From an uncultured Eubacteriales bacterium (GTDB taxonomy: Bacteria > Bacillota > Clostridia > Lachnospirales > Bianqueaceae), in the NCBI GenBank assembly GCA_902796435.1, contig CADBPG010000086.1, forward strand, positions 1 through 54,942: DNA of 54,942 nucleotides. Reading direction: 5' to 3'. The notes under the pieces are model-generated. The model was not told the DNA's origin, ran no database searches, and saw only the letters and a program-made list of their open reading frames with translations. Below, piece after piece: positions 1 through 54,942 of this stretch (position 1 is its first letter; every line of letters starts with the position of its first letter). A program made the position numbers and the translations under genes.

Positions 1-218
1 CCCTCCGGACAGCGCAGATTGATGGTGATCCGCTTGGCGGGAAATGAAAAACCGGCGGCTGAAAAAGCACTGTGGATACGCTCCCGGACGCCGCGGGCTA
101 TGCCCTCGGGCAGCCCGATCATATGAAGGACCGGCAGACCGGGCAGGATATCGATCTCGATCTCCAGACGCCGGGCCCGGATCCCGTCATGGAATATCGT
201 GCAGATTCTCTGAAACAT
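1..218 (-). CDS. yifB: YifB/ComM-family Mg-chelatase-like AAA ATPase, N-terminal fragment
   Basis: Partial gene: the first 72 codons run off the left edge of the window. The translation holds the pattern GLPVLHMIGLPEG followed by RERIHSAFSAAGFSFP and KRITINLRCPEG, which is the conserved N-terminal (Lon-protease-like) domain of the YifB/ComM family, read before the AAA and Mg-chelatase parts that lie outside. ComM is a hexameric helicase that helps branch migration during natural transformation in some bacteria; in Firmicutes its role is less clear. The start codon at 218 is preceded on the minus strand by AGAAAGGAA as ribosome site. It is divergent from dprA, another DNA-uptake/recombination gene, and the two are commonly neighbours. 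The family assignment is sure; the function in this organism is inferred. Confidence 0.85.
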   Translation of the reverse strand, partial: MFQRICTIFHDGIRARRLEIEIDILPGLPVLHMIGLPEGIARGVRERIHSAFSAAGFSFPAKRITINLRCPE

Positions 219-434
219 GCGGTTTCCTTTCTGTGTACATCTTTTGCTTTGATATAGGCCGGATTTTGTGGAACGTACATGACACCCGGGCGTGTCGCGC
301 AGCGGAACAGGGTGTTTTCGTGAAAAGATGCAAAAACAATTTGCGCGAACTGTACAAATGTCATAAATTTATCGCAAATCAGCAGGGGAAAACAAGAGAA
401 ACGGCGGAAACTTGCGGTTTATCATTTTTTCATC

Positions 435-463
435 TATGCAAAACAAGATTTTCAACGTATAAT
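435..463 (+). promoter_or_regulatory. Probable promoter of dprA
   Basis: TATAAT at 458-463 with a poor -35 (TATGCA, 435-440) at 17-bp spacing. The 292-bp divergent gap (219-510) between yifB and dprA holds this and nothing else I can name; no convincing minus-strand promoter for yifB was found. Confidence 0.45.
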
Positions 464-510
464 AATTGGCGCAGATGATCCGGGACCGGAATATGACAGG
501 AGGTCATAGG

Positions 511-1596
511 ATGGCTGCCACAATACAGGATCTGTTATGGTTGTTGTTTATGGAAGGCCCAGGGATCGGGCACCGTACAGCCATGAAATGTTACAAGCAA
601 TGGGAGGATCCCCTGAAGATCTGGCAGGCAGGCGTTGCCGCGTGGAAGGAAGCCGGGCTGTCAGAGGGCATCATCCGGTACCTTGAGAAAGGACCGGCGC
701 TGGAGGATGCCAGAAAACGAGCTGCCGCTTGGGAACAGCAGGGGATCACGCTCTTAAGTATCTCGTCCGAGCTTTATCCGGCACACCTGAGGTCGATCTT
801 CGATCCACCGCCGGTGCTCTTTGCCCTGGGTGACACGGCACTGCTGTCGGCACCCATGATGGCTGTGGTCGGGGCCAGACGCTGTTCTTCCTATGGAGAA
901 CAGGCCGCCTCCTACATCGGGGCGGGGCTGGCACGGCGTGGCTATGCGGTCATCAGCGGCATGGCTGCCGGGATCGATGCAGCCGCACATCAGGGGGCGC
1001 TGAAGGCCGGAGGCAGGACCGTGGCCGTCATGGGCTGCGGCATTGATGTCTGTTATCCACCGGAAAACCTGAAACTGTGGCGGGAGATCCGCGAAACAGG
1101 GCTGATCCTTGCGGAACATGAACCGGGCGTACGGCCGCAGGCAGGCTTCTTTCCCCAGCGCAATCGTATCATCAGCGGGCTCAGCCGGGGCGTGATCGTG
1201 GTCGAGGCCGGAGAGAAGAGTGGTTCCCTCATCACCGCGGACCTGGCTCTGGAGCAGGGTCGCAGCGTATATGCGGTACCGGGCTCCTTCTTCTCATTGA
1301 AGTGCAGAGGGACACATGCTCTGGTGCGCGACAGCGCGGCGGCACTGTTGGTGGATCTTGGCGATATCGAGCCGGCAGAAAACGGCCTTCCATGCAGTGG
1401 AGAGGTGTCGGACAAGGCAGAGCCGGAATCCGAAGAGGAGCGGGCGGTGCTCCGTAAGATCGCACCGGAAGGGACCGCCATAGAAGAGCTGTTGAGCGTG
1501 CAAAGCGATATCGCAAGTCTCCAGCGGACGCTCTCCATGCTGGAATTATATGGTTTTATCCGTCAAGGCGCGGACCACAAATGGGTCCCGGCCTGA
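511..1596 (+). CDS. dprA: DNA-processing protein DprA (Smf)
   Basis: 361 residues. DprA binds incoming single-stranded DNA in the cytoplasm and loads RecA. The Rossmann-like core is clear: VVGARRCSSYG, SGMAAGIDAAAHQGAL, GGRTVAVMGCGIDVCYP, FPQRNRIISGLS, then GSLITADLALEQGR and a C-terminal winged-helix-like part (about residues 300-361, with EELLSVQ and LSMLELYGFI). The N-terminal 60 residues form the usual SAM-like helical region. A longer reading from 466 is possible, but AGGAGGT at 498-504 fixes the start at 511, and family proteins begin about there. It is followed 30 bp later by topA, the standard order in Firmicutes. Length is normal. Confidence 0.95.
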   Translation: MAATIQDLLWLLFMEGPGIGHRTAMKCYKQWEDPLKIWQAGVAAWKEAGLSEGIIRYLEKGPALEDARKRAAAWEQQGITLLSISSELYPAHLRSIFDPPPVLFALGDTALLSAPMMAVVGARRCSSYGEQAASYIGAGLARRGYAVISGMAAGIDAAAHQGALKAGGRTVAVMGCGIDVCYPPENLKLWREIRETGLILAEHEPGVRPQAGFFPQRNRIISGLSRGVIVVEAGEKSGSLITADLALEQGRSVYAVPGSFFSLKCRGTHALVRDSAAALLVDLGDIEPAENGLPCSGEVSDKAEPESEEERAVLRKIAPEGTAIEELLSVQSDIASLQRTLSMLELYGFIRQGADHKWVPA

Positions 1597-1626
1597 CGTA
1601 CAGTTGAATATACAGGAGGAATGGGA

Positions 1627-3711
1627 ATGGCAAGAAACCTCGTCATCGTCGAGTCACCCGCCAAAGCCAAAACGATCAAAAAGTTTCTGGGAACGAATTA
1701 CCAGGTCATCGCGTCCAATGGACACGTGCGGGACCTGCCGAAAAGTCAGATGGGGATCGACATCGAACATGATTTCGAGCCGAAATATATCACGATCCGC
1801 GGCAAGGGCGAACTGTTGGCCCAGCTGCGTAAGGAGATCGCCAAGGCGGACCGCGTCTATCTGGCGACTGACCCGGACCGCGAGGGTGAAGCGATCTCAT
1901 GGCATTTATACCATACGCTCGGCCTCGCGGAGAAAAAGACACGCCGCATCACCTTCAATGAGATCACCAAGGACGTGGTCAAAGGAGCTTTGAAACAGGC
2001 TCGGGACATCGATCTGGATCTGGTAGACGCTCAGCAGGCACGCCGTGTGCTGGACCGCATCGTCGGATATGAGATCAGTCCGATCCTGTGGAAAAAGGTC
2101 AAGAAGGGCCTTTCTGCCGGACGCGTGCAGTCCGCGGCATTGAAGCTTTTGTGCGACCGTGAGGATGAGATCAATGATTTCATCCCGGAAGAGTTCTGGA
2201 CCATCGAGGCCAAGTTCTCCAAGGAGGGAGCGTCCGGCAGCCTGCAGGCAAAGGTCGCCACCGTCGATGGGGAAAAGTTCGCCTGCTCCAGTGTGGAAGA
2301 GGCGGAGCAGATCGCTGCCCGCATCGCCGCTGCTGACAAGATCCAGGTGGAGCAGATCCACACGGGCCGCAGAATGCGCAGACAGCCGCTGCCCTTTACC
2401 ACAAGTACCCTGCAGCAGGAAGCATCCAGACGCCTGAACTTTACACCGGCCAAGACCATGCAGGTCGCCCAGCAGTTGTACGAAGGTGTCGAGATCAAAG
2501 GTCATGGCACGATCGGTCTGATCACCTATCTGCGTACGGACTCGGTCCGCATTTCGGACGAGGCCCGGGCACTGGCCACGGAGCAGATCAAGACCTTATA
2601 TGGAGAAGAGTATGTAGGCGCGGTCCGCGAGAACGAGCACAATGGCAGGATCCAGGATGCCCATGAAGCCATCCGGCCCACCTATGCGGATCTGAAACCC
2701 GCGGATATCACCGAATCCCTCGGTCGGGACCAGCTCCGGCTCTACCGGCTGATCTGGGAACGTTTCATGGCCGCCATGATGTGTCCGGCAGAGTATGAGA
2801 CCATGCAGATCACGGTCTCCGCAGGCGGGATCGGGTTCAGTGCCTCGGGTTCTAAGCTGGTCTTCGCCGGCTTTCTGAAAGCCTGTAAGGACATGGACGA
2901 GGAAGAAGAGGGCGAGCTGAAAAGCATCAAAGGTCTGGAGATCGGGGATCAGCTGATCCTGCAGGATCTGGACAAGGAGCAGCACTTCACCCAGCCCCCG
3001 GCACGCTTTACCGAGGCTTCCCTGGTCCATGAAATGGAAGAAAACGGTCTGGGCCGGCCCAGTACCTACGCACCGACCATTTCCACCATCCTGGGCCGTG
3101 GCTATGTCACCAAAGAGAAAAAGGCACTGTATGTGACCGAACTGGGGACCATCGTCGACCAGATCATCGGAGAGTATTTCCCGGAGATCGTGGACGTGCA
3201 TTTCACAGCCCAGATGGAGGACCGGCTGGACCGTGTGGAGACCGGTGATATTCCCTGGAAGGAGATCATCCGGGAATTCTACAAAGGGTTCGAACCGGAA
3301 GTGACCGAGGCCATGACCAAGCTGGAAAAGGTCGAGATCCAGGAGGAGGTCACGGACGAGATCTGCGATAAATGCGGCCGGCACATGGTGCTGAAGCAGG
3401 GCCGTTTCGGCAAATTCTATGCCTGTCCCGGCTTCCCGGAATGCCGCAATACGAAACCCTATTTCGAGTACGTGGATGCCCACTGCCCGGATTGCGGCGG
3501 CAGGATCCAGATCAAGCGGACCCGTAAGGGCCGTGTCTACTATGGCTGTGAGAACTATACCACCTGTTCCTTCATGTCCTGGGATCAGCCGACGGACGAG
3601 GCCTGCCCGAACTGCGGCGGCCGTCTGTTCCTGAAGAATGGCCGCAGAAAGCGTCTGTTCTGCCGCAATGAAGGCTGCGGCTATTTCCGCGAGATCGAAG
3701 AAGAAGAATAA
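1627..3711 (+). CDS. topA: DNA topoisomerase I (type IA)
   Basis: 694 residues, the usual size. It relaxes negative supercoils through a 5'-phosphotyrosine intermediate. Toprim: LVIVESPAKAKTI at the N-terminus and TDPDREGEAISWH. The catalytic Tyr is residue 301 in GLITYLRTDSVRIS; the GRPSTYAPTI motif lies downstream. The C-terminus carries three Cys4 zinc ribbons starting at about residues 580, 620 and 660 (CDKCG, CPDCGG, CPNCGG). Two ATGs lie at 1621 and 1627; AGGAGGA (1614-1620) directly abuts the first, so 1627 with 6-nt spacing is the likelier start and gives the family's usual MARNLVIVES beginning. Co-oriented with dprA and probably cotranscribed. Confidence 0.96.
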   Translation: MARNLVIVESPAKAKTIKKFLGTNYQVIASNGHVRDLPKSQMGIDIEHDFEPKYITIRGKGELLAQLRKEIAKADRVYLATDPDREGEAISWHLYHTLGLAEKKTRRITFNEITKDVVKGALKQARDIDLDLVDAQQARRVLDRIVGYEISPILWKKVKKGLSAGRVQSAALKLLCDREDEINDFIPEEFWTIEAKFSKEGASGSLQAKVATVDGEKFACSSVEEAEQIAARIAAADKIQVEQIHTGRRMRRQPLPFTTSTLQQEASRRLNFTPAKTMQVAQQLYEGVEIKGHGTIGLITYLRTDSVRISDEARALATEQIKTLYGEEYVGAVRENEHNGRIQDAHEAIRPTYADLKPADITESLGRDQLRLYRLIWERFMAAMMCPAEYETMQITVSAGGIGFSASGSKLVFAGFLKACKDMDEEEEGELKSIKGLEIGDQLILQDLDKEQHFTQPPARFTEASLVHEMEENGLGRPSTYAPTISTILGRGYVTKEKKALYVTELGTIVDQIIGEYFPEIVDVHFTAQMEDRLDRVETGDIPWKEIIREFYKGFEPEVTEAMTKLEKVEIQEEVTDEICDKCGRHMVLKQGRFGKFYACPGFPECRNTKPYFEYVDAHCPDCGGRIQIKRTRKGRVYYGCENYTTCSFMSWDQPTDEACPNCGGRLFLKNGRRKRLFCRNEGCGYFREIEEEE

Positions 3712-3765
3712 GTCTGCATCCGAAAACCAAAGCGCTTCGTTACAAAAGAAAGAGGCGTATGCTGC

Positions 3766-4431
3766 ATGAGCGGCAATGTAACGGAGGCACAGTTTCTGCA
3801 TATTTGGAAGTGTTATCATGTTTCACATGATGAAAAACTGAAAGAGCAACTCATCTTGAGCCGCATGCCCCTGATCCGCTCCGTCAGTGCCCGGGCTGTT
3901 CTGCATTGCCCGCGGGACATGGAACTGGAGGATATCACCGGGTATGCGGTCTTGGGTTTTATGGAGGCGCTGGAACGCTTCGACCCACGCACCCATCCCA
4001 GCTTCGGGGCCTTCGCGGTCTGCTGGATGCGGGGCCGGATCGCCCATGGAGCCAGGGAACACAGCGGGGTGAAACGGGCCCAGATCAAATATCTGCCGCA
4101 GACGGTCTCTTTGAATGGGGATGGGGCAGAGGAGGATCTGCTGGAGCGGATCGCGGATCCCTCTGATGATATGGAGGCTCTGGAGGAGCGTTTGAGCCAG
4201 GAACAACTTAAGAGTATGCTGGAGCAGCAGATCCAAAAACTGGAACCCCGGCAGCAGTTGATCATCCGCAGACATTACTATGAACAAGTGTCTCTGCGCA
4301 CCTTGAGCAAGGATCTGGGATACAGTCCCTCCTGGGTCAGTCTGCAGCACAGGGAGGCATTGGAGCTTTTGAAGGATGGAGTCCTGAAAGACCCTGTATT
4401 TGCCGAAGAAAAATCCCAATATCTTGCATAA
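3766..4431 (+). CDS. Small sigma-70 family factor, FliA/SigD-like, lacking region 3
   Basis: 221 residues. Region 2 spans about residues 30-105, with ELEDITGYAVLGFMEALERF followed by a core-binding and -10 recognition segment ending in WMRGRIAHGAREH. Region 4 spans about 155-203: LEPRQQLIIRRHYYEQVSL then a helix-turn-helix (TLSKDLGYSPSWVSLQHREAL). The roughly 50 residues between are acidic and do not resemble sigma region 3, so it is shorter than SigD/FliA (about 250). It sits between topA and rpsB; in Bacillus and many clostridia the sigD gene lies immediately before rpsB, downstream of codY and the flagellar operon. None of those genes is present here. I infer a descendant of sigD kept after flagellar loss, possibly with a new regulon. 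AAAGAAAGAGG precedes the ATG. Confidence 0.8.
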   Translation: MSGNVTEAQFLHIWKCYHVSHDEKLKEQLILSRMPLIRSVSARAVLHCPRDMELEDITGYAVLGFMEALERFDPRTHPSFGAFAVCWMRGRIAHGAREHSGVKRAQIKYLPQTVSLNGDGAEEDLLERIADPSDDMEALEERLSQEQLKSMLEQQIQKLEPRQQLIIRRHYYEQVSLRTLSKDLGYSPSWVSLQHREALELLKDGVLKDPVFAEEKSQYLA

Positions 4432-4437
4432 TTGTAC

Positions 4438-4466
4438 TTGATTTTTCCCTACAGGACTGGTATAAT
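4438..4466 (+). promoter_or_regulatory. Promoter of rpsB-tsf
   Basis: TTGATT (4438-4443), 17-bp spacer, perfect TATAAT (4461-4466). It starts 7 bases after the stop codon of the sigma-factor gene. The -35 and following bases (TTGATTTTTCC) are identical to those of the pyrH promoter. Confidence 0.85.
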
Positions 4467-4472
4467 TTCGAA

Positions 4473-4593
4473 TGGTACGCATCTGCGTACATATATCACA
4501 CGCGGCCGGAGTTATCCGCCGGTGCTGCCCAATGAGGGTGGTGGCAGGAGAAGTGGCCGGACGCGGAAGAAAAACCAAATGGAGGTATGTATC
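4473..4593 (+). ncRNA. rpsB 5' leader, possible S2 autoregulatory structure
   Basis: About 120 nt between the predicted transcription start and the rpsB ATG, long for this genome. Visible pairings: CGGA-GUUA-UCCG hairpin (near 4507-4519), CUGCCC with GGGUGG around an AAUGA loop (near 4524-4541), and an outer CGGCC/GGCCG pair closing the element. Ribosomal protein leaders before rpsB are known to mediate S2 feedback in several bacteria; that this is one is inference from length and pairing. Confidence 0.4.
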
Positions 4594-5337
4594 ATGAGCG
4601 TTATTTCTATGAAACAGCTTTTGGAGGCCGGCGTACATTTCGGCCACCAGACCCGTCGCTGGAACCCCAAGATGGCTCCGTATATCTTTACCGAGCGTAA
4701 TGGCATCTACATCATCGACCTGCAGAAGACCAGCCGTATGATCGACGATGCGTATGCACAGGTCAAAGAGATCGCTGCTGAGGGCGGCAAGGTCCTGTTC
4801 GTCGGTACCAAGAAGCAGGCGCAGGACGCTGTCAAGGCTGAGGCCGAGCGTTGCGGTATGTTCTATGTCAACAGCCGTTGGCTGGGTGGCATGCTGACCA
4901 ACTTCAAGACCATCCGTTCCCGTATCGATCGTATGATCGCTCTGGAAAGAATGCAGGAAGACGGCACCTTCGACGTGCTGCCGAAGCAGGAAGTCCTGAA
5001 CCTGCAGAAGGAGCTGGACAAGCTGCGCAAGAATCTGGACGGTATCCGCAACATGACCGAGATGCCGGACCTGATCTTCGTCGTCGATCCGCGTAAAGAG
5101 CACATCTGCATCCAGGAAGCCCATACGCTGGGTATCCCCATGGTCGGTATCGTCGATACCAACTGTGACCCGGATGAGATCGACTTTGTCATCCCCGGTA
5201 ATGATGACGCGATCCGTGCTGTCAAGCTGATCGCTTCCACCATCGCGGATGCCGTGATCGAAGGCAACCAGGGTGAGGACGCAGCTGTTGCTGAAGCTCC
5301 TGCAGAGGAAGCGGCAGAAGAAGCTGAAGAAGAATAA
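4594..5337 (+). CDS. rpsB: 30S ribosomal protein S2
   Basis: 247 residues, normal length. It begins [20 protein letters not shown] and has [20 protein letters not shown] and the C-terminal block [20 protein letters not shown], all diagnostic of S2, which sits at the head-body junction of the small subunit and recruits S1-type functions. The tail is acidic and Ala/Glu-rich ([14 protein letters not shown]). A reading upstream to 4432 exists, but GGAGGT at 4581-4586 sets the start at 4594 and the promoter lies inside the longer reading. First gene of a two-gene operon with tsf 31 bp downstream. Confidence 0.97.
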
Positions 5338-5368
5338 TCGATAAAATCAGTTCGTAGGAGGAATTATC

Positions 5369-6295
5369 ATGGCAATTACCGCAGGAATGGTCAAAGAACT
5401 GCGTGAAATGACTGGCGCCGGTATGATGGACTGCAAAAAGGCGCTTACTGAAACCAATGGAGATATGAACGCGGCCGTAGATTACCTTCGTAAAAAGGGT
5501 CAGGCAACTGCACAGAAGCGCGCCGGCAAGATCGCCGCTGAAGGTCTGGTCACCTTCAAGATCGCGGACGACAACAAGTCCGCAGCGATCGTCGAAGTCA
5601 ACTCCGAGACCGATTTCGTCGCCAAGAACGAGATCTTCCGTGAGTTCGTCAACGATGTAGCCGCTCAGGCTCTTGAGACTGCTGCTTCCGATATGGAAGG
5701 TTTCCTTGCAGAGCCCTGGAAGAAGGATCCTAGCATCACCGTCAACGATGCGCTGGTCGAGAAGATCGCGCTGATCCATGAGAACCTGAAGATCCGTCGT
5801 TTCGAGAAGATCACGACCGACGGTTTCATCGGTGGTTATATCCATGGTGGCGGACGTATCGGCGTTCTGGTCGAGCTGGATGCTGCCAATGACAGCGATG
5901 CAGTACGCAACGCTGCTAAGGACGTGGCCATGCAGGTCGCCGCTCTGAATGCTCAGTTCATCAGCCGTGAGGATGTCTCCGAAGAGCATCTGGCACACGA
6001 GCGTGAGATCCTTATGGAGAAGGCCATGCAGGAAGCCAATGGCAAGCCCGCCAACATCGTTGCCAAGATGGTCGAAGGCCGTCTTGCCAAGGAGCTGAAG
6101 GATGTCTGCCTGATGGATCAGATCTATTTCCGTGACAACGAGCAGACCATCGCCAAGTTCCTGAAGGGTGCTTCTCAGGAAGCCGGTACCCCGATCACTG
6201 TCAAGAAGTTCATCCGCTTCGAGACCGGCGAAGGTATCGAGAAGAAGGAAGAGGATTTTGCAGCGGAAGTCGCCGCGCAGATGAATCAGAAGTAA
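5369..6295 (+). CDS. tsf: Translation elongation factor Ts
   Basis: 308 residues. EF-Ts is the nucleotide exchange factor of EF-Tu. The UBA-like N-terminus is intact (MAITAGMVKELREMTGAGMM then DCKKAL), followed by KKGQATAQKRAGKIAAEGL, the exchange motif EVNSETDFVAKN at about residues 73-84, and the coiled-coil/C-terminal part. AGGAGGAA lies 6 nt before the ATG. It follows rpsB and ends at a strong intrinsic terminator, so rpsB-tsf is a closed unit here, while pyrH-frr, which often follows tsf directly, is displaced by the 3D-protein/two-component insertion. Confidence 0.97.
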   Translation: MAITAGMVKELREMTGAGMMDCKKALTETNGDMNAAVDYLRKKGQATAQKRAGKIAAEGLVTFKIADDNKSAAIVEVNSETDFVAKNEIFREFVNDVAAQALETAASDMEGFLAEPWKKDPSITVNDALVEKIALIHENLKIRRFEKITTDGFIGGYIHGGGRIGVLVELDAANDSDAVRNAAKDVAMQVAALNAQFISREDVSEEHLAHEREILMEKAMQEANGKPANIVAKMVEGRLAKELKDVCLMDQIYFRDNEQTIAKFLKGASQEAGTPITVKKFIRFETGEGIEKKEEDFAAEVAAQMNQK

Positions 6296-6314
6296 TTTGC
6301 GAAAACCAACAAAC

Positions 6315-6348
6315 AAGGGATCAGCATATGCTGGTCCCTTTTCTTTTT
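6315..6348 (+). terminator. Intrinsic terminator of rpsB-tsf
   Basis: AAGGGATCAGC, loop ATAT, GCTGGTCCCTT followed by TTTCTTTTT: an 11-bp stem with one G-U pair and a U tract. Confidence 0.93.
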
Positions 6349-6360
6349 GCTGCCTGGAAG

Positions 6361-6396
6361 AATAAAAGAAAACCGGCTGTATAAGTATACAGCCGG
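6361..6396 (-). terminator. Intrinsic terminator of the 3D-domain gene
   Basis: Perfect 11-bp stem (CCGGCTGTATA/TATACAGCCGG, 2-nt loop) at 6373-6396. On the minus strand it is followed by TTTTCTTTTATT. It faces the tsf terminator across 12 bp. Confidence 0.92.
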
Positions 6397-6403
6397 CATA
6401 ATG

Positions 6404-7261
6404 TTAGCCTACGATATAAACATCGGCATATTGGACTCCGAAGTCATAAGCCACGGAGTGTGAATCGAAGAAGATATCGATCGTACTGGATGCGAATGCA
6501 CCCGTGTCTTCCACCGTGAATGTGCCATATCCTTCGATATAGACCACGGTGCCGTAAGGCAGCACGCTCGGATCTGCCGCAATGGTGCGGCCTTGTACCG
6601 GGACGGTACCCGTTGCTGTGATACCGGTGTTGGATCCACAGCAGATAGAGCAGGGGCAGTATGCCGTCAACCGGAATGTGCCTACAAATTGGTTACCATT
6701 ATCAGATGGCTCTTCCTGAGCCGCTTCTTCAGGTTCTTCTTCCACAGCTGCTGCTTCTTCCTGTGCAGTTGCTTCTTCCTCTTCAGAGGCCTGCTGAGCT
6801 TCCGCTGCCAGGCGTGCTTCTTCTTCACGCGCGGCCTGTTCCGCAGCCAGACGATCCGCCTCTTCTTGTTCTTTAGCGAGACGTTCCTTTTCTGCGGCTT
6901 CCTCAGCAGCTTTCTTTTCTTTCAATGCTTCCTGTGCTTTGTTGGCTGATGCCTGCACATCCGCTAATGAAACGGTATGTGACGGCCGGGGCAGAGACGG
7001 TTGTGTATTTTTCTGATCTCTGAGCGTTACAGCCTTCATTGCCACTGTCTGGGCAGGCAGTGCTTTGGGGGAACCCAGAGCGGATTCCAAAGCTACCTGA
7101 CCGATTTCGGGATCACTGTCGGACGTAGAAATCTGACTGTCCGAAGACTCCCTCGCGTACGCTTCATTTTTGTAATTCAATAAAATAGTTTCAGAAACGA
7201 CGATCGTTATGACAAGCACAAGGAAGAACTGAAAGAATCTCGTATTGTAAGATTCTCTCAT
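6404..7261 (-). CDS. Secreted or membrane-anchored 3D-domain protein (putative peptidoglycan-cleaving)
   Basis: 285 residues. N-terminal hydrophobic segment at about 9-28 (signal anchor or signal peptide), then a Ser/Asp stretch, a long Ala/Glu/Lys-rich coiled-coil region (about 100-185), and a C-terminal 3D domain (about 195-285). The 3D domain shows TAYCPCSICCG, GRTIAADPSVLPYGTVVYI, VEDTGA and IDIFFDSH with the aspartates that give the domain its name. These domains are related to the catalytic fold of MltA lytic transglycosylases and occur in YabE/YocH and resuscitation-type proteins, so cleavage of glycan strands outside the membrane is likely. AAGGAGGT precedes the ATG. Its own promoter lies at 7379-7351. 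Divergent from a VanRS-like pair, a context that suggests a wall-stress link (inference). Confidence 0.88.
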   Translation of the reverse strand: MRESYNTRFFQFFLVLVITIVVSETILLNYKNEAYARESSDSQISTSDSDPEIGQVALESALGSPKALPAQTVAMKAVTLRDQKNTQPSLPRPSHTVSLADVQASANKAQEALKEKKAAEEAAEKERLAKEQEEADRLAAEQAAREEEARLAAEAQQASEEEEATAQEEAAAVEEEPEEAAQEEPSDNGNQFVGTFRLTAYCPCSICCGSNTGITATGTVPVQGRTIAADPSVLPYGTVVYIEGYGTFTVEDTGAFASSTIDIFFDSHSVAYDFGVQYADVYIVG

Positions 7262-7350
7262 GGATACCTCCTTTTTTCCCGTAACGATACCTTGCTTTGT
7301 CTTTCTGTCTATTTCATCAATAGACTGCGCTCACCTCACGCAGGTACCAT

Positions 7351-7379
7351 ATTCTATCATGGGGACGCGAAAAAGTCAA
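7351..7379 (-). promoter_or_regulatory. Promoter of the 3D-domain gene
   Basis: Read on the minus strand: TTGACT (7379-7374), 17 bp, TAGAAT (7356-7351), with an extended TGA just before the -10. The predicted transcript has a leader of about 83 nt. Confidence 0.8.
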
Positions 7380-7389
7380 ATTTTCGGAG

Positions 7390-7450
7390 TTCTTAAGACG
7401 AAAAACGGCAAAAAGCACAAAGTCTACGGGTTTTTAAACGATTCTTAAGA
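7390..7450. repeat. Pair of TTCTTAAGA palindromic elements
   Basis: TTCTTAAGA (core TCTTAAGA is a perfect palindrome) occurs at 7390-7398 and 7442-7450, 52 bp apart or about five helical turns. The first lies 11 bp upstream of the -35 of the 3D-gene promoter. Candidate regulator sites for the divergent region; no regulator is proven. Confidence 0.45.
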
Positions 7451-7530
7451 TATAAAATACAGGATGTTGTGGTCAAAAAACCGGCTTTCAAGATAACAAA
7501 AATATGAACAATTTGTTAACAAAAGGCCGA

Positions 7531-7560
7531 ATCGTAAGATTATACCACGCATCGTAAAAT
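7531..7560. repeat. Direct repeats ATCGTAARAT, 20-bp period
   Basis: ATCGTAAGAT at 7531-7540 and ATCGTAAAAT at 7551-7560: exact 20-bp period (two helical turns), 32 bp upstream of the likely -35 of the response-regulator gene. Tandem half-sites on one DNA face are typical of OmpR/PhoB-family binding, so autoregulation is plausible. The rest of the 395-bp gap 7262-7656 is AT-rich without a gene. Confidence 0.5.
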
Positions 7561-7591
7561 CATCTTCAATAGAATTTAATCAAAATACAGA

Positions 7592-7620
7592 TTTCTAATT
7601 CAGGACAAAATGTGTATAAT
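7592..7620 (+). promoter_or_regulatory. Promoter of the two-component operon
   Basis: TATAAT (7615-7620) with TTTCTA (7592-7597) at 17 bp. The weak -35 is what one expects of an activator-dependent promoter. Confidence 0.6.
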
Positions 7621-7656
7621 ATGAGTGATGGAAATGACCGAAACAAGGAGGGCATC

Positions 7657-8343
7657 ATGCACAATATATTGATCTGTGATGATGAAAAAGATATCGTCGA
7701 AGCTTTAAAGATCTACTTAAAAGATCCTGAATATACTCTGTTTGCTGCGTATGATGGAGAGCAGGCCCTGGAGATCATCGGAAAAGAAGAGATCCATCTG
7801 GTTCTGATGGACATCATGATGCCGAAGATGGACGGGATCACCGCCATGACAAAGATCCGGGAGCAGAGCAATGTGCCGGTCATCTTCCTTACGGCTAAGG
7901 GCGAGGACAGTGACAAGATCCTGGGCCTTACCATTGGCGCGGACGACTACATCACCAAGCCCTTCAACCCGCTGGAGGTGGTGGCGCGTGTCCGGTCCCA
8001 GCTGCGCAGATACCGGGTCCTGGGCAACGACAATCAAACCAAGGACCGGTACCGGATCGGCGGGATCGAAATGGACGACCGAGGCAAGCAGGTCTTCCTG
8101 GATGGGGAAATGGTGGCGCTGACGCCCAAAGAATACGAGATCTTAAAGTTCCTGATGCAGCATCCGGGCAAGGTCTTCCCGCCGACCCAGATCTATCAGG
8201 AGGTCTGGAAGGAAATGCCTCTGGGCAGCGACAACACGGTCGCTGTGCACATCCGCCATCTGCGGGAAAAACTGGAGTATGATCCGGCGGAGCCCAGGTA
8301 TATCAAAGTGGTGTTCGGCCAGGGCTACAAGATCGAGGAGTGA
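7657..8343 (+). CDS. OmpR/PhoB-family response regulator (VanR-like)
   Basis: 228 residues. The receiver domain (1-118) has the acidic pocket ICDDEKD, the phosphoacceptor Asp in VLMDIMMPKMDG, the Thr in FLTAKGED and the Lys in DDYITKPFNPLEVVARV. The C-terminal winged helix (about 130-226) shows LTPKEYEILKFLMQHPGKVF, DNTVAVHIRHLREKLE and the closing YIKVVFGQGYKIE. AAGGAGGGC at 7645-7653 fixes the start at 7657, not the earlier ATG that lies within the promoter. It overlaps operonically with the kinase gene (8 bp apart). It controls transcription in response to that kinase; targets may include the divergent 3D wall protein, an inference from position. Confidence 0.95.
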   Translation: MHNILICDDEKDIVEALKIYLKDPEYTLFAAYDGEQALEIIGKEEIHLVLMDIMMPKMDGITAMTKIREQSNVPVIFLTAKGEDSDKILGLTIGADDYITKPFNPLEVVARVRSQLRRYRVLGNDNQTKDRYRIGGIEMDDRGKQVFLDGEMVALTPKEYEILKFLMQHPGKVFPPTQIYQEVWKEMPLGSDNTVAVHIRHLREKLEYDPAEPRYIKVVFGQGYKIEE

Positions 8344-8350
8344 GCATGAG

Positions 8351-10246
8351 ATGAAGCAATTAGGACGTACTATATTTGGAAAGACGCTCCTGTTCCTCAT
8401 CACGGTCATCCTGCTCTGCGTCGGTCTGTTTGCTGCGCATCTGACGATGAAACTGAATGAAGAAGGCCTGTACGAGGAGCGGGATACCGGTACCCTGCTG
8501 CGGGCCAAGGTCTGGGAGTCGGACGACGAGTATCTCGTGGATGCCAGCTGGCAGGTCATGAGTGAGGTGCTGCAGGAAGTGCAGTCGAGTACCGAGGTCG
8601 TCAGGTATCCTACAGACAGCTTTCCGGTCTGCTTCAGGATCCTGGATGAAGCGGGCAACATAGTCGCTACTACGGAACAATATAATACCAGTGGGGGTGC
8701 TACGGAAGTCCATGATTTCTGGTATGGGATCCTGAAGAACGGGGATCCTTCGACCCCCGGGGATTCCTTTTATGTAGTCTATGCCAAGGATGACATGGAA
8801 GCTTATGACGCTTTTTATTATGTAGACTGCTATTCTCTGGAGGAGCCGCCGCGTTCTGTTGAGGATCGGATCACACTGTGGTTCTATAAAAACAGTATCA
8901 AGATCCCCATCTTTTCGATCGTGTCTGTGCTTGCGGGCATCTTGATGCTTGTGTGGCTGCTCTGTGTTTCCGGCCGGAGACCTTATACAGAGGACGTGGT
9001 CCCCGGAGCGCTGCATCCGGTACCTTACGATGTGTTGACGGCGGCCGGGATCCTGATCATCGTATTTGTTTATGAGATCGGTATAAGATTCTTCATCAGA
9101 CCGCTTTTATCGGGACTGATGCTGTTTCTGGTAGTAGCCCTGTTTGTGGGCAATGCCATGAGCCTGGCCTGCAGAATCAAACGGAGAGAACTGGTACGGC
9201 AGACCTTGCTCTACAAGGTGGGGTCCTGGCTGGGTGATCTGGTACATGGGCTGCCCCTCGTTGGAAAATTCCTTTTGACCATCGGATTATTTGCTGGACT
9301 GGATCTTGGCATCACCTGGCTGCTGCGCGTGCTGACAGATGCCAATCTGCTCTATTGGCTGGTGAAGCATATCTTCCTAGTCCCGGTCCTGCTGTGGACC
9401 ATCATCTGCTTCAAAAAGCTGCAGAAGGGCAGTACCCATCTGGCCTCGGGAGATCTGGAGTATCATATCGATACCCGCAGAATGCCCTACGATCTGAAAG
9501 AAATGGGCGAGAATCTGAATGGTTTTGCGCAGGGCATGAGTTCTGCGGTAGACCGGCAGGTGCGCAGTGAACGGATGAAGACAGAGCTTTTGACCAACGT
9601 TTCTCATGATATCAAAACACCGTTGACATCCATCATCAATTACGCGGACCTGATCAGCAAAGAGGGGGCAGCCAATGAAAACATCCGGCAATACGCGGAG
9701 GTCCTGACAAGGCAGTCCGCCCGGCTGAAACGGCTCCTGGAGGACCTGGTGGAGGCGTCCAAGGCATCCACAGGCAATCTGGAGATCATCCCGGAGCTTT
9801 GCAATACAGCGGTCCTCCTGCAGCAGGCAGCCGGTGAATATGAGGAGCGCATGGAAAGCTTAGGCCTGCGTCAGGTTCTGGAACTGCCGGAGCAGGAGAT
9901 CCTGATCATGGCGGATGGACGCCGCATGTGGCGGATCTTCGACAACTTAATGAACAACATCTGCAAATACGCGATGCCGCAGACCCGGGTATATATCCGG
10001 CTGGAACGGCAGGGTGATTCCTGCGTGATGAGTTTTTCCAATGTTTCCCGGGATCCGCTGAACGTCGATGAAGAGGAACTGATGGAGCGTTTCGTGCGCG
10101 GTGACCGTTCCCGTAACGCGGAGGGCAGCGGCCTGGGCCTTTCCATCGCCCGCAGTCTGGCGGAGCTGCAGAAGGGCAAGCTGGAGATCCGCATCGACGG
10201 GGATCTGTTCAAGGCGGTGCTGACTTTCCCCATAGCGGAAGCCTGA
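8351..10246 (+). CDS. Multi-pass membrane sensor histidine kinase (VanS-like)
   Basis: 631 residues. One N-terminal membrane segment (about 10-31), an extracytoplasmic domain of about 145 residues, then a block of hydrophobic segments (about 182-206, 230-250, 253-270, 306-325, 340-363), a HAMP-like linker, and the HisKA/HATPase unit. Key motifs: H-box NVSHDIKTPLTSIINYADLI (His 419), N-box DNLMNNICKYA (about 531-541), G-box GSGLGLSIARSL (about 592). Partner of the response regulator upstream; it should phosphorylate it at the membrane. The start at 8351 follows GAGGAG of the regulator's 3' end. Several-helix sensors of this type with an external domain are common in Lachnospiraceae; the ligand cannot be read from sequence. 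Confidence 0.93.
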   Translation: MKQLGRTIFGKTLLFLITVILLCVGLFAAHLTMKLNEEGLYEERDTGTLLRAKVWESDDEYLVDASWQVMSEVLQEVQSSTEVVRYPTDSFPVCFRILDEAGNIVATTEQYNTSGGATEVHDFWYGILKNGDPSTPGDSFYVVYAKDDMEAYDAFYYVDCYSLEEPPRSVEDRITLWFYKNSIKIPIFSIVSVLAGILMLVWLLCVSGRRPYTEDVVPGALHPVPYDVLTAAGILIIVFVYEIGIRFFIRPLLSGLMLFLVVALFVGNAMSLACRIKRRELVRQTLLYKVGSWLGDLVHGLPLVGKFLLTIGLFAGLDLGITWLLRVLTDANLLYWLVKHIFLVPVLLWTIICFKKLQKGSTHLASGDLEYHIDTRRMPYDLKEMGENLNGFAQGMSSAVDRQVRSERMKTELLTNVSHDIKTPLTSIINYADLISKEGAANENIRQYAEVLTRQSARLKRLLEDLVEASKASTGNLEIIPELCNTAVLLQQAAGEYEERMESLGLRQVLELPEQEILIMADGRRMWRIFDNLMNNICKYAMPQTRVYIRLERQGDSCVMSFSNVSRDPLNVDEEELMERFVRGDRSRNAEGSGLGLSIARSLAELQKGKLEIRIDGDLFKAVLTFPIAEA

Positions 10247-10275
10247 AATGTCGTCGCCTTAGGCTTTGTTTCTTT
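10239..10275 (+). terminator. Weak possible terminator after the kinase gene
   Basis: AAGCCT (10239-10244) can pair with AGGCTT (10261-10266) around a 16-nt loop, followed by TTGTTTCTTTT. Short stem overlapping the stop codon; low confidence. Confidence 0.3.
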
Positions 10276-10277
10276 TG

Positions 10278-10306
10278 TTGATTTTTCCAGCGTTGGATGA
10301 TATAAT
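10278..10306 (+). promoter_or_regulatory. Promoter of the pyrH-to-polC operon
   Basis: TTGATT (10278-10283), 17 bp, TATAAT (10301-10306), with an extended -10 TG at 10298-10299. The same -35 context (TTGATTTTTCC) as the rpsB promoter, fitting growth-linked coexpression. Confidence 0.88.
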
Positions 10307-10346
10307 GAACCCAAATGTTCAGAGACGCAAAAAGGGAGGATCTCAA

Positions 10347-11042
10347 ATGTACAAACGAGTCCTGTTAAAACTCAGTGGTGAAGCGCTTGCCGGCGCTTCC
10401 GGCATGGGCCTGGACCTGGAAACCACGCGTAAAGTGGCGGAGCAGGTCAAAGAAGCACACGAGCTCGGTATCCAGATCGGCATCGTGATCGGCGGCGGCA
10501 ACTGGTGGCGCGGCCGCAGCTCCGAGGGTATCGACCGCGTAAAGGCGGATCAGATCGGCATGCTGGCCACTGTTATGAACTGCCTCTATGTATCGGAGGT
10601 ATTCCGTACGCTGGGTATGGACACATCCGTGTATGTGCCCTATCCGATCGGCCTGTATACGGAAGTCTTCAGTAAGGACAAGGCGGTCCGTGATCTGGAA
10701 CAGGGCAAGATCGTATTCTTTGCGGGCGGCAGCGGCCATCCCTTCTTCTCCACCGATATGGCAACAGCCCTGCGGGCGGCGGAGACCGATTGTGACGTGG
10801 TGCTGATGGCAAAGAGTGTCGATGGTGTGTACGATGATGATCCTGCGATCAACCCGCATGCGAAAAAGTATGATTCCATGACCTATCAGGAGATCCTGGA
10901 CAAGCAGTTGAAGGTCATCGACCTGTCCGCGGCCATCCTGCTCATGGAAAGAAAGATCCCGTCCAAGCTCTTCGCGCTGAAGGAAGAGGGCGGCATCATC
11001 CGGGTGTTCCAGGGCGCGTCTGTGGGAACGACGATCGAATAA
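10347..11042 (+). CDS. pyrH: Uridylate kinase (UMP kinase)
   Basis: 231 residues. Hexameric amino-acid-kinase-fold enzyme that makes UDP from UMP with ATP. Visible motifs: RVLLKLSGEAL, IGGGNWWRGRSS, the UMP-binding and regulatory block, FAGGSGHPFFSTDMATALRA and KSVDGVYDDDPA. GGGAGGA at 10334-10340 and the family's usual beginning (MYKRVLLKLSGEAL) place the start at 10347; the in-frame extension to 10266 covers the promoter. First gene of a long operon, followed by frr after 28 bp as in most bacteria. Confidence 0.97.
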   Translation: MYKRVLLKLSGEALAGASGMGLDLETTRKVAEQVKEAHELGIQIGIVIGGGNWWRGRSSEGIDRVKADQIGMLATVMNCLYVSEVFRTLGMDTSVYVPYPIGLYTEVFSKDKAVRDLEQGKIVFFAGGSGHPFFSTDMATALRAAETDCDVVLMAKSVDGVYDDDPAINPHAKKYDSMTYQEILDKQLKVIDLSAAILLMERKIPSKLFALKEEGGIIRVFQGASVGTTIE

Positions 11043-11070
11043 AAATAAAAGCCGAGGAGGGACTTACATC

Positions 11071-11631
11071 ATGGCAACAAGCAAACACCTTACATCATGT
11101 GAAGACAGATTCAACAAATGCCTGGCCAATCTGGACAGTGAGCTGAACACCATCCGTGTCGGCCGCGCCAATCCGCATGTCCTGGATCGTGTTACCGTGG
11201 ATTATTACGGAACACCTACACCGTTGCAGCAGGTCGGCAATATTACCGTGCCGGAAGCCCGCCTTCTGGTGATCCAGCCTTGGGACGCGAGCCTCATCAC
11301 CCCCATCTGCAAGGCCATCCAGATGTCCGACGTCGGCATCAACCCCAGTACCGATGGCAAGGTCATCCGCCTGCCGTTCCCGGAACTGACGGAAGAGAAG
11401 CGTAAAGAGACCAGTAAAGAAGTCAAGCAGAAGGGCGAAGGCGCCAAGGTCGCCATCCGTAATGTCCGCCGCGATGGTATGGACCAGCTGAAGAAGCTCA
11501 AGAAGGATTCCACCATCACCGAAGACGAGCAGAAGGATCTGGAGACCGAGCTGCAGAAGCTGACCGACGATTTCATCTCCAAGGTGGACAAGCGGGTCGA
11601 GCAGAAGACCAAAGAGGTCATGTCCGTCTGA
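11071..11631 (+). CDS. frr: Ribosome recycling factor
   Basis: 186 residues, standard size. It splits post-termination ribosomes together with EF-G. Characteristic blocks: NTIRVGRANPHVLDRVTVDY, YYGTPTPLQQVGNI, ITPICKAIQMSDVGINPSTD, RLPFPELTEEKRKE and the C-terminal helix IRNVRRDGMDQLKKL. GAGGAGGG lies 8 nt before the ATG. Between pyrH and uppS in the conserved order. Confidence 0.97.
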   Translation: MATSKHLTSCEDRFNKCLANLDSELNTIRVGRANPHVLDRVTVDYYGTPTPLQQVGNITVPEARLLVIQPWDASLITPICKAIQMSDVGINPSTDGKVIRLPFPELTEEKRKETSKEVKQKGEGAKVAIRNVRRDGMDQLKKLKKDSTITEDEQKDLETELQKLTDDFISKVDKRVEQKTKEVMSV

Positions 11632-11667
11632 TCTTAAAGACATAAAGAAAACAAATGCAATGTACGG

Positions 11668-11693
11668 GGCCGTTTCTTACGGAAGCGGCCTTT
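11668..11693 (+). terminator. Stem-loop between frr and uppS, possible attenuator
   Basis: GGCCGTTTC, 5-nt loop, GAAGCGGCC: nine pairs including one G-U, followed by only three U. It may reduce transcription into the lipid genes or mark an RNA-processing point; too short a U tract for a strong terminator. Confidence 0.4.
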
Positions 11694-11722
11694 CGTGTGC
11701 CTTGCGGCAGGAGACATATACT

Positions 11723-12445
11723 ATGACATTCGAAGATCTGCGTCCGGAACAAATCCCCCAGCATGTGGCGATCATCCTGGACGGAAACGGCAGATGGGCC
11801 AAGGCCAATGGCAAGCTGCGCAGCCAGGGCCACAAGGCCGGGGCCGACAATGTAGAAACCATCAACGACGCGCTTACGGAAATGGGGGCGAAGTATCTTA
11901 CGGTCTACGCCTTTTCCACGGAAAACTGGAAGCGGACCGAGGACGAGGTATCCTATCTCATGTCCTTGATGAAGCGCTATCTGATCCGCAATAAAAAAGA
12001 CGCCATTGAACGCCGGACAAGGATCCGTGTTATCGGCGACAAGGAGCGGCTCGCGCCGGATCTGCAGGAGCTGATCCGGGAGGTCGAGGCGGATACGGCC
12101 TATCTGGACCGGTTCAACCTGACCTTCGCCATCAATTACGGTGGCCGGGACGAGATCGTCCGGGCGGTGCGGCATATTGCGGAAGAAGCAGCCTCTGGCC
12201 GCCTGGCCCCTGAATCGATCGATGAAGCGCTGTTTGCGTCCTATCTGGATACGGCAGATCTTCCGGATCCGGATCTTCTGATCCGCACCAGCGGGGAAGA
12301 GCGGATCAGCAATTTCCTGCCCTGGCAGATCGCCTACAGTGAAATGTATTTCACCCCGGTCTACTGGCCGGACTTTACCATCGAAGAACTGAAAAAAGCG
12401 ATCCTTTCCTATGCGGGACGGGAACGGCGGTTTGGAGGCAGATGA
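11723..12445 (+). CDS. uppS: Undecaprenyl diphosphate synthase
   Basis: 240 residues. cis-Prenyltransferase making the C55 carrier lipid for peptidoglycan and other wall polymers from FPP and IPP. Motifs: AIILDGNGRWAKANG (catalytic Asp), GHKAGADNV, YAFSTENWKRTEDEV, FAINYGGRDEIV, LIRTSGEERISNFLPWQIAY (Arg residues for IPP binding). CAGGAGA at 11706-11712 sets the start at 11723, giving the normal length; the longer reading includes the frr stem-loop. The stop is one base from the cdsA start. Confidence 0.96.
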   Translation: MTFEDLRPEQIPQHVAIILDGNGRWAKANGKLRSQGHKAGADNVETINDALTEMGAKYLTVYAFSTENWKRTEDEVSYLMSLMKRYLIRNKKDAIERRTRIRVIGDKERLAPDLQELIREVEADTAYLDRFNLTFAINYGGRDEIVRAVRHIAEEAASGRLAPESIDEALFASYLDTADLPDPDLLIRTSGEERISNFLPWQIAYSEMYFTPVYWPDFTIEELKKAILSYAGRERRFGGR

Positions 12446-12446
12446 T

Positions 12447-13259
12447 ATGTTGACACGTACGATCAGTGGTTTCTTTCTTATCGTGATCCTGTTCGCCCTG
12501 TTGTACTTCGGCGGATATGTGCTTCTGGCGGCGCTGCTTGTGTGCAGCCTGATCGGCCTCTATGAATACCACAAGGCGATCTCTGCCGCGCACAAGCCCT
12601 TTGTCTGGCTCAGCTACCTGGCCTGTATGGCCTATTATGCGCTGTTGTTCCTACGTCCCGGCGCCGTGGTCGAGGAGCCCTATGGCTTCCTTTTCCTGAT
12701 CCTGTATTTCCTGGTGCTGATGATCGCCGCCGTATTTACCTATCCGGAACGCCGTTTTGAGGACGCCTTCCTGACCTTCTGCGGCACTGTCTACGTGGCG
12801 GTCCTGTTTTCCTTCCTCTTCTTCGTGCGTTCCAGGGACAATGGCTTCTATTACACCTGGTTCATCTTCTGGGCGGCCTGGGGCAGTGATACCTTTGCCT
12901 ATCTGTGCGGCAGAGCATTCGGCAAGCATAAGCTGGTGCCGAAGCTCAGCCCGAACAAGACCGTGGAAGGCGCGGTCGGCGGAGTGCTCGGCGCGACGGT
13001 GCTCTGCGTGGTCTATGGACTGCTGGTCCGTGACCATCTGGGCCTGGATACCGCGAAAACACTGCTGCTTACCATCCCTGTGGGTCTGTGCGGCGCGGTG
13101 CTCGGCCAGACGGGCGACCTGTTTTCCTCTGCCATCAAACGGTTTATGGACATCAAGGACTTTGGACATCTGATCCCCGGTCATGGCGGGATCCTGGACC
13201 GTTTCGACAGTATCTTACTGTCCGGTACGGTGGTGGCAGTTGTCCTGATGCTGATCTGA
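12447..13259 (+). CDS. cdsA: Phosphatidate cytidylyltransferase
   Basis: 270 residues, polytopic (about eight hydrophobic segments). It makes CDP-diacylglycerol from CTP and phosphatidate, the branch point of phospholipid synthesis. The family signature is in the C-terminal part: LSPNKTVEGAVGG, then SAIKRFMDIKDFGHLIPGHG and GILDRFDS. GGAGG (12434-12438) lies inside the uppS end, and the ATG follows the uppS TGA by one base, so the two are translationally coupled. Confidence 0.95.
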   Translation: MLTRTISGFFLIVILFALLYFGGYVLLAALLVCSLIGLYEYHKAISAAHKPFVWLSYLACMAYYALLFLRPGAVVEEPYGFLFLILYFLVLMIAAVFTYPERRFEDAFLTFCGTVYVAVLFSFLFFVRSRDNGFYYTWFIFWAAWGSDTFAYLCGRAFGKHKLVPKLSPNKTVEGAVGGVLGATVLCVVYGLLVRDHLGLDTAKTLLLTIPVGLCGAVLGQTGDLFSSAIKRFMDIKDFGHLIPGHGGILDRFDSILLSGTVVAVVLMLI

Positions 13260-13269
13260 GGATACATTT

Positions 13270-14403
13270 ATGAGACATATCGTACTTTTAGGATCCACCG
13301 GATCCATTGGAACGCAGACGCTGGACGTGCTCCGGCATCAGCCGGGCTGCGCCTGTGTGGAAGCACTGGCTGCCGGCGGCCACAGGCTGGATCTGCTGGA
13401 GCAGCAGACAAGAGAGTTCCATCCCCAGCTGGTCGCGGTCTATGAGGAAACGGCCGCCAGGGATCTGAGTATCCGCCTTAAAGACATGGACGTCCGGGTC
13501 GTTTCCGGTATGGAAGGCCTCCTGGGGGCAGTGGCCCTGGAGTCAGCAGACATGGTCGTGACCGCCATGGTGGGCATGATCGGTCTGGAGCCCACGGTGG
13601 AGGCGATCCGGCGTCATAAAACCATCGCCCTGGCCAACAAGGAGACCTTGGTCTGCGCCGGTGCTTTGATCATGCAGATGGCGCGGGAAGAGGGCGTGCA
13701 GATCCTGCCGGTGGACAGTGAGCATTCTGCCATCTTCCAGTGTCTGGACGGCCGGGGACCGGAAACGGTACGGCGTATTCTTTTGACAGCTTCCGGTGGC
13801 CCCTTCCGTGGGTGGACCTGGGAGCAGTTGAAGGATGTACGGCCGGAGCAGGCGCTCAAGCATCCCAACTGGTCGATGGGGGCCAAGATCACCATCGATT
13901 CGGCGACCATGATGAACAAGGGCCTGGAGATGATCGAGGCCAAGTGGCTGTTCGATGTGCGGCCGGAGCAGATCCAGGTGGTGGTGCATCCCCAGAGCAT
14001 CGTGCATTCCGCGGTGGAGTTCACCAATGGTTCTGTCATCGCGCAGATGGGCGTGCCGGATATGCGGCTTCCGATCCAGGAAGCGCTGGAGTATCCGAAA
14101 CGAGGCGCTCTTACGGTGGAGCCTCTGGACCTGTTTGCCAAAAGCCCCTTGACCTTCGAGAAGCCGGATGAGGACGTGTTCCGTTCCATCCGCTTGGCAC
14201 GGGAGGCTTTGATCCGCGGCGGACTGTATCCCGCAGTCTTTAACGCGGCTAATGAAAAAGCTGTCGCGGCGTTTCTTGCCGGCAGCATCGGATTCACCGA
14301 TATCTTCCATCGGGTAGAGGCGGCGCTGGAGCGCTATGACGCCGTGGCCCACCCGCAGACATATACTTTAGAGGACGTGCTGGAGATCGGCCGTTCGCTG
14401 TAG
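13270..14403 (+). CDS. dxr: 1-deoxy-D-xylulose-5-phosphate reductoisomerase
   Basis: 377 residues, standard. Second step of the MEP isoprenoid pathway: NADPH-dependent conversion of DXP to MEP with a divalent metal. Motifs: GSTGSIGTQTLDVL (nucleotide binding), ALANKETLVCAG, LPVDSEHSAIFQCL (metal ligands Asp/Glu), LLTASGGPFRGW, HPNWSMGAKITIDSATMMNK and GLEMIEA. Ends immediately before rseP. With ispG two genes downstream this operon carries two MEP steps feeding UppS. Confidence 0.97.
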   Translation: MRHIVLLGSTGSIGTQTLDVLRHQPGCACVEALAAGGHRLDLLEQQTREFHPQLVAVYEETAARDLSIRLKDMDVRVVSGMEGLLGAVALESADMVVTAMVGMIGLEPTVEAIRRHKTIALANKETLVCAGALIMQMAREEGVQILPVDSEHSAIFQCLDGRGPETVRRILLTASGGPFRGWTWEQLKDVRPEQALKHPNWSMGAKITIDSATMMNKGLEMIEAKWLFDVRPEQIQVVVHPQSIVHSAVEFTNGSVIAQMGVPDMRLPIQEALEYPKRGALTVEPLDLFAKSPLTFEKPDEDVFRSIRLAREALIRGGLYPAVFNAANEKAVAAFLAGSIGFTDIFHRVEAALERYDAVAHPQTYTLEDVLEIGRSL

Positions 14404-14409
14404 AAGGGA

Positions 14410-15453
14410 CTGAGCATCATCAGTATCATCATTGCAATCCTGGTCTTTATGATCATCATCGTGGTCCATGAATGGGGCCACTTCATCGCCGCCCGCTTGT
14501 GCGGTGTTTATGTTGAAGAATTTGCTGTGGGCATGGGACCGAAGATCCTGGGCCGCACCTCCAAAAAAGGAACGCTGTACGCCTGGCGCCTGTTCCCCGT
14601 CGGCGGCTTCTGCCGCATGCGGGGTGAGGAAGAAGCTTCCACAGAAGCAGGGTCCTTCTCCGAAGCCAGCGTGTGGAGACGCATGGCCATCGTGGTCGCA
14701 GGTCCTTTGATGAACTTTGTGCTGGCCATGGCGTTGATGATGGCCTTCACCGGGGCCTACGGTTATATCGATACCCGGATCGAAAGCGTGGAGGCGGACT
14801 ATCCGGCCGCGGAAGCCGGCATCGAGGCGGGGGACCGGATCATTGCCGTCAACGGGCAGACTGTACATCTGTACACGAAATTCAGCTATGTCATGTCCCT
14901 CAATACCGGCGGTGACGTGCGTCTGACCGTCCGGACCCAGGAGGGGACCACGAAAGAAGTCGTTATCACCCCGAAACTGGACGAGGCTGAGGGGCGGTAC
15001 CGGCTGGGATTCGCCGTCGGCACCAATCGACATCCCCACTTGGGGCAGATCATCTCCCAGAGCTTCTGGAACCTGTGCTTTGACGTGGAACTGGTGGTAC
15101 GCAGCTTTGTCCAGCTCATCACTGGACAGGTGGGCATGCGGGAGGTCTCCGGACCGATCGGCATCGTCTCCGTCATTGGACAGAGTTATCGGGAGGGCAT
15201 TCAGGAAAGCATACTGGCCGCCCTCAGCAATGTGGGCAGCCTGGTCATCCTACTGTCTGTCAACCTGGGTGTGCTGAATCTTTTCCCGATCCCGGCGCTG
15301 GATGGCAGCCGGCTCGTGTTCCTGATCCTCGAGAAGATTCGGGGCAAGAAGTTGAATGAAAACGTTGAGAACGCGATCTATACCATCGGATTCCTGCTGC
15401 TGATGGGCCTGATGGTCCTGATTGCCATCAATGATATCCATAATTTACTGTGA
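14410..15453 (+). CDS. rseP: RseP/RasP-type site-2 zinc metalloprotease, non-AUG start
   Basis: About 347 residues. Intramembrane protease cutting anti-sigma factors and signal peptides. HEWGH zinc motif in the first membrane segment, PDZ domain (about residues 120-205, with EAGIEAGDRIIAVNGQ), and NLFPIPALDGSRL (third zinc ligand) in the C-terminal membrane region. The only early ATG (14449) would put HEWGH at residue 7, remove most of the first helix and has no ribosome site. The hydrophobic reading continues upstream through SIISIIIAILVF to codons just after AAGGGA (14404-14409), so initiation is probably at CTG 14410 or ATC 14416. The exact start is uncertain by a few codons. Confidence 0.88.
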   Translation: MSIISIIIAILVFMIIIVVHEWGHFIAARLCGVYVEEFAVGMGPKILGRTSKKGTLYAWRLFPVGGFCRMRGEEEASTEAGSFSEASVWRRMAIVVAGPLMNFVLAMALMMAFTGAYGYIDTRIESVEADYPAAEAGIEAGDRIIAVNGQTVHLYTKFSYVMSLNTGGDVRLTVRTQEGTTKEVVITPKLDEAEGRYRLGFAVGTNRHPHLGQIISQSFWNLCFDVELVVRSFVQLITGQVGMREVSGPIGIVSVIGQSYREGIQESILAALSNVGSLVILLSVNLGVLNLFPIPALDGSRLVFLILEKIRGKKLNENVENAIYTIGFLLLMGLMVLIAINDIHNLL

Positions 15454-15465
15454 GGGTTATAGTTC

Positions 15466-16557
15466 ATGTTTACGCATGAGGATACAAAACAAGTCAATAT
15501 CGGTGGCGTGCTGGTAGGCGGCGGTGCGCCGATCCGCATCCAGTCCATGACCAATACGCCCACGGGCGACGCCAAAGCGACCATCGACCAGATCCTGCGT
15601 CTGGAGGATGCCGGTTGTGAGATCGTGCGGTCCACGGTTCCGGATCTGGAAGCGGCGGAAAGTCTGCGGAAGATCCGCAGTGCGATCCACATCCCCCTGG
15701 TCGCCGATATCCATTTTGATTACCGCATGGCCATCGCGGCCATGGAGAACGGAGCGGACAAGATCCGGATCAACCCGGGCAATATCGGCTCCATCGAAAG
15801 GGTCCGGAAAGTGGTGGAAGTGGCGAAAGAGCGCCAGATCCCCATCCGGGTCGGCGTAAATGCCGGGTCTCTGGAAAAGGAACTCCTGGAAAAGTATGGG
15901 GGTCCCACCGCGGAGGCACTGGCGGAAAGTGCTCTGAAAAATGTGCGCCTGATCGAGGACCTGGGCTATGATCAGCTGGTGGTCTCCATGAAGGCATCGA
16001 ATATCCGGCTTTGCGCCGATGCCCACCGGCTGTTTGCCGAGAAGCGGCCCTATCCGCTGCATATCGGGATCACGGAGGCGGGCACCGTCCATGACGGCAC
16101 CATCAAGTCCGCCATGGGGCTGGGCATCCTTTTGTATGCCCGCCTGGGTGATACGCTGCGCGTCTCGTTGACGGGTGATCCGGTGGAGGAGATCTACGCG
16201 GCTCGTAAGATCCTGACATTCTCAGGCGAGCGGCGCTTTGGCGTGGAACTGATCTCCTGCCCGACTTGCGGCCGTACGCAGATCGATCTGATCGGCCTGG
16301 CGGGCCGGGTGGAAAAGGCCCTGCAGGGCATCGACCGGCCGATGAAGGTGGCTGTTATGGGCTGCGTGGTCAATGGCCCGGGAGAAGCCCGGGAGGCAGA
16401 CTACGGCATCGCCGGAGGCCAGGGCGAAGGCCTGTTGTTCAAAAAGGGTAAGGTCCTCAGGAAGGTTCCGGAGGATCAGTTGCTGGATGCGCTGCTGGAT
16501 CTGATCCGGCAGGAAGAAGGAGGTACGCATGGAGGGAGTGCAGCGGACACTCTTTGA
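15466..16557 (+). CDS. ispG: 4-hydroxy-3-methylbut-2-enyl diphosphate synthase (flavodoxin or ferredoxin)
   Basis: 363 residues. [4Fe-4S] enzyme of the MEP pathway converting MEcPP to HMBPP. TIM-barrel part: IRIQSMTNTPTGDAKAT, LVADIHFDYRMAI, KIRINPGNIGS, RVGVNAGSLEKELL. Cluster-binding C-terminal part: LISCPTCGRTQIDL and VAVMGCVVNGPGEA, giving the three cysteines. The 3' end overlaps polC by 29 bp, with the polC ribosome site (AAGGAGGT) inside it. Confidence 0.96.
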   Translation: MFTHEDTKQVNIGGVLVGGGAPIRIQSMTNTPTGDAKATIDQILRLEDAGCEIVRSTVPDLEAAESLRKIRSAIHIPLVADIHFDYRMAIAAMENGADKIRINPGNIGSIERVRKVVEVAKERQIPIRVGVNAGSLEKELLEKYGGPTAEALAESALKNVRLIEDLGYDQLVVSMKASNIRLCADAHRLFAEKRPYPLHIGITEAGTVHDGTIKSAMGLGILLYARLGDTLRVSLTGDPVEEIYAARKILTFSGERRFGVELISCPTCGRTQIDLIGLAGRVEKALQGIDRPMKVAVMGCVVNGPGEAREADYGIAGGQGEGLLFKKGKVLRKVPEDQLLDALLDLIRQEEGGTHGGSAADTL

Positions 16558-19500
16558 TGTTTTTCCCGGCGCTTTCGATGGCAGGGACTGTGCAGAGCTC
16601 CTGGATGGCGGCACCGTAGACCGGGTCACCATTTCCAAGGAACATATGACGGTCTCTGTGCATATGTCCTTGAAGCAGCTGATGCCGCCCGCTCTTGAGG
16701 AGGATATTCGGGAAAGCCTGGATGCCTATCTCAGGCAGCGGATGCACATCGATATCCACATCCATTACCCGTCCGTAGACCTGGAAGACAATTTCGACGA
16801 ATACCGGAACCATGTCCTGGAGCATATCTCAGAGGAATCTCCGATCCTGGGCCGGTTCCTGGAAGAAAGCTCCTGGAAACGGGAAGAGGACGTGATCCGG
16901 ATCCGGATCTCGGAAACGGCGGAAGCACTGCTGAAGGAAAAGAAAGCGCAGACACTTCTGGAACAGCAGATCGAAGAAGAAACCGGACGCCATATGGCCG
17001 TGCGGTTTATTTCCTGTGCCCGGACGGAGGAAGAGAAGGCAGCTGCCGTGGAAAAGGCGGCGGACAAGGAATCCGCCATGATCCGCCGCGGCATGATGCA
17101 GGTGCAGAAGGAACAGGCGCCGGAGCTGGAAGAAGCAGAGGTCCAGCTGCCCTGGGAGGAACCGGAAGAGAGCGGCCTGGATCAGGTCATCTTCGGCAAG
17201 CAGATCCAGGGTGCGCCTAAGCCTTTGAACTTCTGTGATCATGAAGCCAAGGGCGTGGTCCTGAAGGGCATCGTCAAGTCCAAGGCCGAGCACGAGATCA
17301 AGGGTGGCAAGATCATCCTGACCTTGACGCTGACAGACTACGAGCATACGGTCACCACCAAGGCCTTCATCGCCCAGGATGTATATCAGAAGACGGTGGA
17401 TCCGCACCTGAAAAACGGACAGACGGTCCTGGTCAAGGGTACAGTCAAGGAGGATACCTTCCTGCATGACTGGGTCCTGATGGCCAACCATATCACGCTC
17501 TGTGCCGAACCCTTGGAGGTGGATCCTGCGATCAAGGAAGCGGCCGAGAAGATGATCATCGGCACGCCCTTTACCGACACGCTGCGGCCGATCAAGAATA
17601 TCGAAAACACCACAGGCACTGTGATCATCCATGGGGATGTCATCACGTCTGAAGAAAAAGAACTGCGTTCCGGCGCGATCATGCTGCGGGTCGATCTGAC
17701 CGATTATACGGGTTCGATCCCTGTCAAGATGATGCTGGACGCGGATACATTCAAAGCCAAGAAGGGCTGCTTCAAAAAGGGAAAGCAGCTGCGTGTGCAG
17801 GGCGAGATCCAGGAAGACGAATTCGCCCATGAAAGGATGCTCACAGCCACCGCCGCCATGCCGGTGACGGAGCAGATCCGGGTACTTCGGGAGGATCATG
17901 CGGAAAGAAAACGTGTGGAGCTCCATGCCCATACGCAGATCAGCGAAATGGACGCGGTGGATTCTCCGACGGCCCTGGTCAAGCAGGCCATCGCCTGGGG
18001 CCATCCTGCGGTGGCGATCACGGACCACGGTGTCGTCCAGGGCTTCCCGGACGCCATGACGGCGGCGGGCGACAAGATCAAGGTCCTGTACGGCGTGGAA
18101 GCCTATCTGGTCGATGACCTGATGGAAGCGGTCATCGATGAGAAGGGGCAGGACTTTACCGGCACCTTCACGGTCTTCGATATCGAAACCACCGGTATCC
18201 ATAAAGAAAGCGACCATATCATCGAGATCGGAGCGGTGCGTGTCACCAACGGTCAGATCGTGGACCGCTTCAGCCGCTTCATCGATCCGGGGATCCCGAT
18301 CCCTGCGGAGATCACGGAGCTGACCTCCATCACGGATGCGGACGTTCATGGGCAGGACCCGATCGAGGTCGTGCTCAAGGATTTCCTGGACTGGGCAGGG
18401 GACTCGGTCCTGGTGGCCCACAATGCCATGTTCGATACAGGCTTCGTCAAGATCTGGGCGGAGCGGACCGGACTGGGTCCCGTGCCCAACACCATCATGG
18501 ATACGCTGGTGCTGGCCCGTGGTATGTACACGTTGCGCCGCTATACGCTGGATTCCGTCGCCAAGCATCTGGAAGTCTCTCTGGAGCACCACCATCGGGC
18601 GGTCGACGATGCGGAAGCCACGGCAGAGATCTTCCTGCATATGATCGCGGAGCTTACAGAGCAGGGGCTGACCCGTCTGGACGGTATCAACACCTACATC
18701 CATGACCATACGGACATCAAGCGGCTCAGGTCCCATCATGCCGTGATCCTGGTGCAGAACCAGGCGGGCATGCGCAACCTGTACGAGTTGATCTCCCTGG
18801 CCCATCTGAATTATTTCTACCGGCAGCCCCGCATCCCCAAGAGTGAGTTCTTACGGCTCAGAGAGGGTCTTCTGATCGGTTCCGCCTGCGAAGCGGGCGA
18901 GCTGTTTAGGGCAGTGTTGGAAGAAGAGTCGCCGGAGGTCATCGAGCGGCTGGTCAACTTCTATGATTATCTGGAGATCCAGCCCATCGGCAACAACGCT
19001 TTCCTGGTTCGGGAAGGCAAGGTGGCGGATGAGGAAGGTCTGCGGGAGATCAACCGGAAGATCGTGGCCCTGGGCGAAAAGTATGGAAAGCCGGTCGCGG
19101 CCACCTGTGACGTGCATTTCCTGGAGCCCGAGGATGAAGTCTACCGAAGGATCCTGATGTTCGGCAAGGGCTTTGAGGACGCGGATCAGCAGGCACCGCT
19201 GTACTTCAGGACAACGGAAGAAATGCTGGAGGAATTCAGCTACCTGGGTCCGGAGAAGGCAGAAGAGGTGGTCATCGATGTACCGCAGAGGATCGCGGAG
19301 AGCATCGACTGGGTCAAACCCATCCCGGACGGCACCTATACGCCGGAGATCCCGAACGCCATCGAGGAGCTGCAGGAGATCTCCTATAAAAAAGCAAAAA
19401 GCATGTATGGCGACCCGCTGCCCCAGGTGGTGGAGGACCGGCTGGACCGGGAACTGACCTCCATCATCAAGAACGGTTTCGCCAGTCTGTATATCTTCGC

Positions 19501-21226
19501 GCAGCGGCTGGTCTGGAAGTCGAATGCGGATGGATATCTGGTCGGATCCCGAGGATCTGTCGGATCTTCCTTCGCGGCGACCATGGCCGGTATCACAGAG
19601 GTCAACCCGCTGCCGCCCCATTATTACTGCAAAAAGTGTCAGTACAACGAGTTCGATTCGCCGGAGATCCGGGCGGCCGCAGGGCTTTCCGGTTTCGACC
19701 TGCCGGACAAGGTCTGCCCCCGTTGTGGCGAGATGTTGACCAAGCAGGGCCAGGAGATCCCCTTCGAGACCTTCCTGGGCTTCGATGGCGATAAGGAACC
19801 GGATATCGACCTGAACTTCTCGGGTGAGTATCAGCCCCATGCCTGGGCCTATACAGAAGAACTGTTCGGCAAAGGACAGGTGTTTAGGGCGGGTACCATG
19901 GGTACATTGGCGGAGAAGACCGCCTATGGGTACGTCAAGAAATATATGACAGATCACCATATGCAGGTCAATTCGGCGGAGATCAACCGGCTGGTGGCCG
20001 GCTGTACCGGCGTCAAGCGGACCACTGGCCAGCACCCGGGCGGCCAGATGATCGTGCCCAAGGGCTACAGCATCTATCAGTTCAGCCCGGTGCAGCATCC
20101 GGCCAATGATATGACTACCGATATCGTCACCACCCACTTTGATTATCATCAGATCAAGGGCCGTCTTTTGAAGATGGATATCCTGGGTCATGATGATCCT
20201 ACCATGATCCGTATGCTGGAGGATCTGACAGGCCTGCCAGCCACCGAGATCCCTCTGGATAATAAAGAAGTCATGTCCTTGTTCCTCGGCACCGAGGCGC
20301 TGGGCGTCACGCCGGAGGATATCAATTCTCCTGTGGGCACCTTCGGTATCCCGGAATTCGGTACCCAGTTCGTCCGCCAGATGCTGGTGGACACCAAGCC
20401 GAAGGCCTTCTCGGACCTGGTCCGGATCTCCGGTCTGTCCCACGGTACCGACGTTTGGAATAACAACGCCAAGGACCTGATCGACCAGGGCATCGTGGGT
20501 ATTTCCGAGTGTATCTGTACCCGTGACGATATCATGACCTATCTGATCCACAAGAACATGGACAGTCTGGAGTCCTTCAAGATCATGGAGTCGGTCCGAA
20601 AAGGTAAGGGCCTGACACCGGACTGGGAGGCGGACATGCGGGCCCACGATGTGCCGGAGTGGTACATCGGCTCGTGTAAAAAGATCAAGTACATGTTCCC
20701 GAAGGCCCACGCGGCCGCCTATGTCACCATGAGTCTGCGCGTCGCCTATTACAAGGTCTTCTACAAAGAAGCCTACTACGCGGCCTATTATACGGTCCGT
20801 GCGGACGGCTTCGATTACGACCTGATGTGCAACGGTCTGGACCGGGCCCGTGAGGCGATCCGGGAGATCGACGCCAAGGACAAGAAGGATACGACGGCAA
20901 AAGATAAAGAGATCCGTACGATCCTGGAGCTGGTCGTGGAAATGTACTGCAGGGGTCTGGAGTTCGTGCCCATCGACCTGTACAAGTCCGACAGCAAGAA
21001 GTTCATCATCACAGAAGACAAGAAGCTTCTGCCGCCGTTTAATTCTATTTCCGGTATGGGCATCACCGCTGCGGAAAGCATCGTGGAAGCCCGCAAGGAT
21101 GGAGAATTCACGACGATCGAGGACTTCCTGGCCAGGACCAAGGTCAGCCGGACGTTGGTCGACGTCATGAAACAGAACGGATTCCTGGCAGATATGCCGG
21201 AAACGGACCAGATGAGCCTGTTCTGA
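16529..21226 (+). CDS. polC: DNA polymerase III alpha subunit PolC, with tandem OB folds
   Basis: 1565 residues, against about 1440 in Bacillus. Order seen: N-terminal domain (1-200); a first OB-like fold (about 241-324, GVVLKGIVKSKAE to WVLMANHITL); a second similar OB-like fold (about 362-444, GTVIIHGDVITSEEKEL to RMLTATAA); PHP domain starting ELHAHTQISEMDA at about 464; DEDD exonuclease (FDIETTGIH at about 551, LVAHNAMFD, HHHRAVDDAEATAE); then the polymerase with a Cys4 zinc element (CKKCQYNEF, CPRCGEM), DKEPDIDLNFSGEYQPHAWA, TTGQHPGGQMIVP and RVAYYKVFYKEAYYAAYYTV. It ends QMSLF, a clamp-binding motif. The length after the exonuclease motif is normal, so the extra residues lie before PHP. 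AAGGAGGT fixes the start. Confidence 0.97.
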   Translation: MEGVQRTLFDVFPGAFDGRDCAELLDGGTVDRVTISKEHMTVSVHMSLKQLMPPALEEDIRESLDAYLRQRMHIDIHIHYPSVDLEDNFDEYRNHVLEHISEESPILGRFLEESSWKREEDVIRIRISETAEALLKEKKAQTLLEQQIEEETGRHMAVRFISCARTEEEKAAAVEKAADKESAMIRRGMMQVQKEQAPELEEAEVQLPWEEPEESGLDQVIFGKQIQGAPKPLNFCDHEAKGVVLKGIVKSKAEHEIKGGKIILTLTLTDYEHTVTTKAFIAQDVYQKTVDPHLKNGQTVLVKGTVKEDTFLHDWVLMANHITLCAEPLEVDPAIKEAAEKMIIGTPFTDTLRPIKNIENTTGTVIIHGDVITSEEKELRSGAIMLRVDLTDYTGSIPVKMMLDADTFKAKKGCFKKGKQLRVQGEIQEDEFAHERMLTATAAMPVTEQIRVLREDHAERKRVELHAHTQISEMDAVDSPTALVKQAIAWGHPAVAITDHGVVQGFPDAMTAAGDKIKVLYGVEAYLVDDLMEAVIDEKGQDFTGTFTVFDIETTGIHKESDHIIEIGAVRVTNGQIVDRFSRFIDPGIPIPAEITELTSITDADVHGQDPIEVVLKDFLDWAGDSVLVAHNAMFDTGFVKIWAERTGLGPVPNTIMDTLVLARGMYTLRRYTLDSVAKHLEVSLEHHHRAVDDAEATAEIFLHMIAELTEQGLTRLDGINTYIHDHTDIKRLRSHHAVILVQNQAGMRNLYELISLAHLNYFYRQPRIPKSEFLRLREGLLIGSACEAGELFRAVLEEESPEVIERLVNFYDYLEIQPIGNNAFLVREGKVADEEGLREINRKIVALGEKYGKPVAATCDVHFLEPEDEVYRRILMFGKGFEDADQQAPLYFRTTEEMLEEFSYLGPEKAEEVVIDVPQRIAESIDWVKPIPDGTYTPEIPNAIEELQEISYKKAKSMYGDPLPQVVEDRLDRELTSIIKNGFASLYIFAQRLVWKSNADGYLVGSRGSVGSSFAATMAGITEVNPLPPHYYCKKCQYNEFDSPEIRAAAGLSGFDLPDKVCPRCGEMLTKQGQEIPFETFLGFDGDKEPDIDLNFSGEYQPHAWAYTEELFGKGQVFRAGTMGTLAEKTAYGYVKKYMTDHHMQVNSAEINRLVAGCTGVKRTTGQHPGGQMIVPKGYSIYQFSPVQHPANDMTTDIVTTHFDYHQIKGRLLKMDILGHDDPTMIRMLEDLTGLPATEIPLDNKEVMSLFLGTEALGVTPEDINSPVGTFGIPEFGTQFVRQMLVDTKPKAFSDLVRISGLSHGTDVWNNNAKDLIDQGIVGISECICTRDDIMTYLIHKNMDSLESFKIMESVRKGKGLTPDWEADMRAHDVPEWYIGSCKKIKYMFPKAHAAAYVTMSLRVAYYKVFYKEAYYAAYYTVRADGFDYDLMCNGLDRAREAIREIDAKDKKDTTAKDKEIRTILELVVEMYCRGLEFVPIDLYKSDSKKFIITEDKKLLPPFNSISGMGITAAESIVEARKDGEFTTIEDFLARTKVSRTLVDVMKQNGFLADMPETDQMSLF

Positions 21227-21333
21227 TGGCTGTGGATATATGTTAATTCAAAGTATATTCACAAAATGTTCATAATTTTAGACTATAGTATTCCAGTGCG
21301 TAATGCTGACAAAGCGTTAAGGAGGAGAACACC

Positions 21334-22275
21334 TTGATAGAAGTAAAAAACCTCACCAAACGATATGGTGACCATCTGGCTGTGGACAACAGCTCATTTA
21401 CGGTCCAGGACGGTGAGATCGTTGGATTCTTAGGCCCGAACGGCGCCGGTAAAACGACGACCATGAATATGCTGACCGGATATCTGTCTTCTACGGAAGG
21501 CGAGATCTTGATCGACGGGATCGATATCCTGGAGGATCCGGTACATGCGAAGATGAAGATCGGCTATCTTCCGGAAGTTCCGCCGCTGTATCCTGAAATG
21601 ACGGTGCAGGAATACCTGCAGTTTGCTCTGGCGCTGAAAAAGGTCCCGGCAAAGAACCGTAAGGAGCAGGTGGAAAAACTGCTCAAGCAGACTCGGATCA
21701 AGGACATGCAGAACCGGCTGATCACCAACCTGTCCAAAGGTTACAAGCAGCGTGTCGGTCTGGCGGCCGCATTGGCGGGCGATCCGGACGTTCTGATCCT
21801 CGATGAACCCACCGCGGGTCTGGATCCGAAGCAGATCACCGAATTCCGTGATCTGATCCGTTCGCTGAGCACGAACCATACCATCATCATCAGTTCCCAT
21901 ATCATGCAGGAGATCCAGGCGGTCTGCGATAAGGTCATCATCATCAACCATGGCCGTATCATCGCCATCGATACGCCGGAAGCCCTGTCCCAGCGGATCA
22001 TGCGCAACAACAAGCTGGAACTGCGGATCAAAGGCCCGCGTGCCGAGATCGTCAACGGTCTGAAAGAGATCGAAGGCATCACCAGCGTGGATATCACCCG
22101 CATCCGCGAGGAAGGCTCCATCGATATCCAGGTGGAGACCGAGGACGAGGTGGACGTGCGAGAGCAGGTCTTCGAAATGTGCAGCGAAAAACACTTCCCG
22201 ATCCTGCTGATGAGCATATCGGAAATGACGCTGGAAGACATCTTCCTGCAGATCACAGGGGAAAGAGAGGCGTAA
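21334..22275 (+). CDS. ABC transporter ATP-binding protein (GldA-like)
   Basis: 313 residues, TTG start at 21334 behind AAGGAGGAG (21319-21327). All ATPase motifs are present: Walker A GPNGAGKTTTMNML, signature LSKGYKQRVGLAAALA, Walker B VLILDEPTAGLDP, H-loop IIISSHIMQEI, and a C-terminal extension of about 90 residues with EMTLEDIFLQITGE as in GldA/NatA-type exporters. Pairs with the permease 6 bp downstream and a GldG-like protein: together an ABC-2 exporter of unknown substrate. The 107-bp gap after polC is AT-rich; I see TATAGT at 21284-21289 but no good -35. Confidence 0.93.
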   Translation: MIEVKNLTKRYGDHLAVDNSSFTVQDGEIVGFLGPNGAGKTTTMNMLTGYLSSTEGEILIDGIDILEDPVHAKMKIGYLPEVPPLYPEMTVQEYLQFALALKKVPAKNRKEQVEKLLKQTRIKDMQNRLITNLSKGYKQRVGLAAALAGDPDVLILDEPTAGLDPKQITEFRDLIRSLSTNHTIIISSHIMQEIQAVCDKVIIINHGRIIAIDTPEALSQRIMRNNKLELRIKGPRAEIVNGLKEIEGITSVDITRIREEGSIDIQVETEDEVDVREQVFEMCSEKHFPILLMSISEMTLEDIFLQITGEREA

Positions 22276-22281
22276 TCGGAC

Positions 22282-23148
22282 ATGAAAGCAGTGTATCTCA
22301 AGGAGCTGCGCTCCTACTTTACCAGCACGCTTGGCTATATCTATATCGCCATGATGCTTGTGATCTTCGGTTTTTACTTCTTCTTATATAACCTGTATGC
22401 CGGCTATGTCGACTATTCCTACGTGTTGTCTAACGTGACCACGCTGATCCTTTTCGCCATGCCGGTCCTGACCATGCGCCTGTTCGCGGACGAGCTGAAG
22501 AGCAAGACAGATCAGATGCTTTTCACCGCTCCGGTCAGCACAGCGCAGATCGTACTGGGCAAATTCTTTGCGGCGCTGACGGTCTTCACCATCACCGTCG
22601 TTCTGACGATCCCGCAGCCTCTGACCATCGTAGGTCTGGGCGGCAAACTGCCGGTCCCGCGTGTGGTCGGCGCCTACATCGCCATGTATCTGATGGGCAT
22701 CGCCTTTATTTCCATCGGTATGTTCATCTCCGCATGCACCAATAACCCGGTGGTCGCGCTGATCGTTTCCATCGCGGTCTTCCTGCTGACCTTTATTTCC
22801 GCAGGCCTTGGCGACCTGCTGCCGTCCACCATCACTTTCACGGTCGGTCTGTGCATCGTCTTGCTGGCGGTTCTGGTCTGGTTCCTGTACCGGCAGATCA
22901 AGGATGTATATCTGTCCGCTACGGTCGGCGTGCTTGGCTTAGGCGGTCTGATCGCCCTGTATTTCCTGAAGCCGTCTGTCTATAACGGTCTGGTGTCGAA
23001 GGCTCTCAACTGGATCAGCATCACGGCCCGGTATTCCGACTTCTATTCCGGAATCTTCACGTTTGCCCACATTCTGTTTTATGTCTCTCTGGCTATCCTG
23101 TTCGTTTTCCTGACGGTACAGCGCATTGAGAAAAGACGTTGGAGCTAA
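22282..23148 (+). CDS. ABC-2 type permease (GldF-like)
   Basis: 288 residues with about six membrane segments (around 15-37, 52-70, 98-122, 134-156, 163-208, 262-282) and the ABC-2 permease pattern ADELKSKTDQMLFTAPVS in the first cytoplasmic loop. It forms the channel for the ATPase encoded just upstream and is followed 12 bp later by the GldG-like partner. Substrate unknown. In Bacteroidetes GldAFG is linked to gliding, but in clostridia this cluster is widespread and not tied to motility. Confidence 0.9.
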   Translation: MKAVYLKELRSYFTSTLGYIYIAMMLVIFGFYFFLYNLYAGYVDYSYVLSNVTTLILFAMPVLTMRLFADELKSKTDQMLFTAPVSTAQIVLGKFFAALTVFTITVVLTIPQPLTIVGLGGKLPVPRVVGAYIAMYLMGIAFISIGMFISACTNNPVVALIVSIAVFLLTFISAGLGDLLPSTITFTVGLCIVLLAVLVWFLYRQIKDVYLSATVGVLGLGGLIALYFLKPSVYNGLVSKALNWISITARYSDFYSGIFTFAHILFYVSLAILFVFLTVQRIEKRRWS

Positions 23149-23160
23149 GGAGGAACAGTC

Positions 23161-24642
23161 ATGGCTAAACTGGATTTTAAAAATGCGGCAAGACGCAATA
23201 AGAATCTAAAATATGGTGGTTATGCCACGATCGTGACCGTGATCTGTGTCGTGATCCTGGTGGTAGTCAACCTGCTGTTTGAAAAGCTGAATCTGACCAT
23301 CGACCTGACCCAGGAAGAATTGTACACGGTTTCTGAGGAAACCATGGAGATCCTGAACGAACTGGATGAAGAGGTCGACATCTACGGCTTCTATGTTTCC
23401 GGTGAGGAATCCGGCACCTACAATTCCATGGTCGTCAATTTCCTGGAACGTTATGAAGCACTGAACAAGAACCTGCATTTCGAACTGAAGGATCCGGTCA
23501 GTGATCCGGCATTCGCCAATCAGTTCCTGAAGGGTCCGAACGAGACCATCACCAGTGGTAACGTGGTCGTAACAGCCAAGAACACCGGCCGGTACAAGAT
23601 CCTGGCGCTGGCGGACATGCTGCAGTTCTCTTATGACCAGTCTTCCAGCAACGGTTACCGTGTATCCGGCTGGAACGCGGAAGCGGCCATCACCGGCGCT
23701 GTTCAGTACGTCACGAGCGACAAGACGCCCGCCCTGTATCAGCTGGTAGGCCATGGTGAGACCATGCTGGATGACCGTGTGACCGGTTATCTGAACACTT
23801 CCAACTTCGATGTTTTATCTCTGAACCTGGTATCCGGTGATGAGATCACGCCTGAGAATTACAACACGATCCTCATCAACAATCCGAAGGCGGATATCAC
23901 GGATATGGAATATGACACGATCCTTGATTATATGGAACATGGCGGACGTCTGATCTTCATGTTCGAGTATAATCTGCCGGAACTGAAGAACTTCGATCGT
24001 CTGCTGTCCCGTTTCGGTATGACAGTCGACCGCAGCGGTTTCATCGTGGAAACGGATCAGACCCATTATTATTCCTATCCGCAGCTGATCATCCCGAACA
24101 TGCAGACCGAGAACGATATGACCGAGATCATCCAGAATCTCGAGAGCAATACCCAGCTTTTGTTCCTGGCACCTGCCTCCATCAAGGAAAGCGAGGACCG
24201 CAACCGTCTGACCAAGCTGACCAACCTGCTGTTCACTTCAGAGGGTGCTCTGATCAAGGCAGAAGGCAATACCATGCTGGCCTATGAAGACGGTGACCAG
24301 AAGGGTCCCTTCAACCTGATCACCATGGCGGTGGAGCAGGAGCAGGTCGGTACCAACGTGGCGACCGCGGAACTGTGTGTGATCGGTTCCTCTTCTTTCA
24401 TCGATTATGAAGCAGCTTCCGGTCTTGTGACCAACGGTAACTACCAGCTTTTCCTGAACATCTGCAGCTACATGCAGGACGAAGTATCCACGCTGTATAT
24501 CCCGCCGAAGGAATTCTCCAGTGAGAACCTGATCAACTCCATGCGTGTCGCGATCACCGGTGGTGTTATCTTCGTCATCGTGATCCCGCTGGCGATCATC
24601 GGTATCGGCGTGTTCATCTGGATGCGGAGGAAGAAGTTATGA
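23161..24642 (+). CDS. GldG-family ABC transporter accessory protein
   Basis: 493 residues: a short basic N-terminus, one membrane segment (about 20-42), a large extracytoplasmic region, and a second membrane segment at the C-terminus (about 466-488) with a basic tail (MRRKKL). The outer part starts with the ELYTVSEETMEILNELDEEV region and contains ALYQLVGHGE and TILINNPKADIT, typical of the GldG/ABC_transp_aux family. AAGGAGG precedes the ATG. The 3' end overlaps the next gene by 4 bp. Likely part of the same membrane complex; biochemical role unknown. Confidence 0.87.
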   Translation: MAKLDFKNAARRNKNLKYGGYATIVTVICVVILVVVNLLFEKLNLTIDLTQEELYTVSEETMEILNELDEEVDIYGFYVSGEESGTYNSMVVNFLERYEALNKNLHFELKDPVSDPAFANQFLKGPNETITSGNVVVTAKNTGRYKILALADMLQFSYDQSSSNGYRVSGWNAEAAITGAVQYVTSDKTPALYQLVGHGETMLDDRVTGYLNTSNFDVLSLNLVSGDEITPENYNTILINNPKADITDMEYDTILDYMEHGGRLIFMFEYNLPELKNFDRLLSRFGMTVDRSGFIVETDQTHYYSYPQLIIPNMQTENDMTEIIQNLESNTQLLFLAPASIKESEDRNRLTKLTNLLFTSEGALIKAEGNTMLAYEDGDQKGPFNLITMAVEQEQVGTNVATAELCVIGSSSFIDYEAASGLVTNGNYQLFLNICSYMQDEVSTLYIPPKEFSSENLINSMRVAITGGVIFVIVIPLAIIGIGVFIWMRRKKL

Positions 24643-26264
24643 AGCGCAGCAAGAAACTGATCCTGCTTTGCGTTGCCCTGGTTCTGGTGATCGTCTCCTA
24701 TTCGGTCATCTCCTACATCCAGAAAAACAAGCCCGTAGAGGAGAACAAGGATGGACAGGAAGTCGAATCCGACTCTTCCTACGAGGGCTATGGACACGTG
24801 CTGGACTTCACGGTGGATGACGTGCAGTCGATCCACATCAAGAATGCGCTGGACGACTTTACGATCAATTACACTGAAGAAAAAGAAAATGATCCAGACT
24901 TCCATTGGACGATCGAGGGCCATGAGGAATGGACCCTCGACCACACCAGTGTGAACAATACGCTGGAACTTTGCACCTCCCTGTTCGCCAACCGTATGGC
25001 GGATGAGGATGCGGTGGCCAACGAGCGGAACCTGGAGGACTTCGGTCTGAAAGACCCCGTTTCCACCATCAGCGCCACCTTCAAGGATGGCACCAGTGAA
25101 AAGATCTACGTCGGCAACCGGACGGCGGATGGTAATTACTACTACGGTATGGTAGAGGGCGACAACGCCATCTACACCCTGGGCCGCAATGCCGGAAAAA
25201 CCGGGGAATTCACCACCCGGAACCTGCGGTTCATCAACTCGCTGGATATCAACAAGGAAAACAGTGAGCTGTACTATCTGCTGATCGAAAACGCGGAGGG
25301 CCGTAATACCGAGATCACCTACGCCGGCATCGACGACAAGGGTGATACGCTTGAGTATTACAATGCCGGTACCATGAAGCTTTCCTACGGTGGGGACTTT
25401 GCCTATGATAAGCAGTTCTTCGTCACCGGTAACCTGGCCGATATGTTCCAGGCTATGCCGGATACGATCCTGCCGGAGGAGCAGATCGAGGACCACGCGA
25501 CGGATCTGGATCAGTATGGACTGGGTGAAAAACCTGTCCATCACATCGTCCTGACCTACCGGACCCAGTTTACGGATACGGAGCTTTCCTCTATTTCCGA
25601 AGGTATCGAAGCCGGATATGACACCACCTTGTCCATGGATGATTTTGTCAAGGATGAGGAGACCGGTAACAACTATCTGTACACCACCAACGAGTATGTA
25701 TTCGGTAATGAGTATACCAATGAAGAAGGCACGGAGATGGTCTATTTCCGCTTCTCCAAGTCCAACGATGTTCTGGGCGTGCCCAAGAGCGAAGTGGACA
25801 AATTCGTCTTTGATCCCTACATGTATGTGCAGCGTGTTCTGTACATGAACAGCATCGACAATGTAGCTTCCATGAAGGTCACCATCAAAGACCAGACCTA
25901 TGATCTGGAATTCAAACGTGGCGAGAAGCAGGTCGATGAAGAGGGCAATGAGACCCAGGACCAGGTCTTCAAGATCAACGGACAGCTGATCGAAGAAAAG
26001 TCCTTCCGCACCTTGTATACCGATCTGATCGGCATCATGTCGGATTACGAGATCTATCAGGAAACTCCAGATATCGATGAGAGCGATATGCTCAAGATCG
26101 AGTATGAGTTCCTGGATGGCAGCACGCATGAGATCACCTATTATCGTGCCAGTGAGTTCTATTATGTGACTCAGGTCCGCGATGATACCTGGTTTGCCTG
26201 CGCCTACACCCAGTTCCAGGATATCCTGGATCAGCTGGATGTCTGCCTGAACGGGGAAGGCTGA
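24639..26264 (+). CDS. DUF4340-type membrane-anchored extracytoplasmic protein
   Basis: 541 residues, one N-terminal membrane segment (about 5-26), the rest outside. Repeated patterns of the DUF4340 kind are visible: VDDVQSIHIKN, WTLDHTSVNNTLELCTSLFA, LEDFGLKDPVSTISATFKDG and KIYVGNRTADGNYYYGMVEG, then a second round in the C-terminal half (LEFKRGEKQVDEEGNE, SDYEIYQETPDIDESD). It overlaps the GldG-like gene (ATG at 24639 inside its last codons), so the four genes form one operon closed by the terminator at 26283. Probably a fourth, substrate-facing component of the exporter; no catalytic motif seen. Confidence 0.82.
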   Translation: MKRSKKLILLCVALVLVIVSYSVISYIQKNKPVEENKDGQEVESDSSYEGYGHVLDFTVDDVQSIHIKNALDDFTINYTEEKENDPDFHWTIEGHEEWTLDHTSVNNTLELCTSLFANRMADEDAVANERNLEDFGLKDPVSTISATFKDGTSEKIYVGNRTADGNYYYGMVEGDNAIYTLGRNAGKTGEFTTRNLRFINSLDINKENSELYYLLIENAEGRNTEITYAGIDDKGDTLEYYNAGTMKLSYGGDFAYDKQFFVTGNLADMFQAMPDTILPEEQIEDHATDLDQYGLGEKPVHHIVLTYRTQFTDTELSSISEGIEAGYDTTLSMDDFVKDEETGNNYLYTTNEYVFGNEYTNEEGTEMVYFRFSKSNDVLGVPKSEVDKFVFDPYMYVQRVLYMNSIDNVASMKVTIKDQTYDLEFKRGEKQVDEEGNETQDQVFKINGQLIEEKSFRTLYTDLIGIMSDYEIYQETPDIDESDMLKIEYEFLDGSTHEITYYRASEFYYVTQVRDDTWFACAYTQFQDILDQLDVCLNGEG

Positions 26265-26282
26265 AGCACTACTGTACGTATG

Positions 26283-26336
26283 AAGCGCTTTCCGCGCGGC
26301 TTCCTTTATGGAGCCTGCAGAAAGCGCTTTTCTTTG
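26283..26336 (+). terminator. Intrinsic terminator of the ABC operon
   Basis: AAGCGCTTTC (26283-26292) pairs perfectly with GAAAGCGCTT (26320-26329), with an inner GGCTTCC/GGAGCC helix, followed by TTTTCTTT. Confidence 0.9.
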
Positions 26337-26347
26337 TGCAAAAGCGG

Positions 26348-26376
26348 TTGACTGCATTCGGTAAGTATGTTATATT
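26348..26376 (+). promoter_or_regulatory. Promoter of the ACT-regulator/hom/lysC operon
   Basis: TTGACT (26348-26353), 17 bp, TATATT (26371-26376). Predicted start near 26383. Confidence 0.85.
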
Positions 26377-26384
26377 ATATGACG

Positions 26385-26433
26385 CATGTACACATGTCGG
26401 CTCTGAGCAAACAGTCAGAAACTGAACATGTGT
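26385..26433 (+). promoter_or_regulatory. Inverted repeats at the transcription start (candidate operator)
   Basis: CATGT-AC-ACATG at 26385-26396, immediately downstream of the predicted start, and ACATGTGT at 26426-26433, which can pair with ACACATGT (26390-26397) in the transcript. It could be an operator for the HTH-bearing product of the next gene or a leader hairpin. Confidence 0.35.
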
Positions 26434-26454
26434 AAAATTTTGAAGGAGAATCAC

Positions 26455-26898
26455 ATGTCTTATCAGGTCGAGTATTTCATCGTGGACCGCAGAGCTTTAC
26501 CCGAGGTGTATGTCAAAGTCGTAGAGGCAAAGCGTCTTCTGGCCACGGGTGAGGCCCAGAGTGTGCAGGAGGCGGCTAAGCTTTTGAACATCAGCCGCAG
26601 CTCATTTTACAAATATAAAGATATGATCGAACCGTTTACGGATACGACCAGCAAGAAGATCGTCACCCTGTCCTGTACGTTGGAGGATGAGCCGGGTGTA
26701 TTGTCCCAGCTTTTGACCGTCATCGGACGGGGCAAGGCCAATATCCTGACGATCCATCAGTCGATCCCGATCAACGGGTTGGCGGACATTTCCTTAAGCA
26801 TCGAACTCAAGGAGGATTCCTTGAGCCTCGGCGATATCGTCGAGGAGATGCGGCTGGTGACAGGCATCCACGAGATCAAGATCGTTGCCAGAGAATGA
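26455..26898 (+). CDS. ACT-domain regulator with N-terminal helix-turn-helix (UPF0735/PheB-like)
   Basis: 147 residues. The N-terminal half has a helix-turn-helix-like stretch (VQEAAKLLNISRSSFYKYKD, about 39-58), and the C-terminal half (about 70-146) is an ACT domain: VTLSCTLEDEPGVLSQLLTV, a Gly at the ligand turn, NILTIHQSIPINGLADISLS. UPF0735 proteins of this size are usually found beside amino-acid genes. Here it heads an operon with homoserine dehydrogenase and aspartokinase, so sensing an aspartate-family amino acid or phenylalanine is likely (inference). AAGGAG at 26443-26448 sets the start at 26455. Its stop lies 20 bp before hom. Confidence 0.85.
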   Translation: MSYQVEYFIVDRRALPEVYVKVVEAKRLLATGEAQSVQEAAKLLNISRSSFYKYKDMIEPFTDTTSKKIVTLSCTLEDEPGVLSQLLTVIGRGKANILTIHQSIPINGLADISLSIELKEDSLSLGDIVEEMRLVTGIHEIKIVARE

Positions 26899-26918
26899 GT
26901 ATGAAGAGGGATGAAACT

Positions 26919-27899
26919 ATGAAAGCTGCGATCCTGGGATTTGGGACCGTCGGATCTGGTGTATGGAAGGTCCTTAAGGAAAATCAGGAGCAAGTCAAAC
27001 GATATCTGGGCGCACCGGTCGAGATCGCACATGTGCTGGACTTAAGAACATTCGAGGGCCATCCGGTACAGCAGGTGCTGACGCAGAACATTGAGGATAT
27101 CATAACGGATCCGGAAGTTGAAGTGGTGGTCGAATGCATGGGTGGCCTGCATCCGGCCTATGAGTTCGTGCATCAGGCGCTGACAGAAGGAAAAGCTGTC
27201 GTCACATCCAACAAGGCTCTGGTGGCTGCTTATGGCGCGGACCTGATGGAAACGGCATGCGATCATCAGACCGACTTTTTCTTTGAAGCCAGTGTCTGCG
27301 GAGGGATCCCGGTACTGCGGACCATCCGGCACAGCCTGGCACAGGAGCAGATCCTTGCGGTGGAAGGTATCTTCAACGGAACAACGAACTTCATCCTTTC
27401 CCGCATGGAGCAGGGGCTGACCTACGAAGCAGCGCTTGCGGAAGCGCAGGCGAAGGGCTACGCGGAGGCGGACCCGACGGCGGATGTGGAAGGTATCGAT
27501 GCCTGCCGGAAACTGGCGATCATCGCTTCCATGCTCTGCGGCCACGCGGTGCGGTATGAGGATATCCCCACAGAAGGGATCACAAAAGTTACATCGGAAG
27601 AGGTCCAGCAGATGCGCGCCGTTGGGAAAAGGATCCGGCTGATCGCCCGGGTCACGATGGAAAACGGTACACCGGTCATGAAAGTCGGGCCGGAGGCCAT
27701 CGATGCGGGCCATCCCTTGGCGCAGGTCAAGGACGTGTACAACGCGGTCCTGATCCGTGGCAACATGGTCGGAGACATTATGCTGCAGGGCCAGGGGGCC
27801 GGCAGCGAAGCTACTGCCAGTGCCATCGTATCCGATGTACTGAACGCTCTGAATGACCGCAGACGGGGCATCTTTGAACCTGCCTGCTGGACAGAATAA
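26919..27899 (+). CDS. hom: Homoserine dehydrogenase, short form without ACT domain
   Basis: 326 residues; family members with the regulatory ACT tail have about 400-430. Nucleotide-binding N-terminus AAILGFGTVGSGVWKVLKEN, then DPEVEVVVECMGGLHPAYEF, VVTSNKALVA, the substrate-binding GIFNGTTNFILSRM, YAEADPTADVEGIDACRKLA and GAGSEATASAIVSDVLNAL at the end of the catalytic domain. It stops directly after that block with no remnant of an ACT domain in the 35 bp before lysC, so it is a true short form, not a frameshift. Reduces aspartate semialdehyde to homoserine (Met/Thr branch). Start at 26919 behind AAGAGGGA. Confidence 0.94.
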   Translation: MKAAILGFGTVGSGVWKVLKENQEQVKRYLGAPVEIAHVLDLRTFEGHPVQQVLTQNIEDIITDPEVEVVVECMGGLHPAYEFVHQALTEGKAVVTSNKALVAAYGADLMETACDHQTDFFFEASVCGGIPVLRTIRHSLAQEQILAVEGIFNGTTNFILSRMEQGLTYEAALAEAQAKGYAEADPTADVEGIDACRKLAIIASMLCGHAVRYEDIPTEGITKVTSEEVQQMRAVGKRIRLIARVTMENGTPVMKVGPEAIDAGHPLAQVKDVYNAVLIRGNMVGDIMLQGQGAGSEATASAIVSDVLNALNDRRRGIFEPACWTE

Positions 27900-27934
27900 A
27901 TAAGCAACACTTTGCATGTAAAGGAGTTTGAAAC

Positions 27935-29149
27935 GTGCTGATCGTAAAAAAATTCGGCGGGAGTTCCGTGGCGGATGCCACACGTGTCCGTCACGTAGCG
28001 GAATTGATCGCGGAGGACGTAGATAAGGGAAACCAGGTCGTGGTGGTACTGTCCGCCCAGGGCAAGACCACCGACCAACTGATCGCGAAAGCCAAGGAGC
28101 TGAATCATAATCCCAGCAAGCGGGAACTGGACATGCTGATCACCACAGGAGAGCAGCAGTCCGTCGCGCTGATGGCCATGGCCCTGCAGGATATGGGTTA
28201 TAAGGCGATCTCGCTCAATGCCTTCCAGATCTCGATGAACACCACGCGTGTCTATGGAAACGCGCGGCTGAAGAATATCAATACAGACCGCCTGAAGATC
28301 GAACTGGAGCGCGGCAATATCGTGATCGTGACAGGTTTTCAGGGTGTCAACCGGTATGAGGATTATACGACCCTCGGCCGTGGCGGATCGGATACGACGG
28401 CGGTAGCGCTGGCCGCGACACTGCACGCGGACCGCTGCCAGATCTATACCGATGTGGAAGGTATCTATACGGCAGATCCCCGGATCGTCAAGGACGCGCG
28501 GAAACTGAAGGAGATCAGTTACGACGAAATGCTGGAACTGGCGTCCATGGGCGCGAAGGTCCTGCATAACCGTTCCGTGGAAATGGCAAAGCGTTATAAT
28601 GTAGAACTGGAAGTACTTTCCAGTATGACAAAGGCAGAAGGAACTCTGGTCAAGGAGGAAACCAAGGTGGAAAAACTGTTGATCACCGGTATCGCGGTGG
28701 ATGAAAATGTGGCCCGTATTTCAGTGATCGGATTTGACGATGTACCCGGTAAAGCGTTCCGTCTGTTCGATCTGCTTTCTAAGAACAACATCAATATCGA
28801 TATCATCCTGCAGTCCATCGGTCGGGAAGGTACGAAGGATATTTCCTTCACGATCTCCCGGGACGATCTGGAAGAAGCACGGAAGGTCCTGGATGCCAAC
28901 AAGGAAGCCCTGGGCGCACAGGATATCAAATACAGTGATCAGTTCGCGAAAATCTCTGTGGTCGGCGCCGGCATGATCTCGAATCCGGGTGTCGCGAGCC
29001 GCATGTTCGAGGCTCTGTATAATGCGGGTGTCAACATCCACATGATCTCCACTTCCGAGATCAAGATCTCTGTTCTGGTTGCGGAACGCAATGTCGCTCT
29101 GGCCATGGAAGCGATCCATGACCGCTTCAATATGGCAGCACGTCTGTAA
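27935..29149 (+). CDS. lysC: Aspartokinase
   Basis: 404 residues, GTG start at 27935 behind AAAGGAG (27918-27924). First step of the aspartate family (ATP + aspartate). Catalytic domain: VKKFGGSSVADATRVRHVAE, DMLITTGEQQSVALMAMALQ, VTGFQGVNRYEDYTTLGRGG, SDTTAVALAA, DRCQIYTDVEGIYTADPRIV. Two ACT domains at the C-terminus (about 265-335 and 345-404) for feedback by lysine and/or threonine: ARISVIGFDDVPGKAFRLFD and ISVVGAGMISNPGVASRMFE. Length is that of the full-size LysC of Gram-positives with internal beta-subunit region. In one operon with the ACT regulator and hom. Confidence 0.96.
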   Translation: MLIVKKFGGSSVADATRVRHVAELIAEDVDKGNQVVVVLSAQGKTTDQLIAKAKELNHNPSKRELDMLITTGEQQSVALMAMALQDMGYKAISLNAFQISMNTTRVYGNARLKNINTDRLKIELERGNIVIVTGFQGVNRYEDYTTLGRGGSDTTAVALAATLHADRCQIYTDVEGIYTADPRIVKDARKLKEISYDEMLELASMGAKVLHNRSVEMAKRYNVELEVLSSMTKAEGTLVKEETKVEKLLITGIAVDENVARISVIGFDDVPGKAFRLFDLLSKNNINIDIILQSIGREGTKDISFTISRDDLEEARKVLDANKEALGAQDIKYSDQFAKISVVGAGMISNPGVASRMFEALYNAGVNIHMISTSEIKISVLVAERNVALAMEAIHDRFNMAARL

Positions 29150-29161
29150 AGGAGAAAAGCC

Positions 29162-29884
29162 ATGCTGGAAAAACTGCGGGAACAAGTCTGGAATGCGAAT
29201 CTGGAACTGGTACGCCGGGGTCTGGTCCTGTATACCTGGGGCAACGTCAGTGGTAAGGATCCGGAAACGGGCCTGGTGGTGATCAAGCCCTCGGGCGTGG
29301 ATTATGATGTGCTCAAGCCGGAGGATCTGGTCGTGCTGGACCTGGAGGGCAATGTGGTCGAAGGCAAGTATCGTCCTTCCTCTGATACCGACACCCATCT
29401 GGAGATCTATCGTTCTTTCCCGGAAACGGGCGGCGTGGTACATACCCATTCGACCTGGGCGGTCATCTTCGCACAGGCAGGATATGGCATCCCCGCACTG
29501 GGAACGACACATGCGGATTATTTCTATGGCACCATCCCCTGCACGCGGCATATGAAGCCGGAGGAGATCGGTGGTGAGAACGAGGGCCAGTACGAGCTCA
29601 ACACGGGCAAGGTCATCGTAGAGACCTTCAAGGAAAAGGGCTTAGATCCGATGCAGGTGCCTGCGGTCCTGGTGCGTGAGCACGGACCCTTTACCTGGGG
29701 CAAGGATGCGGATGACGCGGTCTACCACGCGGTCGTGCTGGAGCAGCTGGCGATGATGGCCTATCATACGGCGGCGCTCAGAAGCGTGGGCGGCGAGATC
29801 GAACAGGCGGGCATGCAGCAGGCTCTGTTAGATAAACACTACCTGCGCAAGCACGGTGCCCATGCCTATTACGGGCAGAATTAA
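29162..29884 (+). CDS. araD: L-ribulose-5-phosphate 4-epimerase (AraD/UlaF/SgbE type)
   Basis: 240 residues. Class II aldolase fold with zinc ligands in VVHTHSTWAVIFAQA and in REHGPFTWGKDADDA, and the phosphate-binding TWGNVSGKDPETGLVVIKPS. Converts L-ribulose-5-phosphate to D-xylulose-5-phosphate, a step of arabinose or ascorbate use. AGGAGAAAAG precedes the ATG, 12 bp after lysC. No other sugar gene accompanies it, so its position behind amino-acid genes is odd; a related aldolase-type reaction cannot be excluded, but identity to the AraD group is strong. Closed by the terminator at 29896. Confidence 0.9.
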   Translation: MLEKLREQVWNANLELVRRGLVLYTWGNVSGKDPETGLVVIKPSGVDYDVLKPEDLVVLDLEGNVVEGKYRPSSDTDTHLEIYRSFPETGGVVHTHSTWAVIFAQAGYGIPALGTTHADYFYGTIPCTRHMKPEEIGGENEGQYELNTGKVIVETFKEKGLDPMQVPAVLVREHGPFTWGKDADDAVYHAVVLEQLAMMAYHTAALRSVGGEIEQAGMQQALLDKHYLRKHGAHAYYGQN

Positions 29885-29895
29885 AGGAAATCTGG

Positions 29896-29934
29896 ACCGG
29901 CTGTGGCTTGAAAATATCTGCAGCCGGTTTTTTT
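29896..29934 (+). terminator. Intrinsic terminator after araD
   Basis: ACCGGCTG (29896-29903) pairs with CAGCCGGT (29921-29928), followed by seven T. Confidence 0.9.
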
Positions 29935-30061
29935 GGCGAAAAAAAGCAATATGATCAAAATGTTGAATAAAAGGACAAAAATAGTAATTCAGAGTAAGTG
30001 TGCCTATAATCGCAGGTACCAGCTCGACTGGACGAAGATGCTGGTTTTCGGATTCAGGCTG

Positions 30062-30091
30062 CCCCGGTTTATCCGGGGATTTTTTAATTTT
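30062..30091 (+). terminator. Terminator inside the Tad leader, with competing pairing
   Basis: CCCCGG, loop TTTAT, CCGGGG followed by ATTTTTTAATTTT. The 5' arm in its longer form TGCCCCGG (30060-30067) is also complementary to CCGGGGCA at 30092-30099 and again at 30249-30256. Confidence 0.75.
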
Positions 30092-30235
30092 CCGGGGCAT
30101 GTGCCTGAGGTCCGGACAGAGCCACATCAGCCCGGGATCCTTGTTTTGAGCGGGCAAGAGGGCCTTCAGGCGCGGAAACGGTTTTTATGTTGAAAAAGAC
30201 AAGTATCGGGAAAAACTGGAATAAACGGCAGAAAA

Positions 30236-30265
30236 TTGCGGCCCGATCCCGGGGCAGGGTATAAT
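30236..30265 (+). promoter_or_regulatory. Probable proximal promoter of the Tad operon
   Basis: TTGCGG (30236-30241), 18 bp, TATAAT (30260-30265), 85 bp before the first gene. Confidence 0.55.
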
Positions 30266-30350
30266 GCGGCCAGGATGAACGAAACAAAACCGAGTCCGGT
30301 ATCATCTGCAAAATGTGAAGGGTTCATCCAGAAAAGAAAGGGGTGGATGC

Positions 30351-31463
30351 ATGAAGGTCCAACTGGCTGTCTGTTTACAGGATCCAGAATATGCCGGCCG
30401 AATCTGCCGGTATTTACAGAAAAAAGGAGCGGACCGGCTGGAGGTGCGCTGTATCGATGCGGCAACAGTGCCGGAGCGCATGGAGATCCTGTTGACAGAT
30501 ACCGAAAGGATCCGTAAGGAAACAGGAAATGCCATCTTTATGGGCACTGTGGAAGAAGCTGGACGTCTGGCATGGGACGGACCCAGGATCGACCCGTATA
30601 CCGGAGGTCCCAGGCTTCTTGCCCAGTGTATGGAACAGGTCCGGCGTATCAATGAGGAAACTACGGGAGCCGGCCGGCTGGTACCGCAAAAACCGGAACC
30701 GGTCCCTGCGGTACTGGATGTTGGGAGAGAGGTGCAGAATGCAGGAGGCAGGATCATTGCGCTTTTCGCGCCCTCCGGCGGAGCCGGTACGTCCACTCTG
30801 GCCATGACCTTGGTGGACCAGTGGGCGGCCCGGGGCAGGAAGATTCTGTACCTGGATCTGGAGAGCCTGTCGGCCTGGCGGCTCTATTACCGGTCGGAAT
30901 CCGCCTATAATCTGTCGGATTTTCTTTATCACATGCTGCTGGACCCGCAGGCGGCAGAGCAGATGCCAGAGCGGCTGCGGGCGATGGCGACCCGGCAAAG
31001 CAGAGGCATGTACTTCATCGAGCCCTGCAACGGGGGTGAGGACCTTAAAGTGTTGGATGCGGCAGAACTGCAGCTCCTGTTTCAGGTTTTGCGGCAGGCC
31101 TTCGACGTGGTCGTCTGTGATCTGGACGCCTGTTTTGGCCAGCTGCAGCTGACGGTCCTCGAAGAAAGTGACCTGCGCATCTTTGTGCGCGCCGCATTGG
31201 ATACGGGCCGGGTCAAATGGGAGGATTTTGTCGCCGCCTTGCGGCGCAGGCATGCGGACGGCCTGCTGCAGGATCCTCACAGTCTGCATGTGCGGATCGG
31301 TGCCTCTGCAAAAGAAAAAAAGGTCCCGGATCTGTGGGACCTGCCCTTGGAAAAGGACCTTTTCCAGGAGAAGGAGGGGGTACGGTGGCTCCGCCAGCAG
31401 ACTGACTGGTACAAAAAAGTGGGCCATCTGCTGACGGAGGTCGAGCACCGTGCCGGATTATGA
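30351..31463 (+). CDS. cpaE: CpaE/TadZ-like ParA-family ATPase
   Basis: 370 residues. N-terminal receiver-like region (1-130) without a clear phosphoacceptor, then a MinD/ParA fold starting at about 142: IIALFAPSGGAGTSTLAMTL. The P-loop has Thr where ParA has the second Lys, as is usual for CpaE. KILYLDLES and FDVVVCDLDACFGQL follow. CpaE/TadZ localises Tad pilus assembly at the membrane. GAAAGGGGTGG precedes ATG 30351; the longer reading from 30315 lacks a site. The last 14 bp overlap cpaF, which contains its own GGAGGT in this gene's end. First gene of a nine-gene Tad operon (to 38750 or 39434). Confidence 0.9.
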   Translation: MKVQLAVCLQDPEYAGRICRYLQKKGADRLEVRCIDAATVPERMEILLTDTERIRKETGNAIFMGTVEEAGRLAWDGPRIDPYTGGPRLLAQCMEQVRRINEETTGAGRLVPQKPEPVPAVLDVGREVQNAGGRIIALFAPSGGAGTSTLAMTLVDQWAARGRKILYLDLESLSAWRLYYRSESAYNLSDFLYHMLLDPQAAEQMPERLRAMATRQSRGMYFIEPCNGGEDLKVLDAAELQLLFQVLRQAFDVVVCDLDACFGQLQLTVLEESDLRIFVRAALDTGRVKWEDFVAALRRRHADGLLQDPHSLHVRIGASAKEKKVPDLWDLPLEKDLFQEKEGVRWLRQQTDWYKKVGHLLTEVEHRAGL

Positions 31464-32619
31464 TACGAGCCAGTATGTCGCCTTAAAACAGAAGGTGCAG
31501 GGCTCCATGCCTGTGCGGCAGGAATATACCGACGAGGATGTGGAGCAGACCATCTATCAAGTGCTGGCGCAGGAGGCCCATGAGGATTTCACTAATGTGC
31601 GGGACCGGGTCTCCATCGGCCGGCGGATCTTCCACGCCATGCGCAGGCTGGACGTACTGCAGCCTTACCTGGAGGACCCGGAGATCACCGAGATCATGGT
31701 CAACGGGCCGGAGCATATCTTCATCGAACGGGACGGCCGACTATACCGTACGGATACGGTCTTCGAGTCGGAAACACGGCTGGAGGACGTGATCCAGCAG
31801 ATCGTAGGCACGGTCAACCGCACGGTGAATGAATCCAACCCCATAGTGGATGCCAGGCTTGCGGATGGATCACGGGTCAACGCGGTGCTGCCGCCGGTCG
31901 CTTTGAACGGCCCCATTCTGACGATCCGAAAATTCCGGGAGGAGCCGATCACCATGGAAGAACTGGTCGCCTGGGGTACGATCACCCAGGAAGCTGCCGA
32001 TTTCTTAAAGGACTGTGTCCGAAAGCGGTACAACATTTTCATCTGCGGAGGGACGGCCTCCGGAAAAACGACCTTCTTGAATATCCTATCGGACTGTATC
32101 CCCAAGGACGAGCGTATCATCACGATCGAGGACGCGGCGGAGCTTCGGCTTTCTTCTCTGGAAAACCTGGTCACCCTGGAGACCCGCAAGGCCGGCGTGG
32201 AGGGCAAGGGCGAGATCACCATTCGGGATCTGATCCGTACCAGCCTGCGTATGCGGCCCAACCGGATCATCGTGGGCGAGATTCGTGGGGCGGAAGCAAT
32301 CGATATGTTACAAGCGATGAATACCGGGCACGAAGGCTCCTTGAGTACGGGACACGCGAATTCCTGCGCGGATATGGTATCCAGGATCGAGAGCATGGTC
32401 CTGCAGGGTGCGTCCTTTCCCATCGAAGCTATCCGGGCACAGATCGCCTCTGCCATCGATCTGATGGTCTATCTGACACACCGGCCGGACGGAAGAAGAC
32501 AGCTGACGGAGATCGTCCAGCTGAAGGGGATGAGTGAAGGCCAGGTGGTGATGGAGCCGATCTTCATCAGAAAGGAGGACAGGCTGATCCGGACAGACAA
32601 TGTTTTCATTGAGAAATAA
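31450..32619 (+). CDS. cpaF: Tad pilus assembly ATPase CpaF (TadA)
   Basis: 389 residues, GTG start at 31450 with GGAGGT at 31436-31441. Secretion ATPase of the VirB11/GspE superfamily. N-terminal region with DPEITEIMVNGPEHIFIERD, then Walker A ICGGTASGKTTFLNIL (about residue 197), Asp box EDAAELRL, RMRPNRIIVGEIRGAEAIDM (Walker B) and the His box TGHEGSLSTGHANS. Powers pilin extrusion. Overlaps cpaE and tadB at its ends, consistent with tight coupling. Confidence 0.95.
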   Translation: MPDYDTSQYVALKQKVQGSMPVRQEYTDEDVEQTIYQVLAQEAHEDFTNVRDRVSIGRRIFHAMRRLDVLQPYLEDPEITEIMVNGPEHIFIERDGRLYRTDTVFESETRLEDVIQQIVGTVNRTVNESNPIVDARLADGSRVNAVLPPVALNGPILTIRKFREEPITMEELVAWGTITQEAADFLKDCVRKRYNIFICGGTASGKTTFLNILSDCIPKDERIITIEDAAELRLSSLENLVTLETRKAGVEGKGEITIRDLIRTSLRMRPNRIIVGEIRGAEAIDMLQAMNTGHEGSLSTGHANSCADMVSRIESMVLQGASFPIEAIRAQIASAIDLMVYLTHRPDGRRQLTEIVQLKGMSEGQVVMEPIFIRKEDRLIRTDNVFIEK

Positions 32620-33358
32620 AAAGGCCGCACGGATCCGGTACCGGCTGACGTGGAAGGAATGGCAGACCTACGGGGCGCTGGGTGCGGGCATCTGTGCGGC
32701 AGTACTGTTGGTGTTTTATGGCAGTCCGGCAGTATCGGGCATAGGTGCTGTGGCCGGCTGGTTCCTGTATCCACTGCTGAAACGAGGGGATCTGAAGGAA
32801 CGGAAGAAGCAGCGGGTCCTGTGGGAATTCAAGGAGAACCTGTACGCCTTGTCCACAGCGCTTCGGGCAGGTGAATCACTGGAAAGCGCCTTTGCTTCCA
32901 TGACACGGGATATGGACGGGGATATCTATCAAATATTGACGCCAGTGTACCAGAGCATCGTGGCGCAGATGAAACTGCACCGGCGGCTGGAGGATCTTTT
33001 GCTGGAGTTTGCCGCGGAAACGGAGACCGATGACATCCGGAGCTTTGCGGAGATCATAGCAGTGGCGAAGCGGACCCGGGGCGACACGACGCAGGTCATC
33101 GAGAATACGGCGCAGCTGCTGCAGGAGAAGATCGAGATCCGCCAGGAACTGGAAGTCTTGCTGGCCAGGAAAAAGACCGAGCAGCGGATCATGAATCTGA
33201 TGCCGCTGCTGGTCATCGGTATGCTGGCGACGTTGTCCCCGGATTATGTTCGGCCGTTGTATGTGACCCTGCAAGGCCGGGTGATCATGTCCGTTTGCCT
33301 GTTGCTGGCGCTGGCCAGTGTGCTGATCGCCCGGCACATGGCGGACATCGCTTTATAG
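32600..33358 (+). CDS. tadB: TadB, inner-membrane platform protein
   Basis: 252 residues. Two N-terminal membrane segments (about 30-62), a type II secretion F-domain in the middle (EFKENLYALSTALRAGESLE, LLLEFAAETETDDIRSFAEI, ELEVLLARKKTEQRIMNLMP) and C-terminal membrane segments (about 198-245). It overlaps cpaF by 20 bp; the AAAGGAGG at 32571-32578 is too far (22 nt), so initiation at 32600 probably depends on coupling. Pairs with TadC to form the platform on which CpaF acts. Confidence 0.92.
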   Translation: MFSLRNKKAARIRYRLTWKEWQTYGALGAGICAAVLLVFYGSPAVSGIGAVAGWFLYPLLKRGDLKERKKQRVLWEFKENLYALSTALRAGESLESAFASMTRDMDGDIYQILTPVYQSIVAQMKLHRRLEDLLLEFAAETETDDIRSFAEIIAVAKRTRGDTTQVIENTAQLLQEKIEIRQELEVLLARKKTEQRIMNLMPLLVIGMLATLSPDYVRPLYVTLQGRVIMSVCLLLALASVLIARHMADIAL

Positions 33359-33367
33359 GAGTTATGT

Positions 33368-34786
33368 ATGAGAATACTGTTCTTTTTCCTGGCGGCGGGC
33401 TGGCTGGGATTGTTTGTGCTTTGCCTGCGCGGCAAACCGCATACCCTGCCGGAGGTATTCAGTGCGCTGGGCGGGTTCTTGCCCCGGCGTTTTGTGCGGA
33501 AGCGGGCCGGCAGGACGCGTGGGGAAATGGCAGTGACACTTTTCCCGGAGCAGGATCCAGAGTCGGCCGCAAGGCTATATGTCCGCTTCTGGTGGGGCCT
33601 GTGGTATTGCGGGCTGATCATCTGCTGCAGCCTGTGCCTGGGTGCATTCTGGTATAGCGAGCAGGCAGCCCAAAGGCCCCAGCCCGAGATCTCTTTAGAA
33701 CGCCCTGCCTTCGGCACGGAGGATCAAAGTGTCCTGCTGGAGGTCGCCGCGGAAGAGGGGGCGGAGGTGGTCACGGACCGGGTGCAGGTAAGGATCCCGG
33801 CCCGGGCGCCGGATGCGGCGGATGTCGAACGTTTGCTGGATGAGGCAGAGCAGAAGGTGCGCAGGTATTTTGAAGCGCGGTATCTGCATACGGAAACCTG
33901 GCCTGAGGATATAGAAGAGGTGCAGATCTTCTGCACTCCGGCGGAGGACCGGTGGATCGATGCGCAGGGAACTGTGCTTTGGAAGCAGATCCAGGTGCCG
34001 GTCGATACCCGGATCCAGGTCCTGCTGACCGCCTATGGCCAGGAGCGGACCTGCCGGGTCGATCTGCATCTTGATCCGCGGCAGGAGACCTTGCAAGAGA
34101 AGACAGAACACATGCTGGACCGGCTGGAGCAAGGAGCGTATGTGGCCGAGGACAGGGTGCTCCTGCCGACGGAAGACGAGCAGGGCGTCCGGTATACCTG
34201 GAATCCCGCACAGAAACAAAGGACCGGTCCTGAGGAGTATGTTGTTCTGGCATTTTTGCTGCCGGTCCTGCCGCCAGCCTTGTACCGATACCGGATCCGT
34301 CAGAAGGCGGTGGAGCGCAGGAAACTGATCTACCGCAGCTACCCGGACATGCTGAACAGGTTCATGATCCTGCTGGGTGCGGGCATGAGCATGATGCGGG
34401 TCTGGGAAAAGATGGACGCGGATTATCGTGCAAAAAAGAAAAAGGATCACAAGACGGATCCTTTGTTGGAAGAAATGCTGCGGGTGGAAAACCGGATCCG
34501 GACAGGATACTCCTTTGCGGAGGCATTGCGGATCATGGCGGAATCCTTAAAGATTCGGGAGATACGGCAGTTCGCTGCGATCTTAAGCGCAAGCTGGAAG
34601 CGGGGCGATGAGCATGTCCTGCTGCATTTGCAGGAGCTGCATGACCGTTCCTGGGATATCCGCAAGAATCAGGCCAGAAAGGCTTCGGAGGAGGCCGACA
34701 CCAAATTATTGCTCCCTTTGATGATGATGCTGATCGTGGTGATCATCATCGTCCTGAGCCCTGCTTTGATGACGATGACGGTATAG
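33368..34786 (+). CDS. tadC: TadC-like platform protein with a large extracytoplasmic insertion
   Basis: 472 residues, against about 300 for ordinary TadC. Membrane segments at about 2-19, 75-95, 289-304 and 448-468. The F-domain is in the C-terminal third (SYPDMLNRFMILLGAGMSMM, GYSFAEALRIMAESLKIREI, KASEEADTKLLLPLMMMLIV). Between the second and third segments lies an insertion of about 190 residues predicted to face outside. Its middle (about 150-235) has the layout of a degenerate bacterial Ig-like domain: a helical LLDEAEQKVRRYF start, a DRWIDAQGTVLW turn, then RIQVLLTAYGQERTCRVDLH strands. The Ig-like reading is inference. GAGTTATG context start with weak ribosome site (AGGAG at 33357-33361). 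Confidence 0.85.
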   Translation: MRILFFFLAAGWLGLFVLCLRGKPHTLPEVFSALGGFLPRRFVRKRAGRTRGEMAVTLFPEQDPESAARLYVRFWWGLWYCGLIICCSLCLGAFWYSEQAAQRPQPEISLERPAFGTEDQSVLLEVAAEEGAEVVTDRVQVRIPARAPDAADVERLLDEAEQKVRRYFEARYLHTETWPEDIEEVQIFCTPAEDRWIDAQGTVLWKQIQVPVDTRIQVLLTAYGQERTCRVDLHLDPRQETLQEKTEHMLDRLEQGAYVAEDRVLLPTEDEQGVRYTWNPAQKQRTGPEEYVVLAFLLPVLPPALYRYRIRQKAVERRKLIYRSYPDMLNRFMILLGAGMSMMRVWEKMDADYRAKKKKDHKTDPLLEEMLRVENRIRTGYSFAEALRIMAESLKIREIRQFAAILSASWKRGDEHVLLHLQELHDRSWDIRKNQARKASEEADTKLLLPLMMMLIVVIIIVLSPALMTMTV

Positions 34787-34798
34787 TAAGGAGGTACT

Positions 34799-35011
34799 AT
34801 GAATACTATTTTCACACTGCTGATGGCGCGCGCCTGCTGTTGGAAGAAGGAAAAAGATGCTTTTGGAACGCTGGAACTGGTCCTTTTGCTTTGTGTATTG
34901 ATCGCGCTGGCGCTTTTATTCAAGAACACGATCGTGACCTTCGTCAGCAACATGCTGAAGACCATATCGACCCAGGGGTCCGGTTTCGATCCGGCCTCTC
35001 TGGCAAGATGA
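34799..35011 (+). CDS. Flp1-like pilin
   Basis: 70 residues. A short basic leader containing MARACCWKKEKDAFGTLELV, one hydrophobic helix (about 27-49) and a short polar tail. The G-TLE-- pattern (Gly followed four residues later by Glu) resembles the prepilin cleavage and Glu+5 of Flp pilins, with cleavage expected after FG. It sits in the middle of the Tad operon with a strong AAGGAGG. The obvious candidate for the major pilus subunit. Its stop overlaps the next ATG (ATGA). Confidence 0.8.
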   Translation: MNTIFTLLMARACCWKKEKDAFGTLELVLLLCVLIALALLFKNTIVTFVSNMLKTISTQGSGFDPASLAR

Positions 35012-35454
35012 GGCTTAAGGGCACCGCAACGGTAGAAGCGGCCATGATCTTCCCTTTGGTATTTCTGCTGTTGATGGTCTTCCTGCAGTATGCCTTGTAT
35101 CTGATGACCTGGGAACATGTGCAGGCGGCCTGCAATGAGGGGATCCTTGCGGGCCGCGCCCATGTGGCTGATGAAACGGCCGCGACGCACGTAGAAGATG
35201 TGCTGAGACACAGCCTGGCTGGGCGGGGCACGGCGGTTTCTGTGCGGCAGAGCCGCTGGCTTTTGATCCCGGTGCGGGAGATCAAAGCCCACTGCCTGTT
35301 CACTTTGTTTTTCCCAATGAAGATCGGGGTATGTGTCCGGGGCTATGAGGCATCCCCGGAGGAATTCTGCCAGATCACAGACCTGATCTGGGAATGTGCG
35401 GGCACACTTAAGGAGGCCGGGATCCTTACCGGCAAGTGGTGCGGAGGCGGTTAA
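35008..35454 (+). CDS. tadE: TadE-like minor pilin
   Basis: 148 residues. Starts with the TadE-type N-terminus KGTATVEAAMIFPLVFLLLM (Glu in the GTATVEAA pattern), one membrane helix, then an extracytoplasmic domain with AACNEGILAGRA. TadE/F proteins are pseudopilins processed by the prepilin peptidase and needed for assembly. ATG at 35008 overlaps the pilin stop; a longer out-of-context reading to 34840 is rejected because it would overlap the pilin gene fully. Confidence 0.85.
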   Translation: MRLKGTATVEAAMIFPLVFLLLMVFLQYALYLMTWEHVQAACNEGILAGRAHVADETAATHVEDVLRHSLAGRGTAVSVRQSRWLLIPVREIKAHCLFTLFFPMKIGVCVRGYEASPEEFCQITDLIWECAGTLKEAGILTGKWCGGG

Positions 35455-35470
35455 GACGAGATCCAAAAGA

Positions 35471-37405
35471 ATGAGGCCAGGTGGTCTTACGGTATTCTTC
35501 AGCATGATCATGAGCTGCGTGATCATTTTTATGATCGTGCTCTATACAGTCAGTCAGGCATTGATGGCTGGGGTCCGCGGCAGACAGGTTATGGATCTTT
35601 GTGCCGCAAGTGTCAAGGCGGGTTATGTGTATGAACTGTACCAGGAGTACGGTCTGTTTGCTCTGCTTTCCGAAACCGCCGCCAAGGAGGATCTGACCTT
35701 TTTCCTGCAGGAGAACTTAAGCAGCAGTCATGTGCAGGATATTCATCTGGCCACAGAACATGTACTGACAGAGCAGCAGGTATTTGAGGGCCAGATCCGT
35801 GCATTCATGCAGTACCGGATGCCGTTGAGGCTGATCGAGGAGTATACAGATCTTCTGCATCAGTTCCAGGAGATCGAAGACTGCTCCGCCGTGATCGATC
35901 AGGAGATCTCCCTCAGTGCCTGCACGGAAACATATGCCGCACTGTTTTCTTCTTTCATCACCGCACTGGAAGGTGTGGATGCCTACGGAGGTCAGGAGGA
36001 TGTCTATGTGAAAGGCTTCTGGTCGGAAGCATGGAGCAGATCCTCCTATCAGACACTTCTGGAAGAGGATCCCGGGGAAAAACCAGCGGCAGTGGCGGCA
36101 TGGCGCGAGCGTACGGAGCGCTTCTGCGAGGTGACAGAAGAAGCCCTGGAGGCCTGGACTGAGCTTGTGGCAGAGGGGCGCAGGATCCGGCCGGAGCTGG
36201 AAAGGTTGCTTGCACAGGCGGAAACAGAGGAGCAGAAGATGCAGATCCGGAAGATCCTGTCTTCTTTGCATACGGGCGGCAGCGAAGACCAGAGGATCCA
36301 GCAGATCCTGGAGCAGGATCTGTCCTACCTGAAACAAGCGGAGGAGGGACTGGATGCTCTGCTGGAGGGCTCCGATGAGGGAGATCCTGCAAAAGCATGG
36401 ACCCTGCTGCAGTATCAGACGGATCTCTATGTGGCCTATGAGCTGCAGCCGGTGCAGGAGGGAGAGTTATCCTCCTGGAGGAAACTCTGGAAGGAGCTCC
36501 AGCAGTATGTGACCGATCTTTCCGTCTATACAGGCAAAGGAGAAGCAGTCAGCGCCGAGGCGCAAAAGGATCTGCCATCCCGATCTATGCCAAGGTCTGA
36601 CAGGTCCGGACTCTCTTTGACAGAACTGTCGAGGATCATGGGACAGGCGTTGGAAGATGCCCCGGCGAATCTTCTACAGCGGGCCTGCATGGTCGAATAC
36701 GCCACGGGTATGTTCCGGAATCTGCGGGAACAGATAGACATTCAGGACGCCCACGGAAAACCGGCCCATTCCCTGCGGGGACGCGAGAAACGGGCCGGTG
36801 TATTCCGGGGTGAGCAGGAGTATATTCTGGCCGGCCATGGCAAGGATCTGAAGAACTGCCAGACAGTCCGGCTGGAGATCATCGGCCTGCGGATGCTCAG
36901 CAATCTGTGGTTTTTGAATACGAATCCTGAAAAGCGTGAGCTGATCAAGAGCATGGGGGCGATCGGCGGCATCGTCGCGCCGGGGTGGGGCGATCATGTG
37001 CTGGAAGGCCTGATCACTGCTGTCTGGGCAGGCGTGGAATCGATCTGTGATTATGAGATCCTGATCCATGGGGGCAAAGTGCCGGTGTTGAAATCCGCCC
37101 GCAGCTGGCATACGGACCTGCGCAATCTTTCACTGAAGGCCTGGCAGGAGGAAAAGGACCGGTGGACGGGCAAGGATACGAAGACACAGGGCCTTCCCTA
37201 TGAGGACTATATCAAGATCCTGTTGTGCTGCATGTCCAGTCGTAAACTGGAGGGAAGGATCCTGGATCTGATCCAGCTGAACCTGGGCCATTGGAGTGGG
37301 GTTTCTGTCCGCCTGGAACAGATGCCGGTGGCATTCCAGGCTTCCTGTACCTACAGGGTCAATGGAAGAAAGTATCAGGCTAAAGGAGCATATGGGTTTT
37401 CATGA
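35471..37405 (+). CDS. Large TadF/TadG-like pilus assembly protein (DUF5702-like)
   Basis: About 644 residues. One N-terminal membrane helix (GGLTVFFSMIMSCVIIFMIV, about residues 4-25) preceded by a basic leader, then a long, mostly helical extracytoplasmic region rich in Glu/Gln (coiled-coil between about 150 and 360) and a C-terminal globular part that contains LNLGHWSGVSVRLEQMPVAF. This layout matches the large clostridial Tad proteins annotated as DUF5702. The start is unsure: GTG 35396 would overlap tadE by 59 bp; ATG 35471, just before the hydrophobic helix, is preferred, though GGAGGCGG is about 20 nt away, so coupling to tadE is likely. Its last 4 bp overlap the next gene. Confidence 0.75.
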   Translation: MRPGGLTVFFSMIMSCVIIFMIVLYTVSQALMAGVRGRQVMDLCAASVKAGYVYELYQEYGLFALLSETAAKEDLTFFLQENLSSSHVQDIHLATEHVLTEQQVFEGQIRAFMQYRMPLRLIEEYTDLLHQFQEIEDCSAVIDQEISLSACTETYAALFSSFITALEGVDAYGGQEDVYVKGFWSEAWSRSSYQTLLEEDPGEKPAAVAAWRERTERFCEVTEEALEAWTELVAEGRRIRPELERLLAQAETEEQKMQIRKILSSLHTGGSEDQRIQQILEQDLSYLKQAEEGLDALLEGSDEGDPAKAWTLLQYQTDLYVAYELQPVQEGELSSWRKLWKELQQYVTDLSVYTGKGEAVSAEAQKDLPSRSMPRSDRSGLSLTELSRIMGQALEDAPANLLQRACMVEYATGMFRNLREQIDIQDAHGKPAHSLRGREKRAGVFRGEQEYILAGHGKDLKNCQTVRLEIIGLRMLSNLWFLNTNPEKRELIKSMGAIGGIVAPGWGDHVLEGLITAVWAGVESICDYEILIHGGKVPVLKSARSWHTDLRNLSLKAWQEEKDRWTGKDTKTQGLPYEDYIKILLCCMSSRKLEGRILDLIQLNLGHWSGVSVRLEQMPVAFQASCTYRVNGRKYQAKGAYGFS

Positions 37406-38328
37406 AGAAAAAAGCAGGTGCATTGACGGTCGAAGCTTCGATCCTGGTACCAGTCGCCTTTGTCGTTCTACTGCCGTTCCTGTTCATAATCCGCACAGTA
37501 TATATTTATGACGCGGTCCAGTCGGCCGCGATGGACACAGCCGGGCTGATGAGTACGGTCTTCTATCTTTCGGAGAAGCTACCGGAATCAGGGGAGCTGG
37601 AGCAGACGGTCAGAGAAAAGGCAGAGGCGGCGGTTCAGACCTATATTCCCGAGTACCAGGGGTTTCTGGACACTTTGTCGAGCGTCGCACAGGAATCCGG
37701 CGCGGGGTTGTTCGTCAAGAACCTTGCACTGCAGCAGGTCGCCCGGTTCTTTTGTGCCCATCTGCTGCAGGACCGAGAAATGCTGGAGCAGGGAATCCGT
37801 GGTGGCACCGGCAGGATCTCCTATGTACTGTCCGATTTCTTTCTGGAGAAAGGGGGCAGGACAGATCTTTTCCGGATGACCTTGCTGTACGAGCTCACAT
37901 TTCCCTTTAACAGCAGATTCGCCACATTGCGGCCGGTCCTGGTCTCTGCCACGGCACGCAAGTTTTTAGGCGTCTCCCTGTCCGGCCATGGCTCCGACGG
38001 GGCACAGTCTGCACAGGAGGATATCTCCGGTGTTTATTACCGGATCCAGAACGGGACCCATTATCACACAGCCTCCTGCTATCTGATCGACAAAACACTG
38101 CATACTCTGTCCTTACAGGAAGCCAAGGCACAGGGATATACGGCCTGCAGTTATTGTAAAGATCAGGTGGGGCAGGTCGTAGTCATCACCCATGGAGGCA
38201 CCCGGTATCATGCACCGAACTGCTATCATATCGGCAGTCAGATCAGCACCTTGACCTGGGACGAGATCTGCCAGGGAGGATACCAGCCTTGCCAGATCTG
38301 CATTGGAGGTGGAACGTGGTTTGGATAA
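37402..38328 (+). CDS. TadE-like protein with two C-terminal Cys/His repeats
   Basis: 308 residues. N-terminus KKKAGALTVEASILVPVAFV (TadE/F type with Glu in LTVEAS) and one membrane helix. The middle is an extracytoplasmic domain of about 180 residues. The C-terminus (about 213-306) holds two copies of an Ada-like unit: YHTASCYLI with YTACSYC, and YHAPNCYHI with YQPCQIC. Each has His-x4-Cys followed about 23 residues later by Cys-x2-Cys, a plausible zinc site. ATGA overlap with the upstream gene. Pseudopilin role is inferred from position and N-terminus; the Cys/His unit is unusual for a Tad protein. Confidence 0.83.
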   Translation: MKKKAGALTVEASILVPVAFVVLLPFLFIIRTVYIYDAVQSAAMDTAGLMSTVFYLSEKLPESGELEQTVREKAEAAVQTYIPEYQGFLDTLSSVAQESGAGLFVKNLALQQVARFFCAHLLQDREMLEQGIRGGTGRISYVLSDFFLEKGGRTDLFRMTLLYELTFPFNSRFATLRPVLVSATARKFLGVSLSGHGSDGAQSAQEDISGVYYRIQNGTHYHTASCYLIDKTLHTLSLQEAKAQGYTACSYCKDQVGQVVVITHGGTRYHAPNCYHIGSQISTLTWDEICQGGYQPCQICIGGGTWFG

Positions 38329-38750
38329 GTGAAATTGTGGCCCTCGGATTGCTCTTGTGGCTCGCCCTCTATGACCGCAGGACCCTGAAGGTCCCGGTCT
38401 ACGGCCTGCTTGCCTTCTTCGGCCTTGGGCTGGTGCGCCTTGTGGCCCTGGAACGGCAGGCCCTTGTGGGGCAGTGCCTGCTCAGTTTCTGGGTCGTGCT
38501 GTGCCTGTGGCTGGCGGGGCGGGCCTCGGGCCATGGCATTGGCAGTGGGGATATCTGGCTTCTGGCAGCCTTGCCTTTCTGGCGGACGGGTATCGGCCTT
38601 TTGTGGACTTTCCTGATCGCTTTTTTCTGCGCTGCGGTCTACGGGCTGCTGCGCTTTGGCATCAAAGGAAGAAAGCAGCAGTTCCCCTTTGTGCCATGGA
38701 TCGCTTTAGGGTATGCTGCGGGCAGTATAGTTCTGCTCAGGAAAGGATAG
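38316..38750 (+). CDS. A24-family prepilin peptidase (TadV/CpaA type)
   Basis: 144 residues, GTG start at 38316 with GGAGGTGG at 38305-38312. Polytopic, with the two catalytic aspartates of the family: YDRRTLKVPV after the first helix (Asp in D-x5-VP) and GIGSGDIWLL (GxGD motif). Length fits the short TadV/CpaA form without the methylase domain. Cleaves the leader of the Flp pilin and the TadE-like proteins. Overlaps the preceding gene by 13 bp. Confidence 0.88.
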   Translation: MVWISEIVALGLLLWLALYDRRTLKVPVYGLLAFFGLGLVRLVALERQALVGQCLLSFWVVLCLWLAGRASGHGIGSGDIWLLAALPFWRTGIGLLWTFLIAFFCAAVYGLLRFGIKGRKQQFPFVPWIALGYAAGSIVLLRKG

Positions 38751-38753
38751 AAC

Positions 38754-39434
38754 ATGGTCATGGAAGATATGCTGCAGATCAAAGAAGGGGAGGATACCCG
38801 CCAGATCATCGTAAAGGTTGCAGAGGAGACAGTGATCAGTTATCAGCGGGAGATCCTGCGCCATGGCCAGGCGGCTTTTTGCCTGTCGTGCACAGAAGAC
38901 GGGCGGAAAGCATTCTATGAGATTTCCTGCACCAATGCCCTGGACCGGTTCGGAGCAGGACGGCCATCTGTCGAAGCGATCCTGGACCTTTTGGAAGCGG
39001 TCTGCAGGCTGGAGGCGGCATCCGAGGAAATGTTCCTGGATATTGAACGGTGGTGCTGGAATATGGCCTGCTGGACGTGGAACGGGGCGGCGAAAGAACT
39101 TAAGGGCATCTATGTACCGGACCATAGGTATAGGATGGACAGAGGTGCGTTTTTGCATCATCTGATCGCACAACTGATGCGCTATTGCCTGGAGGATCAT
39201 TGGGCAGAGGAAGGGACGATCCTCTTCCTGCACCGCCTGTACAATAGGGCAGAGGACCTTGCATCCGGCGCACTGCCATTGCCAGCTTTCATCGAAGAAG
39301 AAAAGAAGAAAGCAGAACCACCGAAGGCAGATCCTGCGCCGGTGGAGGTATATACACCGCCGAAGGAAGGTTTCTGGCGCCGGTTCCGGAAACGGTTCCT
39401 GCGCAGGAGAAGGGTCGCTTTACCTTTTAGTTGA
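38754..39434 (+). CDS. DUF6382-like cytoplasmic protein at the end of the Tad locus
   Basis: 226 residues, no signal peptide or membrane segment. N-terminal 150 residues are globular (VISYQREILRHG, AFYEISCTNALDRF, EMFLDIERWCWNM); the tail is a Pro/Lys/Arg-rich linker ending in a very basic stretch (FWRRFRKRFLRRRR). In other clostridial Tad loci a DUF6382 domain is followed by an FHA domain; here the FHA part is missing and the basic tail is in its place. AAAGGA at 38743-38748 serves 38754 (ATG) or 38760. Function unknown; the link to the Tad system is by position. Confidence 0.6.
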   Translation: MVMEDMLQIKEGEDTRQIIVKVAEETVISYQREILRHGQAAFCLSCTEDGRKAFYEISCTNALDRFGAGRPSVEAILDLLEAVCRLEAASEEMFLDIERWCWNMACWTWNGAAKELKGIYVPDHRYRMDRGAFLHHLIAQLMRYCLEDHWAEEGTILFLHRLYNRAEDLASGALPLPAFIEEEKKKAEPPKADPAPVEVYTPPKEGFWRRFRKRFLRRRRVALPFS

Positions 39435-39447
39435 AGTATGATACAAT
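39419..39447 (+). promoter_or_regulatory. Promoter of the methyltransferase/hslO pair
   Basis: TTTACC (39419-39424), 17 bp, TACAAT (39442-39447), extended -10 TG at 39439-39440. Overlaps the end of the preceding gene. Confidence 0.65.
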
Positions 39448-39478
39448 ACAGAACGATGATCAATGCGAGGTGAACAGA

Positions 39479-40219
39479 ATGTATCAGGAATTTGCCCGTG
39501 TCTATGACGAATTCATGGAAACGATCCCTTATGAAGCCTGGGCGGACCATATCGAGAGCGTCTGGCATCAGCATGGGGAGCGGCCGGAACTGGTCCTGGA
39601 CCTGGCCTGCGGTACCGGAGGCCTGGCGCTGGAGCTCAGCCGCCGCGGATATGATATGATCGGTGCGGATCTTTCCATCGAGATGCTGGAAGAAGCCCAG
39701 GAAAAGTCGGCCTGTGCAGGACAGAACATCCTGTGGATCCACCAGGATATGCGGGAACTGGAATTGTTCGGCACGGTGGATGCCATCGTCTGCACCTGCG
39801 ACAGTCTGAACTATATCACAGACTTGCAGGACCTGGAGCAGGTATTCCAGAGGGTCGCCATGTTCCTGGAACCTGGGGGCACATTCCTGTTCGACATCAA
39901 TACACCGTATAAATATGAGTATGTGCTCGCGGATCATACCTATGCTGATACCTACGAGGACGCTGCCTTCATCTGGCAGAATGAATATGATCCACAAACA
40001 CGGGAGAATGAATACCAGGTCACGTTTTTTGTTGAGGATGAGAAGGACCGGTATACACGTTATGAAGAACTGCACATCCAGAAAGCCTATTCCTTTGAGG
40101 AGATCCGCGCCTGCTTTACAAAGGCCGGATTTACCGAGGAGGGCTTTTATGGAGAACTATCGCTGAAGGCACCGGATGCAACAGCAGAAAGAGTGCATTT
40201 TATCATTCGCAAGAACTAG
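39479..40219 (+). CDS. Class I SAM-dependent methyltransferase
   Basis: 246 residues. Motif I VLDLACGTGGLALELSRRGY, then MIGADLSIEMLEEA, HQDMRELELFGTVDAIVCTC and DSLNYI, and LEPGGTFLFDINTPYKYE: a methyltransferase_25/YqeM-like fold. Substrate unknown; in Bacillota such a gene is often next to hslO or in the yqeM context and acts on RNA or small molecules. Start at 39479 after GCGAGGTGA; the earlier in-frame ATG at 39431 overlaps the promoter. hslO follows after 18 bp. Confidence 0.87.
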   Translation: MYQEFARVYDEFMETIPYEAWADHIESVWHQHGERPELVLDLACGTGGLALELSRRGYDMIGADLSIEMLEEAQEKSACAGQNILWIHQDMRELELFGTVDAIVCTCDSLNYITDLQDLEQVFQRVAMFLEPGGTFLFDINTPYKYEYVLADHTYADTYEDAAFIWQNEYDPQTRENEYQVTFFVEDEKDRYTRYEELHIQKAYSFEEIRACFTKAGFTEEGFYGELSLKAPDATAERVHFIIRKN

Positions 40220-40237
40220 AGAAAAGAGGAAATGATC

Positions 40238-41122
40238 ATGCAGGATTATATGATCAGAGCTACGGCGGCCGACGGACAGATCGCGGCCTACGCGGCTGTC
40301 ACCACCCAGATGGTAGATGAGGCCAGAAGAAGACACGGGACGTCTCCCGTGGTCACGGCGGCCCTGGGCCGTACCATGACGGCTGCTGGACTGATGGGCT
40401 GGCAGCTGAAGGATGAGGATGAATCCCTGACGATCCAGATCGATGGCGATGGCCCGATCGAGCGGATCGTCGCGGTCTCCAACTGTAATGGAGAAGTGAA
40501 GGGTTATGTGCACAATCCGGATGTCGATCTGCCGTTGAACAGCAAGGGTAAGCTGGATGTGGGCGGTGCTGTCGGCCTGGGCGTGATGAGCATCATCAAG
40601 GATATCGGCCTGAAGGAGCCCTACATTGGCCGCACTCATCTGGTCTCCAGCGAGATCGCAGAGGATCTGGCATATTATTTCACCGCTTCGGAACAGGTGC
40701 CCTCCGCGGTAGCACTGGGCGTCCTGGTGCGCAAGGATCAGAGTGTCTGGACCTCCGGCGGTTTCATCCTGCAGATGATGCCCGGTGCTTCCGATGAAAC
40801 AGCAGAAGCCTTGCAGGAGATCGTTTCCAACTTCATGCCGGTGACGGAATACTTCGCCATGGGACACACCCCGGAAGAACTGCTGGATGTGCTGCTTTCT
40901 GATTTCGGCTATCACATTCTGGATAAAAAAGAAATCTGCTTCCACTGCGACTGTAACAAAGACCGCGTGGCGCGTGCCTTGTTAAGCGTAGGAGAAGCAG
41001 AGCTTCAGCAGATGATCGATGAGGGTGAGACCATCGAGATGAGTTGTCATTATTGTGGAGAAAAGTATTACTTCACAGTAGATGAAATGAAAGAACTTTT
41101 GGCAAAGGGCAAGCAGGATTAA
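40238..41122 (+). CDS. hslO: Redox-regulated chaperonin Hsp33
   Basis: 294 residues. Oxidative-stress holdase activated by release of zinc from four cysteines, seen at the C-terminus as CDC (in CFHCDCNKDR) and CHYC. N-terminal core: MIRATAADGQIAAYAAVTTQ, GRTMTAAGLMGWQLKDE and VQIDGDGPIE-like ITIQ segment, VGLGVMSIIKDIGLKEPYIG. AAGAGGA (40224-40230) favours ATG 40238 over 40232. The stop interlocks with that of the convergent DUF3783 gene in a shared TTAA. Confidence 0.95.
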   Translation: MQDYMIRATAADGQIAAYAAVTTQMVDEARRRHGTSPVVTAALGRTMTAAGLMGWQLKDEDESLTIQIDGDGPIERIVAVSNCNGEVKGYVHNPDVDLPLNSKGKLDVGGAVGLGVMSIIKDIGLKEPYIGRTHLVSSEIAEDLAYYFTASEQVPSAVALGVLVRKDQSVWTSGGFILQMMPGASDETAEALQEIVSNFMPVTEYFAMGHTPEELLDVLLSDFGYHILDKKEICFHCDCNKDRVARALLSVGEAELQQMIDEGETIEMSCHYCGEKYYFTVDEMKELLAKGKQD

Positions 41123-41529
41123 TCCTGACCCTGCTGATTGCGCATGTTGCGCATCTGCATGTGTTCCAACAGCAGATGGCCATAGAGCGTTTTCAGCGGC
41201 CACTGGATATTAGTATCGGTGACCATGGCCTTTAGGGCCACAGGTGCGATCCCGGAGGTGCGCAGGGCTTTCAAAAGCGCATCCAGGCGCAGGTTCGACA
41301 GACCATGCAGGATCAGCATTTCACCCTGCGGCGCTGTGCCAGAGGAGGGCGCAGGGACCGTGGCAGAAAAGCCCTGGTGCCTAAGCAGATAGCCCAGTGT
41401 CTGGTCCGCATCTGTGGGTGTTACGATTTTATGCGGCATAGCCAGCCGGTCCAACAGCGCAAGGAGTGCCTCCTGACGTTCGGCCGGCTGGATGTTGTAT
41501 AATAAAACGATTTCTTGGGTGGGTTGCAT
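41119..41529 (-). CDS. DUF3783-type small protein
   Basis: 136 residues, cytoplasmic. Begins QEIVLLYNIQPAERQEALLA and continues with a ferredoxin-like alternation and LILHGLSNLRLDALLKALRT, which matches the DUF3783 family common in Lachnospiraceae (unknown function). CGGAGG lies before the ATG. Downstream of tRNA-Leu on the same strand but separated by a terminator. Ends MRNMRNQQGQD. Stop shared with hslO in TTAA; no terminator between the convergent genes. Confidence 0.7.
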   Translation of the reverse strand: MQPTQEIVLLYNIQPAERQEALLALLDRLAMPHKIVTPTDADQTLGYLLRHQGFSATVPAPSSGTAPQGEMLILHGLSNLRLDALLKALRTSGIAPVALKAMVTDTNIQWPLKTLYGHLLLEHMQMRNMRNQQGQD

Positions 41530-41549
41530 AGGTTCAGCCTCCGGAAGAT

Positions 41550-41580
41550 AAAAAAATAAGGTCTTCTTTACGAAGACCTA
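41550..41580 (-). terminator. Intrinsic terminator of tRNA-Leu
   Basis: Minus strand: AGGTCTTC, loop GTAAA, GAAGACCT, then TATTTTTTTAT. Confidence 0.92.
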
Positions 41581-41581
41581 T

Positions 41582-41664
41582 GCGGATGAAGGGACTCGAA
41601 CCCCCACGACCTTGCGATCACTAGAACCTGAATCTAGCGCGTCTGCCAATTCCGCCACATCCGC
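41582..41664 (-). tRNA. tRNA-Leu (anticodon CAG)
   Basis: 83 nt, class II tRNA. Acceptor GCGGATG/CATCCGC, anticodon stem CTAGA/TCTAG with loop TTCAGGT (anticodon CAG), long variable arm, T-loop GTTCGAGTC. CCA is not encoded. Promoter at 41716-41688, terminator at 41580. Confidence 0.95.
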
Positions 41665-41687
41665 TTGTGTTCCTGCGAACATCGAAT

Positions 41688-41716
41688 ATATTATCATAGT
41701 TCATGTGTCTTGTCAA
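41688..41716 (-). promoter_or_regulatory. Promoter of tRNA-Leu
   Basis: Minus strand: TTGACA (41716-41711), 17 bp, TAATAT (41693-41688), extended -10 TGA. Confidence 0.88.
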
Positions 41717-41778
41717 CAAGGTATTTCGATTTTTTTCAAAAAACTGAGTGAAGTCTTCAGATCGGGAAAAGGAGCGTC

Positions 41779-42534
41779 ATGATGCAGACATATCTTTTGG
41801 AAGGATGTATCGATAGTGTTGCCTCTGCCATAGCGGCGGAACGGGGCGGTGCCAATCGCTTGGAGGTCTGTGCGGATCTGCCTGTCGGCGGGACCACCGT
41901 CCGCCCATCGGTCTTTCGACAGATCCGGGCGCGGGTGCAGATCCCGCTCCGTGTTTTGATCCGCCCACGCTTTGGGGACTTTCTTTTCGAGGAAGTACAG
42001 GTCCAGGAGATGGAGGAGGACATCCGGACATTGAAAGACCTGGGGGCAGATGGTGTTGTGATCGGCGCACTCAGGCCAGACGGCACCTTGGACCGGGACA
42101 TCCTGGAAAGGCTGATCCGGGCGGCGGATCCTTTGCCGGTCACGCTGCACCGTGCCTTTGATATGACCTGCGACCCGGCTCAGGCGCTGGAGGATGCGGT
42201 CGCCTTAGGCATCGAAACGATCCTGACCTCCGGCCAAAGAGATGCCTGTGTGGATGGCAAAGAACTGCTTGCGGCCTTGCACAAACAGGCGGCGGGCCGG
42301 ATACATATCATGTGCGGCAGCGGTGTCAAACCGGCCATCATCGAGGATCTGGCAAGAGCTACGGGGATCCGCTGCTTCCATATGTCCGGCAGCAGGACCC
42401 GGGAGAGTGGGATGATCTACCGCAATCCCAACGTACACATGGGTCTTAAGGAGATCAGCGAGTATGAGATCCGCGAGTCGGACGAGGAGCAGTTCCGGCA
42501 GGCGGCCCATATCTTACGACAGCTGTATGGGTGA
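41779..42534 (+). CDS. cutC: CutC family protein
   Basis: 251 residues. TIM-barrel family: [46 protein letters not shown]-like block ([14 protein letters not shown]), [39 protein letters not shown] and [14 protein letters not shown]. Named for copper homeostasis, but the enzymatic role is not established. AAGGAG at 41766-41771 precedes ATG 41779 (a second ATG follows at once). Stand-alone between tRNA-Leu and a flavodoxin-like gene. Confidence 0.92.
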
Positions 42535-42551
42535 AATTTCATAGTAAGATA

Positions 42552-42580
42552 TTGATTTACATGGGAAACGATGTTAAAAT
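42552..42580 (+). promoter_or_regulatory. Promoter of the 145-residue flavodoxin-like gene
   Basis: TTGATT (42552-42557), 17 bp, TAAAAT (42575-42580), extended -10 TG at 42572-42573. The leader carries a CCGCAT/ATGCGG hairpin (42598-42613). Confidence 0.8.
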
Positions 42581-42638
42581 AGAATAAATAATAAGTTCCG
42601 CATCAGAATGCGGTATCATCAAGAAAGGACTGATTCCC

Positions 42639-43076
42639 ATGAAATTACAGACATTCTTCTTCAGCAAGGACGAGCACGGCGGACAGGCACGTCTGATCGG
42701 CGAGCAGCTCGGTAATCTTTTTAAGTGCAAATGTGACCAGATTCCTCCGGCATATCAGTGCAATAAAGAGAAACTCGTCATCCTTACCTACGAAAAGTAT
42801 GGCAAGCTGCAGAAGAAGTTTACCGAATTTGTTGAAAGCCTGACCACCGACAAGGTCCTGAACGTTGCGCTGATCGAGCTGTCCAACACAGGTAACGAAG
42901 GTTTCAACGAACTGAAGACCATCTTCGACAAGAACGGTGTCAAGGTCGTAGATACCCTGGGCCTGACGGTCAAGAAGGGCCTGTTCAGCTCTCCGAAGCT
43001 GACGGACGATCAGATCAAGACGGCTGTCGATTTCGCGCACAAGATCGCGGCGTCCATGTTCGATTCCATCAATTGA
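42639..43076 (+). CDS. Flavodoxin-like small protein of unknown function
   Basis: 145 residues, cytoplasmic. The order of strands and helices looks like a flavodoxin fold (TFFFSKDEHGGQARLIGEQL, then CDQIPPAYQCNKEKLVILTY and KVLNVALIELSNTGNEGF), but the phosphate-binding loop T/S-x-T-G-x-T of flavodoxins is replaced by SKDEHGGQA, so FMN binding is doubtful. AAGAAAGGA precedes the ATG. It has its own promoter and terminator and codon use of a well-expressed gene. I do not recognise a named family. Confidence 0.7.
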   Translation: MKLQTFFFSKDEHGGQARLIGEQLGNLFKCKCDQIPPAYQCNKEKLVILTYEKYGKLQKKFTEFVESLTTDKVLNVALIELSNTGNEGFNELKTIFDKNGVKVVDTLGLTVKKGLFSSPKLTDDQIKTAVDFAHKIAASMFDSIN

Positions 43077-43087
43077 TCAGTTTTTTA

Positions 43088-43119
43088 CAAAATCATCCTC
43101 TGCGGAGGGTGGTTTTTTT
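43088..43119 (+). terminator. Intrinsic terminator
   Basis: ATCATCCTC, loop TGCG, GAGGGTGGT followed by seven T: strong hairpin after the flavodoxin-like gene. Confidence 0.9.
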
Positions 43120-43151
43120 ATGCCCAAAACCAGCGGATCTTAAGAATGCGG

Positions 43152-43180
43152 TTGATTCCAAAGGACTTCTGCGCTATAAT
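43152..43180 (+). promoter_or_regulatory. Promoter of ddl
   Basis: TTGATT (43152-43157), 17 bp, TATAAT (43175-43180). Confidence 0.87.
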
Positions 43181-43221
43181 AACGAAAGTGTCTTAAAAAC
43201 AAGTATATAAGGAGTCATCAT

Positions 43222-44268
43222 ATGAATATAGCATTGGTCTTCGGAGGGTGCTCCTCCGAGCACGAGATCTCCTGCATGTCCGCGAAGACGATCTTCGAGG
43301 CGCTGGATCCGGCAAAGTATCAGGTCACGCTGATCTTCATCACCAAGGAAGGACAGTGGAAGAAGGTCGATCAGGTACGGGACTATACCCCGGAAGAATG
43401 TAAGGATTTCCCCACGGCGGTGGTGATCCCCAGCCACGAGGCGGACAACTGCCTCATCCTGGCAGAGCCGGTGGTGCGGACCCACATCGATGTGGCGATC
43501 CCGGTCCTGCATGGTCTGGGTGGAGAAGACGGTACGATCCAGGGCCTGTTCGAACTGGCAGGGATCCCGTACGTAGGCTGTGGTGTGCTTGCTTCTGCGG
43601 TCGCCATGGATAAGATCACGGCCAAGAAGGTCGTACATCCGCTGGGGATCCGGCAGGCGCAGTATGTGGATGTTTACCGGCATGAGCTCGCCGCGATGGA
43701 TCAGGTGATCAGCCGTGTGGAAGAAAAGCTCTCCTATCCTGTCTTTGTGAAGCCCTCCAACGCTGGTTCTTCCGTGGGAGTTACCCGCGTGGATCGTCGA
43801 GAGCAGCTGGCGGATGCCTTACAGCTGGCGGCGCAGCATGACAGTCGCATCCTTGTGGAAGAGACGATCATCGGCCATGAAGTAGAATGCGCTGTCCTGG
43901 GCAATCTGGACGTGGGAGCCACCCGTGTGGGCGAGATCCTGGCGGCGGACAGCTTCTATACCTTTGACGCGAAATATAACAATCCGGAATCCCAGACGGT
44001 CATCGCGGATTATCTGCCGGAAGAAACGATCCAAGAGATCAGAAAAGACGCTGTGCGCATCTTCAAGGCGCTGGACGGCAGCGGCCTGGCCCGGGTGGAC
44101 TTCTTTGTGGAAGAGAAGACCGGAGCCGTGGTCTTCAACGAGATCAACACATTCCCAGGTTTTACCTCCATCAGCATGTATCCCACGCTGTGGATCCATG
44201 AAGGCTATACCATCGAAAGCCTGGTGGATCGTCTGATCAGCCTGGCAGTGGAACGTAAGCAGGCATGA
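43222..44268 (+). CDS. ddl: D-alanine--D-alanine ligase
   Basis: 348 residues. ATP-grasp enzyme making the D-Ala-D-Ala end of the peptidoglycan stem. Motifs: LVFGGCSSEHEISCMSA, VLHGLGGEDGTIQGLFELAG, VFVKPSNAGSSVGVTRV, LVEETIIGHEVECAVLGN, ARVDFFVEE and FNEINTFPGFTSISMYPTLW. The omega loop reads FYTFDAKYNNPES: the Lys-Tyr pair (AKY) of D-Ala-D-Ala ligases is kept, so D-lactate or D-serine specificity of Van-type ligases is not indicated. AAGGAG precedes the ATG. Overlaps the DUF1934 gene by 4 bp. Confidence 0.94.
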   Translation: MNIALVFGGCSSEHEISCMSAKTIFEALDPAKYQVTLIFITKEGQWKKVDQVRDYTPEECKDFPTAVVIPSHEADNCLILAEPVVRTHIDVAIPVLHGLGGEDGTIQGLFELAGIPYVGCGVLASAVAMDKITAKKVVHPLGIRQAQYVDVYRHELAAMDQVISRVEEKLSYPVFVKPSNAGSSVGVTRVDRREQLADALQLAAQHDSRILVEETIIGHEVECAVLGNLDVGATRVGEILAADSFYTFDAKYNNPESQTVIADYLPEETIQEIRKDAVRIFKALDGSGLARVDFFVEEKTGAVVFNEINTFPGFTSISMYPTLWIHEGYTIESLVDRLISLAVERKQA

Positions 44269-44720
44269 GTGGCGGAAAACCAGTGCAGATCACCATCCGT
44301 TCCGGAGAAAGGCCCGCAGCCTTTGCGGAGCAGGAAATGGAGATAGACAGCTTTGCCTACACCGGAGCCTGGTTTGAAAAGGGCGGTAAGCCCTTCATCC
44401 TTTTTGAAGAAACGCTGGAGGACGGGACGCGGGTCAATTCCGCGATCCGCATCGACCAGGACAAGGTGGCGGTGCTGCGGCATGAACGGATCGGCGGCCA
44501 CATGGTCCTGGATCCGAACCACCGGCAGAAGAGCAGTTATCTGTCGCCCTACGGGCCTCTGTCCTTTTACGTGACGACCCAGGAGCTTATGACACAGGTG
44601 GAGGCGGATCAGATCCAGATCCGCGCGTCGTACAGCCTGCAGATGCTCCTGACCGAGGACGAAGCGCCGGATGAGATGCGGCAGGATGTGCAAAGATGGA
44701 TCGAGATCAGTATCCAATAA
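44265..44720 (+). CDS. DUF1934 (YwiB-like) beta-barrel protein
   Basis: 151 residues. Lipocalin/calycin-like beta pattern: VQITIRSGERPAAFAEQEME, YTGAWFEKGGKPFILFEE, RIDQDKVAVLRHERIGGHMV, YLSPYGPLSFYVTTQELMTQ and IQIRASYSLQML, matching DUF1934. No signal peptide. Function unknown. It starts inside the ddl stop (ATGA) and is closed by a terminator, so it is cotranscribed and coupled with ddl. Confidence 0.83.
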   Translation: MSGGKPVQITIRSGERPAAFAEQEMEIDSFAYTGAWFEKGGKPFILFEETLEDGTRVNSAIRIDQDKVAVLRHERIGGHMVLDPNHRQKSSYLSPYGPLSFYVTTQELMTQVEADQIQIRASYSLQMLLTEDEAPDEMRQDVQRWIEISIQ

Positions 44721-44729
44721 CAAAAAAAG

Positions 44730-44757
44730 GATCAGCTTGGTTTAAGCTGATCTTTTT
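44730..44757 (+). terminator. Intrinsic terminator of ddl operon
   Basis: GATCAGCTT, loop GGTTT, AAGCTGATC followed by TTTTTGATTTTT. Confidence 0.93.
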
Positions 44758-44762
44758 GATTT

Positions 44763-45359
44763 TTAACGATTCTTTTTGCTGCGTTTGGCGTTGCCGGTCA
44801 GCATACGCTGCTGATCACGCGCGGCCTTCTTCGCGGCTTCCACAGCCTTTTTACCATCGGCCTTGTTTGCCTTCTGGGTAGTGGTCGTGGTCGTGGCTGC
44901 ATCCGTCGTTTTATTGATCCGGTTCTGCAGCTTTTCACGGAAGGTAAGCTTGCGGGGCTTTTCGATGATCTTTTCACCCTTTTTGGCGGTGGAGAAGCCC
45001 ATGATGTAGGCACCCGCGATCTCCAGCTTTACGACCCGCTTGACAGGCAGGTTTTCGAAGACCTTGGGGTCACAGAGCAGAGTCATGAACTGCGGGCCGA
45101 CCTTGACCTTGGCCATGGGCAGCTTGCGGATCTTCAAATAGAAGGGCACACCCTCGATCGCCTGCTTTGGCAGGTTCGATTCGGTTAGTTTCATTTTCTT
45201 CTTATCGATGACCATGGCGGATACAGTCTGCCGGTTCTGCTGGATCAACGCCTGGGATTCATTTTGCTTTTTCTGCAGCCGGTTCCCCAGAAAATACAGC
45301 CCGACCAGCAGGAGCGCCACCACCAGGATGACGGTAAAGATAATACCTAAGGTATCCAT
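44763..45359 (-). CDS. Single-pass membrane protein of unknown function
   Basis: 198 residues. N-terminal membrane helix (about 6-26, IIFTVILVVALLLVGLYFLG) with a cytoplasmic remainder: KKKMKLTESNLPKQA, VPFYLKIRKLPMAKVKVGPQ and VKLEIAGAYIMGFS, then a Thr run (AATTTTTTQ) and a strongly basic tail ending KRSKKNR. AGGAGGT precedes the ATG and a good promoter lies upstream. I do not recognise a family; the conserved-looking part is residues 50-130 and the basic tail could bind nucleic acid or ribosomes (speculative). Confidence 0.75.
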   Translation of the reverse strand: MDTLGIIFTVILVVALLLVGLYFLGNRLQKKQNESQALIQQNRQTVSAMVIDKKKMKLTESNLPKQAIEGVPFYLKIRKLPMAKVKVGPQFMTLLCDPKVFENLPVKRVVKLEIAGAYIMGFSTAKKGEKIIEKPRKLTFREKLQNRINKTTDAATTTTTTQKANKADGKKAVEAAKKAARDQQRMLTGNAKRSKKNR

Positions 45360-45389
45360 TGAACGACCTCCTAATTACATACTTGGTAT

Positions 45390-45418
45390 AGTGTAACTGA
45401 TTTCAAACTTTTCGTCAA
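45390..45418 (-). promoter_or_regulatory. Promoter of the membrane-protein gene
   Basis: Minus strand: TTGACG (45418-45413), 17 bp, TACACT (45395-45390). Confidence 0.78.
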
Positions 45419-45457
45419 GAGGCCTTTTCTGTCGAAGCATAAAACCGTGCCATCGGT

Positions 45458-45486
45458 TTGCAACTACTGTCAGATTGTGGTATCAT
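45458..45486 (+). promoter_or_regulatory. Promoter of the cobTUS operon
   Basis: TTGCAA (45458-45463), 17 bp, TATCAT (45481-45486). I looked for a cobalamin riboswitch in the short leader (45493-45511) and there is no room for one. Confidence 0.7.
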
Positions 45487-45511
45487 AAAGAAAAAACAGG
45501 GGAGATACAAC

Positions 45512-46579
45512 ATGCACCTTTCGATCCGGGTCTTGCCTACAGACCCTGTATCCGCAAGAGAAGCAGGGCAGCGGTGTGACCAACTGCTGAAACCTCTGGG
45601 CAGCTTAGGGGTCCTGGAGGAGATCGCCATTAGGCTGGCAGGACTTCTGCACACGCCAAGCCCGCGGGTAGAGAAAAAAGCCGTGCTGGTCATGGCGGCG
45701 GATCATGGAGTCACGGCCGAAGGGGTCGCAAGCGCTCCGGCTGCCTTTACCGCCATCCAGACAAAGAACATGCTTGAGGGACGCACCGGTGTCGCCGTGC
45801 TTGCCAGGCAGGCGGGCGCGGAACTTAGAGTCGTGGATGTGGGGATCCGGGGTCAGCTGGATGTGCCGAACCTGGTGCAGGAAAAGATCCGGCAGGGTTC
45901 CGGCAATATCCTGCGAGAGGATGCCATGACGGAGCAGGAACTGCAGCAGGCTTTAGAAGTTGGGCGTGCGCAGATCCGCATCCTGAAAGCACAGGGCATC
46001 CAGACGGTAGGTATCGGTGAGATGGGCATCGGCAATACAACGGCCACGGCCGCGCTGCTGCATATCTTACGCCCGGACGTGGAACTTACGCAGATCGTGG
46101 GCAAAGGCGCGGGCCTTACGGAGGAGCAGTACCTGAACAAGATCCGCGTCGTGGAAGAGGCTGTGGCCCGGACCGGCCTGGGTCCGGAGGATCCGCTGGC
46201 GGCCCTGCGGACTGTCGGAGGCCTGGAGATTGCCGCCATGACAGGTGCGTACTTAGGTGCCGCGGAACAGGGCATGCCCGTGGTGATCGATGGTGTGATC
46301 AGCATGATCTCCGCCTATCTGGCCTGGAAGATCTGCCCGGAGGCAAAAGCCTATTTCTTTGCTTCCCATGCGTCTGAAGAACCTGCCTATCAGGTCATGA
46401 GCCGGGAAATGGGCCAGGAACCGCCGCTGCATATGCACATGCGGCTGGGCGAGGGCAGTGGCTGCCCCCTGTTTTTCGGCATCATGGACGCGGCCTGTTC
46501 CATGCTGAATGAAATGTCCACCTTCCAAGAGGCGGAAACAGACGGAACATTTTTAATCGATATCAGGGATACTATATGA
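45512..46579 (+). CDS. cobT: Nicotinate-nucleotide--dimethylbenzimidazole phosphoribosyltransferase
   Basis: 355 residues. Activates the lower ligand of cobalamin to its alpha-ribazole phosphate. Motifs: QLLKPLGSLGVLEEIAIRLA, KAVLVMAADHGVTAEGVASA, GIGEMGIGNTTATAALL, LRTVGGLEIAAMTGAYLGAA, VIDGVISMISAYLAW, and the catalytic glutamate in RLGEGSGCPLFFGIMDAA. AGGGGAGA before ATG 45512 sets the start; the longer reading covers the promoter. First gene of a four-gene cobalamin unit; cobU begins inside its stop. Confidence 0.95.
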   Translation: MHLSIRVLPTDPVSAREAGQRCDQLLKPLGSLGVLEEIAIRLAGLLHTPSPRVEKKAVLVMAADHGVTAEGVASAPAAFTAIQTKNMLEGRTGVAVLARQAGAELRVVDVGIRGQLDVPNLVQEKIRQGSGNILREDAMTEQELQQALEVGRAQIRILKAQGIQTVGIGEMGIGNTTATAALLHILRPDVELTQIVGKGAGLTEEQYLNKIRVVEEAVARTGLGPEDPLAALRTVGGLEIAAMTGAYLGAAEQGMPVVIDGVISMISAYLAWKICPEAKAYFFASHASEEPAYQVMSREMGQEPPLHMHMRLGEGSGCPLFFGIMDAACSMLNEMSTFQEAETDGTFLIDIRDTI

Positions 46580-47166
46580 TGAAGACCAAAATGTTGATCA
46601 CCGGGGGGACCCGCAGCGGCAAGAGCCGGTTCGGCCAGGAGACCGCGGCGAAGATCAGTCCCCAGGGCCGCGTGCTGTACGTCGCGACGGCCCGTGTCTG
46701 GGACGAGGAAATGGCAATCCGGGTAAAAAAACACCAGGACAACCGGCCGGCTTCCTGGGATACATATGAAGGCTATCAGGATCTGGGCACACATCTGATC
46801 CAATGGGGGCAGCAGTATGAAACGGTCCTGATCGACTGTGTCACCATGCTTCTGACCAACGGGATCTTTGACCGGATCGGCGATCAGGATCCGGATACGC
46901 TGACTAAGGAACAGGTCGCAGAATTAGAGGAAGAGGCAGCGGCTACGATCCAGGAACTGATCCGGGGCATCCAGGAGACTGCGTGCAACGTACTTCTGAT
47001 CACCAACGAGCTGGGTTCCGGTGTGGTGCCGGAGCATCTGCTGGGCCGCGTCTTCCGGGATATGGCCGGCCGCGCCAACCAGATGCTGGCCCAGGCCATG
47101 CCCCAGGTCTGTCTGATGGTCTGCGGTCTGCCGTTGATGGTGAAGGGAGACCAGCCGTGCTCCTGA
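46576..47166 (+). CDS. cobU: Adenosylcobinamide kinase / GTP:cobinamide-phosphate guanylyltransferase
   Basis: 196 residues. P-loop ITGGTRSGKSRFGQ at the N-terminus, catalytic region VATARVWDEEMAIRVKKHQD with the His that takes GMP, VLIDCVTMLLTN, and LLITNELGSGVVPEHLLGRV. Phosphorylates and guanylylates adenosylcobinamide. AGGGA at 46565-46569 serves ATG 46576. Overlaps cobT by 4 bp and cobS by 10 bp. Confidence 0.94.
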   Translation: MMKTKMLITGGTRSGKSRFGQETAAKISPQGRVLYVATARVWDEEMAIRVKKHQDNRPASWDTYEGYQDLGTHLIQWGQQYETVLIDCVTMLLTNGIFDRIGDQDPDTLTKEQVAELEEEAAATIQELIRGIQETACNVLLITNELGSGVVPEHLLGRVFRDMAGRANQMLAQAMPQVCLMVCGLPLMVKGDQPCS

Positions 47167-47942
47167 ATGAATTGAAAGCGCTGGCCCTGTGCCTGCAGTT
47201 CTTGACAAGACTGCCGCTGCCGTTCCGCATCGAAGGTCCGGATGACTTGTTTGCCCGGGGCACGGTATTCTTCCCGGTGGCAGGGGCTTTGATCGGCGTG
47301 TGCGATGCTTTTGTATGCTGGCTCCTGGGCCATTGGATGGGCCCCTTTGCCACCGCCTGCCTGGTGGTCCTGTTTGATATCTGGATCACGGGAGGACTGC
47401 ATCTGGACGGTCTGGCGGATACCACGGACGCCTTTGGCAGCCTGCGGGACCGCGATCGTATGCTGGAGATCATGAAGGACAGCCGGATCGGCACCTTTGG
47501 CGTGCTGGCCATCATCGGCGTTTTGCTGGGCCGTGTCGCTTTATATGGAACACTGCTGGAGCAGGAACTGCCCTTGCGGATGTTGCTGGGCATCCTGGCG
47601 GTCATTCCCTGCATCAGCCGGACCGGCATGGTGTTGTTGATCTACAGTTCCCGCTATGCCAGAGAGCAGGGGCTCGGCGGTATGTTCTTCACCTATCGCA
47701 ATCAACTGGATGTGGCCTTTTTCATAACACTGCTTCTGGCCGGAGGGCTGATCTATCTGATGCTGCCTTCGGTGATCAGCCTTGTGCTGGTAGGCTCTGC
47801 TGCCCTTGCGGGAATCTGGCACAGATTCCGCTGCTATCGTAAGATCGGCGGCATGACCGGAGATACTTTGGGCGCTGGGCTGGAATGGATGGAGGCTGCC
47901 ATGAGTCTGGCGGCGGTCCAGGCAGTTTTTTATCTGGCATGA
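47157..47942 (+). CDS. cobS: Adenosylcobinamide-GDP ribazoletransferase
   Basis: 261 residues, GTG start at 47157 with AAGGGAGA (47143-47150). Polytopic membrane enzyme joining Ado-cobinamide-GDP and alpha-ribazole. Motifs: ALALCLQFLTRLPLPF, FFPVAGALIGV, ITGGLHLDGLADTTDAFGS, RMLEIMKDSRIGTFGVLAII, CISRTGMVLLIY and KIGGMTGDTLGAGLEWMEA. Length is normal. A reading frame extended to 46983 overlaps cobU and is rejected. Confidence 0.94.
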   Translation: MLLNELKALALCLQFLTRLPLPFRIEGPDDLFARGTVFFPVAGALIGVCDAFVCWLLGHWMGPFATACLVVLFDIWITGGLHLDGLADTTDAFGSLRDRDRMLEIMKDSRIGTFGVLAIIGVLLGRVALYGTLLEQELPLRMLLGILAVIPCISRTGMVLLIYSSRYAREQGLGGMFFTYRNQLDVAFFITLLLAGGLIYLMLPSVISLVLVGSAALAGIWHRFRCYRKIGGMTGDTLGAGLEWMEAAMSLAAVQAVFYLA

Positions 47943-47955
47943 TTGGAGAGAATAT

Positions 47956-48567
47956 ATGAAGATCTTCTTGATGCGGCACGGCCTGACGGAATATAATCTT
48001 ACCGGTCACTATACCGGCAGGGCGGATATCCCGTTGCATCCTAAGGGGGAGGCCCAGGCGCGCGCAGTTTCTGAAATGCTGAAAAACGTCCACTTCGACC
48101 GGGTGATCGCCTCATCGCAAAAGCGGGCGGTCCAGACGGCGCAGCTTGTGGTCCCGGGACATCCGGTCGAAACCATGGATGCCTTCGTGGAACTGGACGT
48201 CGGGAACTGGACAGGTCTTACCTGGAAGGAAGCTTCAGCAAAGGATCCGGAAGGCGCGGCGCGGCATGAGGCGGACTGGACTGCTGCTGTCGGCGGAGGT
48301 GAAAGCTTCTACGACATGTATGCACGTGTCGAGCAGGGCGTCCATCAGATCCTGGATACCTCCGACGTGGATGATACGCTGCTCATCGTATCCCACGGCG
48401 GCCCGATGCGGGTCCTGGCGACCATCCTGCTGGATCTTCCGAAGGAGATCTACTGGCATCTGGTGGCGGGGCAAGGCTCCTACAGCCTGCTGACGGCCTA
48501 TCCACAGAAGCCCCTGTGGTTTTCCATCGCGGAATGGAACAGCGTGCGGGTGCGTGACAAGGCATAA
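47956..48567 (+). CDS. cobC: Histidine phosphatase, probable alpha-ribazole phosphatase
   Basis: 203 residues. Phosphoglycerate-mutase-like superfamily: FLMRHGLTEYNLTGHYTGRA (catalytic His), VIASSQKRAVQTAQ, FVELDVGNWTGLTWKEASA and LLIVSHGGPMRVLATILLDL (second His). The generic sequence could belong to other phosphatases, but its place 13 bp after cobS supports removal of the 5' phosphate of alpha-ribazole (CobC). Ribosome site GGAGAG. No plus-strand terminator with U tract follows. Confidence 0.85.
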   Translation: MKIFLMRHGLTEYNLTGHYTGRADIPLHPKGEAQARAVSEMLKNVHFDRVIASSQKRAVQTAQLVVPGHPVETMDAFVELDVGNWTGLTWKEASAKDPEGAARHEADWTAAVGGGESFYDMYARVEQGVHQILDTSDVDDTLLIVSHGGPMRVLATILLDLPKEIYWHLVAGQGSYSLLTAYPQKPLWFSIAEWNSVRVRDKA

Positions 48568-48581
48568 AGCGCCTTGGGCAT

Positions 48582-48607
48582 AAAAAAAACCACCCGATAT
48601 CAGGTGG
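48582..48607 (-). terminator. Intrinsic terminator of tRNA-Gly
   Basis: Minus strand: CCACCTGATATCGGGTGG stem-loop followed by eight T. Confidence 0.9.
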
Positions 48608-48613
48608 ATATAG

Positions 48614-48685
48614 AGCGCGAAACGAGATTCGAACTCGCGACCCTCGCCTTGGCAAGGCGATGCTCTACCACTGAGCCATTCGCGC
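48614..48685 (-). tRNA. tRNA-Gly (anticodon GCC)
   Basis: 72 nt. Acceptor GCGCGAA/TTCGCGC with discriminator U, D arm GGCTCAGTGGTAGAGC, anticodon stem TCGCC/GGCGA with loop TTGCCAA (GCC), T arm GCGAG/CTCGT with TTCGAAT. CCA not encoded. Confidence 0.95.
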
Positions 48686-48735
48686 TTGTTCTTTCGAACA
48701 ACAAGTATTATACTATGAACGGCTGAAGAATGCAA
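48686..48735. promoter_or_regulatory. Overlapping divergent promoters of tRNA-Gly (-) and ldh (+)
   Basis: Minus: TTGCAT (48735-48730), 17 bp, TATAAT (48712-48707). Plus: TTGTTC (48686-48691), 17 bp, TATACT (48709-48714). The two -10 boxes share AGTATTATACT, so only one polymerase can open this DNA at a time. Confidence 0.7.
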
Positions 48736-48779
48736 GCCTTTTTTCAAAAACTTTTATCAGAGAAGGGAAGAATCAGAAT

Positions 48780-49733
48780 ATGGCTGAGGTCAATAATAGA
48801 AAAGCAGCGATCATTGGCTGTGGTTTTGTAGGTTCCGCATCTGCTTTCGCATTGATGCAGAGCGGTCTGTTTTCAGAAATGGTACTGATCGACGCAGATC
48901 CGATGAAGGCAGAGGGCGAAGCGCTGGATATCAGCCATGGCCTGCCTTTCGCGAAGCCTATGCAGATCTATGCGGGCACATATGAGGATATCGATGATGC
49001 CGCGATCATCATCGTGACCGCGGGTGCGGGGCAGAAGCCGGGGGAGACCCGCCTGGACCTGGTCAAGAAAAACGTAGCCATCTTCCAGAGCATCATTCCC
49101 GAGATCGCCAAACGCAACTGTGCGGGCATCCTGCTGATCGTTGCCAACCCGGTCGATATTCTGACCTATGTAGCCGCCAAACTCAGCGGCTTCCCGGAAA
49201 ACCGCGTCTTCGGCTCCGGCACCGTTCTGGATACGGCACGCTTGAAATACCTGCTGGGCGAGCACCTGGACGTGGATCCGCGTAATGTGCATGCCTTTGT
49301 CATCGGTGAGCACGGGGACAGTGAGTTCGTGGCCTGGAGCAGCCTGGATGTTTCAGGCGTGCCCGTCAATGATTTCTGCGAGATGCGCGGCCATCATGAC
49401 CATGACGCAGCGATGCAGCAGATTGCGGCAGAGGTGCGGGACAGCGCCTATGAGATCATCAAGCGGAAAAAGGCGACCTACTATGGTGTGGCCATGGCGG
49501 TCAAACGCATCTGCGAGGCCATCATCCGGGACGAGAAGAGTGTGCTTCCGGTCTCCGCGATCCAGCGGGGCAACTACGGTGTGCAGGATATCGCCCTTTC
49601 CATGCCGGCCATCGTGGGCCGGGACGGTATCGAAGCCATGGTGCCGATCCGCCTGAACGCTGCGGAGTACACCAAGCTGAGCGAGTCTGCCGCCACCCTG
49701 AAAAAGGTCATCGACGAAACGGTGCAGCTGTAA
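48780..49733 (+). CDS. ldh: L-lactate dehydrogenase
   Basis: 317 residues. NAD-dependent pyruvate/lactate interconversion. IIGCGFVGSASAFALMQSG (nucleotide site), VTAGAGQKPGETRLDLVKKN with Gln at the position that separates LDH (Gln) from malate dehydrogenase (Arg), ANPVDILTYVAAKLSG, GSGTVLDTARLKYLLGEHL, and the catalytic His in VIGEHGDSEFVAWS. AGAAGGGAAG precedes the ATG. Transcribed away from tRNA-Gly through overlapping promoters. Suggests mixed or lactic fermentation. Confidence 0.96.
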   Translation: MAEVNNRKAAIIGCGFVGSASAFALMQSGLFSEMVLIDADPMKAEGEALDISHGLPFAKPMQIYAGTYEDIDDAAIIIVTAGAGQKPGETRLDLVKKNVAIFQSIIPEIAKRNCAGILLIVANPVDILTYVAAKLSGFPENRVFGSGTVLDTARLKYLLGEHLDVDPRNVHAFVIGEHGDSEFVAWSSLDVSGVPVNDFCEMRGHHDHDAAMQQIAAEVRDSAYEIIKRKKATYYGVAMAVKRICEAIIRDEKSVLPVSAIQRGNYGVQDIALSMPAIVGRDGIEAMVPIRLNAAEYTKLSESAATLKKVIDETVQL

Positions 49734-49734
49734 T

Positions 49735-49771
49735 AAAAAATCAAGGAGTACCGCATGTGCAGTACTCCTTG
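49735..49771 (-). terminator. Intrinsic terminator of tmRNA
   Basis: Minus strand: CAAGGAGTAC/GTACTCCTTG stem (49771-49742) followed by ATTTTTTATT. On the plus strand the same hairpin lacks a U tract, so ldh has no clear terminator and may read into ssrA antisense. Confidence 0.92.
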
Positions 49772-49785
49772 GGATCAGGGATGAA

Positions 49786-50141
49786 TGGAGATGATGGGAA
49801 TTGAACCCATGTCCGAAAGCCCCTCCATCTTGGGCTCTACTATCATAGCCGATGTTTAAGATCTCCCGGATTCCAGCCCCGTCGGCAGGGCAGTGGGCAC
49901 CGGCAGCCCGGTAAAGATCTTTACGAACGCCCGGGCGACGTACGTAAGTGGCCCGCTATGGATGGGCCCCGGCACAGACCGCGGGTCGTCTATGCAAGAG
50001 CGGCTGCGATCAAATGATCAAGCAGCAAAAGCGAAATTAGATTCGTCGTTAGCGTTTATATTTAGGTCCGGTTGTTGCGTGGCCCGGCCCACGGATAGCT
50101 CCCAGGATCTCGTCGACCCCCGTCGAAACCTTGACATCCCC
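49786..50141 (-). ncRNA. ssrA: Transfer-messenger RNA (tmRNA)
   Basis: 356 nt. The 5' end GGGGATGTCAAGG and 3' end CATCTCCA form the tRNA-like acceptor, with T arm GGACATGGGTTCAATTCCCA. The tag frame reads Ala-Asn-Asp-Glu-Ser-Asn-Phe-Ala-Phe-Ala-Ala and stops at TGA (about 50046-50012), following AAATATAAAC. Pseudoknot stems are GC-rich. CCA is not encoded. Rescues stalled ribosomes with SmpB (not in the window) and marks products for proteolysis. Promoter at 50198-50170, terminator at 49771-49735. Confidence 0.96.
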
Positions 50142-50169
50142 TGAATCAAGTAAAACCACTAACATAGAA

Positions 50170-50198
50170 ATTATACGTCCGGTCTCCCGGATTGTCAA
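50170..50198 (-). promoter_or_regulatory. Promoter of tmRNA
   Basis: Minus strand: TTGACA (50198-50193), 17 bp, TATAAT (50175-50170): perfect consensus. Confidence 0.93.
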
Positions 50199-50210
50199 GC
50201 GAGGAACATC

Positions 50211-51002
50211 ATGAAAAAAACGACACCGCCGATCAAATGCAACTATCATGCGCACACCATCCGCTGCGGCCATGCCACCGGCACCGAGCGGGAGTACATC
50301 GAGGCCGCCATCCGGGGTGGCTTCCGGGTGCTGGGCTTTTCGGACCATGTACCCTATCCCTTCCTGGACGGACATGTTTCCCACATGCGCATGACGCTGG
50401 GCCAGACCCGGGGCTATTTCGACACCCTGCTGCGCCTGAAGGAAGAATACAAGGACCAGATCGAGATCCACATCGGGTTCGAGGCGGAGTATGACAGGGA
50501 GAGTTTTCCCCGGTTGAAAGCCTTTCTGGATGACTACCCCTGCGAATATCTGATCCAGGGCCAGCATTTCCTGGCGGTGGAGCATGAACAGGTCTATTCG
50601 GGTATGCGCATGACCGACCCGGATCTGCTGCGGGCTTATGCGGACCGGCTGGTTGCGGGCATGGAGAGCGGACACTTCTTATATGTAGCCCATCCGGATC
50701 TGCCGGATTTCCGTGGATCCAACGCGGAGTACAGGCGTATCATGCGGCCGGTATGCCAGGCGGCCAAAGCCTGTGGTATGCCGCTGGAGATCAATCTGCT
50801 GGGCCTGCTCCAGGGCCGGGCTTATCCGACGGAGCGGTTCTTCACCCTGGCGGCGTCGGAAGGCTGCAAGGCGATCATTGGCATGGACGCGCATGCACCG
50901 GAGATGCTGAGCAGCGAGACTTTGTATCAGAAGGGTCTGGCCTTTGCGAAGAAATGCAAGATCCCGTTGGTCTATCAGCTGGATATGCTGGAGAGGGTAT
51001 AA
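50211..51002 (+). CDS. hisK: PHP-family phosphatase, probable histidinol-phosphatase
   Basis: 263 residues. PHP metal-binding motifs: NYHAHTIRCGHATGTEREYI, VLGFSDHVPYP, IHIGFEAEYD, LIQGQHFLAVE, YVAHPDLPDFRG, LEINLLG and IGMDAHAPEM, giving the His/Asp/Glu ligands for the trinuclear site. HisK-type histidinol phosphatases have this size and order; other PHP phosphoesterases are possible since no other his gene is present. GAGGAA precedes the ATG. Its stop codon lies in the loop of the terminator hairpin. Confidence 0.85.
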   Translation: MKKTTPPIKCNYHAHTIRCGHATGTEREYIEAAIRGGFRVLGFSDHVPYPFLDGHVSHMRMTLGQTRGYFDTLLRLKEEYKDQIEIHIGFEAEYDRESFPRLKAFLDDYPCEYLIQGQHFLAVEHEQVYSGMRMTDPDLLRAYADRLVAGMESGHFLYVAHPDLPDFRGSNAEYRRIMRPVCQAAKACGMPLEINLLGLLQGRAYPTERFFTLAASEGCKAIIGMDAHAPEMLSSETLYQKGLAFAKKCKIPLVYQLDMLERV

Positions 51003-51019
51003 ACCCTCTCTTTTTTTAT
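50991..51019 (+). terminator. Intrinsic terminator overlapping the hisK stop codon
   Basis: GAGAGGGT (50991-50998), loop ATAA containing the TAA stop, ACCCTCTC (51003-51010), seven T. Confidence 0.92.
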
Positions 51020-51048
51020 TGCCAAAGGATGGCAGTTTATGGTATACT
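51019..51048 (+). promoter_or_regulatory. Promoter of the CobW-family gene
   Basis: TTGCCA (51019-51024), 18 bp, TATACT (51043-51048). The -35 follows directly on the terminator U tract. Confidence 0.65.
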
Positions 51049-51111
51049 AACTTCGTATGTAGTTTATGGCCCTTACAGGGGATCCTATAAAAGAAAAGGA
51101 GCTTTTATATC

Positions 51112-52236
51112 ATGGCAAAAAACAAGTTGATTCCGATCACCGTTTTGACCGGGTACCTGGGTGCCGGCAAAACGACTCTGCTGAATAAGGTTCTCAAGAA
51201 CCAGGAAGGTTATAAAGTCGCTGTTATCGTCAACGATATCGGTGAGATCAATATCGATGCCGGCCTCATCGAAAAGGGCGGCCAGATCGAGCAGGAAGAC
51301 GTCGCACCGCTGACCAACGGCTGCATCTGCTGCACGCTGAAGGCTGACCTGATGAACCAGATCATCGACCTGGCGAAGATGGACAAGTTCGACTACATCC
51401 TGATCGAGGCATCCGGCATCTGTGAGCCGCTGCCCATCGCCCAGACCATCTCCTACATGGATGGTTCCGCCAACAATCCGCGGGTCCCGGCTGTCTGCTA
51501 TCTGGACAACATGGTCACCGTTGTGGACGCGGCCCGTCTGGTCACCGAGTTCGCGAACGGCAATAAGCTGCTGACCGAGGACCTGGATGAGGATGATATC
51601 GAGAACCTGCTGATCCAGCAGATCGAGTTCTGCAACACCGTCATCATCAACAAGGTGGACCTGGTCACGCCGGAACAGCTGGGCGAAGTCAAGGCCATCA
51701 TCCGTCAGCTGCAGCCCTCCGCGAAGATGATCGAGGCAGTACAGGGCGATGTGGCCGTCGGCGAGATCCTGGATACCCACAATTTCGATTTCGAGAAGGC
51801 CTCCATGTCTGCCGGCTGGATCGAAGCGCTGGAGAACCCGGAAGAAGAGGAAGAAGAGGGCGAGTTGCTGGAATACGGCATCGGTACCTTCGTTTACTAT
51901 CGCCGCCGTCCCTTCAACAAGGCAAAATTCGAAGAATTCGTCAACTCCTGGCCGGTGGAAGTCATCCGTTGTAAGGGTGTGCTCTGGTTCTCCGATGAGC
52001 GGACCACCGCCTATATGTTCGAGCAGTCCGGCCGTCAGATCCAGGCAGTCGATGCGGGCTACTGGCTGGCAACGGCGCCGAAGTGGCAGCAGAAGGAAGC
52101 GATCCGCCGCGATCCTTCCATCAAGGAAGATTGGGATGAAGTCTACGGGGACCGTATGGACCGTCTGGTCTTCATCGGCAAGAACATGGATAAGGACGCG
52201 ATCATCCGCGGCCTGGATGCGGCACTTGATAAATAA
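51112..52236 (+). CDS. CobW/COG0523-family GTPase (putative metal chaperone)
   Basis: 374 residues. Walker A TVLTGYLGAGKTTLLNKVL, the family's metal-binding GCICC motif (residues 70-74, TNGCICCTLKADLM), IEASGICEPLPIAQ, Walker B/NKVDLV, and a C-terminal CobW domain (about 265-370) with FVYYRRRPFNKAKFEEFVNS, KGVLWFSDE. COG0523 members deliver zinc, cobalt or iron to target proteins; which metal is not readable. An acidic run (EEEEEEGE) marks the linker at about 243-250. AAAGGAGC precedes the ATG. No zinc-uptake box was recognised upstream. Confidence 0.9.
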   Translation: MAKNKLIPITVLTGYLGAGKTTLLNKVLKNQEGYKVAVIVNDIGEINIDAGLIEKGGQIEQEDVAPLTNGCICCTLKADLMNQIIDLAKMDKFDYILIEASGICEPLPIAQTISYMDGSANNPRVPAVCYLDNMVTVVDAARLVTEFANGNKLLTEDLDEDDIENLLIQQIEFCNTVIINKVDLVTPEQLGEVKAIIRQLQPSAKMIEAVQGDVAVGEILDTHNFDFEKASMSAGWIEALENPEEEEEEGELLEYGIGTFVYYRRRPFNKAKFEEFVNSWPVEVIRCKGVLWFSDERTTAYMFEQSGRQIQAVDAGYWLATAPKWQQKEAIRRDPSIKEDWDEVYGDRMDRLVFIGKNMDKDAIIRGLDAALDK

Positions 52237-52271
52237 AAACACTTACCGGTCTATACCGGCAGAGAGGTGCT

Positions 52272-53159
52272 ATGAATAAACTGTTGCGCAGGATCATACG
52301 ATTGCCGTGGATCTTAGGCACGGAGGTCGTCCTGCTGTGGAACCGGACCCGGGCCGGCCGGACATTGATCACCACCACATATGATCTGTATCCGCCGGGC
52401 CTGCCGGCTGCCTTCGATGGCTGTACGATCGTGCACCTGACAGATCTCCATGGACGTGTCTTCGGACCGGAACAGGCAGATCTTCTGCACCATGTCCGGG
52501 CGCTTGCGCCGGATCTGATCCTGCTCACCGGCGATATGTACGATGAAGAACAGGACCCGAAACGGCGTGCTGAGATCAATGGATTGATGGAAGAACTGGC
52601 CAAGGATGTACCGGTCTATGCTTCCATGGGCAACCATGAGATCCGCAGTGATGCACTGCTGGAGCTTGAAACGGAGATGCGCCGCACGGGCGTGCGCCTG
52701 CTGCGTGACCGGTCCGCCATCGTGACCCGCGGTACAGACAGGATCGGGATCACAGGCCTGGACCCCAATCCACAGGAGGGCATGTTGGAGGAAGAAGCGC
52801 CGGAAGTCCGTTGGGACCGCCTGCAGAAGGCGATGGCCCGCTACGGGGAGGAACCGGTGGGCTTCAAGATCCTGTTGGCGCATAAACCGGAGCTTCTGGA
52901 AGACTATGCCATGTTCGGTGCGGATCTGGTCTTCAGTGGACATGCCCACGGCGGCCTGCTGGAACTGCCTTTGCTGCATAAGCGCCTGCTGGCGCCGGGG
53001 CAGGGTCTGTTTCCCAGGTACAGCCAGGGGTTGTATCTGCAGGATCACACACTGCTGGTCTTGTCTTCCGGCCTGGGTGGCCCTAGACTGGGTCTGAAGC
53101 CTGAGATCGTACAGGTGCGGCTGCATGTCAGAAAGCAACCGTCAACCAAAAACAAGTAA
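52272..53159 (+). CDS. Metallophosphoesterase (YkuE/YaeI-like)
   Basis: 295 residues. Calcineurin-like motifs in order: VHLTDLHGRVFG, LILLTGDMYDEE, ASMGNHEIRSD, ILLAHKPELLED and FSGHAHGGLLELP. The N-terminus (about 10-30) has a weak hydrophobic patch but no clear signal peptide. Members of this group remove head groups from UDP-diacylglucosamine-like or other lipids; substrate unknown here. GAGAGGTGC precedes the ATG, 35 bp after the CobW gene, so the two are likely cotranscribed. Transcription beyond it is stopped by the hairpin at 53191-53225. Confidence 0.9.
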   Translation: MNKLLRRIIRLPWILGTEVVLLWNRTRAGRTLITTTYDLYPPGLPAAFDGCTIVHLTDLHGRVFGPEQADLLHHVRALAPDLILLTGDMYDEEQDPKRRAEINGLMEELAKDVPVYASMGNHEIRSDALLELETEMRRTGVRLLRDRSAIVTRGTDRIGITGLDPNPQEGMLEEEAPEVRWDRLQKAMARYGEEPVGFKILLAHKPELLEDYAMFGADLVFSGHAHGGLLELPLLHKRLLAPGQGLFPRYSQGLYLQDHTLLVLSSGLGGPRLGLKPEIVQVRLHVRKQPSTKNK

Positions 53160-53164
53160 TAAGG

Positions 53165-53193
53165 TTGACAATTAAAACGAAATATGATAAGAT
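53165..53193 (+). promoter_or_regulatory. Promoter of bioY
   Basis: TTGACA (53165-53170), 17 bp, TAAGAT (53188-53193), extended -10 TG at 53185-53186. The -10 overlaps the 5' arm of the terminator at 53191. No BirA palindrome recognised. Confidence 0.82.
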
Positions 53194-53225
53194 CCCCTGG
53201 TATGAATCCAAAGGGGGTCTTTTTT
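53191..53225 (+). terminator. Terminator whose 3' arm is the bioY ribosome site
   Basis: GATCCCC (53191-53197) pairs with GGGGGTC (53213-53219), followed by six T directly before the bioY ATG. It ends transcripts from the metallophosphoesterase operon. RNAs begun at the bioY promoter start near 53200 and lack the 5' arm. Confidence 0.8.
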
Positions 53226-53768
53226 ATGAAGAAAAACCATGTGTATATCCTGGTGCTGACGGCGCTGATGACGGCTGTCATCTGCGTGCTGGCACCGATT
53301 TCTGTGCCTGTTGGCCCGGTGCCCATCTCGCTTGCCACCTTTGCGGTGCTGCTTGCCGCATATCTGCTGGGGTGGAAGATGGGCCTGTGCAGTGTGGCGC
53401 TGTACCTGCTTCTGGGCCTGATCGGCGTGCCGGTCTTCGCCGGCTACAGCGCAGGGCTTGCGAATCTGGTCGGTCCCACCGGTGGGTATCTCATCGGCTA
53501 TCTGCCACTGGCATTTGCCACTGGCTGGGCCGTGGAACGGTATCAGGATGCTGTCCGTCCGGTCCTGGGTATGATCGTTGGAACCCTTGTGTTGTACGTG
53601 CTGGGCACTGCCTGGCTGGCACTGCAGATGCATATGAGCTTTTCCCAAGCATTAGGCGCGGGTGTCATCCCCTTCCTGCCCGGAGACGCGGCGAAGATCG
53701 TGGTCACCGCGGTTTTGGGGCCGATCCTTAAAACCGCTTTAAAAAAAGCAGGCGTACTGGAGAAATGA
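53226..53768 (+). CDS. bioY: Biotin transporter substrate-binding subunit BioY
   Basis: 180 residues, six membrane segments. S component of an ECF transporter. Family marks: ALMTAVICVLAPISVPVGPV, PISLATFAVLLAAYLLGWKM, LYLLLGLIGVPVFAGYSAGL, LVGPTGGYLIGYL and the C-terminal PFLPGDAAKIVVTAVLG. AAGGGGG at 53211-53217 fits ATG 53226; the reading from 53184 begins within the promoter. No ECF ATPases or T component nearby, so it either shares a group II energy module or works alone. Indicates biotin uptake. Confidence 0.94.
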   Translation: MKKNHVYILVLTALMTAVICVLAPISVPVGPVPISLATFAVLLAAYLLGWKMGLCSVALYLLLGLIGVPVFAGYSAGLANLVGPTGGYLIGYLPLAFATGWAVERYQDAVRPVLGMIVGTLVLYVLGTAWLALQMHMSFSQALGAGVIPFLPGDAAKIVVTAVLGPILKTALKKAGVLEK

Positions 53769-53770
53769 TA

Positions 53771-53836
53771 GAAACTCCTTGACGTATTCAGGAAAAACCA
53801 GTAAAATATGGGTATCCTATGTGTCAAGGAGTTTTT
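53771..53836 (+). terminator. Terminator enclosing the next promoter
   Basis: AAACTCCTTGAC (53771-53782) pairs perfectly with GTCAAGGAGTTT (53822-53833), followed by T to 53836. It terminates bioY transcripts. The 39-nt loop holds a complete promoter spacer and -10. Confidence 0.83.
53778..53806 (+). promoter_or_regulatory. Promoter of the surface-protein gene
   Basis: TTGACG (53778-53783, inside the terminator's 5' arm), 17 bp, TAAAAT (53801-53806). Predicted start near 53813, downstream of the 5' arm. Confidence 0.8.
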
Positions 53837-53839
53837 TAT

Positions 53840-54942
53840 TATGTCACGAAAGAGCTTATGGTCTATTATTTCCTGGCTTTTGATCGGTATATTTGCATTC
53901 TCATCTCTGCAGCCGGCGGTACTTGCGGCGGAGGATGAAGTTGTTACGGAGGAAATCACGCCTACAGAGGAGCCAGCAGAAACAACGGACGAGGAAACGC
54001 CCGCGGAACCGGAGACTCCGGCAGAAGGAGAGCAGCCTTCCGAAACAACGGAGCCGGAAGAACCGACAGAGCCAACGGAGCCGCAGCAGCCGGAAGAACC
54101 TTCTGAACCGGAGCAACCGGAAGAGCCTGAGGAACCCTATACCGGCTGGAAAGAGACGGAAGGGGGAACCCAGTACTGGGACAACGGTACGCCTGTAACG
54201 GGCCTTAAGGAGATCGAATACCACCTGTATTATTTCAATGCGGATGGGTTCCAGCAGACCGGCTGGCAGACGATCGATGGGAACCGCTATTATTTCGATG
54301 AGGGCACGGCAGTAGCGGCTTTCGGTATCGTGCTGATCAATGGGAAGAAATATGCTTTCGATGAAGCAACAGCCATTCAGAAGACAGGCTGGCAGACCAT
54401 CGAAGGCAATGTCTATTATTTCGATCCGTCCACCGGCGCTATGGCGACCGGCATCACCACCATCTCCGGCAAGAAATACTTGCTGAGTGATGAGGGCGTC
54501 CGCCTGACAGGATGGCACACCATCAGCGGCAAGAAGTACTATGCTTCTGCCAAGGGTGTTCTGTACAGCGGCCAGCACAAGATCGGTAAATACTACTATT
54601 ACTTCGATAAAAAGACCAATGTCATGGTCAAGAGCAAGTTCATCGAACTGACGAACTCCAAGGGCAAGAAGTACACGGTCTATTACAACAAATATGGCCG
54701 CAAGGTCTTCGGCGATCAGACCATCGGCAAGTATAAGTATCACTTTACCAGCAAGGCCGGTGCCATGTATAAATCCAAGTTCGTCAAGAAGACGGATAAG
54801 AAGGGCAAGACCTACAAGATCTACTACGACAGCAAGGGACGCCAGGCCTTCGGCAAGAAGACGATCAAGGGCCACGTCTATTACTTCAACAAGAAGACCG
54901 GCAAGCTGGAATGGAAGGATCGTAAGTACCAGAACCCGAAGG
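53840..54942 (+). CDS. Secreted cell-wall-binding repeat protein, C-terminus beyond the window
   Basis: At least 367 residues, open at the right edge. Signal peptide about 1-31 (basic start, LWSIISWLLIGIFAFSSL, cleavage near VLAA). Residues 32-97 are a Pro/Glu/Thr-rich acidic linker. From about 98 come cell-wall/choline-binding-type repeats of about 20 residues: TGWQTIDGNRYYFDEG, TGWQTIEGNVYYFDPSTG, TGWHTISGKKYYASAKG and others with the GW-x-I-x-G-x-x-YYF pattern. Later repeats become Lys/Tyr-rich and lose the GW (IGKYYYYFDKKT, IGKYKYHFTSKAG, KKGKTYKIYYDSKGR). AAGGAG at 53825-53830 is the ribosome site and is part of the terminator arm. A catalytic domain, if any, must lie outside the window. 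Confidence 0.88.

Follow-up and report, generated by a model that had tools for sequence, protein, structure and literature searches.

The gap between the biotin transporter gene bioY and a surface-protein gene of an uncultured Eubacteriales bacterium is probably a fold-back insulator with the promoter of the downstream gene nested inside it (positions 53765-53840). RNA polymerase arriving from bioY would copy both arms of an inverted repeat, and a hairpin would form behind the polymerase. The U tract that follows would bring about intrinsic termination of part of the bioY read-through transcripts. In the remaining read-through RNAs the Shine-Dalgarno (SD) sequence would be locked in the stem, so that no surface protein would be made from them. 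The nested sigma-A-type promoter would give rise to a native RNA that starts at about 53814, past the 5' arm; the hairpin would be impossible in this RNA, which would be elongated and translated.

The features of this element, and of a second instance ahead of bioY itself, are collected in Table 1. All positions refer to the window, that is, the whole stretch of DNA that was analyzed (54,942 nucleotides, contig CADBPG010000086.1). The window also carries a tmRNA gene (49783-50141, minus strand; Rfam RF00023, 164.5 bits) and two tRNA genes (48614-48685 and 41581-41664, both on the minus strand).

Table 1. Coordinates of the bioY and surface-gene elements in the window
Feature	Position	Strand	Basis
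Presumed BirA-type operator GTCAACC-N15-GGTTGACA, over bioY -35	53141..53170	+	Sequence; similar in G001 and G003
bioY promoter TTGACA-N17-TAAGAT	53165..53193	+	Consensus scan
bioY element, 5' arm AAGATCCCCT; overlaps -10, ends just before presumed start (~53200)	53189..53198	+	Stem survey, opening cost
bioY element, 3' arm AGGGGGTCTT; holds bioY SD; T6 (53220-53225) and ATG (53226) follow	53212..53221	+	Stem survey, opening cost
bioY, biotin ECF transporter S component; source of read-through	53226..53768	+	Pfam PF02632, E 1.5e-43
Whole fold-back element, bioY stop codon to base before ATG	53765..53840	+	RNA fold, kept in G001 and G002
5' (anti-SD) arm AAACTCCTTGAC, carried solely by RNA from upstream	53772..53783	+	Complement of 53823-53834
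-35 box TTGACG, overlaps 5' arm	53779..53784	+	Consensus scan; TTGAC kept in G001 and G002
-10 box TAAAAT (TACAAT in G001 and G002); N17 in all three	53802..53807	+	Consensus scan, alignment
Presumed native start, A in conserved TATCCTA, 7 nt past -10	53814	+	Inferred from promoter spacing
3' arm GTCAAGGAGTTT	53823..53834	+	Inverted-repeat search
SD AAGGAG inside 3' arm, 9 nt before ATG	53826..53831	+	Sequence, SD opening cost
U tract T6 of presumed intrinsic terminator	53832..53837	+	Sequence; identical in G001 and G002
Surface-protein gene, choline-binding repeats; ATG at 53841, cut by contig end	53841..54942	+	Pfam PF19127/PF01473

A preliminary description of this DNA had reported a perfect 12-bp inverted repeat, a promoter TTGACG-N17-TAAAAT with its -35 box in the left arm, and an AAGGAG in the right arm together with T6, all of which we confirmed. 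The core arms are 100% complementary, contain G-C in 5 of their 12 pairs and enclose 39 nt. They form the sole inverted repeat of at least 9 nt between 53600 and 54000, and the arm pair occurs once in the 2.67-Mb assembly, with no paralogous copy of the element. The intergenic gap is 72 bp, and the TGA of bioY (53766-53768) lies 3 nt ahead of the core 5' arm. The U tract directly follows the stable core stem. The primary loop, 39 nt with weaker inner pairs, was not listed by a scan for simple terminators with loops of 3-8 nt, and neither that scan nor the sequence gave a second terminator between the two genes. A search of Rfam found no leader RNA family matching at the element. The surface protein matches PF19127 with an E value of 2.8e-32. 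Each of three species has one clear choline-binding gene; this genome (G000) and G002 each have, in addition, one weak match that falls short of the cut-off. The acidic, repetitive N-terminus of the protein gave two weak matches only in a scan of named genomes.

The read-through RNA is predicted to form about 23 outer pairs from 53765, the helix being extended by pairing of an upstream AUGAUAG with the U-rich stretch ahead of the ATG, plus an AGG/CCU pairing further in. Its minimum free energy is -30.5 kcal/mol versus -12.3 (S.D. 2.9) for shuffled sequences (z = -6.4; 0 of 200 shuffles as good). The RNA starting at 53813 is structured like its shuffles (z = 0.1). As judged by the fold and by the cost of opening, the SD sits inside a stable helix of the long RNA: opening it would cost 14.9 kcal/mol in the read-through RNA versus 2.8 kcal/mol in the native RNA, and the corresponding long/native values across three species are 14.9/2.8, 12.6/5.9, and 15.8/3.8 kcal/mol. 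Shuffled long RNAs require 3.1-3.7 kcal/mol, and 0 of 200 reached the observed cost. When the SD arm was held fixed and the DNA ahead of it was dinucleotide-shuffled, a stacking energy of -18 kcal/mol or better was reached in 35 of 10,000 trials; the best trial gave -22.9 kcal/mol versus the observed -25.5 kcal/mol. These predictions support the preliminary claims that RNA from upstream carries both arms and hides the SD, and that native RNA begins past the 5' arm with its SD free.

SD hiding in the read-through RNA would follow from ordinary thermodynamics. Termination is the less certain of the two halves of the mechanism, given a primary loop of 39 nt and only moderate G+C content in the core stem. 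Termination at the U tract is likely but may be inefficient, the loop being long for an intrinsic terminator. Folding may also be impeded by a ribosome halted on the bioY TGA, 3 nt short of the arm, unless transcription outpaces translation. A terminator so near the bioY stop would be effective only if ribosomes trail far behind the polymerase. Short distances from stop codon to stem serve as a proxy for transcription outrunning ribosomes (Johnson et al. 2020, as relayed in PMC7858274). Among 147 terminators in the genus sample with a stem at most 80 nt from the stop, the median distance was 18 nt and 37% lay within 12 nt.

For comparison we used three other species of the genus, G001, G002, and G003. 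The bioY-surface gene pair and the fold-back element are both present in G001 and G002. These two relatives retain TTGAC, the -10 box (as TACAAT), the 17-nt spacing, both arms, T6, and the TATCCTA at the presumed start, whereas most positions of the promoter spacer differ. Each of the two relatives has one substitution in the core arms, and each substitution still allows a G-U pair in the sense RNA. The inner pairs differ between species, yet each surface-gene RNA has an inner helix of its own. In this species, G001, and G002 the promoter boxes and their spacing place the predicted native RNA clear of the 5' arm. The covariation term of RNAalifold is about zero for these three surface-gene orthologues, and conservation across three sequences is modest evidence for the predicted fold. 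G003 lacks the surface gene and has a plain short-loop hairpin terminator after bioY; the next gene there is, on our reading of the protein, argininosuccinate lyase-like.

Comparable inverted repeats, which the preliminary description expected elsewhere in the genome, came to light in a survey of about 1.1 Mb from the genus. It took in 677 kb of this draft assembly, a quarter of the whole, together with parts of two relatives, 195 kb from G001 and 218 kb from G003. Gene starts came from a simple caller, promoters were found by consensus, transcription starts were inferred, and 807 SD-bearing starts were ranked by the best stem over the SD. Across all 807, stems outnumbered expectation solely at the far end of the energy range (E <= -20; 9 observed versus 1.8). 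Among the 33 starts with at least four T between SD and start codon, stems of <= -18 occurred in 7, versus 0.23 expected from dinucleotide shuffles and 0.14 expected (maximum 2 in 100 trials) when promoters were swapped. This T-run class was set after the surface-gene and bioY cases had been seen, and the independent finds, nrdD and a DUF308 gene, number 2 against about 0.2 expected. Shuffling promoter pieces with the hexamers fixed was dropped as a control, since pieces of 6-17 nt barely change, and swapped promoters were used. Of the seven cases, three are bioY genes from as many species and two are surface genes, also from different species; the others are nrdD (PF13597) of G000 and the DUF308 gene of G003. 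All seven have a promoter with its start between the arms, and in none of them does the 5' arm extend past the predicted start.

The 774 starts without a T-run showed no clear excess (6 versus 4.7 with shuffles), and the swapped-promoter control gave 4 versus 1.9, which is not significant. Hiding of the SD by promoter sequence as a general habit of the genus was rejected, there being no excess at moderate stem energies and no significant one outside the T-run class. In two other genera of the family, no stem reached -18 among 154 promoter-bearing starts (400 kb). An aldose epimerase gene (L087 (+) 1603), a zinc-ribbon gene (L083 (-) 1641), and a GH42 beta-galactosidase gene (L081 (+) 5639) have a long stem that hides the SD and takes its 5' arm from the promoter, but no strong U tract; as a class, such stems were not above chance (4 versus 1.9).

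The idea in the preliminary description that such elements could evolve repeatedly holds to the extent that the layout recurs, at the unrelated genes bioY, nrdD, and DUF308. It is rare, with 7 starts from 4 gene families in about 1.1 Mb, and the proposed basis, complementarity between a -35 box and an SD, proved too narrow. The -35 region supplies the left arm at the surface gene and at DUF308; for nrdD and bioY this arm is drawn from the spacer or from the -10/start region. What the predicted elements share is a 5' arm that precedes the native start. The DUF308 fold-back is a species-specific case: orthologues in G001 and G002 keep TTGCAT-N17-TACGAT, and the fold-back is absent from them. An element can therefore arise or vanish at an existing promoter. 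The predicted DUF308 start coincides with the SD itself, and the boxes may be slightly misplaced.

The best independent support for the predicted mechanism comes from nrdD. The arms are ATCCTTCTTGGG/TCCAGGGAGGAT in G000 and ACCCCTTTTAT/ATAGAAGGGGT in G009, which belongs to another genus; G001 has AGGGGG as its SD, with a matching change in the arm inside the spacer. In all three genomes the 5' arm lies within the 17-nt promoter spacer. Between species the promoter boxes are constant and the arms turn over with the SD, the pairing being kept. Opening the SD would cost 14.5, 13.0, and 14.4 kcal/mol in the long RNAs of G000, G001, and G009, respectively, and 2.4, 4.7, and 0.4 kcal/mol in the native RNAs; shuffled long RNAs averaged 3.6-4.9 kcal/mol, with 0 of 200 as high as observed. 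A different hairpin, GCACAAGAT...ATCTTGTGC, lies across the -35 region of nrdD in G006 and G010 (L157, L158) and probably represents paired NrdR boxes.

The fold-back layout ahead of bioY is the same in G001, and in G003 the 5' arm has moved to the promoter spacer. The operator over the -35 box is presumed to be of BirA type from its resemblance to BirA sites. In G010 (L019), G046 (L016), and G029 (L024), bioY likewise has an SD-complementary arm that reaches no further than the predicted start. The arm in G010 is strong, 14 bp without a U tract, and 0 of 300 shuffles were as good. Those of G029 (12 of 300 shuffles as good, but 34 of 200 by opening cost) and G046 (1 of 200 shuffles by opening cost) are weaker, of moderate strength. 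Most other bioY genes of the order lack such an arm. The arms in G010, G046, and G029, which lie in other genera or families, hint that BirA-controlled bioY genes may have SD-hiding folds more widely.

Terminator positions were examined in 229 codirectional gaps, in which there were 80 terminators. The first U lay 0-9 nt from the next start codon in nine cases, 10-19 nt from it in none, and 20-29 nt from it in 16. In the nearest class the 3' arm includes the SD, and a promoter scoring at least 9 with its start between the arms is present in 6 of the 9. In the 20-29-nt class the stem precedes the SD, and none of the 16 has a nested promoter (Fisher p of about 0.0005 for the near versus the 20-29-nt class, computed by hand with orthologues counted separately). 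Promoters in the near class are what the mechanism predicts, because an untranslatable read-through RNA requires a bypassing promoter of the gene's own. Terminators with a U tract 20-29 nt before a start and no promoter of their own after them make up 16 of the 80 in the samples of G000, G001, and G003 (e.g. L060 (-) 13899, L071 (-) 411, L130 (+) 380, and L053:8383) and look like operon-internal partial terminators just ahead of the SD.

It is conceivable, but unlikely, that compaction explains the surface-gene element, the bioY terminator having been squeezed into the 72-bp gap with SD hiding and the escape of native RNA as unselected by-products. The lack of a further terminator in the gap would fit this view, as would the limitation of the stem excess to T-run starts and the overlap of terminators with promoters elsewhere in the genus, e.g. 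at L061 (-) 18506. Compaction does not account for the avoidance of 10-19 nt by terminators and the separate 0-9-nt class with its nested promoters in 6 of 9, nor for 5' arms that end at or before the predicted start in 7 of 7 cases. A 39-nt loop suits an SD lock and is poor for a terminator, and the 14-bp lock at bioY of G010 has no U tract. We infer selection for insulation of the downstream gene beyond a compact bioY terminator.

The repeat might instead act as DNA, binding a repressor or looping protein across the promoter, with the RNA pairing incidental; the left arm overlaps the -35 box, and the arm centers are 51 bp, about five helical turns, apart. We regard this as highly improbable given that the pair CTCCTTGAC/GTCAAGGAG is found once in the genome, that changes in the arms still allow G-U pairing in the sense RNA, and that unrelated arms at other genes always have the SD in the right arm, which an operator does not need. 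A hairpin with a U tract and a hidden SD is also the off-state of leader attenuators and riboswitches, which would call for a longer native RNA from an upstream promoter that holds both arms and is switched by a signal. The conserved promoter is predicted to initiate past the 5' arm, however, the site has no Rfam match, and the 3 nt between the bioY stop and the core arm leave no sensing leader unless it lies within bioY, so that such a switch is scarcely to be expected. Least credible of all is an invertible promoter, in which recombination between the 12-bp repeats would flip the segment and turn the surface gene on or off. Surface genes are often phase-variable, and the promoter does lie between and within inverted repeats, but one orientation is seen across three species, both relatives have imperfect repeats, and the layout is shared by bioY and nrdD, which are housekeeping genes. 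At 63 bp the segment is very short compared with known invertible switches.

A self-bypassing insulator would have relatives among known systems. In phage T4, long early transcripts of gene e hide the SD and lysozyme synthesis is reduced 100-fold, late promoters situated in the DNA that encodes the 5' strand give transcripts without that strand, and soc, 49, and I-TevI have inhibitory translation-initiation hairpins as well (PMC3014915). The likeness is that a long RNA hides the SD and that RNA from a promoter just upstream lacks the 5' strand and is translated. Gene e, however, belongs to a phage, where it concerns lysis timing and late sigma-factor promoters, whereas the elements described here have sigma-A-type promoters, chromosomal genes, and a presumed-terminating U tract. 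In IS10/IS50 and in the tnpA leader of IS200, RNA entering from promoters outside the element includes an arm that masks the ribosome site of the transposase gene, and RNA from the internal promoter does not; the IS200 leader is a terminator too. These systems guard mobile elements from flanking promoters. Here the genes are single-copy host genes, the 5' arm is inside the promoter, and the arms are unrelated to transposon ends. Ordinary near-stop terminators of uncoupled species (PMC7858274) likewise have a stem a few nt past the stop and then a U tract, but they lack a long loop that holds the next promoter and a 3' arm that is the SD of the next gene. SD-hiding riboswitches and attenuators also have a leader hairpin with the SD in its 3' arm; here the native RNA is without the 5' arm, and the origin of the transcript rather than a ligand would decide. 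Our literature search, which misses most subscription papers, found no terminator overlapping both a promoter and an SD. The logic is known from phages and transposons; what is new is that it is combined with a presumed terminator, and this repeatedly, at ordinary chromosomal genes of one bacterial group.

At bioY and nrdD a plausible purpose is to stop read-through that bypasses the repressor; the surface gene has no known operator. We tentatively propose, as a possibility that we place somewhat below an even chance, a recurrent chromosomal class of self-bypassing insulators in this bacterial group. Its members would combine a terminator with an SD-hiding fold whose 5' arm lies in the downstream promoter, would guard bioY (with its BirA-type operator) and nrdD (under presumed NrdR control) against repressor-bypassing read-through, and would have evolved several times from different promoter parts.

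Where genes lie tens of bases apart, the independence of a gene from transcription of its neighbor is usually credited to an intervening terminator. Here one short stretch would serve three purposes, terminating one gene and supplying the following gene with both its promoter and its ribosome site. Where a transcript starts would decide whether it is translated. Inverted repeats ahead of genes need not be operators or riboswitches. If this logic operates at repressor-controlled chromosomal genes, it would make insulation in compact genomes testable and would offer a design for compact insulated promoters.
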